From Prochlorococcus sp. AG-347-E23 (GTDB taxonomy: Bacteria; Cyanobacteriota; Cyanobacteriia; PCC-6307; Cyanobiaceae), in the NCBI GenBank assembly GCA_003281685.1, contig QCBH01000001.1, forward strand, positions 227,513 through 291,512: a stretch of DNA of 64,000 nucleotides, given 5' to 3'. Position 1 is the stretch's first letter; every line of letters begins with the position of its first letter. The position numbers and the translations under genes are program-made. The notes under the pieces are model-generated. The model was not told the origin of the DNA. It worked only from the letters and a program-made list of their open reading frames with translations, and did not search any database. Below, piece by piece: positions 1 to 64,000 of this stretch.

Positions 1-2
1 AT

Positions 3-377
3 CCTGAATTGAGTTGGGCAAAAAATGCTGGTTTAGATCATGTTATTTCTAAGACTGCTGAAGAAGTAGAAGTTAGACTCGGGGATAGGATAAAAAGAGC
101 ATGTCCTGGAGATAAAGAATTAGCCATCAACGTTCAGGCTCAAGTAAGAAATATATTCGATAAGTGGAGTCGATTAGCTATTGAAAAAGATAACCAAATG
201 CAATATGGAAAAGAGGAAGGAGAATATCCATCTCTTCTTCATACCCCTTTAGATCCTGATTTAGAGGAACTTCCTCCAATTCATAGAGAATTTATTGCAA
301 ATTGGAGTTTGAGGGATGTAGAGCCAACTTCAGCTTTAATTATGACAAGAACCCATGAATTAGAGGAGTATAGCTGA
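3..377 (+). CDS. drmA: C-terminal fragment of DrmA-like helicase (DISARM), truncated by left window edge
   Basis: Reading frame is open to the window edge (in-frame CCT GAA before the TTG at 9). C-terminus '...REFIANWSLRDVEPTSALIM' resembles DrmA tails. Immediately followed by drmB and drmC. Confidence 0.75.
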   Translation, partial: PELSWAKNAGLDHVISKTAEEVEVRLGDRIKRACPGDKELAINVQAQVRNIFDKWSRLAIEKDNQMQYGKEEGEYPSLLHTPLDPDLEELPPIHREFIANWSLRDVEPTSALIMTRTHELEEYS

Positions 378-378
378 A

Positions 379-2253
379 ATGTCACAAGGAGAAGTACGGC
401 AAAGTCAATTGATAACAACTTATGGTCCTGGAGCTATGGTTGATTTGCCGGATCATTCTGTCGTTATAGGAGGATTAAATTTATGGAATTATGGTAAAGA
501 AAATAATGCAGAATTAATTGATGAGCCAAGGCTAATTCAGAAGTTAAGACAAACTTTGCAAGTACCCAATCTAGTTTTGCAAAAACCTCCAATTGATGAA
601 ACAGGACCTGGGGGTATTAAAAAAGGAGGTTTTATTAAAAGTCCTCAATTTCCAAATTGGTTTGTAGCTCAGTTAGATGAAACTATTATTTTTTATGGAC
701 GTAGATACAGAACTAGACCATTAGTTAAATCAAATCAGCTTGATGAAAGGAATAGATATATAGATATAAATAGAAAGAAACATAGAGTTGTTCCAGTTAG
801 ATTTGTTCAGAGTTGTCCGAATGGTCATTTAAGCGATGTTAATTGGAGAGATTTTGCTCATAAAGGTAATACAAATTGTAGAGAAACATTATGGTTAGAT
901 GAAGCTGGAGCTGGAAATGATTTTGCGGAAATTTTTGTTCGATGTCCTAAATGTAATATAAGAAGACCTCTATCAGATGCGAAACAATTAGCCCTTGGCG
1001 ATAAAGGAATCCCTGCTTTGGGATATTGTAATGGTGAGAGGCCATGGCTTGGATCTTATGGAAAAGAAAGATGTATCTCAAATAGTAATAATGGTGGAAG
1101 TTACCCTAATAGATTGTTAGTAAGATCAGCTAGTAACGCCTACTTTCCAGAGATAATATCAGCAATTTCAATACCCAAACCAATTGATAAAGTTAGGGAA
1201 GTTTTAATTAAAAATCTCAAGCAATTTGAAAAGATTAATACTCTAGAAACCTTAAAACTTTATCTTTCAATAGCACCTGATTATATTAGTGAACAATTGG
1301 TGGATGCAAATTTAAATGAGATTTTTGAAGCCTTAGAATCGATCAAAGGTGGTAATGAACAAAGAGGCGAAATTGAGCCATTGAAGGTTCAAGAGCTTAA
1401 AGCATTGATTGGAGTAATTGAGAATCAAAAGGAGAATTATGGAAAAAATAGTTTCGAAGCAGAAAAGGTAGATTTATCTCCAAAGCCAAAATGGTTTAAA
1501 GAGAGAATAAATCGTGTTTTAAAAGTACACAAGCTTAGGGAAGTTGTTGCTCTTTTAGGTTTTACCAGGTTAGAACCGGTTGTTAATCAGATAGATGGAG
1601 ATCCATTTGATCTTGGCGTAAAAAGGGCTTCTATCGACAACAAAGAAATTACATGGTTGCCAGCTGTAGAAAATATGGGAGAGGGAATCTTCATAGGTTT
1701 TGATCCGAATAAAATAGAAGCATGGCTCAGTGACGACAAAGTTGAAGAATATTTATCCACCCATAGAGATGCCTTTAAGATTTGGAACAAAGAACATGGA
1801 TTGAGTGAAGACGAATTTGGTTGGCCTGGTGGTGCCTACCTTATGCTTCACAGCTTATCTCACCTATTAATAACTCAAGCTGCATTAGATTGTGGTTATA
1901 GCGCTTCTTCTATAAAAGAAAGGATTTATTCTTTTTCTGGTTTAGGTTATGGGATACTTCTTTACACAGGTGGAAGTGGTTCAGAGGGGACATTAGGAGG
2001 ACTGGTTGGCTTGGCAGACAATATTGACCTCCTTCTCAAAAAGGCACTTGAAAGAGGTAAATTATGTTCTAATGATCCTTTTTGCTCTCAACATAAACCA
2101 AATAATCAATTTGAAAAAAGATATTCTCATGGGGCTGCTTGTCATAGTTGTGAATTAATTGCCGAAACAAGCTGTGAGAGAAAAAATGAGTTTTTAGATA
2201 GGTCTCTTTTAGTTCCAACTTTAGAAGAAAAAGATGCAGCATTCTTTGACTAA
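379..2253 (+). CDS. drmB: DrmB-like protein, DUF1998 family (DISARM)
   Basis: 624 aa. N-term 'VRQSQLITTYGPGAMVDLPDHSVVIGG'; Cys-rich C-term 'CSNDPFCSQH...HGAACHSCELIAETSCERKNEFLDRSLLVP' with 'GGSGSEGTLGGLV', typical of DUF1998. Starts 1 nt after the drmA stop. Confidence 0.88.
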   Translation: MSQGEVRQSQLITTYGPGAMVDLPDHSVVIGGLNLWNYGKENNAELIDEPRLIQKLRQTLQVPNLVLQKPPIDETGPGGIKKGGFIKSPQFPNWFVAQLDETIIFYGRRYRTRPLVKSNQLDERNRYIDINRKKHRVVPVRFVQSCPNGHLSDVNWRDFAHKGNTNCRETLWLDEAGAGNDFAEIFVRCPKCNIRRPLSDAKQLALGDKGIPALGYCNGERPWLGSYGKERCISNSNNGGSYPNRLLVRSASNAYFPEIISAISIPKPIDKVREVLIKNLKQFEKINTLETLKLYLSIAPDYISEQLVDANLNEIFEALESIKGGNEQRGEIEPLKVQELKALIGVIENQKENYGKNSFEAEKVDLSPKPKWFKERINRVLKVHKLREVVALLGFTRLEPVVNQIDGDPFDLGVKRASIDNKEITWLPAVENMGEGIFIGFDPNKIEAWLSDDKVEEYLSTHRDAFKIWNKEHGLSEDEFGWPGGAYLMLHSLSHLLITQAALDCGYSASSIKERIYSFSGLGYGILLYTGGSGSEGTLGGLVGLADNIDLLLKKALERGKLCSNDPFCSQHKPNNQFEKRYSHGAACHSCELIAETSCERKNEFLDRSLLVPTLEEKDAAFFD

Positions 2254-2277
2254 TGTTTTAAAAAGTAATTAAATAAA

Positions 2278-3102
2278 ATGCAAAATCCATTAATACTTTT
2301 TACTATCTCTGAACTTGACATATTAATAAAATCTCTTGATAATTTTTCTTTTCAATCAAATGCGGATGATCCTCTAGAAACTTCCAGTGCAGCTTTTATT
2401 TCAAATCTTGGTCTTTTTAAATCAGAGGATAATGAGAAACAATTGAATCTTGTTAATTGGATTGATAATTGGTTTTCCACTGGAGGTAATAGAGAAACTC
2501 TTATAAAAACACTAAATCTTTTACTTGAACAAAAAAAAGGTTTTATATCTTTAGAGAATCAACTTCAGCTTGTTTGGTCAGGTCCAGATTCTGGTTCAGG
2601 TTCCTTAATGCGAGATCAATCTATTCTTATAAAACAACTTGTCGATAGTGCTAAAGATCGACTTTTATTAACTACATATACCTTTTATAAAGGGCAATTT
2701 ATTGAAGATTTATTTTCTCAAATTAGAGAAAAGATGATAAAAAATCCAAAGTTAATTGTAAGATTCGTTTGCAATATTAATAGACCTAAAGGAAGTAATA
2801 TTTTGCCAGAAGAACTGCATCACAAATTCAAGAGAGAAACTTGGCCAAAATTATGGAGTCAATTGCCTTATCCAGAATTATATTTTGATCCTAGATCAAT
2901 AAAAATCAGTTCAAGTTCTGTTTGTCATGTAAAGGCAGTTGTTTCGGATAGAGAACTATTGGTTACAAGTGCAAATCTAACTGATTCGGCTCAGTTAAAG
3001 AATTTTGAATTAGGAGTAAAAATAGAAAGTCAATTTTCTGCAGATGCGACTTGGGATCATTTTGATAAATTAATTAAAAAGGGAATGCTTAAAAAAGTTT
3101 GA
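2278..3102 (+). CDS. drmC: DrmC-like phospholipase D-family protein (DISARM)
   Basis: PLD HKD motif 'HVKAVVSDRELLVTSANLTDSA...NFELGV'. Located directly downstream of drmB. Confidence 0.82.
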   Translation: MQNPLILFTISELDILIKSLDNFSFQSNADDPLETSSAAFISNLGLFKSEDNEKQLNLVNWIDNWFSTGGNRETLIKTLNLLLEQKKGFISLENQLQLVWSGPDSGSGSLMRDQSILIKQLVDSAKDRLLLTTYTFYKGQFIEDLFSQIREKMIKNPKLIVRFVCNINRPKGSNILPEELHHKFKRETWPKLWSQLPYPELYFDPRSIKISSSSVCHVKAVVSDRELLVTSANLTDSAQLKNFELGVKIESQFSADATWDHFDKLIKKGMLKKV

Positions 3103-3138
3103 ATATTTCAACGCAACTCACAATGTACAAAAACCAAA

Positions 3139-4221
3139 TTAAGATTCTTTGGATCCATATAAATGGATAGGCCGCCCATTTTCTATTTTTTGATCTTCTC
3201 TTAATATCTTCTCCTCTGAAAATAAGTGTCTCAATACTCTTCGAGTATGTTGTTCACTAAATTCTATATTCTTTGAAATATCTTTTACATCTAGATAATC
3301 GTTTTTCTGTTTTAATAATTCTAAAATTTTGGAGCGACATAAATTTTCTTCTTTTGGTGATAATTGATTTTTACCTGAGGAGTGATAATACCATTTAAAA
3401 GTTTCTTGATCACCTTGAATATTTAGTAAAGAACCTTCGTCACAATTTCTCCCCTTTAAGCAACTGAAAAGGAAGTGATCTTCAAAATTAGGTTTAATAG
3501 ATTTATGAATACTCCAAATATCACTTGCTGCAGAATAGATTGATTGATTTCCCATTACATCATGTTTATTTACATTTCTCCTTTCGCCATGCTCTGGCTT
3601 TTTTAAGTGCGAAGAAAATATTATGGGAATATTTTTTTCGCTTGCTAAATCATTTAATTTATAAAGAGGTAATGCAAATTCAGCATCCTTATATGAATAT
3701 TTTCCGCCGGTAAGAAGAGTTGTAATGGAATCTAAAAAAACTACGTCATAATAATTTCCTATTAATTCACTCAACTTTTGAATATTAAATTTATCAAAAC
3801 CTCCATCTTTAAATAAAAAATCAACATTATCTGATACTCCAATTATTTTTATCTTATGAGCACAATTACTTCTTGATTCGTCAGCTTGAATAAATAAAAC
3901 TCTCCTCTTTTTTGCAGAAAAAGTATTTAAGAATTTACTACCTTCTCCTATAGCAGATGCCATTGCATACATTAAAGATGTTTTACCGCTGGAGGATTCA
4001 CCTGCAAGAAGTATCAGATTTTTCCTTTCAATAATTTTGTCAATTATCCAATCTACTTTTTTCGTAATTAGTTTTAAATCTTTTGATGAAATAGGTTTTT
4101 GTACATTGTTGGGCGGTGTTGATTCAATATTAAATTTTTTATGCATTTGGTTCTCGTAATTCTGATTTTGTACCTTTTGTTTTTTTTCAATGTCTACGTA
4201 GCCGAAGTCTTCTAATGTCAT
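3139..4221 (-). CDS. RecA-like/RepA-type AAA ATPase (AAA_25-like), putative replication helicase of a mobile element
   Basis: Walker A 'LLAGESSSGKTSL', Walker B-like 'YDVVFLDSITTLL', C-terminal winged-helix-like region. ATGA overlap with the upstream small HTH gene. Confidence 0.7.
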   Translation of the reverse strand: MTLEDFGYVDIEKKQKVQNQNYENQMHKKFNIESTPPNNVQKPISSKDLKLITKKVDWIIDKIIERKNLILLAGESSSGKTSLMYAMASAIGEGSKFLNTFSAKKRRVLFIQADESRSNCAHKIKIIGVSDNVDFLFKDGGFDKFNIQKLSELIGNYYDVVFLDSITTLLTGGKYSYKDAEFALPLYKLNDLASEKNIPIIFSSHLKKPEHGERRNVNKHDVMGNQSIYSAASDIWSIHKSIKPNFEDHFLFSCLKGRNCDEGSLLNIQGDQETFKWYYHSSGKNQLSPKEENLCRSKILELLKQKNDYLDVKDISKNIEFSEQHTRRVLRHLFSEEKILREDQKIENGRPIHLYGSKES

Positions 4222-4475
4222 TTTTTGACCTCCTTTTTTAATTCACTTATTATTTGTTGACCTTTTCTAATTAGACGACCTCGGTAATGAAATTCTTTAA
4301 GGATTTCAGAAACATTCCAAAGGATGCTGGAATTGATATTTGCCCCTAAGATGTAATGTTTTTCTTCGATTAAAAAACCATTTTTTATATCACGATTCTT
4401 CTTGAGAAATTGAGAACTAACTCCTAAGAATGAACTAGCCTCCTTCGTTGGAAGCCAACGTAAATCATTTTCCAT
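4218..4475 (-). CDS. Small HTH/excisionase-like DNA-binding protein
   Basis: 85 aa 'WLPTKEASSFLGVSSQFLKKNRD...', resembles HTH_17/MerR-like excisionases. Overlaps the ATPase start by 4 nt. Confidence 0.6.
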   Translation of the reverse strand: MENDLRWLPTKEASSFLGVSSQFLKKNRDIKNGFLIEEKHYILGANINSSILWNVSEILKEFHYRGRLIRKGQQIISELKKEVKK

Positions 4476-4502
4476 TTTGAAACTCCTCCTGAGTTTAAGA
4501 AA

Positions 4503-4718
4503 TTATTTCTTAGCTTTCTTTTCTTTCTCTACTTTAAGCTCACTAATGGCAGCCTTAACACTCGAAGGTAACTTTTCCGCATGAGGATTAAATTTGTTGG
4601 CTTTTGGTGCTGTACCATTTGCCCTATTCCTCATTACAAATTGAGCACTAGGAATCAAAGAATCTTCACGCTTTCCTTTGGGTACTCGAAATCTACGATT
4701 ATTAATTTTGACTGCCAT
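4503..4718 (-). CDS. Small basic hypothetical protein, first gene of the ATPase operon
   Basis: 71 aa, Lys/Arg rich, GGAGGCGAC ribosome-binding site just upstream of the ATG. Confidence 0.6.
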   Translation of the reverse strand: MAVKINNRRFRVPKGKREDSLIPSAQFVMRNRANGTAPKANKFNPHAEKLPSSVKAAISELKVEKEKKAKK

Positions 4719-4782
4719 AGTGTCGCCTCCAGAGAGTTAGAATATGCGACTTGTAAATACTTAAAACTTACATTCAGGTGAG

Positions 4783-4801
4783 CCTAAACCCAATGTTTAG
4801 G
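4783..4801. repeat. Perfect 7-bp inverted repeat CCTAAAC-CCAAT-GTTTAGG
   Basis: Read directly; stem 4783-4789 with 4795-4801. Confidence 0.75.
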
Positions 4802-4830
4802 GACGTGCCTTAGCGTTGTTACTTTAATTA

Positions 4831-4856
4831 TATAGATGTATTTAAATACGTCTATA
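4831..4856. repeat. 26-bp near-perfect palindrome TATAGATGTATTTAAATACGTCTATA
   Basis: 12 of 13 positions match between arms. Lies upstream of the 4503-4718/HTH/ATPase operon. Confidence 0.8.
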
Positions 4857-4861
4857 AATAT

Positions 4862-5950
4862 TTAATTCTTGAGTTCATTTAAGGCTAAATTTTTGTTATC
4901 AAACTTTTTTAAAGGTACTAAAAACTCCCTTTTATTTTGGTCTTCAAAAATCCCAAAAATATAATATTCTCCCATCCATCCAATAGTCCCTCCTGATTGA
5001 TAACCAATCCTAATCAAATAAGAATCATTACATTTAGATAGTTGTTTTGCTAATTGATTGCACTTGGATAAATCTACTCTTCGAAGTACTTCATAATGAG
5101 ATTTATAGCGATCATGATTCTCTTTACCTTTAATATCATTTTTTTGATAAATAATATTTTCAACCAAAACTAATTCATTCTTTGTTGCTTCATTTTTTAC
5201 AAAACCATTTTCTAAGTTCCATTTAAAACAATCATTTAAATTTATAGAAACAGAGTAAACATTATCTTTAGATATTTTTTTCTTAATTTCATAACCCAAA
5301 GGAATAGTTTTACCAATATATTCTCCTGGACTATATTCAAATTTTGTTTTATTTAGAATCCCAAATTCTTCAGTAAATAAATCTACTTTTGGTTTCTCAA
5401 AATTTCCAAATGTAGGAAAACAAGTTGGAGGAATGATTCCTTTATTTGTGTTCCAACCAATAAGATTTTTATTATCAAATTGTTCCTGATTTACTCCATT
5501 TATTGATTTAATAGTCCATTTGCCACTTTCCATTCTGTCAAACCAGATTAGACCATTAGAAATCATGAATCCTCTCCATCCAATAGAATCACAATCTATT
5601 TCTGTACTAATAACTTTAGTAACCCATTTTTTAGGGAAGATTTGATCAAAACTTTTGTTCTTTATAAATTCTCTTCTTGGCCCATTTTGAAGTTCATCAA
5701 TTAGAACATTTTTATAAATTCCTTGAATATCTTTTTTGGCTATAAGAGTTTGAATCTTTCTCCCAAAATCATGAGCTTCCTGTCTTTCATAGTAATCATA
5801 ATTTTGTTTCTTTTTTATTAATGAACAATTCTTTCTACTAGGTATTTTAATTTCTGATCTAGCTGAAAGAGGTACCGTTAAAATTATCAATAAAGTAAGT
5901 ATTAATTTCTGAAAAGAGTTCTCTGCTCGGGACTTATCTTTCTGAACCAT
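4862..5950 (-). CDS. Hypothetical exported protein
   Basis: 362 aa; N-terminal hydrophobic segment followed by AxA-like site 'LTLLIILTVPLSARSE' suggests a signal peptide. Confidence 0.6.
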   Translation of the reverse strand: MVQKDKSRAENSFQKLILTLLIILTVPLSARSEIKIPSRKNCSLIKKKQNYDYYERQEAHDFGRKIQTLIAKKDIQGIYKNVLIDELQNGPRREFIKNKSFDQIFPKKWVTKVISTEIDCDSIGWRGFMISNGLIWFDRMESGKWTIKSINGVNQEQFDNKNLIGWNTNKGIIPPTCFPTFGNFEKPKVDLFTEEFGILNKTKFEYSPGEYIGKTIPLGYEIKKKISKDNVYSVSINLNDCFKWNLENGFVKNEATKNELVLVENIIYQKNDIKGKENHDRYKSHYEVLRRVDLSKCNQLAKQLSKCNDSYLIRIGYQSGGTIGWMGEYYIFGIFEDQNKREFLVPLKKFDNKNLALNELKN

Positions 5951-6389
5951 TTACCCAGCCACCTGATCTACATTTACCAGAATTATTGATTTCGTAGCTA
6001 TCGCACCAATAGCTATTTAAAGCAAATATGACATTGCTTTTAATTCTTTTAGCACCACCTGAAACTGGCAAATAATGTATACCTTTTTTTGAATTTAATG
6101 TCTCTGAACAAAAGAAATCAGGACCGCACATTGCGTATGCTATGCCCTCCTCAGCTAAATAAAGAATTGCTCCTGACCCAGTATTTCTCCAATAAGGGAT
6201 TCCTGGTAATCCATCATCTTTTGCTTTTTGATGGTGGCGAGCAACTCTTGTTTTATTAGATTCAAAGACATATTTCCATTCAACTTTTGGGAGATTTATA
6301 AAAAGAACCCAAAAAATAATCGGTCCATATATAGCTCCTACCCAAGCCCATATTCCGTACCTTTTTTTTAGTTTGTGATTTTTAGTCAT
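5934..6389 (-). CDS. Hypothetical membrane-anchored, Cys-containing protein
   Basis: 151 aa with one N-terminal hydrophobic helix; overlaps the next gene by 17 nt. Confidence 0.55.
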   Translation of the reverse strand: MTKNHKLKKRYGIWAWVGAIYGPIIFWVLFINLPKVEWKYVFESNKTRVARHHQKAKDDGLPGIPYWRNTGSGAILYLAEEGIAYAMCGPDFFCSETLNSKKGIHYLPVSGGAKRIKSNVIFALNSYWCDSYEINNSGKCRSGGWVNGSER

Positions 6390-6397
6390 TGCTATAT

Positions 6398-6655
6398 TTA
6401 ACTTTTTCGTTTGAATAAATTTTGAATAACATATATATCTTTTGCCTTGGGATATTTTTGTTGAAAGACTTTTACCGCGCCATTGGGAGAAAGAGCAATA
6501 AGGTTGGTTTTAATACGATATTCTTCTACCAATCCAGAAACTAAAAAACTTTTCAAAACCAACCAATGTTTTCCTCTAATTTTATAGTGCTTGTCAACTT
6601 GAAATTTCTTATAGAAAAAAACAATTATTATTTTAATTTTGTTTCCATTTCTAAT
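6398..6655 (-). pseudogene. Open frame without a clear canonical start; missed small gene or N-terminally eroded remnant
   Basis: Manual translation: '...KKFQVDKHYKIRGKHWLVLKSFLVSGLVEEYRIKTNLIALSPNGAVKVFQQKYPKAKDIYVIQNLFKRKS*', ending 8 nt before the 6389 start codon. No ATG/GTG/TTG found in frame. Upper limit is approximate. Confidence 0.45.
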
Positions 6656-6723
6656 AAAAAATACACAAAATGATTACTTAGGATTATTTTAAATTTCAAG
6701 ATGAGAATTTAAACTTTGTAAAT

Positions 6724-7878
6724 TTGATGAAAAATTTTGATCTAGATTTCAAACCTAAAGATTATTACGAAAAAAATATCAATAAAGAAGATTTAATAAC
6801 TCCTAAAGATATTGAAGAATTTCAAGAAAAGGGTGTAGTAATTGCAGGCATTGATTTTGGTGACGGTCCTTATAACCCCACTATTGCTCATCTAATGACT
6901 TGTTATTTTGAAGGAAAATATCATTACAAATTAGTGGTTGATGATGACGAACATGTTTATAAGATGAAGCATCATGAAAGTCTAGAGCCTTTAACTTTTA
7001 AACAGGTAATAGAAAATATTGATTCGGCAATATTAACTCATCGAGGTGGGACAGAATATGAAGAATTACCTTTAGGCGTAATGGAATCTCAACTGGTAAA
7101 AAATTTTAGTTCTGATTTAGAAAAAGAAGAAGTCCTTAATTCTTTTGATATTGGCTCAAACTTTTATCCATTAGAAGATTACTATAAAGCCAAGAAAGAA
7201 ACTTGGTTTAAACATCTTGTAAATGATGACAAAGAAGTCATAAATAAAAAATTTGATAATGCTAAAAGATTGTTATTTGATGAGTTCATAGAAAATCAAA
7301 TAAGTAATTTTGAAAAAGAACAATCATGGGCTAAACCAGGCATGTATAAAAACCTGAATGAATCAAAAAGTGAGGAAAATATTATTTTGAAAAAAATCTC
7401 AAATGGGGAATCAAAAAATTGTGAGTTTAAAGAGTCTTTAAGTTTAGACGTCCGCCAAAGTCAAAGTAATAAATCCTATCAACCTAAAAAAGAATCATAT
7501 ATAGAATTAGCGGTGCTTAAAACTATTGCTGGATTTCTAAATACTGATGGAGGAGAACTATTTATTGGTGTTAGTGATGACTCAAAAGTCTTGGGTATAG
7601 AAAATGAGTTAATTAAACTCCACAAGTCTTCAAAGGATAAATTTCAACTCCATTTAAAAACATTAATCAAAGAAAATATTGGTTTAGGTTCAAGTAATTT
7701 CATTAATTTAGAATTAAAAACTATAAATGATAAAGAGATAATTCATGTGTCATGCAAGAAATCAGATGAACCAATTTATATTAAGGATAAAGATTTTTAT
7801 ATTAGAACAGGACCTGCAACAGATAAGTTAGAAGGTCGCGAATTAGTAAACTATACAACTAGTAGATTTAAGGATTAA
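6724..7878 (+). CDS. AlbA_2/Schlafen-like domain protein with an unrecognised N-terminal domain
   Basis: C-terminal half 'NCEFKESLSLD...LKTIAGFLNTDGGELFIGVSDDSKVLGIENEL...FYIRTGPATDKLEGRELVNYTTSRF' matches the AlbA_2 pattern; the first ~220 aa were not recognised. Confidence 0.75.
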   Translation: MMKNFDLDFKPKDYYEKNINKEDLITPKDIEEFQEKGVVIAGIDFGDGPYNPTIAHLMTCYFEGKYHYKLVVDDDEHVYKMKHHESLEPLTFKQVIENIDSAILTHRGGTEYEELPLGVMESQLVKNFSSDLEKEEVLNSFDIGSNFYPLEDYYKAKKETWFKHLVNDDKEVINKKFDNAKRLLFDEFIENQISNFEKEQSWAKPGMYKNLNESKSEENIILKKISNGESKNCEFKESLSLDVRQSQSNKSYQPKKESYIELAVLKTIAGFLNTDGGELFIGVSDDSKVLGIENELIKLHKSSKDKFQLHLKTLIKENIGLGSSNFINLELKTINDKEIIHVSCKKSDEPIYIKDKDFYIRTGPATDKLEGRELVNYTTSRFKD

Positions 7879-7955
7879 GTTTTAACTTTATTTAATTATT
7901 AAGAACATTTATATTAATAATTTTTCTAAGTGTCTTAGATAGAAGTTTGGATTAG

Positions 7956-8120
7956 TTATTTTAAATTGTTTTTAAAAACTACTAACCATTTTAAAAATTC
8001 TTTCCAATCTTCAGCCTTACAAAAAGCTATATGAATTTCGTGTCTTTGATCTACTGAATAACACTTATGGTTCATTATCTTTGCCAAAGTTCTTGAATGG
8101 TATGGAGTTCCATCATTCAT
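7956..8120 (-). CDS. Small hypothetical island protein
   Basis: Start set at internal MNDG; short overlap with the upstream zinc-ribbon gene. Confidence 0.5.
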   Translation of the reverse strand: MNDGTPYHSRTLAKIMNHKCYSVDQRHEIHIAFCKAEDWKEFLKWLVVFKNNLK

Positions 8121-8409
8121 TTTCTTTCCTCCATTCTTCGATTTGTTTTGCATGATCTCTCATTTTTGGAGTATCTTTCCAAAACTTACTATCACACTCT
8201 CTACAACCAAACTTGCATTGAACAGGAGTTGGGTCTGGTATGCAACCAATTATGAATAGTGATTCATCGTAAAAATCTTCTTCACTTGGATAACCAAGAA
8301 TAGCTTTCCCAATATTTCTGGAATTACATGAAGGACATCTATAAGGTTTTCGATCTACCAAATACCAATTTGTATCTCCAAAACTTTCAATTTTTTCTGC
8401 GTATGCCAT
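8113..8409 (-). CDS. Small zinc-ribbon hypothetical protein
   Basis: CPSC...CKFGC..C Cys pairs in 98 aa; abuts the integrase stop. Confidence 0.6.
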   Translation of the reverse strand: MAYAEKIESFGDTNWYLVDRKPYRCPSCNSRNIGKAILGYPSEEDFYDESLFIIGCIPDPTPVQCKFGCRECDSKFWKDTPKMRDHAKQIEEWRKENE

Positions 8410-8411
8410 AA

Positions 8412-9761
8412 CTAAACCTCAATCCTGTTTTTTAAATGTCTTTCAAATGCTTTTTCTAAGCTAAGTTCCGTTGTGTAGGAACCATAAAAAGAATTATGAG
8501 TTTCAACAGAATGGCCCATTGCCGCCGCCGCATCTTTTACTGATATTGGGATAGTTGAACCTTTATGACATTGATGGGCATATCTATGTCTCAAACTATA
8601 AGGTGTTATTTCAGGGTTAGTTTTAATTATTTCTCTCCATACCTTATTCCTTTCAATTAATTGCCTTAGTGATTGACCAACATCACCATATTTATTTTTA
8701 TCTTTTACCATTTCTATTTGATTTAGGACTGGCATCGGTAAGGTAATCTTTTTTGATTCGAATAGTTCTATAAGGTTTTGGCCGAGGTTTTTCCTCGCCA
8801 AAAGGTCCATAGGAAAAACTCTTCTATCTTCCTTTTTTGCTTTTGTGTTTATATTATTTTTGATATTACCAACATATAGTTTGCCATCTACAACTCTAAG
8901 AACTGCAAGTTCAGAAAGCCTTAAGCCAAAAATAGAAATCAAGCCAACTGCTAGAAATAATGAAGAATCTCTTGATTCAAGATCATCTAATAATCTAAGT
9001 AAATCATTCTCCTCTATATATGGAGTTAATTTATCTTGTTTAGTTCTATTAGATTTTCCAATTAGTTCTTTTCTATAGGCTTCGCTTGGAGGTTTCCACC
9101 TTTTTTCGTTCTGTGAATGTCTTTCTATTCCATATTTTAGAATCTCACACCAAGCATTGATATATCTTTTTCTTTCATCAGGTTCTATATCAATAAGGTA
9201 TTTATCCGATAATTTCTTTATAAGCTCAACTCCTGTATTTGGAGAGGGATTATTATTCATTTCTTCTAAGAATCTACTAATTCTCCGAGCCCAATCTTTT
9301 TCGGTTTTACTTGTTAAACCTTGTTTGGTTTGCATGAACTGATCAACCTTTGACGCAGCATTTAAATATGCTTTTAAATCCTTTTCATAGTTGGCATCAT
9401 TTTTATTTATAGGCCTTATTAATAAGAAATCATTCCAACTTTTATTAGGTTGTTTTGTTGCTTCTCCGATGAATTGAGATTTCCATCTTCTTGTAGCTTC
9501 TTTGAGAGTTAGGTTTTTTTCAACTACTAATGGTTTTATAAATTCGATAGCTTTTAGGATTTCTATCCCTGAGGTTTTCTTCCATTCGATGGGTAAGGTT
9601 TGAGAGGTTCTTTTGTTGGCAGAACCTAGCCCTTCGTTATAAACATATAATAGTTTTGTTCTACCGCTATTTTCGCCATTAACCCTAATTCCACGACCAA
9701 AATTAGTGCAGATATTTTTTCTTAATTCTTTTTCCCAAGAAGTGCTCTTGGCACTAGTCAT
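8412..9761 (-). CDS. int: Tyrosine recombinase/integrase
   Basis: Catalytic-type motifs 'FGLRLSELAVL', 'YSLRHRYAHQ', 'MGHSVETHNSFYGSY'. Sits ~130 bp from the 3' end of tRNA-Thr. Confidence 0.9.
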   Translation of the reverse strand: MTSAKSTSWEKELRKNICTNFGRGIRVNGENSGRTKLLYVYNEGLGSANKRTSQTLPIEWKKTSGIEILKAIEFIKPLVVEKNLTLKEATRRWKSQFIGEATKQPNKSWNDFLLIRPINKNDANYEKDLKAYLNAASKVDQFMQTKQGLTSKTEKDWARRISRFLEEMNNNPSPNTGVELIKKLSDKYLIDIEPDERKRYINAWCEILKYGIERHSQNEKRWKPPSEAYRKELIGKSNRTKQDKLTPYIEENDLLRLLDDLESRDSSLFLAVGLISIFGLRLSELAVLRVVDGKLYVGNIKNNINTKAKKEDRRVFPMDLLARKNLGQNLIELFESKKITLPMPVLNQIEMVKDKNKYGDVGQSLRQLIERNKVWREIIKTNPEITPYSLRHRYAHQCHKGSTIPISVKDAAAAMGHSVETHNSFYGSYTTELSLEKAFERHLKNRIEV

Positions 9762-9794
9762 TTTAAAAGTGTAATTAGTGCAAATATTAGTGCA
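9702..9794. repeat. Three direct ATTAGTGCA repeats (9702-9710, 9774-9782, 9786-9794), possible integrase arm-type sites
   Basis: Read directly; extended forms ATTAGTGCA(G/A)(A)AT(A)TT. One inverted GCACTA core at 9751-9756. Confidence 0.6.
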
Positions 9795-9810
9795 GAATTG
9801 CTATATTGTC

Positions 9811-9841
9811 GATATATCTAGATATATCTGACTATTAGTCA
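9811..9841. repeat. Back-to-back palindromes GATATATCTAGATATATC (9811-9828) and TGACTA-T-TAGTCA (9829-9841)
   Basis: Both are perfect inverted repeats, between the integrase start and tRNA-Thr. Confidence 0.75.
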
Positions 9842-9889
9842 ATCTTAGCTTATTTCTTATAACTTCATTCGTAGCGATGCTTTTGGCCA

Positions 9890-9961
<72 letters not shown>

Positions 9962-9971
9962 AATTTTAAAG

Positions 9972-10053
9972 TGGGCCGGGTTGGATTTGAACCAACGTAG
10001 GCAGAGCCAGCGGATTTACAGTCCGCCCCCTTTAACCACTCGGGCACCGACCC
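9972..10053 (-). tRNA. trnY: tRNA-Tyr (GTA)
   Basis: Reverse complement GGGTCGG...CGGACTGTAAATCCG...GGTTCAAATCC...CCGGCCC; long variable arm. Confidence 0.93.
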
Positions 10054-10152
10054 CCACTATTTGAACTTATCAGTTAATGGACACTTTGTGTGAAATTGTT
10101 TTGGTTTTTTTGTTTCTTTCTAGATAGCATTTGTAAAGAAAAGACTTTATTG

Positions 10153-10596
10153 ATGATGAATATTTTATTGATAAATGGACCAAATCTAAATCTTTTGGGA
10201 ACTAGAGAACCTGAGATATATGGTAGTAAAACATTGAGTGATATAGAAAAAGATTTAACTAAAGTTGCTAAAGAAAAAAGTATTAATCTCGAATGTTTTC
10301 AAAGTAATCATGAAGGAGAAATAGTAGATAAAATTCAGGAGTCTGTAAAAAGTATCCAAGGTATTCTTATAAATGCTGGCGCTTTTACACATACCTCGAT
10401 TTCTATTCGTGATGCTTTAATTGGATCAAAAATTCCGTTTGTAGAATTACATATTTCAAATATTTTCAGTAGAGAAGATTTTCGTAAAGAATCTTTTCTT
10501 ACAGATAAAGCTATAGGAATTATAAGTGGATTCGGCATATCAAGTTATTCCTTAGCTCTTGAAGGAATTATTGGATATTTAATTAGTAAAGATTAA
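10153..10596 (+). CDS. aroQ: 3-dehydroquinate dehydratase type II
   Basis: [24 protein letters not shown]; start chosen at internal ATG. Confidence 0.92.
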
Positions 10597-11205
10597 ATGC
10601 TAGTAGATTTTAGAAGGCCCACTTCTCATATTAAATATTTATCGTCATTCACCTCAGATGAGTGGATCAAACTTGCATTATCTAATCCAATAGATATTCT
10701 TATTGACCATGCTCATTGTGAAAGAAAAGCAGCAGGAGTAGCTATTCAATTGATGTTTAGATATCCATCAGAACCAAATCTTGCAGAGGTTCTAAGTCCA
10801 ATAGCGAGAGAGGAGTTAGAGCATTTTGAAAAAATACTTTATTTCTTAAAGGATCTTGGACATTCTCTTGAGTCCTTAAAACCGCCACCATATGGAGCTG
10901 AATTGTCTAAGAATATAAGGAAGAAAGAGCCTAATAGAATGCTTGATAGTTTCTTAATAGCAGGACTTATAGAAGCAAGAAGTCATGAAAGATTAAGCTT
11001 GCTTGCGCTGAATTCTGAAGATAAATCGTTTAAATCTCTTTATGAGTCTCTGCTTGAGAGTGAGGCAAGACATTTTGGGGTTTATTGGAAACTGGCACAA
11101 ACTAAATTCTCTAAAAAGCAAACTTTAAAAAGGTTAGAGGAATTGTCTGAAATTGAGTCAGCAATACTGGCTGAAACTTTTAGGATGCCAAGGGTACATA
11201 GCTAA
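10597..11205 (+). CDS. miaE: tRNA-(ms2io6A)-hydroxylase-like di-iron protein
   Basis: 'DHAHCERKAAGVAIQLMFRYP', 'EELEHFE', 'EARSHERL' metal-ligand motifs. Confidence 0.8.
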   Translation: MLVDFRRPTSHIKYLSSFTSDEWIKLALSNPIDILIDHAHCERKAAGVAIQLMFRYPSEPNLAEVLSPIAREELEHFEKILYFLKDLGHSLESLKPPPYGAELSKNIRKKEPNRMLDSFLIAGLIEARSHERLSLLALNSEDKSFKSLYESLLESEARHFGVYWKLAQTKFSKKQTLKRLEELSEIESAILAETFRMPRVHS

Positions 11206-11221
11206 AGACAATAAAATAAAA

Positions 11222-11977
11222 ATGATAAAAAAAAAGTTTTTAAGTTTACTTAATCGATATAAAACTGATTTACCAACATTAACCATCGTTGGTGTAGGGC
11301 CTGGAGATCCGTCGCTTTTAACAATTGCTGCTGTGGATGCAATTAAAAAGGCGAAAGTTATAGTTTTCCCAATATCAGATGATAATAAAAAGAGTTTCGC
11401 TGCGGAAATAGTCAAAAAATACACCAAATTTAAAAAAAATATCCCTATCATCTTTCCAATGGCTAGGAAGGATTTTGATCCAGATGAAATATGGTCTAAT
11501 GCTGCAGAAAAAATTGTGAAATTTATTCAAAATGGAGAATCAGTTGTTTTACTTTGTCTTGGAGATACTTCACTATTTGCAAGTTCTTCTAATATTTTGA
11601 GGTTAATAAAAAATAATTATTCTGAAATTATTACCAAAACTATACCTGGTATTTCCTCTATTTCAGCAGCAGCAGCTTTGAATGATTTTGATTTGGTAAA
11701 AAAAGGCGAGACCTTGATCATCAAAGAATGCCCTTCTTCAGAATCCGAATTAACAACCCTAATAAGGGAAAGTAAGGCAAATAAAACGGTATTGGCCATT
11801 ATGAAAGTTAGCAAAAGATGGAATTTAGTCAGGGAAATTTTAAAAAAAGAGGATATCATCAATACATCATTAATAGCTTTAAGCGTTGGGATGCCTGATC
11901 AAATTATTCAATATGCAAACCAATATAAAGAAGAATTTATGCCTTATTTTTCTTTGATTTTGATAAGATTCGATTAA
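11222..11977 (+). CDS. cobI: Precorrin-2 C20-methyltransferase
   Basis: 'LTIVGVGPGDPSLLTIAAVDAIKKAKVIVFP' tetrapyrrole methylase motif; start moved to the internal ATG. Confidence 0.82.
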   Translation: MIKKKFLSLLNRYKTDLPTLTIVGVGPGDPSLLTIAAVDAIKKAKVIVFPISDDNKKSFAAEIVKKYTKFKKNIPIIFPMARKDFDPDEIWSNAAEKIVKFIQNGESVVLLCLGDTSLFASSSNILRLIKNNYSEIITKTIPGISSISAAAALNDFDLVKKGETLIIKECPSSESELTTLIRESKANKTVLAIMKVSKRWNLVREILKKEDIINTSLIALSVGMPDQIIQYANQYKEEFMPYFSLILIRFD

Positions 11978-12462
11978 TGTATAAAAAAGAAAAATCAGTT
12001 GAAACTCAATTTACATGGCCAATATGTAAGGATCTATTATTTCTTGTTCTTGAAGATAAGGTTAGTGACGTATTTGTTTGTAAATTAGTTTGGGAAAGAC
12101 TTTTTTATACCAGAGAAACAACCTTAAATAATTGGATTTATAGTGCATTAACTCCTAATTATTGGTCAGAAAAATTTGAAAAAGCCCCTCAAATCATTTC
12201 AGAACGAGCAGCGTCAGTACATTTGACTCGATCAATTCCAAAAGACTATAAACAGGGATTGAAACATTTTCTTAATTTTAAAGGTTATAAGATTAATGAA
12301 CTCTATCCAAGAAGAACAAGAAGAGCGACTGCAGTAAATTGGTTGATATATTGGGCGATTGAAAATGATTGTTTTTCAAAAGATAATGGATTAATACCAA
12401 GCCCTAGCTCACCACCTGTTAATCCAGCGAAAGGACATTTTGGCGATCCAGAAATTAAATAA
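11977..12462 (+). CDS. DUF1823-like cyanobacterial conserved protein
   Basis: Recognised pattern 'WPICKDLLFLVLEDKVSD..VCKLVWERLFY'. Confidence 0.6.
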   Translation: MYKKEKSVETQFTWPICKDLLFLVLEDKVSDVFVCKLVWERLFYTRETTLNNWIYSALTPNYWSEKFEKAPQIISERAASVHLTRSIPKDYKQGLKHFLNFKGYKINELYPRRTRRATAVNWLIYWAIENDCFSKDNGLIPSPSSPPVNPAKGHFGDPEIK

Positions 12463-12536
12463 GTTTTTTTGAATAATGTAAATGATTCCATAAAAGGTAT
12501 AGTTGTAATGGATACTACTTTCTTTGGAGAGGAGAA

Positions 12537-13910
12537 TTGATTCTTCCTACAATAGCAATTATCGGAAGACCTAACGTTGGGAAATCTACCTTAGTAAATC
12601 GTCTTTGCCAAAGTAATGATGCAATAGTATTTGATAAACCTGGTGTTACAAGAGATAGAACTTATCAAAATGCTTCATGGGGAGGTAAGGAATTCCAAAT
12701 AGTTGATACTGGAGGTTTAGTTTTTGATGATGATAGTGAATTTCTTCCAGAGATAAGGACACAAGTTTTCTTGGCTCTAGAAGAGGCTTCACTTGCCTTA
12801 CTGGTGGTGGATGGAAATCAAGGAGTTACTGATGGTGATTTATCAATAGCAAAATGGTTAAGAAACTCAAGCTGTAAAACAATTATTGCTGTTAATAAAT
12901 GCGAATCGACTACTCTTGGAATATCCTTAGCTTCAGAGTTCTGGAAATTAGGATTGGGCGAACCCAAACCTGTTTCGGCTATTCATGGTTCAGGTACTGG
13001 AGATCTTTTAGATCTCGTTATTGGCGAGCTTCCTGAAAATAATATCCAGGATGATGAAGAAAAGATAATGATGTCAATTATTGGTAGGCCTAATGTTGGT
13101 AAATCTAGTTTGTTAAATTCAATCTGTGGAGAAAAAAGAGCAATAGTTAGTGATATTAGTGGTACGACAACTGATTCAATAGATACGATTATTAAAAAAG
13201 GTGATAATCATTGGAAAATTATTGATACTGCAGGAATTAGAAGAAAGAAAAATGTTAAATATGGCACTGAATTCTTTGGTATTAATAGGGCTTTTAAATC
13301 TATAGATAGAAGTGATGTTTGTGTTTTAGTTATAGATGCTATAGATGGAGTAACTGATCAAGATCAGAAGCTGGCTGGGCGCATAGAAGAACAAGGCAGA
13401 GCTTGTATAATTGTTGTTAATAAATGGGATCTTGTAGAAAAAAATAGTTCAACAATTTATCAAGCAGAAAAAGAACTTAGATCTAAACTTTATTTTTTAC
13501 ACTGGTCAAAAATGATTTTTATATCTGCCCTAACTGGTCAAAGAGTTGATAATATTTTTGAGTATGCTCTTAATGCTGTAAATCAACATAGAAGAAGAGT
13601 GACAACATCTGTAGTTAATGAAGTGCTTAAAGAATCAATCAGTTGGAAAAGTCCTCCAACAAAGAGAAGTGGCAAGCAAGGTAGGCTTTATTACGGTACA
13701 CAAGTAAAGAACAAACCTCCCACTTTTACTCTTTTTGTAAATGACCCTAAATTATTCGGAATAACTTATAGAAGATATATTGAAAAACAGATTAGAGTAA
13801 ATTTAGGCTTTGAAGGCACTCCTCTAATTTTGCTTTGGAGAGGGAAACAACAAAGAGCATTAAATAAAGAAGTCGAAAGGGAAAATATTGAGTTAATTCA
13901 AAAAGATTAA
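12537..13910 (+). CDS. der: Ribosome-associated double-GTPase Der/EngA
   Basis: Two G-domains (GRPNVGKST and GRPNVGKSS) and a KH-like C-terminus. Confidence 0.96.
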
Positions 13911-14824
13911 TGAATTTGCTAACTAAGTTTTCTGTTGGTCAATACGTTCATGGTAATAGAAGTTGGCTTAGAATTATAGATAGTAGATTAAAAATAATTA
14001 TCGTAATGATATTTTTAATCACTCCAATTTGGGCAGGTCCAATATGGAGATTGAGTTTAGTTGGTTGTTTACTACTAATTACTTTTTTAAGTTTATTGCC
14101 ATCTAGAGTATGGTGGCGATCTTTATTTTTCCTCTCATGTTTATCACTATTAATTGGATGTATATCAATAATTGCCTCTTCTGATATTCAATCTCTTGAT
14201 GGCTATTTAAGAAATCCCAATGAGTTACAAGTAGTACTGGAAAGCCAAAAAGAATGGCATATTTTGCAAATTCCTTCGCAGAAGATATGGTTTATTAATT
14301 TTGCTGCCTTTAACTTATCAAGAAAAGCCTTTGAACTAGGAATAAAAACCTCCACTTTGATATTTACTGTTATTCATAGTGTGAATTTGATGCTTTTAAC
14401 CACATCGCAGGAAGATATTGTATGGGGATTAAGTTGGTTCATGTATCCATTAAGAAAGATTGGATTGCCCATTAGTAAGTGGCTTTTTCAGTTATTAATT
14501 GCATTACGTTTTATTCCTCTAGTGCAGGAAGAATTTCAAAATATTATTAAATCAGTATCAGTTAGATCGATTAATTTTCGAAATTTAGGATTTAAGAAAT
14601 CATTTAATGTTTTGTTAATCTTAGTGGAAAGGTTATTTCAAAATATATTTCTGAGAATTGATCATGGAGCAGAATCATTACTCTCAAAGAAAAAAATTAT
14701 TATAAAAACCAATAGATTTAGGACTTTTTATCCTTCAAAACCTCTCAATGTAATTGTTAATACATTATCGATTTGTTTTATTTGCATAGCAATTTTTCTT
14801 AGAAAACTGTATGGTGCATTATAA
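13910..14824 (+). CDS. CbiQ/EcfT-family transmembrane protein
   Basis: Hydrophobic; 'ALRFIPLVQEEFQNIIKSVSVR' EcfT-like coupling motif. Confidence 0.8.
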   Translation: MNLLTKFSVGQYVHGNRSWLRIIDSRLKIIIVMIFLITPIWAGPIWRLSLVGCLLLITFLSLLPSRVWWRSLFFLSCLSLLIGCISIIASSDIQSLDGYLRNPNELQVVLESQKEWHILQIPSQKIWFINFAAFNLSRKAFELGIKTSTLIFTVIHSVNLMLLTTSQEDIVWGLSWFMYPLRKIGLPISKWLFQLLIALRFIPLVQEEFQNIIKSVSVRSINFRNLGFKKSFNVLLILVERLFQNIFLRIDHGAESLLSKKKIIIKTNRFRTFYPSKPLNVIVNTLSICFICIAIFLRKLYGAL

Positions 14825-14843
14825 ATAACACAATATTTTAGGT

Positions 14844-15110
14844 TTGAGTTCTGAGCGTTATTTAAACCATCCAACATTTGGAATGTTATACCAAGTTTCT
14901 CCTGGGAATGATGGGAGAGATATTTATGCGACTTTATATGCTCAAAAAATGTTTTTCTTGGTAGAAGTTCGACAGAGAGAAGTTTTTTTTGAAGTAATAC
15001 CTTATTTAGATGCCCGTAATCAGGCCGAATTAAACCTTCAAAAAGCTAGAAGAAAAGGATCTGAAGAACTATCTAAATGGGATAATTTATTTACGCAAAC
15101 TTTCTTATAA
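14844..15110 (+). CDS. pipX: PipX, PII/NtcA-interacting protein
   Basis: 'YLNHPTFGMLYQV...LYATLYAQKMFFLV' pattern; start TTG. Confidence 0.87.
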   Translation: MSSERYLNHPTFGMLYQVSPGNDGRDIYATLYAQKMFFLVEVRQREVFFEVIPYLDARNQAELNLQKARRKGSEELSKWDNLFTQTFL

Positions 15111-15113
15111 AAG

Positions 15114-15749
15114 GTGAACCCTGCAAATTATTTAAAAATAAAAAATAAAATACCATCAAATGTAAATATTCTTGCTGTAAGTAAAGGATTTAAAAGTCAA
15201 GAAATCAAGACTATTCAAAAAATAGGTCAAAACGATTTTGGTGAAAGTAAGGTTCAAGAGGCGTTTGAAAAACAATTAACCTTAAAAGATCTTAAACAAA
15301 TAAATTGGCACTTTATTGGAAGAATACAAAGTAATAAAATAAGAAAAATAGTTAAAAATTTTAAATACATTCATTCAGTAGATTCATTTGAAAAGTTGCA
15401 AAAGATTTCTAATATTTCTCTTGAAGAGAAGAAAAATCCATTAATAATGTTGCAGGTTAAGTTGAGTGACGACCCTACTAAAGGAGGCTTTAATCCTGAA
15501 TTTTTAATATTTAAATGGAGAGAAATTCAAGAGTTGAAAAATATTTCATTAACCGGTTTGATGACTATCAATCCTAAAGGACTTAGCTCTAAAGAAAATT
15601 CAGGGTTGTTCAAAAAATGTCGTGCTCTCGCTGATTTACTGCAATTACCAGATTGTTCAATGGGGATGTCAGGTGATTGGGAGGAAGCTATTGACGCTGG
15701 ATCAACTTGGTTAAGATTAGGATCATTGATTTTTGGAGGTAGATCCTAA
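15114..15749 (+). CDS. pipY: YggS/PipY-family PLP-binding protein
   Basis: 'NILAVSKGF', 'FGESKVQEAF', 'WHFIGRIQSNK'; directly after pipX. Confidence 0.88.
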   Translation: MNPANYLKIKNKIPSNVNILAVSKGFKSQEIKTIQKIGQNDFGESKVQEAFEKQLTLKDLKQINWHFIGRIQSNKIRKIVKNFKYIHSVDSFEKLQKISNISLEEKKNPLIMLQVKLSDDPTKGGFNPEFLIFKWREIQELKNISLTGLMTINPKGLSSKENSGLFKKCRALADLLQLPDCSMGMSGDWEEAIDAGSTWLRLGSLIFGGRS

Positions 15750-15896
15750 TAAGTTTTTTTATAAAAATCTTATCTATAAACTTGCAGTAAAGTTCAACTA
15801 ACGTTATTTAAGTATAGGTAGTTTATTCATTTTAAAAATGAATATATTGCTTAAGGTTCTTAAACCTTAGTAATCAATTTCAAGAGGATTTAAAAG

Positions 15897-16472
15897 GTGT
15901 CACTTATTTCTAGATTAAAGGCGGTTGTTGCAGGGGATGAGTATCTTGATGATGATTTTGATGATTTGGATTATGCGTCAGAGGATGAATTAAATGATAT
16001 TAATAATTACAAACAAAATCCAAGGAATGCAAATGGCCTTGCAAATTCAAATCCATTCGATTTTATGAATAACAACAGATCATCAAAAGTGGTTGGTATG
16101 CCTGGAATTTCAAATTCTTCCTCAGAAGTAAGCTTAATGGAACCAAGAAGTTTTGATGAGATGCCACAAGCTATACAAGCATTAAGAGAGAGAAAAACCG
16201 TAATTCTTAATTTAACTATGATGGATCCTGATCAAGCTCAAAGAGCTGTTGATTTTATTGCTGGGGGTACATATGCAATTGATGGACATCAAGAGAGAGT
16301 AGGCGAAAGTATTTTTCTTTTTGCACCAAGTTGTGTAAATGTAACTAGTTCTTCACCAGAAGATGCGTCTCCTTCTTCTGTGTCTACAGAAAACACACCG
16401 CAATATAGTTTGGGCAAAAATACTACTCCTGAACCAGCATGGGGTAATTCTAAATTAAGTGCTTATTCATGA
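15897..16472 (+). CDS. sepF: Cell division protein SepF
   Basis: '[33 protein letters not shown]'. Confidence 0.93.
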
Positions 16473-16479
16473 TTAATCT

Positions 16480-17292
16480 GTGACTGATAAAATTGCGATT
16501 ATTGGTTTTGGAAATATTGCAAGTGCTATAGTAACCCCTCTATTAGATAACAAATTAATTAAGCCAGAAAATGTTTTTTGTGTTGTAAATTCAGAAAAAA
16601 GTTTTGAAAATATAAAAAAAAATTATAAATATAATATAAACATTTATAGATCTGATTCTAAAGAGTCAAAAATAATTTGGGATTGTCAATATAAACTTCT
16701 TTCTATAAAACCCCAACAATTTAACGATATAAGTGAGGCCCAGCATATAAAAAATAAGGACAATTTAATAGTTTCAATTCTTGCAGGGGTTTCAATAAAT
16801 AGACTTACTCAAAAGTTTCCTAATCATAAATGCGTGAGGGTGGTTACAAATATTCCAATAACTATTGGAAAAGGATTAACAGGGATCTCTTGGGGAGAAG
16901 AAATTACAAAAGATCATAAACAATTTACAAAAAAATTATTTGAAAATACCAGTAAAATTTATGAACTTACTGAAGATTATCTTGATATATTTTTAGCTTT
17001 AACTTCATCAGGTCCTGCAATTATTGCTTTAATTATTGAAGCATTAAGTGATGGAGGATTAAGCGGGGGATTACCAAAAATAATTTCAGAAGAACTTGTT
17101 ATGGAAATGATACTAGGGACTATTTGTCTAATAAAGGAAAATAAACTTACCACTTCTGAGCTTAAAAATTTAGTAACCTCTCCAGGTGGGACAACTATTT
17201 CTGCTTTAAGGGTTTTAGAAAAAAAGAGTGTAAGGTCAGCTTTAATTGAATCAATAGTTTCAGCTAGTAATCGAAGTAAAGAGTTTCGTTAG
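16480..17292 (+). CDS. proC: Pyrroline-5-carboxylate reductase
   Basis: N-terminal Rossmann motif and 'LVTSPGGTTISALRVLE'. Confidence 0.93.
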   Translation: MTDKIAIIGFGNIASAIVTPLLDNKLIKPENVFCVVNSEKSFENIKKNYKYNINIYRSDSKESKIIWDCQYKLLSIKPQQFNDISEAQHIKNKDNLIVSILAGVSINRLTQKFPNHKCVRVVTNIPITIGKGLTGISWGEEITKDHKQFTKKLFENTSKIYELTEDYLDIFLALTSSGPAIIALIIEALSDGGLSGGLPKIISEELVMEMILGTICLIKENKLTTSELKNLVTSPGGTTISALRVLEKKSVRSALIESIVSASNRSKEFR

Positions 17293-18455
17293 TTTTTTAA
17301 ATTATCTTTTAAATTCATATAAACTTTTTCAAGCGAATCAATATTTTTAGTAATTGTGTATCTCTCAAGTATACGTTCTCTAGCTTTTTCTCCAAGATCT
17401 TTTGTAAATGAAGGGTGCTCTAGAAGAATTGGGATTATAGTTTTTAATTGTGCGGCCACATTATCAGTTGAAATTACTATTCCTGCTCCATTACCTAAAA
17501 CTTCACCATCAGCGCCGGCATCTGTAGCTACACAAGCAGTACCAGCAGACATTGCCTCTAAAAGAGATAATGATAAACCTTCTACCAAGCTTGGTAAGAA
17601 AAATACTTCTGCTATTTGCATTATTGCTACCCTAGTTTCTAAATCTAATTCGGCACCCCACCAAATTAATTTCTCATTACCAAGGTTAGAAAAACTATTT
17701 TCAAGTGTTGGCTTCATTGGTCCATCTCCAACAATAACTAATTTGCAATTTTGAGTTTTTGTTTGGCGCCAAGAACGTAAAAGTGCCTCGATATTTTTCT
17801 CATTGGCAATCCTACCCATATATAAAAAGATTCTTTCATTTCCAAGTATGTTTTTTACCTGATCATATTTTTTATTTTTTTGGCAAAACGGTTTCCAAAT
17901 ATTCTCATCAACACCGTTTGGGATAATTATTTGTTTTTCTTTAGGTACTCCTAATTTATAAAGAACATTTTTTTGAAGTTCGGAAAAAATGATTATTTTA
18001 TCGAACTTTGATAAAGAGGGAGCATAAAGTTGATATGTTAACTGTTGAGTGCTAGCAGTTAAATTTCTATTTTTTGCATCAAATGGTGGGTGAAATGTTC
18101 CTATGAGTGGAAGATTAATTTCATTACAAATCTCTGGAAGTCTAAAGTCTAAAGGAGATAAAGTTAAGCTTGCATGTACTAAATCAGGCTTTAATCTTTC
18201 CAATGATAGCCTCAGCTCTTTTTCTGCTCTCGGTGAGGGTATTGTATAAACTTGGGACTTAATTAAATATGGGAGACTTACATCAGGATCATTTGCCAGA
18301 AATAATGGTTTTGATGAATTTGAATTAGAAGGATTGTCGAAGTGAATGAAACTAATTCTATGACCTCTGGCCTTTAATTTTTCAGTAGTTGAATTGCCAT
18401 AAGTTACATTTCCACAAAAAGGAGATTTCTTACCCAACCAGGCAATATGAACCAC
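17289..18455 (-). CDS. Glycosyltransferase family 4/group 1
   Basis: 'GRIANEKNIEALLRSW...LVEGLSLSLLEAMSAG'. Confidence 0.87.
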   Translation of the reverse strand: MVHIAWLGKKSPFCGNVTYGNSTTEKLKARGHRISFIHFDNPSNSNSSKPLFLANDPDVSLPYLIKSQVYTIPSPRAEKELRLSLERLKPDLVHASLTLSPLDFRLPEICNEINLPLIGTFHPPFDAKNRNLTASTQQLTYQLYAPSLSKFDKIIIFSELQKNVLYKLGVPKEKQIIIPNGVDENIWKPFCQKNKKYDQVKNILGNERIFLYMGRIANEKNIEALLRSWRQTKTQNCKLVIVGDGPMKPTLENSFSNLGNEKLIWWGAELDLETRVAIMQIAEVFFLPSLVEGLSLSLLEAMSAGTACVATDAGADGEVLGNGAGIVISTDNVAAQLKTIIPILLEHPSFTKDLGEKARERILERYTITKNIDSLEKVYMNLKDNLKN

Positions 18456-18540
18456 ATTGATTAAATTAACTAATTATTAAATTAACAGTCAGAGCACCCA
18501 AGATGATAATTTTAAAATTTATTCATAGTTTATGAAAATG

Positions 18541-19326
18541 TTAACTATATATTTCTCTCAACATTTTTAGTGAAGATAGATCTTTCTCTAGTTGAGTAGA
18601 AATCCATGTTTCAATAATAAATAATATTTTAAGCCAGACTTTTTTAGGTCCCAATAACTCCCCATTAGATTTTATTGGTAATTCTGGGAAAAGAAGTCTC
18701 TGTAATAGAGCGACTTCAGATGCATTTATTTTTAGATTACTTTGAGGATCTTCTATGGATGAAAACCCTTCACTTGGCAAGTAATAACAACTCCATTCCC
18801 AATTTCCTAAAGGTGGAATAATAGGTTCTCCAGTTTTACAACAATGATGAATTGGTAAATTAATACCACCGATTGCTAATAGATGGATTAAAGATTGAAT
18901 ACTCATTGAGAGCATTTTAATATCTTCTTCTTGAGACTCTTTATATAAATAAATCCTATCAAGATGTGCAAGAACGCAGGATAAATAGTCTTGTTGCTTG
19001 TCATTATTACCTACTAATAAAAATGTTAATTCAGTTATTGCTTGTGCGGCTGCAAGACATTCAATATTTTTCCCTAGACCAGAATAGCTTTTTAATATTT
19101 TAATTTGACGTACAGATTTAAGATTTCTTTTCCCAAAAATCTGCAGACTCAAATATGTTAAAGGAGTAGCTGCGGCAAGACTACTTTTAGGACGCCTAGC
19201 ACCAGGTGCCGCTAATCTAACAATACCTTGCTCATCGGTAAGGATAGTTATTAATCTATCATTCTCGCCTAATGGAGAAGCTTTAATACAGAGACCTTTT
19301 AGTCTGCACTCACCAGAACTAGACAT
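18541..19326 (-). CDS. recO: DNA repair protein RecO
   Basis: 'LCIKASPLGENDRLITILTDEQGIVRLAAPGARRPKSSLAA'. Confidence 0.9.
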   Translation of the reverse strand: MSSSGECRLKGLCIKASPLGENDRLITILTDEQGIVRLAAPGARRPKSSLAAATPLTYLSLQIFGKRNLKSVRQIKILKSYSGLGKNIECLAAAQAITELTFLLVGNNDKQQDYLSCVLAHLDRIYLYKESQEEDIKMLSMSIQSLIHLLAIGGINLPIHHCCKTGEPIIPPLGNWEWSCYYLPSEGFSSIEDPQSNLKINASEVALLQRLLFPELPIKSNGELLGPKKVWLKILFIIETWISTQLEKDLSSLKMLREIYS

Positions 19327-19986
19327 TTAAATAACGTTTACTTCTTCAAAAATTTCACAAAAATTGGAAGTTCCCACGGAACTAATTCCAATATCAAACA
19401 AATCAATTACTTGCGTCAGTTTTTTTATGCCACCTACAACTTTGATTTGATTTTGTGAGCCTGTTATTTTTAGTATTTCTTGGACATCATTAGATTTAAG
19501 AGGAGATCCAAACCCATCCCCAAATTGAAAATTTTTTATTCCTAATTCCAAACATATTTCTATCGCATTAATAAAAACTTCTTCTTTTAGCTTTGATTTA
19601 TTTATGATTATTGAAACTGGTAATCCAGATAATTTAACTTGCTCAATTTCAGCAGCGAAAGTTTCTAAATTTCTTTTGGATAAATTGATAAAGTTTGGGA
19701 TATATTCAATTCCTTTTGCACCCTTATCTTTTGCAAAACAAACTAATTCTTCAATAAATGAAACTGGTAAATCTGCTAAAGGGTATGAAATAAGTGCGTT
19801 TATATCAGTACTGAAATTACCCAAACAGTTTTTAAGATCAGTTAAATAATTTAGTGAAGTAGAAATATTTTTGATATTGTATTTTCTTATTAAATCGCAA
19901 TTCACACAGAAATCTTCCCATGATAGATAAGGGTTAATAATAATCGCATGAATCTTCTCGTTTAATTCATATTCAATATTGGGCAT
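19327..19986 (-). CDS. deoC: Deoxyribose-phosphate aldolase-like
   Basis: TIM-barrel DeoC-like; 'LGIKNFQFGDGFGSPLKSNDVQEILKI...IKVVGGIK'. Confidence 0.78.
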   Translation of the reverse strand: MPNIEYELNEKIHAIIINPYLSWEDFCVNCDLIRKYNIKNISTSLNYLTDLKNCLGNFSTDINALISYPLADLPVSFIEELVCFAKDKGAKGIEYIPNFINLSKRNLETFAAEIEQVKLSGLPVSIIINKSKLKEEVFINAIEICLELGIKNFQFGDGFGSPLKSNDVQEILKITGSQNQIKVVGGIKKLTQVIDLFDIGISSVGTSNFCEIFEEVNVI

Positions 19987-19993
19987 TTAAAAC

Positions 19994-20578
19994 TTATTTA
20001 GATTGAATCAGTCCATAACCTCCATGATTCCTTTTATATATAACTTGAAGTTCATTATTGTTCTTGTTTCGAAAAACATAAAAATCATGATCAATTAGAT
20101 CTAATTGTTTTCTTGCTTCTTCTGATGAAATTGGATTCATTTCAAAGTATTTATTTTTAATAGATGGCTCAGGCAGACTTGCTTCATTTCCTTCTTTAAA
20201 TAAAGCTTTATCTAAAAAACTTGATTCCATACTCTCAATTGGTAAAGAATCTTTATTTTTAAATTGTTTATTATGAATTGTTTTATTGTTTCTTTCTTTG
20301 TATTTCCGTAATTTTCTACAAAGTTTATTTGAAACTAAATCAATGCTTGAGTATAGATTTTCAGTTTTTTCTTCAGCTCTTATTACGGTACCATTTGCAA
20401 AAATAGTAACTTCTGCAGTTTGGAACGAGACTCTTGGGTTCTTTTCAATTGAAAGGTGTATGTCAGCTTCTTTAACGATATCCTTATAGTGATGCGTTGC
20501 TTTTTCTATCTTTGCCTCAGTATATTCTTTTAATGCTCCAGTGAGCTCAAGATTCTTTCCATGGATTAAAATTTTCAT
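19994..20578 (-). CDS. hpf: Ribosome hibernation promoting factor (LrtA/HPF long form)
   Basis: N-term 'KILIHGKNLELTGALKEYTEAKIEK' and C-term 'FYVFRNKNNNELQVIYKRNHGGYGLI'. Confidence 0.9.
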   Translation of the reverse strand: MKILIHGKNLELTGALKEYTEAKIEKATHHYKDIVKEADIHLSIEKNPRVSFQTAEVTIFANGTVIRAEEKTENLYSSIDLVSNKLCRKLRKYKERNNKTIHNKQFKNKDSLPIESMESSFLDKALFKEGNEASLPEPSIKNKYFEMNPISSEEARKQLDLIDHDFYVFRNKNNNELQVIYKRNHGGYGLIQSK

Positions 20579-20622
20579 AACAAATCTAAAAATATTTACT
20601 TACTTTCTAAATCTACTTAAAT

Positions 20623-21273
20623 ATGGATAATAGAACAGCAATAATTAAACAACCTGATAATATTTCTTCTTTTAATGATGTTTATAAATTACAAAAAGAA
20701 TATCAGGATGCATTGATTTTAGATAATTCTAACCCTAATTTTATTTGGATTGGGGAGCATCAACTCTGTTATACGTTAGGTAGAGGATCTAGTTACGATA
20801 ATTTACTATTTTCTCTGGATGATGATAAATATGATGTTTTTAAGATTAATAGAGGTGGTGAGGTTACTTGTCATATGCCTGGACAGTTAGTAACTTACTT
20901 GATTTTAGATTTGAAAAATTTTAATAAAGATTTAAATTGGTATTTAAGAAAAATTGAAGAAATCATCATAAAAATTCTTAGAACTTTTAATATAGATTGT
21001 AAATCTAGAAAAGGTTTTACTGGTGTTTGGATAGGAAATAAGAAAATTGCTTCTATTGGAATTGGTTGTAAAAGATGGATTACGATAAATGGATTTTCAA
21101 TCAATGTTAACTGCGAACTAGAAAACTTTAATAGAATTAATCCTTGCGGGATAGAGAATTGTTTTATGGCAAATATGATTGATTACAACAAAAATTTAAA
21201 TATTCAAGAAGTCAAGAGAATTGTTAAAAAAATCATTCAGGAAGAATTTAATTTTGATTTTGTATCAAAATAG
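20623..21273 (+). CDS. lipB: Octanoyltransferase LipB
   Basis: '[21 protein letters not shown]', '[17 protein letters not shown]'. Confidence 0.92.
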
Positions 21274-21300
21274 AAATTAAAATTCCAAAATCGATTTAAT

Positions 21301-23247
21301 ATGGGTGATTTAGCTTATTGGCCTTCAGCCAAACCTCTTTCTAAAAAAGATAAATTTGCTAAAAATAGAGATTTTATTAAGAAGCTTCATCATATAGATC
21401 AAATTTGGGGAAAATTAAAATTTCAATGTGGTGATACTTTAGCTGTTTGCGATTTAAGAGGAAAAAACCAAGAAAGATTTTCTTATTCTGAGCTGGCTGA
21501 TTTAATAACAAAAGTCTCTTTTTCATTTAAAAATTATGGTTTAGTAAAGGGAGATGTAGTAACTGTAATATCTGAAAATTCTCCAAGATGGCTAGTAGTA
21601 GATCAAGGATTAATGCGTTTAGGAGCTATAAATGCAGTGAGAGGTATTAATTCTCCTTCAGTAGAATTAGAATATATTATTGAGCACTCTAATTCAGTAG
21701 GTCTAGTAGTTCAATCTAAGGAGATTTGGCTAAAGTTAAATAACAAAGAAGAATTAAAAAAAAGACTTAAATTTATAATCAATTTAGAAGATGAACAATT
21801 TGAAAGTTTAATAAGTTGGAGTAAATTTATTAATTCAGTAGAAAAAGAAAATTCACAAAATAATAATTTTGAAAAATTTAATCCAGAAATTGATGACGTC
21901 GCTACTATTCTTTACACTTCTGGGACAACAGGAAAACCTAAAGGTGTCCCCTTGACTCATGCAAATTTTTTACATCAAATAATCAATTTAGCCTATATCG
22001 CTGATCCAGAACCTGGTACCTCTGTATTAAGCGTGTTGCCTATTTGGCATTCTTATGAGAGGAGTGCTGAATACTTCTTTTTTTCATGTGGTTGTTCTCA
22101 ATATTATACAATTCCAAAATTTTTGAAAGATGATATTACACAAATAAAACCTGTTGTCATGGCAACTGTACCAAGACTATGGGAGGCAATACATGATGGT
22201 TTTTTTCAGGCATTGAAAAAAATGCCTTCCAAAAAGCAAAAACTTATTAAGTTTTTAATAAGTAATAGTTCAGTTTTCAAAAGAAATCTAAGAAAGATAA
22301 GAAATTTAGATATCAATCAAATAACTTTTAAATCAAAAATCCCCTTACTTGGGTCTGTTATTGGTCGATATCCTTTACATAAATTGTCTACTATTTTTTT
22401 ATGGCCGAATATTCTTAGACAACTATGCGGAGAAAAACTTAAATTTCCTATTAACGGCGGAGGAGCATTGCCAGAACATGTGGATCTTTTTTTTGAATCT
22501 TTAGGTGTAGATGTTTTGGTGGGATATGGTCTCACAGAAACTAGTCCAGTATTAACTTGTAGGAGAAGAGAATTAAATGTTAGAGGATCATCCGGTCAGC
22601 CTCTTGCATTTACTGAAATCAAGATAGTAAATGATGATGATAAAAAAAAGATTCTGAAGTTCAGAGAAGTCGGAAAAATTCTTGTTAAGGGACCACAAGT
22701 CATGAAAGGTTATCTTAATAATGAATTAGCTACAAAAGATGTTTTATCCAAGGATGGTTGGTTTGATACTGGTGATTTAGGTTTTCTAATACCAAATGGT
22801 TCTCTTTTTATAACAGGAAGAGCCAAGGATACAATAGTGTTATCAAGTGGTGAAAATATAGAACCGAATCCGCTTGAGACCGAAATCCTTAGTTCTGAAT
22901 TTATTAATCAGATTCAACTAGTAGGACAAGACAAGAAATGTTTAACAGCCCTTATAGTGCCTAATGTCGAATTGGTTAAAAACAAGTTTTTGGAAGAAGA
23001 CCTTTGGCAATTAAACCTGAATAAAAATATTTGTACATTTTTTAAATCACAAATTAATAATTTGCTTAAAAGTCGATTAGGAGCAAGATCAGAAGAACAA
23101 ATATTAGATTGTTATTTTGTTGATGCCTTTACTTTAGAAAATGGTTTGTTAACACAAACTCTTAAACAAAAAAGAAAAGAAATAGAAAAAAAGTATTCAT
23201 TACAAATAGAAAATATGTATGAAAACAAATTTAGTAAGAAAATTTGA
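21301..23247 (+). CDS. AMP-binding long-chain acyl-CoA/acyl-ACP synthetase
   Basis: 'ILYTSGTTGKPKGVPLTH', 'GYGLTETSPVL', 'GWFDTGDLG'. Confidence 0.9.
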   Translation: MGDLAYWPSAKPLSKKDKFAKNRDFIKKLHHIDQIWGKLKFQCGDTLAVCDLRGKNQERFSYSELADLITKVSFSFKNYGLVKGDVVTVISENSPRWLVVDQGLMRLGAINAVRGINSPSVELEYIIEHSNSVGLVVQSKEIWLKLNNKEELKKRLKFIINLEDEQFESLISWSKFINSVEKENSQNNNFEKFNPEIDDVATILYTSGTTGKPKGVPLTHANFLHQIINLAYIADPEPGTSVLSVLPIWHSYERSAEYFFFSCGCSQYYTIPKFLKDDITQIKPVVMATVPRLWEAIHDGFFQALKKMPSKKQKLIKFLISNSSVFKRNLRKIRNLDINQITFKSKIPLLGSVIGRYPLHKLSTIFLWPNILRQLCGEKLKFPINGGGALPEHVDLFFESLGVDVLVGYGLTETSPVLTCRRRELNVRGSSGQPLAFTEIKIVNDDDKKKILKFREVGKILVKGPQVMKGYLNNELATKDVLSKDGWFDTGDLGFLIPNGSLFITGRAKDTIVLSSGENIEPNPLETEILSSEFINQIQLVGQDKKCLTALIVPNVELVKNKFLEEDLWQLNLNKNICTFFKSQINNLLKSRLGARSEEQILDCYFVDAFTLENGLLTQTLKQKRKEIEKKYSLQIENMYENKFSKKI

Positions 23248-23285
23248 TTTGTTCTATCTATATTGAAAAGGTAATTTAATTTTTT

Positions 23286-23729
23286 ATGGAAACAAAAAAC
23301 TCAATATCTTTAAAGCGCTCAATAGCTATTAAAGCTGTAGTTACACCAACTTGGAAGGAAGATGCTGAAAAAGAATTAAGTAAAGCAATTTCAAACATTG
23401 ACCAGCAATTATCTCAACTTGAGCAGGAGGGGCAGCAAATAGTAAATAATATTAGATCCCAATCGGTTAATCCTCTAGATCCAAGAGTTCAAGAACAGGT
23501 TAGTCAGGTGCAACAACAAGTCGCAGCAAAACGAAATGAAATTGAAGAACAAAAAAGAAATCTACTTCAACAACAGAGTCAAGTTCGCGAATTAAAAATG
23601 GACGAAATTGTTGATCAAGGACAAGTGGATAGTTTCTGTGATGTCAGTGTGGGCGACAACCTTATTGAAAAAATGCAAGTCTCAATTACTGTTAAAGATG
23701 GAATTATTCAATCTATAGATAATAATTAA
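23286..23729 (+). CDS. YlqD-like conserved protein
   Basis: Coiled-coil 'LSQLEQEGQQ...QEQVSQVQQQVAAKRNEIEEQKRNL' and C-term 'QGQVDSFCDVSVGDNL'. Confidence 0.65.
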   Translation: METKNSISLKRSIAIKAVVTPTWKEDAEKELSKAISNIDQQLSQLEQEGQQIVNNIRSQSVNPLDPRVQEQVSQVQQQVAAKRNEIEEQKRNLLQQQSQVRELKMDEIVDQGQVDSFCDVSVGDNLIEKMQVSITVKDGIIQSIDNN

Positions 23730-23948
23730 ATAAAAAGATTTAGTATTTTTGATAAAAATAAGTAAATCTTAATTTTGAAAAGTTTGAAATTCTAATCGAT
23801 CTAAATTATTACTTTCTTAAGTTTTAAGAGTTCCCACTGTGAACATGATTTCGTATAATTGAATCAAGAGTTAAAAGGGTGCTTAATCATAAAAACTTTT
23901 GAAAGTTTGGTAAAAATCCCTTAAAACTAATGCAATAACAATTTTCTT

Positions 23949-25316
23949 ATGTCTCACGAAATATTCATGCCTGCCTTGAGTTCTACTATGACGGAGGGCA
24001 AGATTGTGGAATGGTTGAAAAATCCAGGAGATAAAGTTGAGAGAGGTGAATCTGTCTTGGTTGTTGAATCTGACAAGGCAGATATGGATGTTGAATCTTT
24101 TCAAGATGGATATCTTGCGGCTGTTTTAATGCCAGCTGGCAGCACTGCACCCGTTGGAGAGACTATTGGTCTTATTGTAGAAAATGAGGATGAGATAGCT
24201 TCTGTTCAAGAACAAAATAAAGGTAATCAAACCGAAGTTTCTAGTTCGGATCAACTTGAATTGGTAAGCAATAAAACCGAAGAAAAACCAGTGGCCCAAG
24301 GTGAAATTGTTGAAAAAAAAGAAAAAGAAGTCGTATTAAAGAGTGAAAAGGCAGCTCCATCTTTTAATAGTGATAAAATTAATGCTGCTACAAGTAATGT
24401 TTCTTCTAGGGTGATTGCATCTCCAAGAGCTAAAAAACTTGCCTCTCAAATGGGTGTTGATTTAGCAAAGGTTCATGGATCCGGACCTCACGGAAGGATT
24501 CAAGCCGATGATATTTTAAAAGCTAATGGCCAACCAGTCTCAATACCATGGATAGGTGAAGGTGGTTCTCCTGCAAGTATCCCTGGCGCAAATTTGGGTG
24601 TTAAAAGTAAACCAGAAACTTCAGGAAATAGTTTTGGTAATCCCGGAGAAACGGTTCAATTTAATACTCTTCAAAAAGCGGTTAATAAAAATATGGAATC
24701 TAGTTTAGATGTTCCATGTTTTAGGGTGGGATACTCAATTAACACAGATAAATTAGATAATTTCTACAAGAAAGTAAAACAGAACGGAGTTACCATGACT
24801 GCTTTACTAGTAAAGGCAGTTGCAAAGACACTTAAGAAACATCCTCAAGTTAACGCAAGTTTTTCGGAAAATGGAATTTCTTATCCAGAAAATATAAATA
24901 TTGCTGTTGCCGTCGCGATGGAAGATGGTGGACTAATAACTCCAGTTTTAAAAGAACCATGCAATACTGATTTATTTGAATTGTCTAGGGAATGGAAAGA
25001 TCTCGTTAAAAGATCAAGATCAAAACAATTAGAACCTGATGAATACTCAACTGGAACCTTCACTTTATCTAATCTTGGTATGTTTGGAGTCGATAGATTT
25101 GACGCTATTCTTCCTCCAGGTACCGGTGCTATTTTAGCCATAGCATCATCGGTACCAAACGTAGTTGCTAATAGTGATGGTTCAATATCTGTTAAAAAAA
25201 TAATGCAAGTAAATCTTACAGCTGATCACAGAGTGATCTATGGAGCTGATGGTGCTTCATTCTTGAAAGACTTGGCTTCCCTTATTGAAAATGAGCCAGA
25301 GACTCTTGTATCTTAA
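23949..25316 (+). CDS. pdhC: Pyruvate dehydrogenase E2, dihydrolipoamide acetyltransferase
   Basis: Lipoyl motif 'VVESDKADMDVESF', E3-binding domain, 'LTADHRVIYGADGA'. Confidence 0.95.
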   Translation: MSHEIFMPALSSTMTEGKIVEWLKNPGDKVERGESVLVVESDKADMDVESFQDGYLAAVLMPAGSTAPVGETIGLIVENEDEIASVQEQNKGNQTEVSSSDQLELVSNKTEEKPVAQGEIVEKKEKEVVLKSEKAAPSFNSDKINAATSNVSSRVIASPRAKKLASQMGVDLAKVHGSGPHGRIQADDILKANGQPVSIPWIGEGGSPASIPGANLGVKSKPETSGNSFGNPGETVQFNTLQKAVNKNMESSLDVPCFRVGYSINTDKLDNFYKKVKQNGVTMTALLVKAVAKTLKKHPQVNASFSENGISYPENINIAVAVAMEDGGLITPVLKEPCNTDLFELSREWKDLVKRSRSKQLEPDEYSTGTFTLSNLGMFGVDRFDAILPPGTGAILAIASSVPNVVANSDGSISVKKIMQVNLTADHRVIYGADGASFLKDLASLIENEPETLVS

Positions 25317-25322
25317 ATTTAA

Positions 25323-26444
25323 TTGATTTCTCAAATTAATGATGAAGGAAGAGATTATAAGCTTGAAGCTTATGATTATTTTCTAGATCCTTCATTAATT
25401 GCTAGTAAACCTTCTGCAATAAGGCATGAGTCAAGAATGATGATAGTTAGAAATAGTGCTTTAGAAGAGAATTGCTTAACTAATAAATTTACCAAAAATC
25501 TTTTAGATGAATTTAGCAAAGGCGATCTTGTGGTTGTAAATAATACTAAAGTAATGAAGGCAAGGTTAAAGGTTGAATTAGAAAATAGGACGTTAGTCGA
25601 ATTATTAGTCTTAGAAAGATCCCATGAATGTGTTTGGTTATGTTTGGCAAAGCCAGCGAAAAAATTAAAAATAAATAGAAAAATAATATTAAAATCTCCT
25701 TCTGCAAAAGATATTGATTTGATGGTTGATGGGTTTGATAAAGAAACTGGAGGGAGATTTATTCAATTTCCTGAAAATATAACTGATCTCAATTCAATGA
25801 ATGAACTTCTAGATAAATACGGGGCAATTCCTCTCCCACCTTATATAAAAAATTCCGAAGAAGAATCTTTTCATGAGAATAGTTATCAAACTGAGTATGC
25901 AACTAATCCTGGGGCCGTTGCCGCGCCAACTGCTGGTTTACACTTAAGCAAAAGTCTTATTTCCAATCTAAAAAAAAAAGGAGTAATAATTTTACCGATA
26001 ACTTTGCACGTGGGCTATGGAACATTCAAACCAATTGATCAAGAAGATCTAAGTGACTTAAAACTTCATAAAGAATGGGTAAGCGTTAATAAGGAAGTAG
26101 TGGAGGAAATAAAAAAAATAAAGAAAACAGATAAAAGAATTATTGCTATTGGGACAACTAGCGTGAGAGCCCTTGAAAGTTGTTATTCTCACGAAATTAA
26201 TGATTTTATTCCAATAGCGAAATACGTAGATTTAGTAATTAAGCCAGGTTATAAATTTAAGGTAGTTGATGGATTATTAACTAATTTTCATCTTCCTAAA
26301 AGTTCATTATTACTATTAGTAAGTGCAATGATTGGTAGAGAAAGATTATTAGATTTGTATAAAAAAGCCATTAAAGAAAAATTTAGATTTTTCTCTTATG
26401 GCGATGCTATGTATATTTCTCCAGATTCATTACTGGAAAAATAA
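25323..26444 (+). CDS. queA: S-adenosylmethionine:tRNA ribosyltransferase-isomerase
   Basis: 'NPGAVAAPTAGLHLS', 'LHVGYGTFKPI', 'TNFHLPKSSLLLLVSA'. Confidence 0.95.
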   Translation: MISQINDEGRDYKLEAYDYFLDPSLIASKPSAIRHESRMMIVRNSALEENCLTNKFTKNLLDEFSKGDLVVVNNTKVMKARLKVELENRTLVELLVLERSHECVWLCLAKPAKKLKINRKIILKSPSAKDIDLMVDGFDKETGGRFIQFPENITDLNSMNELLDKYGAIPLPPYIKNSEEESFHENSYQTEYATNPGAVAAPTAGLHLSKSLISNLKKKGVIILPITLHVGYGTFKPIDQEDLSDLKLHKEWVSVNKEVVEEIKKIKKTDKRIIAIGTTSVRALESCYSHEINDFIPIAKYVDLVIKPGYKFKVVDGLLTNFHLPKSSLLLLVSAMIGRERLLDLYKKAIKEKFRFFSYGDAMYISPDSLLEK

Positions 26445-26449
26445 TAGAT

Positions 26450-27436
26450 TTAGGCTTTTACTGGTTCTTGAATGATTCCGCTTGGAACTTCAGTAAACAT
26501 AATTGATGATAAATATCTCTCTGCTAAATCAGGTAGAACAACTACAATAGTTTTTCCCGCATACTCATCTTGTTCAGCTAATCTAACAGCAGCAGCAGCA
26601 GCTGCTCCACAAGATATTCCAACTAATAGACCTTCTTCTTTTGCTAATCTAAGAGCCATCTCGATGGACTCGTCATTTGTTACCTGTTCAACCTTATCAA
26701 CAATTGACAAGTCAAGGTTCTTGGGAATAAATCCTGCACCAATTCCTTGAATTTTATGTGGTCCAGATTTAACCTCTTCTCCATTCATTGTTTGTGTAAT
26801 AACAGGACTATGTGACGGTTCTACAGCAACAGAAGTGATATTTTTGCCCTTCTCTTGCTTAATGTATCTTGAAACTCCTGTAATTGTGCCGCCAGTTCCA
26901 ACCCCTGCAACTAAAACATCAATTTCACCATCGCAATCATCCCAGATTTCTGGTCCAGTAGTTTTGAAATGAATTTCAGGGTTTGCTGGATTATCAAATT
27001 GACCTGGCATGAAATATTGAGAAGGATTGCTTTCTGCAATTTCTTTAGCCTTAGCTATTGCTCCAGGCATACCTTTAGATGCCTCTGTTAAAACAATTTC
27101 AGCCCCCAACACTGCCATAACTCTTCTTCTTTCAATTGACATTGATTCTGGCATTGTAAGGATCAGTTTATAACCTCTTGCTGAAGCAGTAAAAGCTAGA
27201 GCAATTCCTGTATTTCCAGAAGTTGGCTCAACAATAATTTTGTCTTTTGTAAGCTTCCCACTTTTCTCTGCATCCCAGATCATGTTTGCACCAATCCTAC
27301 ATTTGACACTATAAGCGGGGTTTCTACCTTCAATTTTTGCAAGTACTGTAGCTTTCGCGTTTTTAGTAACTGATTTTAATTTTACTAATGGAGTGTTTCC
27401 AATAGCAAAACTATTGTCCTCATAAATTTTTGCCAT
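26450..27436 (-). CDS. cysK: Cysteine synthase A
   Basis: '[14 protein letters not shown]', '[16 protein letters not shown]'. Confidence 0.95.
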
Positions 27437-27520
27437 TTACATATTGAGAAAATATATATTAATACTAACTATTATTCAGAAAAAAAGTATATAAATTTCT
27501 ATACGGTAAATACTAGGAAT

Positions 27521-28990
27521 TTAGAAATTATTTAGTGCTTCAGAAAAGCTTTTCCATAATTGATCTTGGTCTTCTAATCCTACTGATACTCTAATAAGGT
27601 GCGAGGGTATACCAAAACTTTCAGCCCAATCCAACTCGTCATAATGAGCTAGTAAAACATAAGGACAAACTAGAGTAAATTTTGTACCCAAACTAGGTCC
27701 TTTAGATACTTTTAGAGAATCATAAAATTTTTTAGCTTTGTTCAATCCTCCATTTAATTCAAACGATAATAAGCAGCCGTATCCTCCATCTGAAGTGAGT
27801 AAAGAATTAAAATTTGGACAATTTTCAGGATGGAAAATATTTTTAATCTCGCTATGGGTCTCTAATCTTTTTTTTAATTCTAAACATGCTTTATTTTGTT
27901 CAAAAACTCTTTGATTTACATCTCTACTAACTTTCTCTAGATAAACTGTATCTCCATCTGATAGTGTTGGAAGATTAATCCCGTTTAATGCATTTCTAAA
28001 TTGATCAATCCATTTGCTTTTTGGATTTAGTATTAATGATCCGGCAAGAATATCGCCACTACCTGAAAAGATTTTTGTAAGTGAAGTAAAAACTATATCT
28101 GCATGTTCTAAGGAATTTATATTTAAATTTGAACCAATTGTATCGTCAACTATTAAGGGTATATTTAACTTTTTTGCTATTTTTGAAATTTTTTTAATAT
28201 TTACACATTTGAGCATTGGATTACTCGGTAGTTCAATAATTAATGCTGATGGATTTATTCTTTTGATTTCTAATTCAAGATCCTCGCAATTTTCTTCTGT
28301 AATTAACTTGGCTCCATGAAAGATATTCATTGGTAATTTAAGTACATCCACATATGGAAAACCAATTTGGAGTGTCGGTTTAGCTGGGAATAATTTATAT
28401 ATGATTTCTAATGACGTATGTAATGCAGACATTCCAGATGAAGTTAAGTGAATATCAAAAGAGTTAATTTTTGTAGATTTAGAAATTCTATTTTTTATTC
28501 TTTGAGAACATTCATTTACGTAAGATTTTGGAGGGCAATCTTCAAGACCTAGTTCTATAGAAGCAGCCCTTGAAGATATTCCAAGACCAGTATGTTGCCA
28601 AAAAGATTTTGCATAAATACTTCCTTCTTTTTCAGTTAATAGGAAAGCTAAATTATCTCTTTTTTTTATTAATGAGAATTGTTCAGAAGTATTTCTATCG
28701 ATGTATTTTTTGGCTTTAAAAGCTATGCTTTCATTCGGATAAGGCCAGATACTTTTATTGTTGTAGTAATTTTCCTTTTTTACTTTTTCGCATAATCTTT
28801 TCACTATGGGGTTTAGCCCGAATCTTGGGTAAATGGACTTCAATAAATTCATGCATTCTTGATTTTTTTCCTCGTAATTTATTACATCATTCCAAGTTGG
28901 TAATGCTACAGAAACAGCATGAATACTATCAGGAATAGAATATCCCAACTCTAAATTTTTCCATATAGGGTTTCTAAGTAAATCTCTCAA
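27521..28990 (-). CDS. Cys/Met metabolism PLP enzyme (cystathionine gamma-synthase-like)
   Basis: Fold-type I PLP enzyme; 'PLIVDDTIGSNLNINSLEHADIVFTSLTKIFSGSGDILAG'. Confidence 0.8.
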   Translation of the reverse strand: MRDLLRNPIWKNLELGYSIPDSIHAVSVALPTWNDVINYEEKNQECMNLLKSIYPRFGLNPIVKRLCEKVKKENYYNNKSIWPYPNESIAFKAKKYIDRNTSEQFSLIKKRDNLAFLLTEKEGSIYAKSFWQHTGLGISSRAASIELGLEDCPPKSYVNECSQRIKNRISKSTKINSFDIHLTSSGMSALHTSLEIIYKLFPAKPTLQIGFPYVDVLKLPMNIFHGAKLITEENCEDLELEIKRINPSALIIELPSNPMLKCVNIKKISKIAKKLNIPLIVDDTIGSNLNINSLEHADIVFTSLTKIFSGSGDILAGSLILNPKSKWIDQFRNALNGINLPTLSDGDTVYLEKVSRDVNQRVFEQNKACLELKKRLETHSEIKNIFHPENCPNFNSLLTSDGGYGCLLSFELNGGLNKAKKFYDSLKVSKGPSLGTKFTLVCPYVLLAHYDELDWAESFGIPSHLIRVSVGLEDQDQLWKSFSEALNNF

Positions 28991-28993
28991 TTT

Positions 28994-30157
28994 TCAGAAT
29001 TTATTTAAAGCAGATAATATATCTGAGATTAAATCGTTTGTTTCTTCACATCCAATCGATAATCTGACAAGAGTATCATCTATCCCTAAAAGATTTTTTG
29101 TTTCATCATCAACAGAAGCATGAGTCATTGTTGCGGGGTGACAAATTAAACTTTCAACTCCTCCAAGGCTTTCTGCTAGCGAGAAATATCTTAGAGATTT
29201 GCAAAATTTAAAAGTATCCTCTTTTTTAAGATTTAATTTTATGGTGATCATCGAACCTCCAGATCTCATTTGCGATTTTGCTAAATTAAATTGCGGATGT
29301 TTCTGATTAAAAGGATAAATTACTTTACTAATTATTTTATGATTCTCTAATTCTTCAGAAATTAATTTTGCACTTTGCGTTTGTTGTTCGATTCTTAGAG
29401 GAAGAGTTTTTACTCCTCTCGTAATGAGCCAACTATCAAAAGGAGATGGTTGAAGCCCTAGAGCTTTTTGAGAGAAAAGCATCTTACTATTCCATTCCTC
29501 ATTATTTGTCAGCACTGCACCACCAAGTGCATCACTATGTCCATTAATGAATTTTGTTGTGCTTACGAGTGAAAGTGTTGCACCAAGATCCAATGGTTTT
29601 TGAATAAGTGCCGTAGAAAAGGTATTGTCTACAACTAATGGGATTTGTAGTTTATTCGCTTCATCACAAATCGCCTTAATATCAAGTACCTTCAAAAGTG
29701 GATTAGTTGGACTTTCAAGCCATATCAAGTTTGGCTCGAAGTTTGAAATCTTTTTGATATTATTTTGGTTTGTAAAATCTGTGTATAAAACTTCTAGTCC
29801 AAATTTCTTGAAAACTTTTTCGAACATCCTCACTGTACAACCATAGAGATTTGACTCGCAGAGTATCTTGTCACCTGATTTTAGTGTTGATGAAATTGCA
29901 GTTACCGCGCTAATTCCAGATCCAAAAACTGTACAGTATTTAGAATCTTCTATTGATTTAAGGATGTTTTCTAGAATTCTAAAGTTGGGATTGCCTGATC
30001 TGGTGTAGTCGAAATTATCTTTATTTCCATGTTTGAAAGTAGATGTAGAAAAAATAGGAGGCATAACGCATCCAGTTTCTTCTGCAAATGTTTCCCCATG
30101 GTGAATAGATAGGGTCTTAAAACCTGGCTTTTTTATATTATTTTCCTTATTTCCCAT
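28994..30157 (-). CDS. Cystathionine gamma-synthase/lyase
   Basis: 'TRSGNPNFRILE', 'VVDNTFSTALIQKPLDLGATLSLVSTTKFINGHSD'. Confidence 0.88.
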   Translation of the reverse strand: MGNKENNIKKPGFKTLSIHHGETFAEETGCVMPPIFSTSTFKHGNKDNFDYTRSGNPNFRILENILKSIEDSKYCTVFGSGISAVTAISSTLKSGDKILCESNLYGCTVRMFEKVFKKFGLEVLYTDFTNQNNIKKISNFEPNLIWLESPTNPLLKVLDIKAICDEANKLQIPLVVDNTFSTALIQKPLDLGATLSLVSTTKFINGHSDALGGAVLTNNEEWNSKMLFSQKALGLQPSPFDSWLITRGVKTLPLRIEQQTQSAKLISEELENHKIISKVIYPFNQKHPQFNLAKSQMRSGGSMITIKLNLKKEDTFKFCKSLRYFSLAESLGGVESLICHPATMTHASVDDETKNLLGIDDTLVRLSIGCEETNDLISDILSALNKF

Positions 30158-30185
30158 TATTTTTAAAAATAAGAATTAAATTGGG

Positions 30186-30208
30186 TCTCTCATTTTTTAA
30201 AAGAGAGA
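30186..30208 (-). terminator. Putative hairpin terminator downstream of rpsD
   Basis: TCTCTC ... GAGAGA inverted repeat with A/T-rich flanks. Confidence 0.4.
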
Positions 30209-30232
30209 TTTAGCAATCCAAAGAAAGTAGTA

Positions 30233-30841
30233 TTAAACTTTTCTTGAATAATATTCAACAACTAGAAGTTCGTTTATTTCAAGAGCCACCCACTCTCTAT
30301 CGCATTTCCCATTTATTTTTCCCGTTAATTTAGGTTTATCTAAATCAAGATGAGGTGGGACATTTGCTAAGCCAGGGAATTCTATATTACCCTCTACAAG
30401 TTTTTTGCTTGCTTTGTTTTCTTTAATTCCAATTACATCGCCTGATTTGCATTGATAACCAGCAATATCAAGAACCTTTCCATTAACGGTTACATGACCA
30501 TGATTTACTAATTGTCTTGAGCCTGGAATCGTACCTCCAAAACCTAATCTAAAACAAACATTATCAAGTCTGTTTTCCAAAAGTCTTAGAAGATTCGTTC
30601 CTGTAGATCCTTCTTGAGCTCTAGCTTTTTTTACATAACGTACTAGTTGTTTCTCAGAAACTCCATAATTAAACCTAAGTTTCTGCTTTTCTTCTAGACG
30701 AATTGAATATTCTGATCGCTTGCGACGGGCTTGGCCGTGCTGACCTGGGGGATTAGACTTCTTTGAAGCTTTCCTAGTGAGACCTGGTAGTTCTCCCAAG
30801 CGACGCGTAACCCTTAATCTGGGGCCGCGGTATCTTGACAT
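30233..30841 (-). CDS. rpsD: 30S ribosomal protein S4
   Basis: '[22 protein letters not shown]', S4 domain. Confidence 0.97.
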
Positions 30842-30936
30842 AATTTTAAATTAAATAGAAATTTGCAATAAGTTGGATAATTGATTAAATTCAATTAAGC
30901 TAATTACTACTAGAAATATTATTTTACATCATTAAA

Positions 30937-31173
30937 GTGTCCAAAACTATTAATAAATCAATTACTTCTATACTTCTTTTTATGATTTCGTTTTATCAAA
31001 AGTGGTTTTCTCCTTTTTTCGGACCAAGATGCAGATTTATTCCAAGTTGCAGCTCTTATGGATATGAGGCAATTACTAGACATGGTCCTTGGAAGGGAGG
31101 ATGGTTAACTTTAAGAAGATTAAGCAGATGTCATCCTTTTACTCCCTGTGGTTGTGACCCTGTGCCTGACTAA
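30937..31173 (+). CDS. yidD: YidD membrane protein insertion efficiency factor
   Basis: 'SPFFGPRCRFIPSCSSYGYEAITRHGPWKGGWLTLRRLSRCHPF'. Confidence 0.95.
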   Translation: MSKTINKSITSILLFMISFYQKWFSPFFGPRCRFIPSCSSYGYEAITRHGPWKGGWLTLRRLSRCHPFTPCGCDPVPD

Positions 31174-31177
31174 ATGA

Positions 31178-31480
31178 ATGAAAATATTTATTTTTGTTAG
31201 GCAAGGATGTTGCCTTTGTGATTCATTAAAAAACAAACTCGCAAAAATAAATCTTAATGAGTTATTCCCTAATCTAGAGGAGCTTAAAGAAATTGATATT
31301 GATAGGGTCGATTTATATAAAGATAAATATAAAAAATATAATTATGAAGTACCTGTTATTGCTGTTGAAGGAATTAGGTCCGAGGAGATTATAGAATTGC
31401 CTCGCATTTCTCCAAGACTAAAAAATGATCAATTAGAGAATTGGTTTCAAAAAAATATTAGTACCATTCTGGAGAAATAA
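31178..31480 (+). CDS. Glutaredoxin-like thioredoxin-fold protein
   Basis: 'QGCCLCDSLKNKLAKI', 'YEVPVIAVEG'. Confidence 0.8.
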   Translation: MKIFIFVRQGCCLCDSLKNKLAKINLNELFPNLEELKEIDIDRVDLYKDKYKKYNYEVPVIAVEGIRSEEIIELPRISPRLKNDQLENWFQKNISTILEK

Positions 31481-31489
31481 TTTTTTTAT

Positions 31490-33025
31490 ATGAAATCTAT
31501 AAAATTACATAAACTTTTAGATTTGGTAGGAATTATTCCTTCATTAGATTTAATCGATCGTGAAATTAATAATATTTCTTTTCACTCTAAAGAAGTACAA
31601 AAAGGAACTTTATTTTTAGGTATGCCTGGTTTAAATGTTGATGGAGGAAAATATTGTATTGAGGCAATTGAAAATGGCGCGGAGGCTGCCATTATTGGCC
31701 CTGCTGCAAAAAAGAAAATTGGATCTATTGATCGAGAAAGGATTTTGGTTATAGAGGATAATTTAGATTATATTTTTGGTCAAATAGTCGCTGAGTTTTG
31801 GAATAGGCCTTCAAGAAAACTTAAACTTATTGGTGTTACGGGTACAAATGGAAAAACGACAATTACTTTTTTATTGGAATATCTTTTAAAAAAATTAGGG
31901 AAAAAGACTGCATTATTTGGGACCTTGCTCAATAGATGGCCTGGCTTCTCAGAAGTGGCTTCTCATACAACTGATTTCGCCGATAAACTTCAAAAGAAAT
32001 TAAATGCTGCTGTTGAGGCAGAATCTGAATTCGCGATCTTAGAGGTAAGTTCTCATTCTATTGCTCAAAACAGGGTATCAGGCTGCGAATTTGAGGCGGC
32101 TATTTTTACTAATTTAACTCAAGATCATCTTGATTATCACTTAGATATGGAATCATATTTTCAAACAAAAAGAAAATTATTTTTCCCACCTTATTTAAAA
32201 GAAGAAGATGGAATTTGTGTATTAAATCATGATGACCCTTGGATATCTAAATTATCATCTGATCTTGAAAAAGTATCTTCATTAGTCTCGACAAAGATTA
32301 CTGACAGTGAATTTGAAAATGATGATTTTTTTTTCGTAACAGAGAAAAAATTTACTTCAAGTGGTTCCACTTGTATTTTTCATACACCTAGTGAAAAAAT
32401 TCAACTTTTTGTTCCACTTGTCGGTGAATTTAATTTAATGAATGCTATTCAAGCAGTAACAATTTTGTATAAACTTAATTTTTCTTTAAATGATCTATCA
32501 AAGTTAATACAATCTTTCCCTGGAACTCCTGGGAGAATGGAGAAAATACAAATTGATAATGATTTCGTTTTAAGATCACTTCCAACAGTAATTGTTGATT
32601 ATGCCCACACACCTGATGGATTAAAAAAAGTTTTGCAATCAATTAAAAAACTTTGTCAAGGAAAACTCATAACTGTTTTTGGCTGTGGCGGAGATCGAGA
32701 CCGAAGTAAAAGGCCTTTAATGGGATCAATAGCTGAGGAGTTTTCTGATCAACTTTTTATAACTTCAGATAATCCAAGATCAGAAGAACCCCAAAAGATA
32801 GTAAATGATATTTTGATGGGTATAAAAAAAAGAGAAAAAATAACAATTGAGATTGATAGATTTAAAGCAATAAATGAATCTATTAAATTTGCCAATAAAG
32901 AAGATATTGTTTTAATTGCAGGGAAAGGACATGAAGACTACCAAATTCTCAATGATAAAGTTATTAATTTTGATGATAGAAAAATAGCTTATGAATTATT
33001 AAAAGAAAAAAGTAAATCTCAATAA
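31490..33025 (+). CDS. murE: UDP-MurNAc-tripeptide synthetase MurE
   Basis: 'GVTGTNGKTTITFLLEYLL', 'DNPRSEEP', 'AGKGHEDYQ'. Confidence 0.95.
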   Translation: MKSIKLHKLLDLVGIIPSLDLIDREINNISFHSKEVQKGTLFLGMPGLNVDGGKYCIEAIENGAEAAIIGPAAKKKIGSIDRERILVIEDNLDYIFGQIVAEFWNRPSRKLKLIGVTGTNGKTTITFLLEYLLKKLGKKTALFGTLLNRWPGFSEVASHTTDFADKLQKKLNAAVEAESEFAILEVSSHSIAQNRVSGCEFEAAIFTNLTQDHLDYHLDMESYFQTKRKLFFPPYLKEEDGICVLNHDDPWISKLSSDLEKVSSLVSTKITDSEFENDDFFFVTEKKFTSSGSTCIFHTPSEKIQLFVPLVGEFNLMNAIQAVTILYKLNFSLNDLSKLIQSFPGTPGRMEKIQIDNDFVLRSLPTVIVDYAHTPDGLKKVLQSIKKLCQGKLITVFGCGGDRDRSKRPLMGSIAEEFSDQLFITSDNPRSEEPQKIVNDILMGIKKREKITIEIDRFKAINESIKFANKEDIVLIAGKGHEDYQILNDKVINFDDRKIAYELLKEKSKSQ

Positions 33026-33106
33026 AATTACCTAATCAAACTAGAAAGATCTTTACGCAAATCACAAGAAAAGTTTCTTAGAATATATTTAGTTATTTTT
33101 AATAAG

Positions 33107-33811
33107 ATGAAAGGGTTAGCCTTAATCGTAGGCGCAGGTGGAATTGGAACGCAAATAGCTAAAGATTTGAGTGAAAGTGAAAAAGACTTAGATGTTGTTT
33201 TATGTGGAAGAAAAAGTCAATTTAATTCTTTTTGGGAATTAGATATAGAGGATTCTGAATCACTTTTGCAGTTGAAAAATAAAATCCCAAATCATCCTTC
33301 AAAATTAAGACTAGTCATTAATGCTACAGGTAGACTTCATAGTGATTCTCTTCAACCAGAAAAAAGATTACAACATCTTGATAAAAAAAATATGATGGAA
33401 AGTTTTTCAATAAATGCCTTTTCTCCTATTTTATTAGCTAAAACTATTGAAGAATTTATACCAAAAGATATTGATTTTAATTTTGCAAGTATAAGTGCAA
33501 GAGTGGGAAGTATTGGAGATAATCAAACTGGCGGTTGGTATTCATATAGAGCTGCAAAATCTGCTCAAAATCAGTTTTTTAAATCTTTAAGTATTGAGTG
33601 GGCCAGACGTTTCCCAAAGGCTACTATTACATTGCTTCATCCAGGAACAGTAGATACTGATTTATCTAGACCTTTTCATAAATTTGTTCCAGAACATAAA
33701 TTATTTAGTAAAGAAAAATCATCCCAATTTTTGATCAATATTATTAAAAATCAAACTCCAGCTTCTTCTGGAAAATTTATTGCATGGGACAGCTCGGAGA
33801 TTCCCTGGTAA
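33107..33811 (+). CDS. Short-chain dehydrogenase/reductase
   Basis: 'LIVGAGGIGTQIAKDL', YxxxK as 'YSYRAAKSAQNQF'. Confidence 0.85.
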   Translation: MKGLALIVGAGGIGTQIAKDLSESEKDLDVVLCGRKSQFNSFWELDIEDSESLLQLKNKIPNHPSKLRLVINATGRLHSDSLQPEKRLQHLDKKNMMESFSINAFSPILLAKTIEEFIPKDIDFNFASISARVGSIGDNQTGGWYSYRAAKSAQNQFFKSLSIEWARRFPKATITLLHPGTVDTDLSRPFHKFVPEHKLFSKEKSSQFLINIIKNQTPASSGKFIAWDSSEIPW

Positions 33812-33929
33812 ATCAAATTTTATCTAGATATTAAATAGAGCTTATTGATACAGATTGTTGGGATCTGTTGCTTAAAAAGAAAAAACTTAAAGAATAAAAA
33901 ATTACATTATAAATAATATTTTGGAAGAC

Positions 33930-34262
33930 TTAGTAAATATTTACTAAATAAAGTATCAAAGGAACTTCTACTAGTACCCCAACTATGGTAGCCAAAGCAG
34001 CTCCTGAATTAACACCAAAAAGAGTTATCGATACAGCTATTGCGAGTTCAAAAAAGTTTGAAGCGGCTATCATGAGCCTGGACAGGGAATAGAATACTTT
34101 TGCCTAAAAAACTTCATTGAAAAAGCAGTTAAATAAAAAATAAAAAGAGTCTGTATTATTAATGGAATTGAAATTAAGATTATATGAATAGGATTTTGTA
34201 ATATAGATTTTGATTGCACAAAGAATAATAAAAAGACTGTAAAAATAAAAAAAACAACGAAT
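33930..34262 (-). pseudogene. acr3: Decayed, frameshifted C-terminal remnant of an ACR3-type arsenite efflux permease
   Basis: Manual minus-strand translation gives '[61 protein letters not shown]', then in another frame '[47 protein letters not shown]'. Confidence 0.82.
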
Positions 34263-34567
34263 AACTTTTACTTTTATTCAAAATACTTTTTATTTTTTTT
34301 GAAATGAGTCAGATATAAATTTGTAAAATTTGCTATGACTAATAAGACAAGTAAGAAAGTATTTAGCTCCATATTTTTAAAAGTTTTATACATTGTTAGC
34401 AATAATAATTACTCTTTTCAATAGTAATGTTTATTTAAGAATGTTAAAAAACTTGAAAAAAAGATTGGCTTAAATTTGAAAAAATATCTGTTTTAATTCC
34501 GTTTGAAAATAATTAACCATATCTTAATTAAACAGATTTATTCTAAGACTAAAACAGTATCTTAATT

Positions 34568-34858
34568 ATGTCTAATTCCATAACATCAGTTTTTACTTTT
34601 AAAATTGAAAGCACTTTCGATGAATGGGCAGCAATATTTGATAGTGCGGAAGCTGATAAAAGACATTCTGAATTTCTTATTAAGCCACTTTTTAGAGGAG
34701 TAAGTAAGGAAGATTCTCAAAAAGTTATTGTCATTCATCAAGCTCCAGAAGGTAATGTTCAAAAGTTTGTGGAAGCTAATGGCGACTGGATGGCAACGCA
34801 TAAAGTTGACCTTTCAACAATGGAAGAATCGTCTTGGACTACTTCACCAAATGATTAA
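34568..34858 (+). CDS. DUF3764-like conserved protein
   Basis: 96 aa, 'ESTFDEWAAIFDSAEADKRHSEFLIKPLFRGVSKED'. Confidence 0.6.
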   Translation: MSNSITSVFTFKIESTFDEWAAIFDSAEADKRHSEFLIKPLFRGVSKEDSQKVIVIHQAPEGNVQKFVEANGDWMATHKVDLSTMEESSWTTSPND

Positions 34859-34876
34859 ATTAATTGCAATTAATAA

Positions 34877-35122
34877 ATGGAACGCTTAATTTTATTTATC
34901 CCCTTTATGGCTTTGATGTGGGGTTGTACAAATACATCGAATAAATTAGATACCCCTGAGGTTTCTGACACCCAAAGACAGAGAGAAGTTTGTCTAGATT
35001 GGTATGGCTACAGAATTGATACCAAGAAAGCAATTAATGATTTAAATCTCAAAATTGAAACTGAATCAGAATTGATTACTTATTGTGATTTCTTTAAGAA
35101 TGTAGCTGATACAAAACAGTAA
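34877..35122 (+). CDS. Small putative lipoprotein
   Basis: N-terminal hydrophobic segment ending in a Cys ('FMALMWGCTN'). Confidence 0.55.
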   Translation: MERLILFIPFMALMWGCTNTSNKLDTPEVSDTQRQREVCLDWYGYRIDTKKAINDLNLKIETESELITYCDFFKNVADTKQ

Positions 35123-35147
35123 CGATTCAATATCTATAATTATGTAG

Positions 35148-35342
35148 TTATTTTATTTCTGACTTCTCCGCTTTCCTCAATATTTGATTCTTTAAAAAAA
35201 CAAGAGCGTCTAATTTTTCTTCTTTTTCTTCAATATTTTCAAATTTCATTTCTGCAATTTCAATAATTGCTTTATTAACATTTTTAAGCTGTTTCTTAAT
35301 AATTCTTTTTGGGGTTTTAATTGATTCCATTGGAATTATCAT
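35148..35342 (-). CDS. Small hypothetical charged protein
   Basis: 64 aa ORF in an intergenic position, Lys/Glu rich. Confidence 0.4.
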   Translation of the reverse strand: MIIPMESIKTPKRIIKKQLKNVNKAIIEIAEMKFENIEEKEEKLDALVFLKNQILRKAEKSEIK

Positions 35343-35406
35343 TTTCTTTATACTCCCTTTATTTTCTTGAAATGCAAGTACCTCTCATCAAAAAATTTCT
35401 AATTAT

Positions 35407-36582
35407 TTAATTTATAATTTTTTTAATTTCCTTAGAAAGTAAATCAATCTCAGCTTCTGTAGTCATTTGATGTATGCATGCTCTAAACCATTTTGGATCT
35501 TCTAAAACTCTTATCCAAATTTTCTTTTCTCCAAGTTTCTTCACAAATTCATACTTATCTTCAATATTTACGATATTAAAACTAACTATTCCATTTAAGT
35601 ATTTTTTTTCTAAAACTAATTCAATTTCTTTTAATTGATTTAATTCATCCCAAAGTTTTTCACTTAACCTTTTAATATGTTCGTTTTTTTCTTTTTCATG
35701 GCAGTCTTTATCCAGAAGATCTAAAGAATTCCGCAGCCCTGCAAGCAAAGGAATACACGAGGTAGCTACCTCAAACTTTCTTGCATCTTCATGAAAAAGA
35801 TTATCTGAAGGTTCATAAATTCCTTGTTCTTTTTTTAATGATTTCCAACCAATTATTGTTGGATCTGTTTCATTAATAAATCTATCTGAGACATAAATGG
35901 CTCCAAGTCCTTCTGGACCACACGCCCATTTGTGAGAAGTTATTGAATATAGATCAGAATAAAAAACTTCTTCTTCAATTTTAATGTGACCAAAGGTTTG
36001 AGCACCATCAACAAGTAGATAAGAATTTTCTCGATTATTTTTTAATTCGATAGCAATTTGTTTTAAAGGAATTTTATATCCAAAGTTCCATAAAATATGA
36101 GAGATAATAAGGATCTTAGTCTTACTATTTAGATTTTTCAAAATCTCTAAAATTATATTTTCGTCGTTTAGATTTTTAATTTTTTGGATTGGCAAAATTT
36201 TGAATATTAATTTATTTCTTCTGCAAAATTCTCGACTTGCAGCTACTACGCCGGGATGTTCACAGTCACTTATTAACAACTCTTCTCCCTCTTCTACTTT
36301 TATTCCCCAAAAGGGCAAAATCATACCTGAAGAGATATTTTCCGTTAAAGCTACATTCTTTGAATTTACACCTAATTTTTGTGCAATGACTCTTTTTGTG
36401 GTCAATATTTCTTTGTAAATAAAAGGCCACATATCACTGGTAAATGGTCCTAAATCTTGAATACTTTCCCAAGTTTTAACTATCGCTTCCAGTGAAGAAT
36501 TTGGTAATGGTCCTTGACCACCATAGTTGAAATAATACTTATTTTTTAATGCAGGTATTTGATCTCTTAGATTATTTCTCAT
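35407..36582 (-). CDS. Class V aminotransferase/cysteine desulfurase-like PLP enzyme
   Basis: 'YLLVDGAQTFGHIKIEEEVFYSDLYSITSHKWACGPEGLGAIYV'. Confidence 0.87.
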   Translation of the reverse strand: MRNNLRDQIPALKNKYYFNYGGQGPLPNSSLEAIVKTWESIQDLGPFTSDMWPFIYKEILTTKRVIAQKLGVNSKNVALTENISSGMILPFWGIKVEEGEELLISDCEHPGVVAASREFCRRNKLIFKILPIQKIKNLNDENIILEILKNLNSKTKILIISHILWNFGYKIPLKQIAIELKNNRENSYLLVDGAQTFGHIKIEEEVFYSDLYSITSHKWACGPEGLGAIYVSDRFINETDPTIIGWKSLKKEQGIYEPSDNLFHEDARKFEVATSCIPLLAGLRNSLDLLDKDCHEKEKNEHIKRLSEKLWDELNQLKEIELVLEKKYLNGIVSFNIVNIEDKYEFVKKLGEKKIWIRVLEDPKWFRACIHQMTTEAEIDLLSKEIKKIIN

Positions 36583-36618
36583 GGAAATTTAAATTATATT
36601 CTTAAACTTTTGAATTTT

Positions 36619-37413
36619 TTAAATATTGCCTACTAAAGTTACTGTTCTAAATTCAATATCCTCAATTACTTTCCAAGGTTCAGAGCTCCTTTCTGCAAAT
36701 TCTAGATTTTTAAAACCAAGTTCCTTAAAGTCACTTATAAACTCTGGCTCATACCAAGCTCCACTAATACATCCTGTCCATAGATCATGATCATTTTGCA
36801 ATCTTAAAGGAACTTTTTTGTTAGAGACAATATCGCTAATTGCAATTCTTCCATTATCGTTTAACACTCTTTTTATATTTCTTAGAAGGTTATTTCTAGA
36901 TTCTGGATTTACCAAGTTTAAAACGCAATTACTTAATATAATATCAATGGATTTGTCGGCGATTAATGGATTTAAATCTTTATCTAATTCGTCAAGTTTT
37001 TCAATTGATCCTTCAAGAAATTCTGTATTATTGAAACCTATATTTTTTGTAACTTTTTTAGAGGCTGATCTAGATAAAGAAAGCATATCGGGATTCTGGT
37101 CAACTCCAATAACTTTCCCTTCTTTTCCAACAATTTGGGCACAAATAAAAGCATTCTTGCCGCTACCACTTCCAAGATCTAAGACAATATCATTTTTTTG
37201 AACATATTTTGTTGGATCACCACATCCATAGTCTCTTTCTATAACCTCTTGAGGAATTGCTTCAAGTAAAACGGGATTAAACCCAACTGGTGTACAAAGA
37301 CAACTTTCTTGTTCTAGTGCGGCTGAACCATATCTTTCTTGAATCGCATCTTTATGATCGAATTGATTAAATGCTTTATTAGAGGTGTTTGTATTACAGC
37401 AACTTTCAGACAT
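36619..37413 (-). CDS. arsM: Arsenite S-adenosylmethyltransferase-like
   Basis: 'CCNT' N-term, 'VLDLGSGSGKNAFICAQIVG', 'SNCVLNLV', 'CISGAWYEPEF' ArsM-like. Confidence 0.78.
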   Translation of the reverse strand: MSESCCNTNTSNKAFNQFDHKDAIQERYGSAALEQESCLCTPVGFNPVLLEAIPQEVIERDYGCGDPTKYVQKNDIVLDLGSGSGKNAFICAQIVGKEGKVIGVDQNPDMLSLSRSASKKVTKNIGFNNTEFLEGSIEKLDELDKDLNPLIADKSIDIILSNCVLNLVNPESRNNLLRNIKRVLNDNGRIAISDIVSNKKVPLRLQNDHDLWTGCISGAWYEPEFISDFKELGFKNLEFAERSSEPWKVIEDIEFRTVTLVGNI

Positions 37414-37449
37414 ATTTTTTAAAAGGACTCTTGATAAATATAGCCAAAA

Positions 37450-37474
37450 AAAAGCCCCTGAAAAAGGGGCTTTT
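37450..37474. terminator. Strong, potentially bidirectional intrinsic terminator
   Basis: AAAAGCCCC-TGAAAAA-GGGGCTTTT hairpin between the DUF4278 gene and arsM. Confidence 0.8.
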
Positions 37475-37490
37475 AATTTGTTTAATTAAA

Positions 37491-37664
37491 TTATTTAGTG
37501 TAATTAACACCTCTGTAATTTAATTCTGCTTTTTCATTACTTGAAGAAGCGTCATCCATTCTATTGGTGTATACGTTTCTTCTGTAGGTAAGTTCAACAA
37601 GTTGCTTTTTAGCAGCTTCTTTGTTTTGAACGTAGTTTTTACCTCTGTAAGTTAAAGTAGTCAT
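37491..37664 (-). CDS. Small DUF4278-like protein with YRG repeats
   Basis: Three related units LTYRGKNY, LTYRRNVY, LNYRGVNY in 57 aa; start set at MTTLTYRG. Confidence 0.8.
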   Translation of the reverse strand: MTTLTYRGKNYVQNKEAAKKQLVELTYRRNVYTNRMDDASSSNEKAELNYRGVNYTK

Positions 37665-37679
37665 GTTTCGATGTGACAA

Positions 37680-37742
37680 CACGGCCATCCCCCGTTCCAT
37701 GGTATGACTCGAACTGCGCCCTCAAATGAGGGTGAACGAAAA
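37680..37742 (-). promoter_or_regulatory. Glutamine-II (downstream-peptide) riboswitch-like leader
   Basis: Minus strand: CGTTC-A-CCCTC-ATTT-GAGGG-CGCAGTTCGAGTCATACCATG-GAACG-GGGGATGG; outer CGTTC/GAACG and inner CCCTC/GAGGG stems, just upstream of a small-peptide gene. Confidence 0.72.
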
Positions 37743-37918
37743 GTAGCAATTGCTACCAAATTATTATAAGCGTATTAATCTAGGGTTGTCTAGCTTTTAC
37801 AAAAAGAAACCAAGATTTAATGTTTTTTTAATTATTATCTTAGGTAAATTTTTTTTTAAATAGTCTCTAAAAAGGTTTATGTTTATATTTGATTTAATCT
37901 TCATGTAACTATTTATTT

Positions 37919-38176
37919 ATGACAGGTTTTTTATATTTCTTGGGAAATACTTTAAGGTGGCCAGTTTTAAAACCAAAAGAATTTTTTTCACTACATGCTT
38001 ATTTTTCAATTATTTATTTGATAACTTTTACTTTGAGTAAATATGATGTAAGCCAATCAAATTTAGTTTTTACTTTAGGAATTCTTGCACCTCTTTTAAT
38101 CGCTATTGGTCAAGGACTTCCAATTGATTGTCTTGATATGGAATCATCTTTGTTAAAAGAATTAAAAACTAAATAA
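37919..38176 (+). CDS. Hypothetical membrane protein
   Basis: 85 aa with two hydrophobic segments. Confidence 0.5.
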   Translation: MTGFLYFLGNTLRWPVLKPKEFFSLHAYFSIIYLITFTLSKYDVSQSNLVFTLGILAPLLIAIGQGLPIDCLDMESSLLKELKTK

Positions 38177-38196
38177 TGTATTCCAGTTAAAAATTT

Positions 38197-38442
38197 TTAT
38201 AAAACTTGAACAACTTCGCTTATTTCAGGAATCATTTCTTTTAACTTTCTTTCAATACCCATTTTTAGAGTCATAGTGCTACTTGGGCAACTACCACATG
38301 CTCCTTGAAGTCTGACTTTGACAATTGGACCATCTATTTCTGCTATCTCTACATTACCTCCATCAGAAATTAAAAAAGGCCTTAGCTCGTCAAGGACTTT
38401 TTCTACATTTTCGTTTGTCAGCGAGAGTGTTTCAGTACTCAT
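38197..38442 (-). CDS. NifU-like/Nfu iron-sulfur scaffold protein
   Basis: '[37 protein letters not shown]'. Confidence 0.93.
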
Positions 38443-38512
38443 AATTTTGGATTAACTTTATAATAAGCCTAGAAAGAAATTTGATTAATTGCAAAAAAGA
38501 TAATTTTCTGTT

Positions 38513-40009
38513 GTGACTTCATCTAAAAATCCCACTAATGACAATAGCTACTTTGATGCAGTCTTAGTAGGAGCAGGAATAATGAGCAGTACTTTAGCTC
38601 TCCTAATTTCAGAAGTTTTACCAGATATAAAGTTCCTTATTATAGAAAAATTAAATGCTCCAGGAAGTGAAAGTACTGGCGCTTTTAATAATGCAGGTAC
38701 AGGACATGCGGCTAATTGCGAATTAAACTATACCCCTTTAGATGAAAAAGGAAATCTAAAAATAGATAAAGCGCTCTCAATAAATCGTTCTTTTGAAACA
38801 TCCATGTCTTTATGGGCCTCATTGTATGAAGCAGGGAAAATTGATATTAAAAAGTTTCTAAAATTTATTCCTCATATTAGCTTTGTGTCTGGTCAGGATA
38901 ATAGTTCTTTTTTAAAAAAAAGATTTCTGAAAATGACCGAAAATCCTGAATTTATTGATATGGAATTTTCTACATCTTTTGATGAAATTACTTCATGGGC
39001 TCCTCTAATAACAAAAGATAGAAATCCATCTACTAATATTGCTGCTACTAGAATAGGTAGAGGAACTGATATTAATTTTGAGGCTTTAACTAAAGAGTAT
39101 TTGTCATTAGTTTCTTTAAACAAAAATGTTGAAATTAGGTACAAAACAGAATTAGTAGATTTAAAGAAAATTGATAAAAAACAATGGGAACTAGAAATTA
39201 GTTCAGAAGGTAGAAAAACTTCAATTAGAACTGGCTATGTTTTTCTTGGTGCTGGTGGAAAAACAATAAATTATTTACAAAAATCAAAAATTCCAGAAGC
39301 AAAAAGTTATGGTGGATTTCCTGTTAGTGGGAAATGGCTTATTTGCGAGAAAAAAGATCTAACAGAAAGACATAATTCAAAAGTTTATGGTAAAGCTGAT
39401 ATTGGATCGCCACCAATGTCTGTGCCTCATTTAGACACCAGATGGATTGATAATAAAAAACTTCTTTTATATGGACCTTTTGCTGGATTTACAACGAAAT
39501 TTCTAAAACAAAGCTCATACTTTGACTTATTTAGTTCAATTAAAAAGAATAATATTTTTTCTATGTTAGATGTTGGTTTCAAGAACAACGATTTAATTAA
39601 TTACCTAATATCACAATCATTAAAGAACCATAACTCAAGAGTTGATAATTTAAAGAATATGATGCCATCAGCTAATCCTTCTGATTGGTATTTAAAAAAT
39701 GCTGGTCAAAGAGTCCAAATAATTAAAAAAACTGAAGGTGGTGGTTCTTTGAAATTTGGAACTGAGATTGTAAATTCATCTGATGGATCATTATCTGCTT
39801 TGTTGGGAGCCTCTCCGGGAGCAAGTACTGCGGTTTCAATTATGGTTGAGGTTCTAGAAAAATCTGTTTTATTTTTAAACGATAAGCATAATCTTCAGAA
39901 AAAAATAAATAACTTAATTTATCCAGAACTATCAGTCTCTGAAAATTACAGTACCTTCATAAAAGAAATTAAAAAAAGAAATAATTCCATTTTTGGTTTC
40001 CATCCATAA
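38513..40009 (+). CDS. mqo: Malate:quinone oxidoreductase
   Basis: '[18 protein letters not shown]', '[25 protein letters not shown]'. Confidence 0.93.
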
Positions 40010-40064
40010 TTCTAATTAGCTAATATTAATCAAGATGTAATAAGAGGAGAATTTTTCTTTCTAT

Positions 40065-41873
40065 ATGACTGATATATCGGTTTCAAAAATTAGAAATTTC
40101 TGCATAATCGCTCATATTGACCATGGTAAATCTACCCTTGCAGATAGGTTGCTTCAAGATACTGGTACTGTGCAGCAAAGGGATATGCAAGAACAATTTT
40201 TGGACAGCATGGATCTTGAAAGAGAGAGAGGAATTACTATCAAGTTACAGGCCGCCAGGATGAAATATATAGCTGAAGATTCCCAAGAATATGTTTTGAA
40301 CTTAATAGATACTCCAGGACATGTTGATTTCTCTTATGAGGTTAGTAGATCTCTTCAAGCTTGTGAAGGCGCCTTACTTGTTGTTGATGCAAGTCAAGGA
40401 GTAGAAGCTCAAACCTTAGCTAATGTTTATCTTGCCTTAGAAAATAATCTTGAAATAATTCCTGTTTTAAATAAAGTTGATTTGCCAGGGGCTGATGCTG
40501 AAAAAATAAAACAGGAAATAGAGGAAATTATTGGACTTGATACATCTAATGCAATAAATTGTTCAGCAAAAACTGGAGTTGGTATTAAAGATATTTTGGA
40601 AACAATCGTGAGAAGAGTACCTCCCCCTCAAGATGAAATTAAACTACCTACAAAGGCACTGATTTTTGATTCTTATTATGATCCGTACAGGGGAGTTATT
40701 GTTTATTTCAGGGTGATATCTGGGTCTCTAAATAAGAGAGAAAAAATATTATTAATGGCAAGTAAGAAAAATTATGAACTAGATGAGATAGGAATAATGG
40801 CGCCTGATCAGCAGCAAGTTGATGAATTACATGCAGGAGAAGTTGGTTATTTAGCTGCTTCTATAAAATCAGTTGCTGATGCGAGAGTGGGAGATACGAT
40901 TACTCTTTTAAATTCACCTGCCAATGATCCTTTGCCTGGATATAAGACAGCAAATCCTATGGTTTTTTGTGGCTTATTCCCGACTGATGCTGATCAATTC
41001 CCAGATTTAAGAGTATCACTAGAAAAATTACAATTATCTGATGCAGCTTTAAAATATGAGCCCGAAACCAGTAGTGCAATGGGCTTTGGATTTAGGTGCG
41101 GATTCCTAGGACTTCTTCATATGGAGATTGTTCAAGAAAGATTAGAAAGAGAATATGACTTGGATCTAATCGTAACTGCACCATCAGTTATTTATAAAGT
41201 TAATTTAAATCAGCAGGAACATATCTTTATTGATAATCCTTCTACAATTCCTGATCCACAACTTAGAGAATCAATAGAAGAGCCTTATGTGAAAATGGAA
41301 ATTTATGCACCCAATGAATTTAATGGAACATTAATGGGTTTATGTCAGGAAAGAAGAGGAGTATTTATAGATATGAAATACATAACAACAGATCGAGTTA
41401 CCTTGATTTATGAAATTCCATTAGCAGAAGTTGTTACAGATTTCTTTGATCAAATGAAAAGTAGAACCCAAGGTTATGCATCAATGGAATATCATTTGAT
41501 TGGCTATAGAAAAAATGACCTTGTTAGATTAGATGTTCTAATAAATTCAGAAAGAGCAGATCCATTAACTTCTATTGTTCATAAAGATAAGGCTTATGGA
41601 ATTGGCAGAAGTTTAGTTGAGAAATTAAAAGAACTTATTCCAAAACAACAATTTAAAATACCTATTCAAGCATCAATCGGTAGCAGGATTATTGCAAGTG
41701 AAAGCATAAGTGCTTTGCGAAAAGATGTTTTATCTAAATGTTATGGAGGGGATATTTCTAGGAAAAAGAAACTTTTAAAGAAACAAGCCAAAGGTAAAAA
41801 GAGGATGAAGGCGATGGGTAAAGTTGAAGTCCCTCAAGAAGCTTTTATGGCAGTCTTGAAATTAAACCAGTAA
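40065..41873 (+). CDS. lepA: Elongation factor 4
   Basis: '[20 protein letters not shown]', '[27 protein letters not shown]'. Confidence 0.97.
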
Positions 41874-41953
41874 TTTCTTTTAATTTAAAATTTACAGCTA
41901 TTTATTTTTAAAAGAATTGGGTATATTTCATTTATATCTTTAAAAAAAGATTT

Positions 41954-42799
41954 TTGGATATTAACTCAATCAATCGTGTCGGCGCAAATATCAGAAAAGC
42001 TGGATTTTTTATTGTACTTTTTTATCTTCTTGTTGTTTTAATAATGAAATTTTTAGAGGCCAATAATTTTTTTGGCTATTCATTTTCAATGTTAAGCAAT
42101 GATATCTTTGCCCCTCCTTCTCTTAATCATTTTTGTGGCACAGATAGATTAGGAAGAGATGTTTGCTTAAGAACTTTGCAAGGATCATCTTTAGCGATAG
42201 AAGTTGTATTCTTAGCTATTCTTTTTTCATTAAGTTTGGGTTTGCCATTGGGATTATTAAGTGGTTATTTTGGTGGTTTTTTTGATAAATGCTTATCACT
42301 AATAATGGATACTATTTTTTCAATACCTGTAATTTTGCTTTCAGTTGTTGTTGCTTTTGTATTGGGTAAGGGTATCCTTAACGCGGCTTTGGCATTGTGT
42401 ATTGTTTACTCTCCTCAATATTTTAGATTAATCAGAAATCAGACAATATTGGTTAAATCAGAAACTTTTGTGGAGGCAGCTCAAGTTGCAGGAGCTGATG
42501 TTAAAACAATTATTTTTAAATATATTCTCCCAAATGTAATAACGCCATTGCCTATTCTGCTTACCCTAAATGCTGCAGATGCTGTTTTGGTATTAGGAAG
42601 TTTAGGATTTTTAGGCCTTGGCGTTCCTGCAGATGTCCCAGAGTGGGGAAGTGATTTAAATCTGGCTCTTGCCGCTTTACCTACAGGTATCTGGTGGACG
42701 GCTTTGTTCCCAGGTTTGGCAATGTTTTTTTTAGTTTTAGGTCTTTCTTTTATAGGAGAGGACCTTGAAGAAATTTTTGATAGTCAAAATTCTGAATAA
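41954..42799 (+). CDS. ABC peptide/oligopeptide transporter permease, DppC-like
   Basis: 'CGTDRLGRDVCLRTLQGS', 'VEAAQVAGADVKTIIFKYILPN'. Confidence 0.87.
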   Translation: MDINSINRVGANIRKAGFFIVLFYLLVVLIMKFLEANNFFGYSFSMLSNDIFAPPSLNHFCGTDRLGRDVCLRTLQGSSLAIEVVFLAILFSLSLGLPLGLLSGYFGGFFDKCLSLIMDTIFSIPVILLSVVVAFVLGKGILNAALALCIVYSPQYFRLIRNQTILVKSETFVEAAQVAGADVKTIIFKYILPNVITPLPILLTLNAADAVLVLGSLGFLGLGVPADVPEWGSDLNLALAALPTGIWWTALFPGLAMFFLVLGLSFIGEDLEEIFDSQNSE

Positions 42800-42801
42800 A
42801 T

Positions 42802-43473
42802 TTAGTTATCTGTAATAGGATCAAGTTCTCCTTTATCATTCAAATTTGGATATTCTTTAGCTGATTTTTTATACACCGCAGCTAATTCTGGGTAACACCA
42901 TTCAAAAAGCGTTTTTTGATATTCATCGATATTTAACCCTTCTCCATTAGCGGGCAATATACCTTTATTTTTTCTTTGGCGAACAGCTTCAAATAATAAT
43001 ATAGAAGCAGCAACTGAAACATTCAGAGATTGAACCATGCCTCTCATAGGTATAAAAATTGATTGATCAACCATTGATATAAGTTCATTACTTAGTCCCC
43101 ATTTTTCTGCTCCTAAAACAAAACATGTATTTTGAGAATAATCAAAATTTCTATAATCTACTGATTCACTATTAAGAGTCGTTCCATATAATTTAAAACC
43201 CTTATTCTTTAAATCAGATATTGCAGTGATAGTTTTTTCATGATTATTCAGTTTTACCCATTTTTGACTTCCTTGAGCAGTACTATTAAAAGTCTTAACG
43301 GCATTCGTTTTGCTAATAAAATTTGCTTCGAAAACTCCTGCTGCATCACATGTCCTTAATATCGCAGATAAATTATGTGGTTTATTGACATCCTCAACTA
43401 AAACAGTCAAGTTTTTCATTCTGCAATCTAAAACACTTTTGATTCGTTCAAATCTTCTTGGCAAAATTGACAT
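42802..43473 (-). CDS. trmH: SpoU/TrmH-family RNA methyltransferase
   Basis: 'NLSAILRTCDAAGV', 'LGAEKWGLSNELI', 'IPMRGMVQSLNVSVAASILLFE'. Confidence 0.88.
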   Translation of the reverse strand: MSILPRRFERIKSVLDCRMKNLTVLVEDVNKPHNLSAILRTCDAAGVFEANFISKTNAVKTFNSTAQGSQKWVKLNNHEKTITAISDLKNKGFKLYGTTLNSESVDYRNFDYSQNTCFVLGAEKWGLSNELISMVDQSIFIPMRGMVQSLNVSVAASILLFEAVRQRKNKGILPANGEGLNIDEYQKTLFEWCYPELAAVYKKSAKEYPNLNDKGELDPITDN

Positions 43474-43568
43474 TTATAATTTTTCACACTTTTAAATTAT
43501 ATTCAAAAAATATTGATTACCTATTAAATCTTTTGGTTTATAATGTTTTGGTAGTTTAAATTAACTAA

Positions 43569-43772
43569 ATGGCATACATAGAATGGGACTATACAGTAAT
43601 AACAAGTATGGTAGAAAAACAAGGGTGGGATTTACCTGATCGTGAATCGGAAGAATGGAATAAATTTAAAGATGAATTAGGAGAAAAAATGAGAGGTGTT
43701 GGACTTATTTTTGAAAAATATTGTAAATTTACTCCTGATGTAGGAGAAGGGGTTCATCTTCTAGATGAATGA
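43569..43772 (+). CDS. Small hypothetical protein
   Basis: 67 aa ORF in an intergenic position. Confidence 0.5.
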   Translation: MAYIEWDYTVITSMVEKQGWDLPDRESEEWNKFKDELGEKMRGVGLIFEKYCKFTPDVGEGVHLLDE

Positions 43773-43950
43773 TCATAAATAGTTTTAAACCATCGATGTA
43801 TCCCTTAATCAATGGCTTATTAATTAATAAGATAATATAATTTCACAAAATTAGAACTGGCAATTATTAAGGCTTTATAAAGCTTGTACTCTAAAAAAAA
43901 ATTTTTATTCCACAAAAAAGTTATTTAATTTCTATATTTGAATAAAAAAT

Positions 43951-44343
43951 ATGAAAAATAAATTAACTTTTTTATTCGATGGTGGTTGTCCACTTTGTTT
44001 GAGAGAAACAAATTTTCTTAAAAAAAGAGATACCTTAAATCAAATTACATTTATAGATATTAATAGTAAGGATTATGATCAAAATCTTTTTAATGACATC
44101 TCATATTCAGAAGCTATGTCAAACCTGCATGGGATTATTGAAAATGGTGAAATTATTAGGGGACTAGATGTACTTGCATATTCTTATGAATTAGTTGGTT
44201 TAGGTTGGGTTTATTATCCCTTGAAGATTAAGTTCTTATCACCATTATTGAGATTGGTTTACAGATATTGGGCAAAATATAGACTTCAAATTACAGGTAG
44301 ATCCGATATTGAAAAACTTTGTACCTCACAATGTGAACAATAA
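43951..44343 (+). CDS. DUF393-like thiol-disulfide protein
   Basis: 'TFLFDGGCPLCLRETNFLKKRD'. Confidence 0.87.
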   Translation: MKNKLTFLFDGGCPLCLRETNFLKKRDTLNQITFIDINSKDYDQNLFNDISYSEAMSNLHGIIENGEIIRGLDVLAYSYELVGLGWVYYPLKIKFLSPLLRLVYRYWAKYRLQITGRSDIEKLCTSQCEQ

Positions 44344-44345
44344 AT

Positions 44346-44582
44346 ATGGAAAGTATCGATATAGACAGAATAATAGAAATGTGTTGGGAAGATAGAACAC
44401 CCTTTGAAGCTATCGAGTATCAATTTGGTTTAAAAGAGGAAGATGCGATAAAAATTATGCGTCAAAATCTTAAACCCAAATCTTTCAAAGTCTGGAGAAA
44501 GAGGGTTTCGGGAAGAAATACAAAACATATGGCCCTTAAAGATTCAACTAGATTTAAATCTACTCATAAAAGAAAATTATAA
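44346..44582 (+). CDS. TIGR03643/DUF2805-like protein
   Basis: 'IDRIIEMCWEDRTPFEAIEYQFGLKEEDAIKIMRQNLKPKSFKVWRKRVSGR'. Confidence 0.8.
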   Translation: MESIDIDRIIEMCWEDRTPFEAIEYQFGLKEEDAIKIMRQNLKPKSFKVWRKRVSGRNTKHMALKDSTRFKSTHKRKL

Positions 44583-44585
44583 ATT

Positions 44586-44717
44586 TTGAAAAATATTTCT
44601 ACTAAAACTTGCCCTGTTTGCAATAGGCCGTTTGAGTGGCGTAAAAAATGGAAAAACTGTTGGGATGATGTTATCTACTGTTCAAAAAGATGCAGTAACA
44701 GGAAGTCGCAAAGATGA
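44586..44717 (+). CDS. DUF2256-like Cys-rich small protein, absent from the supplied ORF track
   Basis: TTG start; manual translation '[43 protein letters not shown]'. Confidence 0.82.
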
Positions 44718-46204
44718 AACAAGTATCAATTATTTTCCCGAATCAACTTTTTAGAGAAAGCCCAATCTTAAAAATAAATTGTGAAGTTTTGATTTTGGAA
44801 GACTCATTATTTTTTGGAAATGATAAATTTCATAAATTAATTAATCATAAAAATAAGTTAGTTTTTCATAGAGCATCTATGCTCGCTTATAAAAATTATT
44901 TAGAAAAATCTGGCTTTAAAGTTTTATATATCGAAAACAAGAATAATCTTTCTACAGTTGACTACTTATCGGAATTTATCAAAGATAAATATCAGAAAAT
45001 AAATCTCATTGACCCTCATGATTTTTTAATAATGAAGAGGATTAATAATTTTGTTGAAAGTAATAATTTAGCTTTAAATATTTTGCCTTCTCCTATGTTT
45101 ATGAGCAGTGAAGATTTAAAAGATTTATTTGCATCAAATACAAAAAAACCTCTTATGGGAAGATTTTATGAGAATCAAAGAAAGAGCCAAAAGATATTAG
45201 TTAATCCTGATGATACACCTAAAGGTGGTAAATGGAGTTTCGATGAAATGAACAGAAAAAAATTACCAAAAAAAATAAATATACCCGATACACCTAAATT
45301 ACAAAAAAATAAATTTGTAGTTAATGCAGAAAGGTCATTAGCCAATTTTGATATTGAGTTTATTGGAGAAAGTAATAACTTTTTATATCCAACTAATTTT
45401 GAAGAGGCAGATGAATGGTTAAATGATTTTTTTAAACATAGATTTTTCTTATTTGGTGATTATGAGGATGCTATTTCTAAAGAAAATTCTTTTTTATGGC
45501 ACAGTTTACTCTCTCCTCTTTTAAATAGCGGATTATTAACCCCAGATGTAGTAGTAAATAAAGCATTACTTTTTGCAAAAAATAATAATGTTCCTATTAA
45601 CTCTTTAGAGGGCTTTATTCGTCAAATTATTGGATGGAGAGAATTTATTTGCCTCGTCTATAAAAAGTACGGAACAAAGATGCGAAATAGTAATTTTTGG
45701 AATTTTGAAGATAAGCCAATTTCAAAATCTTTTTATCAAGGAAATACAGGAATCGAACCAGTAGACGTTGTTATAAAAAATATTATTAAATTTGGTTATT
45801 GTCATCATATTGAGCGGCTAATGATTGTTGGCAACTTTATGCTTCTATGTAGAATTCATCCCAACCAAGTTTATAAATGGTTTATGGAAATGTTTATTGA
45901 TTCTTATGATTGGGTTATGGTCCCAAATGTTTACGGAATGAGTCAGTTTAGTGATGGCGGTATCTTTTCAACAAAGCCATATATATCAAGCTCTAATTAT
46001 GTAAAAAAAATGTCTAATTTTAAAAGTGGCCCATGGTGTGAAATATGGGATGGCTTATTTTGGAAATTTATTAAAGATAATGAAAGTTTTTTTAGAAAGC
46101 AATATCGTCTTGCAATGTTAACGAGAAATCTCGATAAAATGTCAGAGGAAAAATTAAATAATCACTTAAAAACGGCCGATAAATTTTTAAGAGATATTCA
46201 ATAA
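44714..46204 (+). CDS. Cryptochrome/deoxyribodipyrimidine photolyase-related protein (FeS-BCP type)
   Basis: '[15 protein letters not shown]', '[21 protein letters not shown]', '[32 protein letters not shown]'. Confidence 0.87.
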
Positions 46205-46309
46205 ATTAAGAGTAATGACCTACAGTTGTCTTTGAAAAATTAAAAGAATATTATGTAATGAAGAAATATTAAGTAAGGATGTTAGCTTAAGTAAAATTAG
46301 ATTTATGTA

Positions 46310-46489
46310 ATGAGAATCGGAACACTTTTTTTAAAAAGTAATTCGACGGGAATTATCACTTTTTCTGAATTAGATTGGATAACTACCCATCAATCTATTT
46401 TCACTAGGTTGGAGGAATCCGTAGCAATTAAATTAGGCAGAATGCTTGATGCAGGATCTATCAATATTGGTTGCCGTTTGAAATCCTGA
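46310..46489 (+). CDS. Small hypothetical protein, below ORF-track cutoff
   Basis: 59 aa: MRIGTLFLKSNSTGIITFSELDWITTHQSIFTRLEESVAIKLGRMLDAGSINIGCRLKS*. Confidence 0.55.
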   Translation: MRIGTLFLKSNSTGIITFSELDWITTHQSIFTRLEESVAIKLGRMLDAGSINIGCRLKS

Positions 46490-46508
46490 ATAAGTTTTTA
46501 TTTTAATA

Positions 46509-46652
46509 ATGAAGTATCAAAAAGAGAAAAAAATATTTTTTCGGGAAAGAATCCATTCTTTAAATATCTTTCTTTTTTTAGGATTTAATCTTTCACTTAT
46601 TTCTGTCTTAGGTTTTATTTGGTTTAATTCTGCAATTGAAAAAGTAGTTTAA
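46509..46652 (+). CDS. Small putative single-TM protein, below ORF-track cutoff
   Basis: 47 aa: MKYQKEKKIFFRERIHSLNIFLFLGFNLSLISVLGFIWFNSAIEKVV*. Confidence 0.5.
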   Translation: MKYQKEKKIFFRERIHSLNIFLFLGFNLSLISVLGFIWFNSAIEKVV

Positions 46653-46702
46653 ATTTTTGAATTTTTTGTATATTAAAGTTATCTTTAAAAATTAATTATA
46701 TT

Positions 46703-48019
46703 TTGAGCATAGGATATTTACAAAGAAAGGCAGCTTGGGAAATTTTATTAAAAGTTAGTTCTGGTGATTTTTCTGATCATGCTCTTGAAAAGGTTTTAAA
46801 AAATTATCAATTTAATCCTCTTGATATAGCTTTTATTACGGAATTATCTTTTGGATGCATAAGGTATAGAAAATTTCTTGATCTTTGGACGGATCATACA
46901 TCAAAAATTACTCATAAAAAGCAGCCTCCAAAGTTAAGATGGCTTCTGCATATAGGTTTGTATCAACTATTGAAAATGGATAAAATCCCATTTCCTGCTG
47001 CTATTTCTACCACTGTAGAAGTAGCTAAAAAAACAGATTTAAATGGTTTAGCAGGAACTGTAAATGCGATATTGAGAAATGCATCAAGAAAATTAGACCA
47101 AAAAATCTTTCCGGAATTATCTTCTGATAGAAAAGAAAGAATTTCATATCTTGAATCATTTCCATTATGGCTTGTGAAGGATCTTTATAAATGGGTCGGC
47201 AATAGCGAGGGTGAAAATATCATTAAGGCATTTAATAAAAAACCATCAATTGATTTGAGAATTAACTCATTAAAAACTAATTTAGATAACTTTTTGAAAG
47301 TTCTTCATGAAAATAAAATTGATGCAGAAATTATTAATGATTTACATAATGGAATTTCTTTAAAATCTAATCCAAGATCTATAAAAAATTTACCAGGATA
47401 TAGTGATGGACTTTGGACAATTCAAGATAGATCTTCTCAGTGGATAGCACCTCTCTTAAATCCAAAAGAAGGTGAAAAGATTTTAGATGCTTGTGCAGCT
47501 CCAGGAAGTAAGTCTACCCACCTTGCAGAATTAACAAATGATAGTGCTGAAATCATTGCCGTAGATAGATCAGCAAAAAGATTGAAAATACTGCAATCAA
47601 ATTTAGAAAGGTTAAATTTGAAATCTGTTAATACCCTTAAGGCTGATGCTACGAGTTTGATTGAATTAAATCCTAAGTTTATATCTTATTTTGATAAGAT
47701 TTTATTAGATGCTCCATGTTCAGGCATTGGAACTCTTTCCAGGAATCCAGATTCTAGATGGTCTTTAAGTAAAGAAAAAATAAAATCTTTAACTTTATTA
47801 CAGGAAAAACTTTTGGAGAGTATTTTCCCTCTTTTGAAAAAAGATGGCACTTTAGTTTATTCAACTTGTACTATTTGTCCAGATGAAAATAATTTATTAA
47901 TTGAACGATTTATTGAAAAAAATAAAACTTTAAAATTGGTTAGCCAAAAGCAAATTTTCCCTAGCTTGGATTATCCTGGTGATGGATTTTATTCTGCAAT
48001 AATTTCTTATAAATCTTAA
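46703..48019 (+). CDS. rsmB: 16S rRNA m5C967 methyltransferase
   Basis: NusB-like N-term plus 'ILDACAAPGSKSTHLAEL' and 'LLDAPCSGIGTLSRNPD'. Confidence 0.92.
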   Translation: MSIGYLQRKAAWEILLKVSSGDFSDHALEKVLKNYQFNPLDIAFITELSFGCIRYRKFLDLWTDHTSKITHKKQPPKLRWLLHIGLYQLLKMDKIPFPAAISTTVEVAKKTDLNGLAGTVNAILRNASRKLDQKIFPELSSDRKERISYLESFPLWLVKDLYKWVGNSEGENIIKAFNKKPSIDLRINSLKTNLDNFLKVLHENKIDAEIINDLHNGISLKSNPRSIKNLPGYSDGLWTIQDRSSQWIAPLLNPKEGEKILDACAAPGSKSTHLAELTNDSAEIIAVDRSAKRLKILQSNLERLNLKSVNTLKADATSLIELNPKFISYFDKILLDAPCSGIGTLSRNPDSRWSLSKEKIKSLTLLQEKLLESIFPLLKKDGTLVYSTCTICPDENNLLIERFIEKNKTLKLVSQKQIFPSLDYPGDGFYSAIISYKS

Positions 48020-48028
48020 AAATATAAT

Positions 48029-49807
48029 TTATTTATTAATTGGAATTTTATAAATTTCAGATATGAACTTCTTCCATAAATAAGCTGCATTCCCACTAGA
48101 TAATTCAGATTCCTTGTTATCGTCGTAACCTATCCAGATCCCTGTTGTAAGGTTATCAATGGAACCAATAAACCAGAGATCTTTATTTCCATCAGATGTT
48201 CCTGTTTTCCCATAAATTTTCTTTCCTTTTATAGAGGCTGCTTTTGAAGTGCCTTCTTTTACAGATTTTTCAAGAAGTTTATTTATTTTCTTGTTTATTT
48301 TTAAATCTAATATTTTCTTGGAAATAGATTTATTTTCCCAAATAGGTTGTTTTTTAAATGATTCTATTTTTTCTATGATTTCAGGGTTTTGAATCTTCCC
48401 ATTATTATTAATTGCAGAATATGCATTTGTGATGTTTAAAAGATTATCTCCGTAGGCACCAATAGCTAATGATGGGAATTCCTCAAACTCTTGCTCGTAA
48501 CCTAGTCCAAATGAATTCGCTAAATTAATAGTATTTTTTAAGCCGATTTTTTTTGTTATTGATATTGGAACGATATTTGATGAACTTTTAAATGATTCAA
48601 TCAAAGATATTGAACCTCTATAGTCTTCTGAAAAATTTTTTGGGCAATAACTTTCCCAGCATATTGGTAAGTCTTCAAATTTATCGCTTAATTTTATTCC
48701 TTCTATTAATGCAGCAGCATAAGGGATTATTTTAAAAGTAGAACCTAAAGGTCTTACAGATGAAATCACTCTATTGTATTCGTTAATTGATGGATTTTTG
48801 CTGGTTATCATTGTCCTGATTAGTCCAGTTTTTGATTCAATTGATAACAGAGCAAATTCAAGTTCTTTAGGCCCAGCATATCTTGATATTTTTTGACCTT
48901 TTTCTTGCCAATCTTTTTTGATAGAAGATTTAATTCTTAAAAACTTATAATCATTTTTACTTCCAATTTTTTTATCTGTTTCCTGAAGAATAAAGTTTAT
49001 TAGTAATTTATCATCTAAAAAATTATCAGCTGTTTGATAATTTAACTTTATTTTTTCTTTAATAGCCTGATTCTTATTTGCTAGAGAAATATATCCATCA
49101 ACATACATTGATTCAAGAACTTTATTTCTATTTTTAATAGCTAGTTCTAAATTTTGATAAGGTGAATAAATTGATGGAGCTGGAGCTAATCCTGCAATTA
49201 ATGCGATCTCTGATAATGTCAATTCTTCTATAAATTTTCCAAAATAAACTTGGGCAGCCTCGTCTACCCCGTATGCTCCTGATCCTAGATAAATATTATT
49301 TAAATATAATTTTAAAATTTGATTTTTGTTATACCTAAATTCAAGTATGAGTGATATAAATATTTCTTTGATTTTTCTTTGAAAACTTAAATCATTATTT
49401 AGAAAAAGTAATCTAGCAACTTGTTGTGTAATCGTACTTCCTCCCTCTTTAACATAACCACTTCTAATATTTTGAATAAGGGCACGTGAAATACTTTTTA
49501 AATCTATTCCATGATGTTTATAAAATCTTTTATCCTCAGAAGATATAAAAGAATGTTTAAGAAAAAATGGAATTTTATGATAACTATTATCTATTTCAAA
49601 TTTGCGGCTTAATTTGCTTATTATTTTATTATCAGAAGATGATATTACGTAAGAATATTTGATTTCCCGAGACTTTTTATTTTTAGAAACGTCAAATTTT
49701 AAGGTATTAAATATTAGATTAAAAAAATAAAAAGATACTCCAGAAAAAATTAATATTTGAATTATTAAAACAAAAGATTTGAATTTAATCTTTTGCACCT
49801 TAAGCAA
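48029..49807 (-). CDS. Class A penicillin-binding protein (transglycosylase/transpeptidase)
   Basis: 'SSEDKRFYKHHGIDLKSISRA', 'GGSTITQQVARLLF', 'SSNIVPISITK', 'GKTGTSDGNKDLWFIG'. Confidence 0.93.
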   Translation of the reverse strand: MLKVQKIKFKSFVLIIQILIFSGVSFYFFNLIFNTLKFDVSKNKKSREIKYSYVISSSDNKIISKLSRKFEIDNSYHKIPFFLKHSFISSEDKRFYKHHGIDLKSISRALIQNIRSGYVKEGGSTITQQVARLLFLNNDLSFQRKIKEIFISLILEFRYNKNQILKLYLNNIYLGSGAYGVDEAAQVYFGKFIEELTLSEIALIAGLAPAPSIYSPYQNLELAIKNRNKVLESMYVDGYISLANKNQAIKEKIKLNYQTADNFLDDKLLINFILQETDKKIGSKNDYKFLRIKSSIKKDWQEKGQKISRYAGPKELEFALLSIESKTGLIRTMITSKNPSINEYNRVISSVRPLGSTFKIIPYAAALIEGIKLSDKFEDLPICWESYCPKNFSEDYRGSISLIESFKSSSNIVPISITKKIGLKNTINLANSFGLGYEQEFEEFPSLAIGAYGDNLLNITNAYSAINNNGKIQNPEIIEKIESFKKQPIWENKSISKKILDLKINKKINKLLEKSVKEGTSKAASIKGKKIYGKTGTSDGNKDLWFIGSIDNLTTGIWIGYDDNKESELSSGNAAYLWKKFISEIYKIPINK

Positions 49808-50747
49808 CTAAAAAACTATGTCCTATCGCTAAAGCTGTAACTAACATCCCAGTGATAAGGAATGGTTGGGCACTCGCTTGATATTTGACATCAAACTTTA
49901 GAGGATCTCTTAGTAACCACATATCTTGAAATGTTATTTGTGGAATTACCAATAAAACCAAAATTACAGATGCTAAATGTTGACCAATAATGACTAATAC
50001 TATAACCATTGCTAATTGAAAAATATCAATCAGTCCTGCACTTATTCTACTTGCATTTTTAATTCCAAAAACTACTGGTAGAGAATTCAAGCCAAGCTTT
50101 GAGTCTCCTTCAACACTTTTGAAATCATTAATAACAGCAATTCCAAGTCCTGAGAGGCTATAAGCAAGTGTTAGTATCGCCGTCACGATTGTTAATTTCC
50201 CAAACAAGGCTTGTCCTGCCCACCAAGGTAAAGCTATATAAGATGCTCCTAATGCATAATTCCCAAGCCAACCATTCTGTTTTAATTTGAGTGGTGGAGC
50301 AGAATATATATAACTAACAAAGGAACCTCCTAATGCCAAAAGTAAGACGGAGGGGAAGCTGTGCTTAGCATATAAATCTAATAGAAAAGCAACTATTAAA
50401 CCCGCTATAAGTAATACCCAGATTTGTATTTTTACATCTTTAATTGAAATTTTCCCAGAAGGAATTGGTCTATTTGGTTCATTAATTGCATCAATTTCTT
50501 TATCAAAAAAATCATTTATGGTTTGGGTATAACCAGCCAGAAGCGGTCCACTCATCAACATACATGCTAATGAAGCTAGAACATTACTAAATGTCCATTC
50601 AAAATTCCCACTTGCAGCTGCTCCACAAATAACTCCCCATATCAAAGGGATCCACGTTATGGGTTTCATTAACTGTATACGGAGTTTCCATATACTTGAT
50701 GTTTCAGAGGCACCTTTAATTCCTAATAGTTGTTTTGGATCATTCAC
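49800..50747 (-). CDS. chlG: Chlorophyll synthase
   Basis: UbiA-family; 'TQTINDFFDKEIDAINEPNRPIPSG'. Confidence 0.94.
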   Translation of the reverse strand: MNDPKQLLGIKGASETSSIWKLRIQLMKPITWIPLIWGVICGAAASGNFEWTFSNVLASLACMLMSGPLLAGYTQTINDFFDKEIDAINEPNRPIPSGKISIKDVKIQIWVLLIAGLIVAFLLDLYAKHSFPSVLLLALGGSFVSYIYSAPPLKLKQNGWLGNYALGASYIALPWWAGQALFGKLTIVTAILTLAYSLSGLGIAVINDFKSVEGDSKLGLNSLPVVFGIKNASRISAGLIDIFQLAMVIVLVIIGQHLASVILVLLVIPQITFQDMWLLRDPLKFDVKYQASAQPFLITGMLVTALAIGHSFLVA

Positions 50748-50755
50748 TTTATTCT

Positions 50756-50980
50756 TTAACCTTTCTCAATTTCTTCTGGGAAAAACCAATTTTGCTCACC
50801 ATTCTGAAATTTTGCGGTGATTCCAATACTTCTGCCGTCTGTCATTTTATAGCCTGTTATTACGGCTTTAGGACTCGAGGATATTTGATCGATTAATTTA
50901 GCTGGTAGTCTATCTTTTACTTTGTTAATGTTAATTTTGATTTTACTACCGATTTTGGGTAATAATTTTGTTTCAGCCAT
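50756..50980 (-). CDS. DUF2862-like small protein
   Basis: 'GSKIKININKVKDRLP...TGYKMTDGRSIGITAKFQNGEQNWFFPEE'. Confidence 0.65.
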   Translation of the reverse strand: MAETKLLPKIGSKIKININKVKDRLPAKLIDQISSSPKAVITGYKMTDGRSIGITAKFQNGEQNWFFPEEIEKG

Positions 50981-51039
50981 AAGAGGTAAAATGGAAGCTA
51001 TTATGCAAGATTAACAGCATTTGGACAATTTTTACTAAA

Positions 51040-51810
51040 ATGGTAGCTCTTCGTTTAATTCCTTGTTTAGATGTCGCCCATGGCAGAGTGGTTAAAGGTG
51101 TAAATTTTGTTAACTTGAGAGACTCAGGCGATCCTGTTGAATTGGCTTGTAGGTATTCTGATGAGGGTGCAGATGAATTGGTATTCTTAGATATTAGAGC
51201 TAGTGTAGATAATAGAAATACATTAGTTGATCTTGTCTCTAGGACCGCAAAATCAGTAAAAATCCCATTTACAGTAGGTGGAGGAATAGATTCTGTTTCT
51301 TCAATTAATGATCTTTTAAGAGCTGGAGCGGATAAAGTAAGTTTGAATTCTTCTGCAGTTAGAAATCCAGATTTAATTTCTAAAAGTTCTAGAGAATTTG
51401 GCAATCAATGTATCGTGATAGCAATTGATGCTCGAAGAAAAGTTAATAAGTTTGGTGAGTGGGAGGTATATGTAAAAGGAGGGCGAGAAAATACTGGTAT
51501 AGATGTATTAAGTTGGGCAAAGAAAGTTGAGGAGTTAGGCGCTGGGGAAATATTGCTTACTTCAATGGACGGTGATGGAACACAGAATGGATATGATTTG
51601 AATCTGACAGAATCTGTTGCAAATATTGTTGATATCCCAGTAATTGCTTCCGGAGGAGCAGGCTCTCTAGAAGATATCTATGATGTTTTCAAAGAAGGCA
51701 GGGCATCAGCAGCACTTTTAGCATCATTACTTCATGATAAGAAACTTACTTTAAAAGAAATAAAAACTTTCCTCCTCGAAAAAAAACTTTCAATTAGACC
51801 ATATGAATAA
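51040..51810 (+). CDS. hisF: Imidazole glycerol phosphate synthase subunit HisF
   Basis: '[30 protein letters not shown]'. Confidence 0.96.
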
Positions 51811-51852
51811 AAATTTTAATTTAATCCCAAAAAATAAGTTAAAAATTTAAAA

Positions 51853-52554
51853 ATGAAATTTACAAAAACTATCGAAGTTAGAAATATATTTAATAAAATT
51901 TCCTACAAATATGACTTTTTAAATAATCTATTAAGTTTTGGGCTGCACAGATTATGGAAAAAGAAATTAGTTAATTTATTGGAACCTTTAAATGGTGAAG
52001 ATTGGGCTGATTTATGCTGTGGAACTGGTGATTTAGCATTCTTAATTTCTGAGAGAGTTAGTCCAAGGGGTTCAATAACTGGGATTGACAGTGCAGAGGA
52101 TATTTTAAATATTGCAAAGAAAAAATCAGAGCTTAAAAAAAATAAATTTATTAAATGGGAAATTAAAGATGTATTAGAAATTAATGATTATTCAAAAAAT
52201 TTTGATGGGATTTGTATGTCATATGGACTAAGAAACTTGAATAATGTTGAAGAAGGAATAAAAAAAGTTTTTTATCTTTTGAAGGATAAAGGAAGGGCAG
52301 GATTTTTGGATTTTAATCACTCAAGAAGAAATTCTTTATCTAATATTTTTCAGAAAATTTATTTAAGATTAGTTGTAGTAACTATTTCGCGGCTTTTTAA
52401 TTTAGGTCCAGAGTACGCATATATTGAAAAAAGTATTAGAAATTTTCCAAAAAAAAATGAGCTTATAAATATTGCTAAGGAAGTTGGATTTAAAAAAGCT
52501 GAATTTAGGACTATTTTGGGGGGGCAAATGGGAATACTAATTTTAACTAAATAA
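51853..52554 (+). CDS. menG: UbiE/MenG-family quinone methyltransferase
   Basis: 'IFNKISYKYDFLNNLLSFGLHRLWKKKLV', 'YGLRNLNNVEEGI'. Confidence 0.92.
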   Translation: MKFTKTIEVRNIFNKISYKYDFLNNLLSFGLHRLWKKKLVNLLEPLNGEDWADLCCGTGDLAFLISERVSPRGSITGIDSAEDILNIAKKKSELKKNKFIKWEIKDVLEINDYSKNFDGICMSYGLRNLNNVEEGIKKVFYLLKDKGRAGFLDFNHSRRNSLSNIFQKIYLRLVVVTISRLFNLGPEYAYIEKSIRNFPKKNELINIAKEVGFKKAEFRTILGGQMGILILTK

Positions 52555-52559
52555 AGAAT

Positions 52560-53090
52560 TTAGTTTTTTATTTTTCTCCAACAAAAAGAACACTTTCCCC
52601 ATCTTTTGATTTCGCCCTCAGGAGTAGGGGAATTACAGAGAGTACAAATGCACATGTTATTTTGATGGATTCTGCTTGGATGCTTTGCCCAAACTATCTT
52701 TGCATTAGTAGCTTTGATATTTTTATTTTTAATTTCATAATTTTGTATTATTTTTATTTCATTCAAAGTTATTCCAATTTTCTCGATTCTCTCTTTTAAT
52801 TTATGCTTGTTGTAGATTAAAGCTTGGCGCCACTGTGGATGATTTACTGCAATAGTAAGTATTTTTTTTTCAATATTTAGTGGTTGGCATTCTTGAAATA
52901 GTTCCAAGCCGATTAAGTTCTTCCAATTTTCTTTGATTTTAGAAAGTTTATCTAATTCTCCGCAGGATTTTTTGAAATTATCAAGGCAATTTTTTAATGG
53001 ATGTGGATTCCTTCTATTCACTATTGGCAAATACTTTTTGTCCAATTTGTAAAATTTACTTATTAAGACTAAAGTTAATCTAATCTTCAA
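52560..53090 (-). CDS. DUF721-like protein with C-terminal Cys cluster
   Basis: 'LTIAVNHPQWRQALIYNKHKLKERI'; C-term 'CICTLCNSPTPEGEIKRWGKCSFCWRK'. Confidence 0.75.
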   Translation of the reverse strand: MKIRLTLVLISKFYKLDKKYLPIVNRRNPHPLKNCLDNFKKSCGELDKLSKIKENWKNLIGLELFQECQPLNIEKKILTIAVNHPQWRQALIYNKHKLKERIEKIGITLNEIKIIQNYEIKNKNIKATNAKIVWAKHPSRIHQNNMCICTLCNSPTPEGEIKRWGKCSFCWRKIKN

Positions 53091-53120
53091 AAAGATGCTC
53101 GTTGTTTTAATAAAGAATTT

Positions 53121-53870
53121 GTGAAAGTTTTTGGATCTGCAGCTAAGACAGTTTTTTGTTTAAAAAAAATTCAGGGTCAATATCCAACCTGGAGACTTCA
53201 TTACAAAATAAAATGTAAAAGTACCGAAAATGAGCTAACAAACTTGCTTGAATATTCTGAAATAAAGAAAAACCAGCCAGTAGCGATAATCGCTAGAGAA
53301 CAGTTCTCAGGGGTTGGCCAAAATTCAAAAACTTGGGTTTCTCCAAAAGGCGGGATTTGGTTAAGTGCAGCTTACCCAATATTTTCAAAAGAATTTGAAT
53401 GTAAAATATTTAATTTGTCTTTAGGTATTAAGTTATGTGAAATGCTTAGACAAGAGAATATAAATGTTTGTTTGAAATGGCCAAATGATATTTTTTTTGG
53501 TTCAAAAAAGTTGATTGGATTTTTACCAAGGGTAATATCAAGAGGCAAAGAAATTATCTATGTGAGGATAGGACTTGGCATGAATGTTTTAAATTACACT
53601 CCATCAGAAGGTATTTCACTATCAAAAGTCCTTCAAACTAAAAATATTAATCATCATTATTGGACAGCCAAAGTTCTTAAAGCTTTTTATGATGCAATTG
53701 AATGTAACAAGAAAAAAGAATATGTGATTAAATCTGCAAATAAGTTTCTTACTAAAAGTTTTTTACCTAGTGGTTATTGTCCTCATTCATGGAAAATAAG
53801 AGATATTGATTCTAATGGGAATTTAAGAATTGAAAATGAAAGCCAACTGAAGGTAATTAGAAGGTTTTGA
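53121..53870 (+). CDS. birA: Biotin-protein ligase
   Basis: 'SGVGQNSKTWVSPKGGIWLSAAYP', 'LKWPNDIFFGSKKLIGFL'. Confidence 0.88.
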   Translation: MKVFGSAAKTVFCLKKIQGQYPTWRLHYKIKCKSTENELTNLLEYSEIKKNQPVAIIAREQFSGVGQNSKTWVSPKGGIWLSAAYPIFSKEFECKIFNLSLGIKLCEMLRQENINVCLKWPNDIFFGSKKLIGFLPRVISRGKEIIYVRIGLGMNVLNYTPSEGISLSKVLQTKNINHHYWTAKVLKAFYDAIECNKKKEYVIKSANKFLTKSFLPSGYCPHSWKIRDIDSNGNLRIENESQLKVIRRF

Positions 53871-53872
53871 AT

Positions 53873-54559
53873 TTAATTAACTTTTAATTCAACTATTCTT
53901 CCATCCTTAAATCTGGCTATTTTTTTTGCGCGATTTGCAACTTCATCTTCATGCGTTACTAAAACTATAGTTATACCTGATTCATGCAGTTTGTCAAAAA
54001 GATCTAATACATCTTCAGTAGTTTTTGAATCTAGTGCTCCAGTAGGTTCGTCTGCTAACAAAATTGCGGGGTTATTGATAATAGCCCTCGCTATAGCAAC
54101 TCGTTGTTGTTGACCTCCGGATAATTGGTTTGGGCGATTATTCATTCTTTCTGAAAGGCCAACTTTTTTTAAGGCATTCTTACCTCTCTCTAATCTTTGC
54201 TCAGGCTCAATACCAGCATAAATCATTGGCAAAGTTACGTTTTCAAGTGCAGTTGCGTCCGAAAGAAGATGAAATTGTTGAAAAACGAAGCCTAATTTTT
54301 GGTTGCGTATTTCCGCGAGCTCATCATCAGATAAATTCTCAACAGGAATACCATTTAATTTATAAATACCTTCAGATGGTCTATCTAGACATCCAATAAT
54401 ATTCATAGCTGTACTTTTGCCTGAGCCACTTGCTCCCATTACAGCTAAATAATCACCTTTATAAATTTCTAAGTTTATGCTGTCTAAGGCTTTAACAGTT
54501 AGATCTTCTTTTCCATATGTTTTAGATATATTTTCTAAACTCGCGACTTTCTTAGACAT
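53873..54559 (-). CDS. ABC transporter ATPase, LolD/DevA-like
   Basis: 'GASGSGKSTAMNIIGCLDRP', 'LSGGQQQRVAIARAI', 'LADEPTGALDS'. Confidence 0.93.
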   Translation of the reverse strand: MSKKVASLENISKTYGKEDLTVKALDSINLEIYKGDYLAVMGASGSGKSTAMNIIGCLDRPSEGIYKLNGIPVENLSDDELAEIRNQKLGFVFQQFHLLSDATALENVTLPMIYAGIEPEQRLERGKNALKKVGLSERMNNRPNQLSGGQQQRVAIARAIINNPAILLADEPTGALDSKTTEDVLDLFDKLHESGITIVLVTHEDEVANRAKKIARFKDGRIVELKVN

Positions 54560-54575
54560 TTATTGAAGAATTCTT

Positions 54576-56096
54576 CTAGGAAATATTATTTGCTGTAGCA
54601 ATAATATCTTGTAAGAAAGGAGTTTCTGAAACTGCTGTATTAGCTAATTTGAAGAGAGGATTAGACAGGATTCCTCCAAGAGCAGTTACTGCGACACAAG
54701 TATAAAGTGCAATTCTTAAGGGAGGTAATCCTACAATTCCCCAATTAATTTCAGGATATGATTTAACTATTTCAGAAGCTTCCTGTGGTTCTTTAACTAC
54801 CATCATTTTTATCACTGAAATGTAGTAATAAATAGATATAACAGAAGTTACTAATCCAACTATTACTAATAGATATTGATGATTTGCCCAACCTGCAAAG
54901 AACAAATATATCTTTCCAAAAAATCCCAACATTGGAGGTAAACCTCCAAGAGATAGAAGACAAAGGCTTAAGCCTAATGTAATGAGAGGATCTTTTTGGT
55001 AAAGTCCTGAGTAATCAAGAATTCTGTCGGAACCAGTTCTTAGTGAGAAAAGTATTACACAAGAAAATGCACCCAAATTCATAAACAAATATGCAGCCAA
55101 ATATAAAACAGCTGCTGATAAGCCATCTTGTGTGCTAGATACTATTCCAATCATTACAAATCCGGCTTGTCCAATAGAACTGTAAGCTAGCATCCTTTTC
55201 ATTGAGGTTTGAGCTAGAGCTACAACATTTCCCAGAGCCATGCTTAATATGGCCAAAATGGTAAATAAAAGTTTCCATTCTTCGTCAAAAGAAGAGAAAG
55301 TTGTGCTTAATATTCTTATTGCAAATGCAAAGCCCGCTGTTTTTGAACCAACAGATAAAAAAGCAACTACAGGCGTAGGTGAACCCTCATATACATCAGG
55401 AGTCCATTGATGAAAGGGAACAGCAGCAATTTTAAATGCAACTGTTGATAAGACAAATACAAGAGCTAGTGAAGTAATGAAAGATGGCTTATTGATAATC
55501 TCTAAGCCTATTGTCGCTAAGTTTGTTGAACCACTTAATCCATAAAGAAAAGAGGATCCATACAAATAAACAGCAGCAGCAGCTGATCCAACAAGAAGGT
55601 ATTTTAAGGCCGCTTCTGAACTTCTTGGATCTCTCTTGAGGTAACCAGAAAGTAAGTAACTTGCTACAGATAAAGTTTCCAGAGATATAAATACACTAAT
55701 AAGGTCAGTAGATCCACACAAAAGCATTGCACCCAGGGTGGCCGATAGAACTATCGCGGCAAACTCGCCAATTGGGCTGCCACTTTGTTCTGTATACCGC
55801 CAACTTATGAGTAAAGATACTAAGGTTGATAAAGAAATTATTGCTCTAAATGCGATTGCTAAATTATCTGAATTAAAGGACCCAAGGAATGCGCTTTCTA
55901 CCGGATTATTCCATTGCAATGCCAAACTTATAAGAGAGCTGCCAATTGATAAATAGCAAATTATTGGTGCCCATTTCGATGCAGTTTTTTCTCCAGCTAA
56001 ATCTACAAGAAGTGTTCCAACGATACCTAATAAAATAAAAGCTTCTGGAATAATGGCTTGAGCATTTAGATTAATTGTAAAAATTTCGTTGGGCAC
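54576..56096 (-). CDS. ndhB: NAD(P)H-quinone oxidoreductase subunit 2
   Basis: Multi-TM, '[32 protein letters not shown]'. Confidence 0.95.
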
Positions 56097-56271
56097 TTTA
56101 TTAAATTGGATTAAATTAGATGTTTGATTCTAAGGGTCTAAGAGTTAATCTTAACTTGATTATAATTTGTGGGTATGATTTTTGAAATTTTAAGAAGAAA
56201 TTACTTGAAAAAGCTTCAAATAATCATAATATGCCCTAACTGAACAAAAACACCAATTTTTGAAATAAACC

Positions 56272-58878
56272 TTGGATCACACACTTGTAATTGTTGAAAG
56301 TCCCACCAAAGCAAAAACCATAAGAAAGTTTTTGCCTTCTAATTATGAAGTTCTCGCTTCAATGGGACACGTAAGAGATCTTCCAAAAGGAGCTGCTGAA
56401 ATACCTGCTGCGGTTAAAAAGGAAAAATGGTCAAGGATAGGAGTAAATACAACAGAAGATTTTGAACCACTTTATATAGTTCCAAAAGATAAGAAAAAGG
56501 TTGTTAAAGAGTTAAAAGATGCATTGAAAGGTGCGACCCAGCTATTACTGGCAACTGATGAAGATAGAGAGGGAGAGAGTATTAGCTGGCATCTTCTGCA
56601 AATACTTAAGCCTAAAATACCAACTAAGAGAATGGTTTTTCATGAAATTACGAAAAAGGCAATTAATAAAGCTTTAGACCAAACAAGAGAAATTGATATG
56701 GAACTTGTTCAGGCTCAAGAAACGAGAAGAATCTTGGACAGGCTTTTTGGATATGAATTATCTCCTTTACTTTGGAAGAAAGTAGCTCCCCGACTATCTG
56801 CTGGCCGTGTTCAATCAGTTTCTGTAAGACTTCTTGTAAGGAGAGAGAGAGAGAGAAGATCCTTTAAAAAAGCAAGTTACTGGGGGATTAAAGCTTCCCT
56901 AGTAAAAGATAATGTTACTTTCGAAACTAAATTATTCAGTTTAAATGGTCAAAGAATTTCTAATGGTTCCGATTTCGATGAACAGACCGGCAAATTAAAA
57001 CAAGGAAATAAATCTCTAATAATTGGAGAAGAAAAAGTAAATGACTTATTAAAGATTTTTTCCTCTGAGAATTGGTTAGTCTCAAAAATCGAAAAAAAGC
57101 CATCCACTCGTAAGCCAGTTCCTCCATTTACAACTAGTACATTGCAACAAGAAGCAAACAGGAAGCTTCGTTTGTCTGCAAGAGAAACAATGAGATGTGC
57201 CCAAGGCCTATATGAGAGAGGGTTCATAACATATATGAGGACTGATTCGGTCCATCTTTCCGAACAAGCTACAAAAGCTGCTAGAGAATGTGTTAGCTCT
57301 ATGTATGGGAAAGAATATTTATCTAACTCACCAAGACAATTTAATTCAACTGCAAGAAATGCTCAAGAAGCACACGAAGCAGTTAGGCCTGCAGGTGAGG
57401 TCTTTAAAACACCAAAGGAAACAAATCTAACTGGTAGAGACTTATCTCTTTACGATTTAATTTGGAAAAGAACTGTAGCTAGTCAAATGGCGGAAGCTAG
57501 GCTAACAATTATTAATGCTGAAATTAGTGTGGGGGATGGATTATTTAAATCGAGTGGGAAAAGTATTGATTTCCCAGGATTCTTCAGAGCTTATGTCGAG
57601 GGAAGTGATGACCCAAGCTCATCCCTTGAACAACAGGAAATTATTCTCCCAAACTTGACTACCGGAACATGTCTTGAAGTTACTAATAAGGAATCTACTT
57701 TTCATGAAACTAAACCGCCCGCAAGATATACAGAGGCTGCATTAGTTAAAGTTCTTGAAAAAGAAGGGATTGGAAGACCATCTACCTATGCAAGCATTAT
57801 TGGGACAATTGTGGATAGAGGTTATGCAAATATATCTTCCAATACTTTGGCTCCAACGTTTACAGCTTTTGCTGTTACTGCTCTATTGGAAGAACATTTT
57901 CCTGATTTGGTTGATACAACTTTTACTGCAAAAATGGAATCTTCATTGGATGAAATATCTTCAGGTAATCTTGAGTGGCTTCCATACCTTGAGACTTTCT
58001 ATAAAGGTAAAAATGGTCTTGAGGTAAAAGTTCAGAAAACAGAGGGTGATATTGATGGTAAAGCTTATAGACAAGTTGATTTCGAAGACCTTCCTTGCGT
58101 AGTAAGAATAGGCTCGAACGGACCTTGGCTTGAGGGTACAAAAATTGATGAATCTGGTAACGAAATTCAGGCTAAAGGGAACCTCCCAATGGATATTACT
58201 CCTGGAGATTTAGATATAAAGCAAGTTGATCAAATTTTAAGTGGCCCATCAGATCTTGGAACTGATCCGAAAACTGGGGAAAAAGTCTTTTTAAGATTTG
58301 GCCCTTATGGACCTTACGTACAGTTGGGAAATAATGATCAAGATAAAGCTAAACCAAGAAGAGCTTCATTACCCAAAGAGTTGAAAACTGATGATCTAAC
58401 CCTAGATGAGGCTCTCGTACTGTTAAGTTTGCCTAGATTGTTAGGAGCTCATCCTGAAGGAGGAGTTGTTGAGGCTGATAGAGGAAGATTTGGTCCTTAT
58501 ATTAAATGGATTAAAAATGAAAATGAATCTGAAAATAGATCCTTAAAGAAAGAGGATGATGTTTTTACAATTGATATTAAACGAGCATTAGAAATTCTTG
58601 CGATGCCAAAAATGGGTAGAGGTGGTCAAGAGGTACTTAAAGACTTTGGAAAACCGAAAGAATTTAAAGAAAAAATTCAAATATTAAATGGAAGATATGG
58701 CGTCTATTTAAAATGTGGAAAAACTAATGTCTCGGTTGCCAAAGATACTGACATAGAAAAATTTACCATAGATGACGCAGTATCTCTATTAGAAGAAAAA
58801 CTAAAGGATAAAAAAGGCGCAATTTTAAAAAAAACAAAGATTAGTAATAAAAAAACTACAAGGAAAAAGAAAAGTTAG
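56272..58878 (+). CDS. topA: DNA topoisomerase I
   Basis: 'LVIVESPTKAKTIRKFL', 'ATDEDREGESISWHL', 'FITYMRTDSVHLSE'; TTG start. Confidence 0.96.
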   Translation: MDHTLVIVESPTKAKTIRKFLPSNYEVLASMGHVRDLPKGAAEIPAAVKKEKWSRIGVNTTEDFEPLYIVPKDKKKVVKELKDALKGATQLLLATDEDREGESISWHLLQILKPKIPTKRMVFHEITKKAINKALDQTREIDMELVQAQETRRILDRLFGYELSPLLWKKVAPRLSAGRVQSVSVRLLVRRERERRSFKKASYWGIKASLVKDNVTFETKLFSLNGQRISNGSDFDEQTGKLKQGNKSLIIGEEKVNDLLKIFSSENWLVSKIEKKPSTRKPVPPFTTSTLQQEANRKLRLSARETMRCAQGLYERGFITYMRTDSVHLSEQATKAARECVSSMYGKEYLSNSPRQFNSTARNAQEAHEAVRPAGEVFKTPKETNLTGRDLSLYDLIWKRTVASQMAEARLTIINAEISVGDGLFKSSGKSIDFPGFFRAYVEGSDDPSSSLEQQEIILPNLTTGTCLEVTNKESTFHETKPPARYTEAALVKVLEKEGIGRPSTYASIIGTIVDRGYANISSNTLAPTFTAFAVTALLEEHFPDLVDTTFTAKMESSLDEISSGNLEWLPYLETFYKGKNGLEVKVQKTEGDIDGKAYRQVDFEDLPCVVRIGSNGPWLEGTKIDESGNEIQAKGNLPMDITPGDLDIKQVDQILSGPSDLGTDPKTGEKVFLRFGPYGPYVQLGNNDQDKAKPRRASLPKELKTDDLTLDEALVLLSLPRLLGAHPEGGVVEADRGRFGPYIKWIKNENESENRSLKKEDDVFTIDIKRALEILAMPKMGRGGQEVLKDFGKPKEFKEKIQILNGRYGVYLKCGKTNVSVAKDTDIEKFTIDDAVSLLEEKLKDKKGAILKKTKISNKKTTRKKKS

Positions 58879-58885
58879 AAAAAAT

Positions 58886-59080
58886 ATGATTTTTAAAAAA
58901 AAAGAACTTTTTTTATTAATTTTTTTAATTTTCTTGCAATCATGCTCTGGAGGGAGGATTGGAAATTTTCTTGAAAGTAGTTTTACTGATTTAGAAAAAA
59001 TAAGCAAAAATGAAGATTTTCAAAATAACTCATTAATTAAAAAAGAATCAAAAACAATCTATCTGATTCCATTAAATTAA
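58886..59080 (+). CDS. Small putative lipoprotein
   Basis: Lipobox-like 'LIFLIFLQSCSGG'. Confidence 0.6.
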   Translation: MIFKKKELFLLIFLIFLQSCSGGRIGNFLESSFTDLEKISKNEDFQNNSLIKKESKTIYLIPLN

Positions 59081-59090
59081 AAAATATATT

Positions 59091-59744
59091 TTACCAACCG
59101 TTTTCTTTAAGCCACTCGGAAGAAATATTATTTGAAGATAAATCTTGATTACCTTTTTTATTAAATAAAAGTAATTTCTCTACATATTTAATTAGTGCAT
59201 CTGCCTCAAGGTTTACGCTGTCACCGATATTTAATTTATTTAGATTTGTGTTATGCCAAGTATGAGGAATTATAGCAATAGTAAATATTTCTCCTTCCTG
59301 CTCATATTTTGCAATCGTAAGACTTATACCATTTACACAAATACTCCCTTTATTAACTACATATTTTGAAAAATTATTATTTTTCCACTTTATTGATAAG
59401 AGCCAAGATTTCTCTAATTTTTCTATATTCTCGACCGTTCCAAGGCCATCAACATGTCCGCTGACTATATGCCCTCCTAGACGGTCAGACACCCTAAGAG
59501 CAGGCTCTAAATTAACAATCTGATTTAGGTTCGACTTTACTCCTAAAGTTGTTTTCTTTAATGTCTCCTCACTAACATCAACAGTAAATTTATTTTGAAA
59601 AATCTCTTTAACTGTCAAACAAATTCCATCAACAGCTATGCTGTCACCGATTGCCATATCAAATAAATTATCTAGAATTTCAATTTCTAAAATATTTTTT
59701 TCTTGTCTTAGTTTTCCAACTGATTGAATTATTCCTGTAAACAT
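59091..59744 (-). CDS. ribE: Riboflavin synthase alpha subunit
   Basis: 'MFTGIIQSVGKL', 'LGGHIVSGHVDGLG'. Confidence 0.94.
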   Translation of the reverse strand: MFTGIIQSVGKLRQEKNILEIEILDNLFDMAIGDSIAVDGICLTVKEIFQNKFTVDVSEETLKKTTLGVKSNLNQIVNLEPALRVSDRLGGHIVSGHVDGLGTVENIEKLEKSWLLSIKWKNNNFSKYVVNKGSICVNGISLTIAKYEQEGEIFTIAIIPHTWHNTNLNKLNIGDSVNLEADALIKYVEKLLLFNKKGNQDLSSNNISSEWLKENGW

Positions 59745-59856
59745 AGATTTAAGAAAAATATTTTTGCAAAATTTTGTATTTACTTTAATTTACTTTAAAT
59801 GATTTTCAACTATAAATAAATTAAAGAGTAAAAAAAAAGAAATTGATCATATTTAG

Positions 59857-60999
59857 ATGATTATTAATTCACAAAAAAGATCATTTGGTAAAGGGGCGAA
59901 AGTGAGCTTATTCACTTTAGGGACAATGCGAGCAACTGAAAGTCTCGAAAAAATGTATGGCATAATAAAAAATGCATATTATGTAGGTATTAACCACATA
60001 GAAACAGCACCCTCTTATGGTGATGCTGAATCACTTATTGGAAATTCAATAAAAAAATTAGCAATAGAAGAGAATATAAAAGAAAAAAATTGGGTGATTA
60101 CTTCCAAAGTATTACCAAAGGGTGATTTTGACTTTTTAAAAAATAATTTTAAAAAGTCTCTTAAAAATTTAAATCGTGAGAAAATTAATAATCTTGCAAT
60201 TCACGGACTCAACTTAAAACAACATCTAGATTGGGTTCTTGTTGGAGAGGGTAAGAAATTCATATCTTGGATACTTGAGAAGGAACTAGTTGATCAAGTC
60301 GGTTTTACTTCTCACGGAAGTTATTCACTAATTAAAAATGCAATTAACTGTGAAGTTTTTACTTTTTGTAGTCTTCATTTACATTATTTAGATCAATCTA
60401 AGATTGCTTTAGCAGAGGAAGCTATAAAAAAAGGTATGGGAGTTTTAGCAATATCACCTGCAGATAAAGGCGGTAGATTGTATTCTCCAAGTGATATTTT
60501 GATAGAGGCCTCTAAGCCTTTTCATCCATTAGAATTGGCATATCGATTTCTTCTGGCAAAAGGCATTACAACTTTATCCTTGGGGGCGACAAACAAAAAA
60601 GATTTTGAATTTGCGCATAAACTTAGAAACTCATTCGAGAAGCTAACAAAACTTGAAAAAAGCGCTCTTAATAAAATTGAGGAAGTTTCTAATGAAAGAT
60701 TAAACTCAACCAAATGTGAACAATGTAGATCTTGTCTTCCATGTCCATATGAAGTGCCTATTCCAGAAATACTTCGTTTAAGAAATATATCTGTTGGTTA
60801 TGGCCAATTAGAATTTTCAAAAGAAAGATACAATTTAATAGGAAAAGCTGGCCACTGGTGGGAAGAAAAAAATTCCTCATTTTGTCAAGAATGTAATGAA
60901 TGTGTTCCTAAATGTCCTAGTAAATTAGATATACCAAATTTATTAAAGGAAACTCATAACTTATTAATTGAAAATCCTACAAAAAGATTATGGGGATAG
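59857..60999 (+). CDS. Aldo/keto reductase with C-terminal 4Fe-4S binding region
   Basis: 'SLFTLGTMRATES', 'HIETAPSYGDAESLIG', Cys motifs 'CEQCRSCLPCPYEVP' and 'CQECNECVPKCPS'. Confidence 0.9.
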   Translation: MIINSQKRSFGKGAKVSLFTLGTMRATESLEKMYGIIKNAYYVGINHIETAPSYGDAESLIGNSIKKLAIEENIKEKNWVITSKVLPKGDFDFLKNNFKKSLKNLNREKINNLAIHGLNLKQHLDWVLVGEGKKFISWILEKELVDQVGFTSHGSYSLIKNAINCEVFTFCSLHLHYLDQSKIALAEEAIKKGMGVLAISPADKGGRLYSPSDILIEASKPFHPLELAYRFLLAKGITTLSLGATNKKDFEFAHKLRNSFEKLTKLEKSALNKIEEVSNERLNSTKCEQCRSCLPCPYEVPIPEILRLRNISVGYGQLEFSKERYNLIGKAGHWWEEKNSSFCQECNECVPKCPSKLDIPNLLKETHNLLIENPTKRLWG

Positions 61000-61986
61000 T
61001 GACTCATTCCAGATATTTTTAAGATTAATTTTTTGTTCATTTGTTAAGACAGGGAAAGACCAACTATTTTCCCAACATTTCTCAGAAGGTCCTGAGATGG
61101 GGAGCATTTCAGTTTTATATTTACTTTGCAAATAATCACTATTGAATGGAAGATACCAACCCTGGCTTACTAATTTATCTACTATTGATTTATTTTCTAA
61201 AGATTTAATCCATTTAATTAATATTGCATTATTTAGATTTGATCGACTAAGTAGAAAATGCCACATCAAAGGTACGCCTTGGCTTGGGAAAACTAAAGAA
61301 AGCCTTGGATCTATTTTTAAATATTTTGAACAAAGACTATAAGGAACTATTGCGACAATAGCATCAGAATTAATCAACCAATTGAGCATATTTTTATCAT
61401 CAAATAACATTGCTTGGCTTTTGAGTTTTTTTAAAGAATTAGATAAATTAATTTTTTGAGCAATTGACAATATTATTCGGGGACTTTGTGGAAAAATAAT
61501 TTTCCCAGTTAATTTTTTAGAAAGAAGAAAATCCCAAGATGTTCTTGCTGAATTTATTAATTCTTTATTATTTTTAATGATAATTGTATAAGGTACTACG
61601 CCAATAGGAAATAATTTACTCCTCTGATTTTGATTAAAGCTTCCCAAAAAATCTATCGATCTCTTATCTAAATTTTCGAACAGTGCATATTCATTTATTT
61701 TTTCAAATTCTGAAAAATCTATACTAGAAATCCATCCATCATTTATTAAAGTAAAGTCAGAATTGAAAATTGTGTTTCTATTTTTTTGTAGCCGAATATT
61801 TTCAAAATTAATTTTTTCCTGCTTCCAATCTTTTGGAATCGTATCTTTAAAAGATTCTGGATAAAAAGAATTTTGTAATGCAATTTTTACTTTATTAGGT
61901 AGATTACTGCAAGAGTTTAAGAAAAGTAAGAGCGAAAGCTTACCACAATTTAAAAATTCTCTTCTGGTTGCAAATTTTGAAAACAT
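60988..61986 (-). CDS. Extracellular solute-binding-like (PotD-like) lipoprotein
   Basis: Tat/lipobox-like 'RREFLNCGKLSLLLFLNSCSN', binding-protein-like remainder. Confidence 0.6.
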   Translation of the reverse strand: MFSKFATRREFLNCGKLSLLLFLNSCSNLPNKVKIALQNSFYPESFKDTIPKDWKQEKINFENIRLQKNRNTIFNSDFTLINDGWISSIDFSEFEKINEYALFENLDKRSIDFLGSFNQNQRSKLFPIGVVPYTIIIKNNKELINSARTSWDFLLSKKLTGKIIFPQSPRIILSIAQKINLSNSLKKLKSQAMLFDDKNMLNWLINSDAIVAIVPYSLCSKYLKIDPRLSLVFPSQGVPLMWHFLLSRSNLNNAILIKWIKSLENKSIVDKLVSQGWYLPFNSDYLQSKYKTEMLPISGPSEKCWENSWSFPVLTNEQKINLKNIWNESLSP

Positions 61987-63144
61987 TTAGCAATCCTTCT
62001 CTAAAGAAATTTGACCTAGGCCCTTCATCATTTCCAGATTTTGTTGACACAATGAAACTATTTCTTCATTTTTAAATCCTTCTAAGAAAGCAAGCAATGA
62101 TATTCCACCAGCACCTACACCTTCTTTTACATGACCTAATTCATAATCCTTCAATTCTTTGTATTTTGAAGATTTGAAATTTAAAGGACTGGCTAAACCT
62201 AATAATTTGACATCATATTTTTCATTAATTAGATTTACTAAATCATTCAGAGAATTATCTTTCACAAGCCACCCAGTTGTCGCAATAAAAACATCTTCAA
62301 TAAATTCATCTTTATTTTTTTTATCTAAAAATTCCAATACAAGCAAAATGACCGCTAACATCTGACTTCCTCCAGACAAAATTACAGTTTGTTTTGCCAA
62401 CCTCGTACCAATTAGAAGACCCATTGAGAAAGCTTGGAAAGGATCACCTACAGCCGCGACAACATCAAGAGAGTCGAAATCAGCCTTGAAATTTGCATTG
62501 AAAAGTCCTCTATCAACTACTTGTCTTCTTAATTCTCTTGGAGCTTTAAATAAACTACTCCCTACTAAATTAGATACCTGCAAACCAAAAGCTTCCATTA
62601 CTGCCTGAGCAGTTGTGGTGCCCCCCGGTACAGATTCGGAAATTAAAACTGGTTTTTTTAAGGATTTTCCTATCGCAAGACCTTTTTCATAGAGGTTTAA
62701 AACTCTATCTTTAGTCATCGATTTACCAGTAGTAAGACAATTTGATGGTCCCAAATTTCTATCTTCTACAACCAAATGATTGAAATAAGGCTTTGCTCCT
62801 ATTCCCAGAGGAACAATAACTGGATAAATATTTATAAGCTTTGAACAAACATGACTTATTAGGGCAGGAGTTACCCCTGCATTGAGAAGAGGCAATTTAT
62901 ATTTATGATCTTTTGAAGCACCCTCAAGCAAAAATTCGGCATCTGCGAGCGCAGTTGTTCTTCTTGATTTTGCATTAATACCTGCTGCGGAAATTCCTGG
63001 AATTTGAGATGTATTAGTGCCAGCAATTATAAGAAATATTTTTAAATTTTTAATATTCTTTTTCAGTATTTCTATCTTATTAAGTTGTCTTTTTTTATTG
63101 GATTCATTACCAAAAAAATTTATTCCTAATTCTGTAATGTACAT
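61987..63144 (-). CDS. CobT-like (TIGR00303) nicotinate-nucleotide phosphoribosyltransferase family protein
   Basis: 'FLIIAGTNTSQIPGISAAGINAKSRRTTALADAEFL', 'SVPGGTTTAQAVMEAFG'. Confidence 0.82.
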   Translation of the reverse strand: MYITELGINFFGNESNKKRQLNKIEILKKNIKNLKIFLIIAGTNTSQIPGISAAGINAKSRRTTALADAEFLLEGASKDHKYKLPLLNAGVTPALISHVCSKLINIYPVIVPLGIGAKPYFNHLVVEDRNLGPSNCLTTGKSMTKDRVLNLYEKGLAIGKSLKKPVLISESVPGGTTTAQAVMEAFGLQVSNLVGSSLFKAPRELRRQVVDRGLFNANFKADFDSLDVVAAVGDPFQAFSMGLLIGTRLAKQTVILSGGSQMLAVILLVLEFLDKKNKDEFIEDVFIATTGWLVKDNSLNDLVNLINEKYDVKLLGLASPLNFKSSKYKELKDYELGHVKEGVGAGGISLLAFLEGFKNEEIVSLCQQNLEMMKGLGQISLEKDC

Positions 63145-63155
63145 TCTTACTTTTT

Positions 63156-63794
63156 TTAATTATTAAAATTTACTAAGCTATTTAATAATCTTGGAGGATC
63201 TGGGATGGTTAATTTAAATTTAGGAAACAGAGAATAGGCAACTACATGTACAGTTAAAACATAAACTATTTCTTGAAAAATTATTAATAAAATTGCACCT
63301 ATTTGTATACTCAAAATTGAGGGGTATAAAGGTAAATTAAATAATCCAATGAACTTTTCTATTAGACCATAACTCGCTCTAGTAATTAACACCCAAAGAT
63401 TATCTCCAACCAAAGTAGATAATGCTATTACTCTTATCAAGAAGCCAAGGGTTCCAATAACAACTCCCCCAGTTAAACTAAGTTTCCAACTCTTTTCTTT
63501 AAACCAACACCAACCTAACCAAAAAGCCAAGATCCCATAAGGAAATAAAAATAAAGTTCCTCTAACAGGACCCATAATTATGAATAAAAGTAGAAATTGT
63601 ATTAAAAGTCCTTCCAATGCAATTTTAGTTCCTCTTCTCAAGTGCAACAGGATCATTGGGAGGGGTAAAATCAACCTTAATAAAGCTCCACCAATTGGCA
63701 AATAATATAATGCAACCCATAATAAAGACGAAAGAGATGCTAAATAAGAGGTCTCGACAATATTTAATGCTTCAGTTTTTGTTGTTATTTTCAT
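63156..63794 (-). CDS. DUF2232-like membrane protein
   Basis: Multi-TM; 'LVETSYLASLSSLLWVALYYLPIGGALLRLILPLPMILLHLRRG'. Confidence 0.75.
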   Translation of the reverse strand: MKITTKTEALNIVETSYLASLSSLLWVALYYLPIGGALLRLILPLPMILLHLRRGTKIALEGLLIQFLLLFIIMGPVRGTLFLFPYGILAFWLGWCWFKEKSWKLSLTGGVVIGTLGFLIRVIALSTLVGDNLWVLITRASYGLIEKFIGLFNLPLYPSILSIQIGAILLIIFQEIVYVLTVHVVAYSLFPKFKLTIPDPPRLLNSLVNFNN

Positions 63795-63817
63795 TTTTTT
63801 GTTAAATATTTTTTTAA

Positions 63818-64000
63818 TTAATTTTTATTCATACTTTTACTTTTTGAATCTAAGATACGTTCAATCTTTTCTATTTCAAAATTTACCTCAGAATTACTCA
63901 ATATGGAACTCAACTCTTCAGTGGGATCTTTTGGATCTACATCTTTTAAAATGAATATTATTTTGTAAGATTGAAGCTCAACTTTTCTTTTTTTTGAAAG
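63818..64000 (-). CDS. C-terminal part of a hypothetical protein, truncated by right window edge
   Basis: Open minus-strand frame '...SKKRKVELQSYKIIFILKDVDPKDPTEELSSILSNSEVNFEIEKIERILDSKSKSMNKN*'. Confidence 0.6.
   Translation of the reverse strand, partial: LSKKRKVELQSYKIIFILKDVDPKDPTEELSSILSNSEVNFEIEKIERILDSKSKSMNKN

Follow-up and report, generated by a model that had tools for sequence, protein, structure and literature searches.

Class 1 DISARM, reportedly described by Ofir et al. in 2018, joins drmD, drmMI, drmA, drmB and drmC in one operon, with an adenine-type methyltransferase and a PLD nuclease. Tycheposons are said to have been described from Prochlorococcus by Hackl et al. in 2023. 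Prochlorococcus is abundant and streamlined, and it is usually thought to be phage-resistant chiefly through surface changes. In the passages of PMC10872708 on tycheposons, a size of 4-200 kb is reported and seven tRNAs are listed. The DrmAB structure of the Serratia DISARM has been solved (PDB 7s9v/7s9w, PMC9142583). A trigger loop holds DrmAB in an autoinhibited state, 5'-overhang DNA activates it and methylated DNA stimulates it less, while DrmC is dispensable in the DISARM studied (PMC9142583). In E. coli, tRNA-integrated defence islands carry ARMADA, Druantia and Zorya (PMC12458937).

According to our analysis, the locus described here is very probably an entire class 1 DISARM that forms the cargo of an integrative, tycheposon-like element inserted in tRNA-Thr(GGT), with a defence role by homology, a mobile carrier and a separately exchanged recognition half in DrmMI. 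The window, i.e. the whole stretch of 64,000 nucleotides that was analysed (G000:C1:227513-291512), belongs to an assembly of 1.5 Mb in 31 contigs (G000). To the left of the window lie 227.5 kb of the same contig (C1), and contig coordinates equal window coordinates plus 227512. A first-pass annotation had noticed three tightly packed plus-strand genes at the start of the window, and these are the open reading frames 3-377, 379-2253 and 2278-3102, with gaps of 1 base (drmA-drmB) and 24 bases (drmB-drmC). The first is open at its 5' end and holds the last 124 codons of drmA, so that its description as a DrmA-like tail was correct (PADLOC DrmA C-terminus, 1.5e-12). The second, drmB, encodes 624 aa (PADLOC DrmB 4.5e-84; NCBIfam DrmB family 574 bits, cut-off 240) and is the full DUF1998 protein it had been taken for; the DUF1998 region corresponds to Pfam MZB at residues 493-591, with cysteine pairs at 563/569 and 588/591. 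The third, drmC, encodes a predicted PLD-type nuclease of 274 aa (PADLOC DrmC 2.4e-47), and the HKD motif seen in it earlier is HVKAVVSD at residue 217, in a Pfam PLDc_2 domain.

The same annotation had placed a complete DISARM across the left edge, and had proposed to extend the contig leftward, to run PADLOC HMMs and to look for a linked methyltransferase. On the same contig, drmB and drmC are indeed preceded by drmD (C1:216949-220224, 1091 aa), drmMI (C1:220224-224363, 1379 aa) and the whole drmA (C1:224368-227889, 1173 aa), and the PADLOC models match DrmA, DrmB and DrmC. The linked methyltransferase is DrmMI (PADLOC DrmMI 1064 bits, nearly full length), with the Pfam domains Eco57I and MmeI_TRD and the motifs DPAMGSGAF and NPPF; a search of NCBIfam with this protein gave no DrmMI model match. 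DrmD is a SNF2-like helicase (NF038317 DISARM_DrmD 994 bits, cut-off 610) with the motifs GLGKT, DEAH and QRNGRIDR. DrmA matches NCBIfam DISARM_DrmAS with 1077 bits (cut-off 950) and contains GGGKT and DELH. The expected DrmA helicase is therefore present upstream, but it is a YprA-type SF2 helicase and not the SNF2-like one, which in this operon is DrmD. The drmD, drmMI and drmA genes overlap by one base or are 4 bases apart, and the operon drmD-drmMI-drmA-drmB-drmC covers 13.7 kb with five intact open reading frames, among whose products Walker, DEAH-type, SAM-binding, NPPF and HKD motifs are all represented. Upstream of drmD, scans for promoters and terminators returned matches at chance level only.

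The presence of drmD and drmMI in the operon assigns it to class 1. The drmA helicase and drmB (DUF1998) are separate adjacent genes, as in class 1 DISARM, and the class 2 markers drmE and the cytosine methyltransferase drmMII are not in the operon. By homology, the system is a complete class 1 DISARM in a five-gene operon. It differs from class 1 DISARM in that DrmC, with 112 bits for NCBIfam DISARM_DrmC_I, falls just under the cut-off of 133, and in its location on a small tRNA-Thr element within a genome of 1.5 Mb. That the operon instead belongs to a different system with a helicase of this family (ARMADA, Druantia or BREX) is extremely improbable. A BrxHII-like helicase and a PglX-like methyltransferase are found in ARMADA too (PMC12458937), and DrmD matches the BrxH and DpdE models, but more weakly. 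However, separate DrmA and DrmB genes are a DISARM trait (PMC12458937), the DISARM equivalog models for DrmA and DrmD and the subfamily model for DrmB all score above their cut-offs, and the ARMADA-like system found at the same tRNA site in another genome (G504, see below), with its very long DruE-like helicase, looks quite different.

Both subunits resemble the solved Serratia proteins. DrmA is homologous to 7s9v_A (1.3e-150), and the match extends across the region of the trigger loop as published (chain residues 176-232; PMC9142583), while DrmB is homologous to 7s9v_B over its whole length (4.7e-94). Unlike the Serratia protein of 1325 aa, the Prochlorococcus DrmA is the short form DrmAS, with 1173 aa. 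By analogy, DrmMI, an N6-adenine methyltransferase according to its motifs, would mark the host's own DNA at sites chosen by its C-terminal recognition half. The trigger loop of DrmA would keep DrmAB inactive until it meets DNA that is unmodified and has a single-stranded 5' end, as might arise from phage injection or replication. Loaded DrmAB would then block or unwind the unmodified DNA with the assistance of DrmD, and DrmC or another nuclease may cut afterwards. Both methylation and phage defence are thus predicted activities of this operon.

The closest named relatives of the locus are in Prochlorococcus sp. AG-347-I04 and AG-355-A09, of the same genus group, whose DrmA is 92-93% identical to that of the window; the description of the locus as Prochlorococcus-like agrees with this. 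DISARM is rare in the genus. Of the 266 genomes in the genus group, 5 have a DrmA relative, which is close in three (the window genome included) and only 34-46% identical in two (G522, G447). In the family Cyanobiaceae, DrmA exceeds the NCBIfam cut-off in 34 out of 400 genomes, and the nearest DrmA outside the genus is about 63% identical over its full length, with partial copies reaching 68%. Other Cyanobiaceae (Synechococcus-like) genomes also carry class 1 DISARM. Unlike these, the three Prochlorococcus copies are tight in DrmA (91-93% identical), their DrmMI N-halves form one clade, and their genomes are much smaller.

The METHYLTRANSFERASE mosaic is seen when the proteins of the window genome are compared with those of AG-355-A09 (G498). 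The identity is 83% for DrmD, 93% for DrmA, 95% for DrmB and DrmC, 97% for the recombinase of the carrying element and 53% for DrmMI, where it drops sharply past residue 700. Among the three Prochlorococcus loci, the N-halves of DrmMI are 67-71% identical and the C-halves, i.e. the NPPF region, the recognition domain and the C-terminal domain, 33-47%; in the trees the C-half does not group all three loci. As a control, 25 DISARM loci of the family were compared in 210 pairs. The identity of DrmA correlates with that of the DrmMI N-half with r=0.95, and with that of the C-half with r=0.36. For G142 against G148 or G155, DrmA is 95-96% identical and the C-halves only 54-55%, while in 29 pairs with DrmA at 44-48% the C-halves reach 57-69%. 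General fast divergence would not yield such a pattern of pairs, but exchange of the C-half would. Because the N-half tracks DrmA and the C-half hardly does so, the comparisons indicate that the recognition half of DrmMI is swapped between relatives, separately from the rest of DISARM. The C-half also holds the NPPF motif and the C-terminal domain, and a changed specificity is therefore likely rather than proved. Given this separate exchange, the DNA motifs protected by almost identical DISARM machines probably differ from cell to cell.

The tree names no donor for the C-half of the window genome, whose branch is very long and without a close relative in the set. In BrxX of BREX the recognition domain is likewise the most variable part (PMC11842806). 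The decoupling of the recognition half points to a modular specificity in DISARM, comparable to that of Type I, Type IIG and BREX methyltransferases; in the literature consulted we found no report of such a modular DISARM specificity.

The genomic island proposed by the first-pass annotation turned out to be an element of 23.2 kb (23,178 bp) integrated in tRNA-Thr(GGT), with its own tyrosine recombinase, exact edges and DISARM as cargo. The target gene lies at window 9889-9962 on the minus strand. A perfect direct repeat of 46 bp, identical to the 3' part of this tRNA gene, bounds the element on both sides; the right copy, the attachment site, is at window 9890-9935 and the left copy at C1:214270-214315. 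The tyrosine recombinase (integrase; window 8412-9761, minus strand, 449 aa) starts 127 bp from the tRNA gene and matches NCBIfam recomb_XerA_Arch (2.8e-08, below the cut-off) and a PHROG integrase family (5.3e-05). Near the recombinase end, three plus-strand ATTAGTGCA repeats start at window 9702, 9774 and 9786 (9702-9794), and a fourth copy at C1:214395 is 125 bp inside the opposite end. These four are the only copies in the element, all near its edges, and they are candidate arm sites of the recombinase.

Between drmC and the recombinase, the element encodes on the minus strand a DnaB- or primase-helicase-like ATPase (window 3139-4221, 360 aa; Pfam AAA_25 3.4e-14; PHROG DNA primase/helicase 2e-15), overlapped by the gene of an 85-aa protein (window 4218-4475) that is conserved in AG-355-A09 and has no Pfam or PHROG family match. 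ATPase-like genes also occur in elements of other genomes at the tRNA-Thr site. A cargo protein of 384 aa with a Schlafen/AlbA_2 domain (window 6724-7878, plus strand; Pfam SLFN_AlbA_2 7.9e-18) has counterparts in the elements of G371 and G590. A cysteine-rich protein of 98 aa (window 8113-8409, minus strand), conserved in AG-355-A09, is encoded immediately downstream of the recombinase gene.

In AG-355-A09 the element is present in the same arrangement, DISARM included, and its repeats lie at 32678 and 56708. When its flanks are joined in silico, they match the natural empty site of G095 without gaps (97.3% over 1577 bp), which fixes the edges of the element. Natural empty sites exist, e.g. 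in G095, G316, G252 and G359. The recombinase would move the element between the two 46-bp copies of the tRNA-Thr repeat, and by such movement whole defence systems would be gained or lost at one chromosomal site. Another 8 genomes of this genus have recombinase copies with at least 91% identity, which lie next to tRNA-Thr wherever the locus was checked, and only AG-355-A09 among these 8 also has a DrmA relative. Viral contigs scanned with DrmA, the recombinase and the element ATPase gave no confirmed relative; this is weak evidence, and it lends no support to transfer in particles.

In AG-347-I04 (G510), drmC directly adjoins tRNA-Thr with no recombinase between them, and at least one copy therefore looks immobilised. 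The left part of this locus, on a separate contig, has the same flank on its left side, and drmMI is truncated by a contig end. The loss of the recombinase side in this genome, together with the rarity of DISARM in the genus, could be taken as signs of a decaying, non-functional island whose frames are intact through recent arrival only. We consider this very unlikely: the five frames and their motifs are all intact, the DrmA, DrmB and DrmC proteins are still 93-95% identical from cell to cell, and DrmMI diversifies and does not degrade.

With its tyrosine recombinase at a tRNA gene, its bounding repeats and its size within 4-200 kb, this cargo island is similar to tycheposons, to which it is likened from the description given in passages of PMC10872708. 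It differs from them in its cargo, a large defence system here and nutrient genes in the tycheposons of those passages. The E. coli islands (PMC12458937) share with it a site-specific integrase, direct repeats of which one is in a tRNA gene, and exchangeable defence cargo. Unlike them, our element has a repeat of 46 bp instead of 16-20 bp, no recognised phage-like excisionase or HUH replication gene, and a marine picocyanobacterium as host.

Six further elements (G331, G504, G067, G259, G245, G167) are bounded on each side by the repeat, with no more than one mismatch and a spacing of 17-25 kb. The genomes were chosen partly for having the recombinase, and the cargo listed here consists of examples and does not give frequencies. 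In G590 (L107:467-11473), PADLOC finds the BREX proteins BrxB, BrxC, PglX and PglZ in an element whose recombinase is 91% identical. G504 (L103:4403-18669) has the same recombinase and, in tandem, a SNF2-like (DrmD/BrxH-like) helicase, a Type IIG/DrmMI-like methyltransferase of 1625 aa and a DruE-like helicase of 2155 aa. The gene order is that reported for cyanobacterial ARMADA (PMC12458937), and this cargo is likely an ARMADA type I system. PADLOC also finds MzaB-E with a cytosine methyltransferase and a Vsr endonuclease in G238 (L117:7715-16812), and PDC-M33A-C candidates at the tRNA-Thr site of G191; Mza-like proteins are present at this site in G259 and G245. The cargo of G394 and G067, both outside the defence scan, looks metabolic. 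The two genomes with distant DrmA, G522 (L031:91-8667, G522:C8) and G447 (L032, G447:C41), have a divergent DrmA-DrmB pair flanked by two helicases, one UvrD/GajB-like and the other NERD-UvrD, at tRNA-Thr in G522. No methyltransferase or PLD gene was seen at these two loci, where both contigs end upstream, and the cassette may be a DISARM-related variant.

In the window genome, 137 bp just left of the element (C1:214133-214269; L003:2133-2269) match the tRNA-proximal end of the elements with a 330-aa integrase (G259, G238), which suggests successive insertions at the site. A tblastn search left of the element found no remnant of this second integrase type. Such a left neighbour, resembling the end of another element type, and the insertion of unrelated elements at the same contested site fit an alternative in which the operon is a DISARM by descent that mainly protects its element, either by keeping rival elements or plasmids out of the tRNA site or by acting as an addiction module, with phage defence of the host as a side effect. 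A report cited in a passage of PMC9142583, in which DISARM acts on conjugating plasmids, points the same way. However, much of the other cargo at the site consists of known or predicted anti-phage systems (BREX, Mza-like, ARMADA-like), and the element has no recognised conjugation gene. We regard this alternative as improbable, though less so than decay.

We prefer a host defence system on a mobile element. A mobile DISARM of 13.7 kb, at a site where comparable systems interchange, points to an active and exchangeable intracellular defence. We give an even chance to the broader proposal that the tRNA-Thr site is a socket for swapping whole large defence systems among related cells, with the recognition half of the DISARM methyltransferase recombining on its own. 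If this is true, otherwise similar cells would carry different immune alleles, and across cyanobacteria self/non-self marking by DISARM would be a trait that evolves fast and can be exchanged. DISARM itself is already known; judged from its genes and their context, what is new is to find a rare and mobile representative in a picocyanobacterium with a streamlined genome, an informative setting. Among titles, abstracts and some matching passages of the literature on DISARM together with Prochlorococcus, we found no paper describing such a system.

Some smaller features of these elements were also recorded. The loci with Vsr, cytosine methyltransferase or Mza-like genes (G238, L113 in G259, L115 in G245 and L118 in G167) have a different integrase of about 330 aa. 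A high-light-inducible-like gene is located just left of the element in the window genome (C1:213055-213390; L003:1055-1390), where layered insertions are suggested. A conserved protein of 107-113 aa adjoins the left repeat in several elements with the same recombinase type (L003:2428-2751, L027:2836-3177; PHROG 34910). The idea that this 107/113-aa protein is a satellite-type small terminase is unsupported, as the PHROGs gave mainly families of unknown function. Small proteins of secreted or membrane type, at window 4862-6389 and L003:3293-4771, are recurrent in these elements, and one of them, a protein of 151 aa (window 5934-6389), has a stretch of 80% identity in the element of G522.
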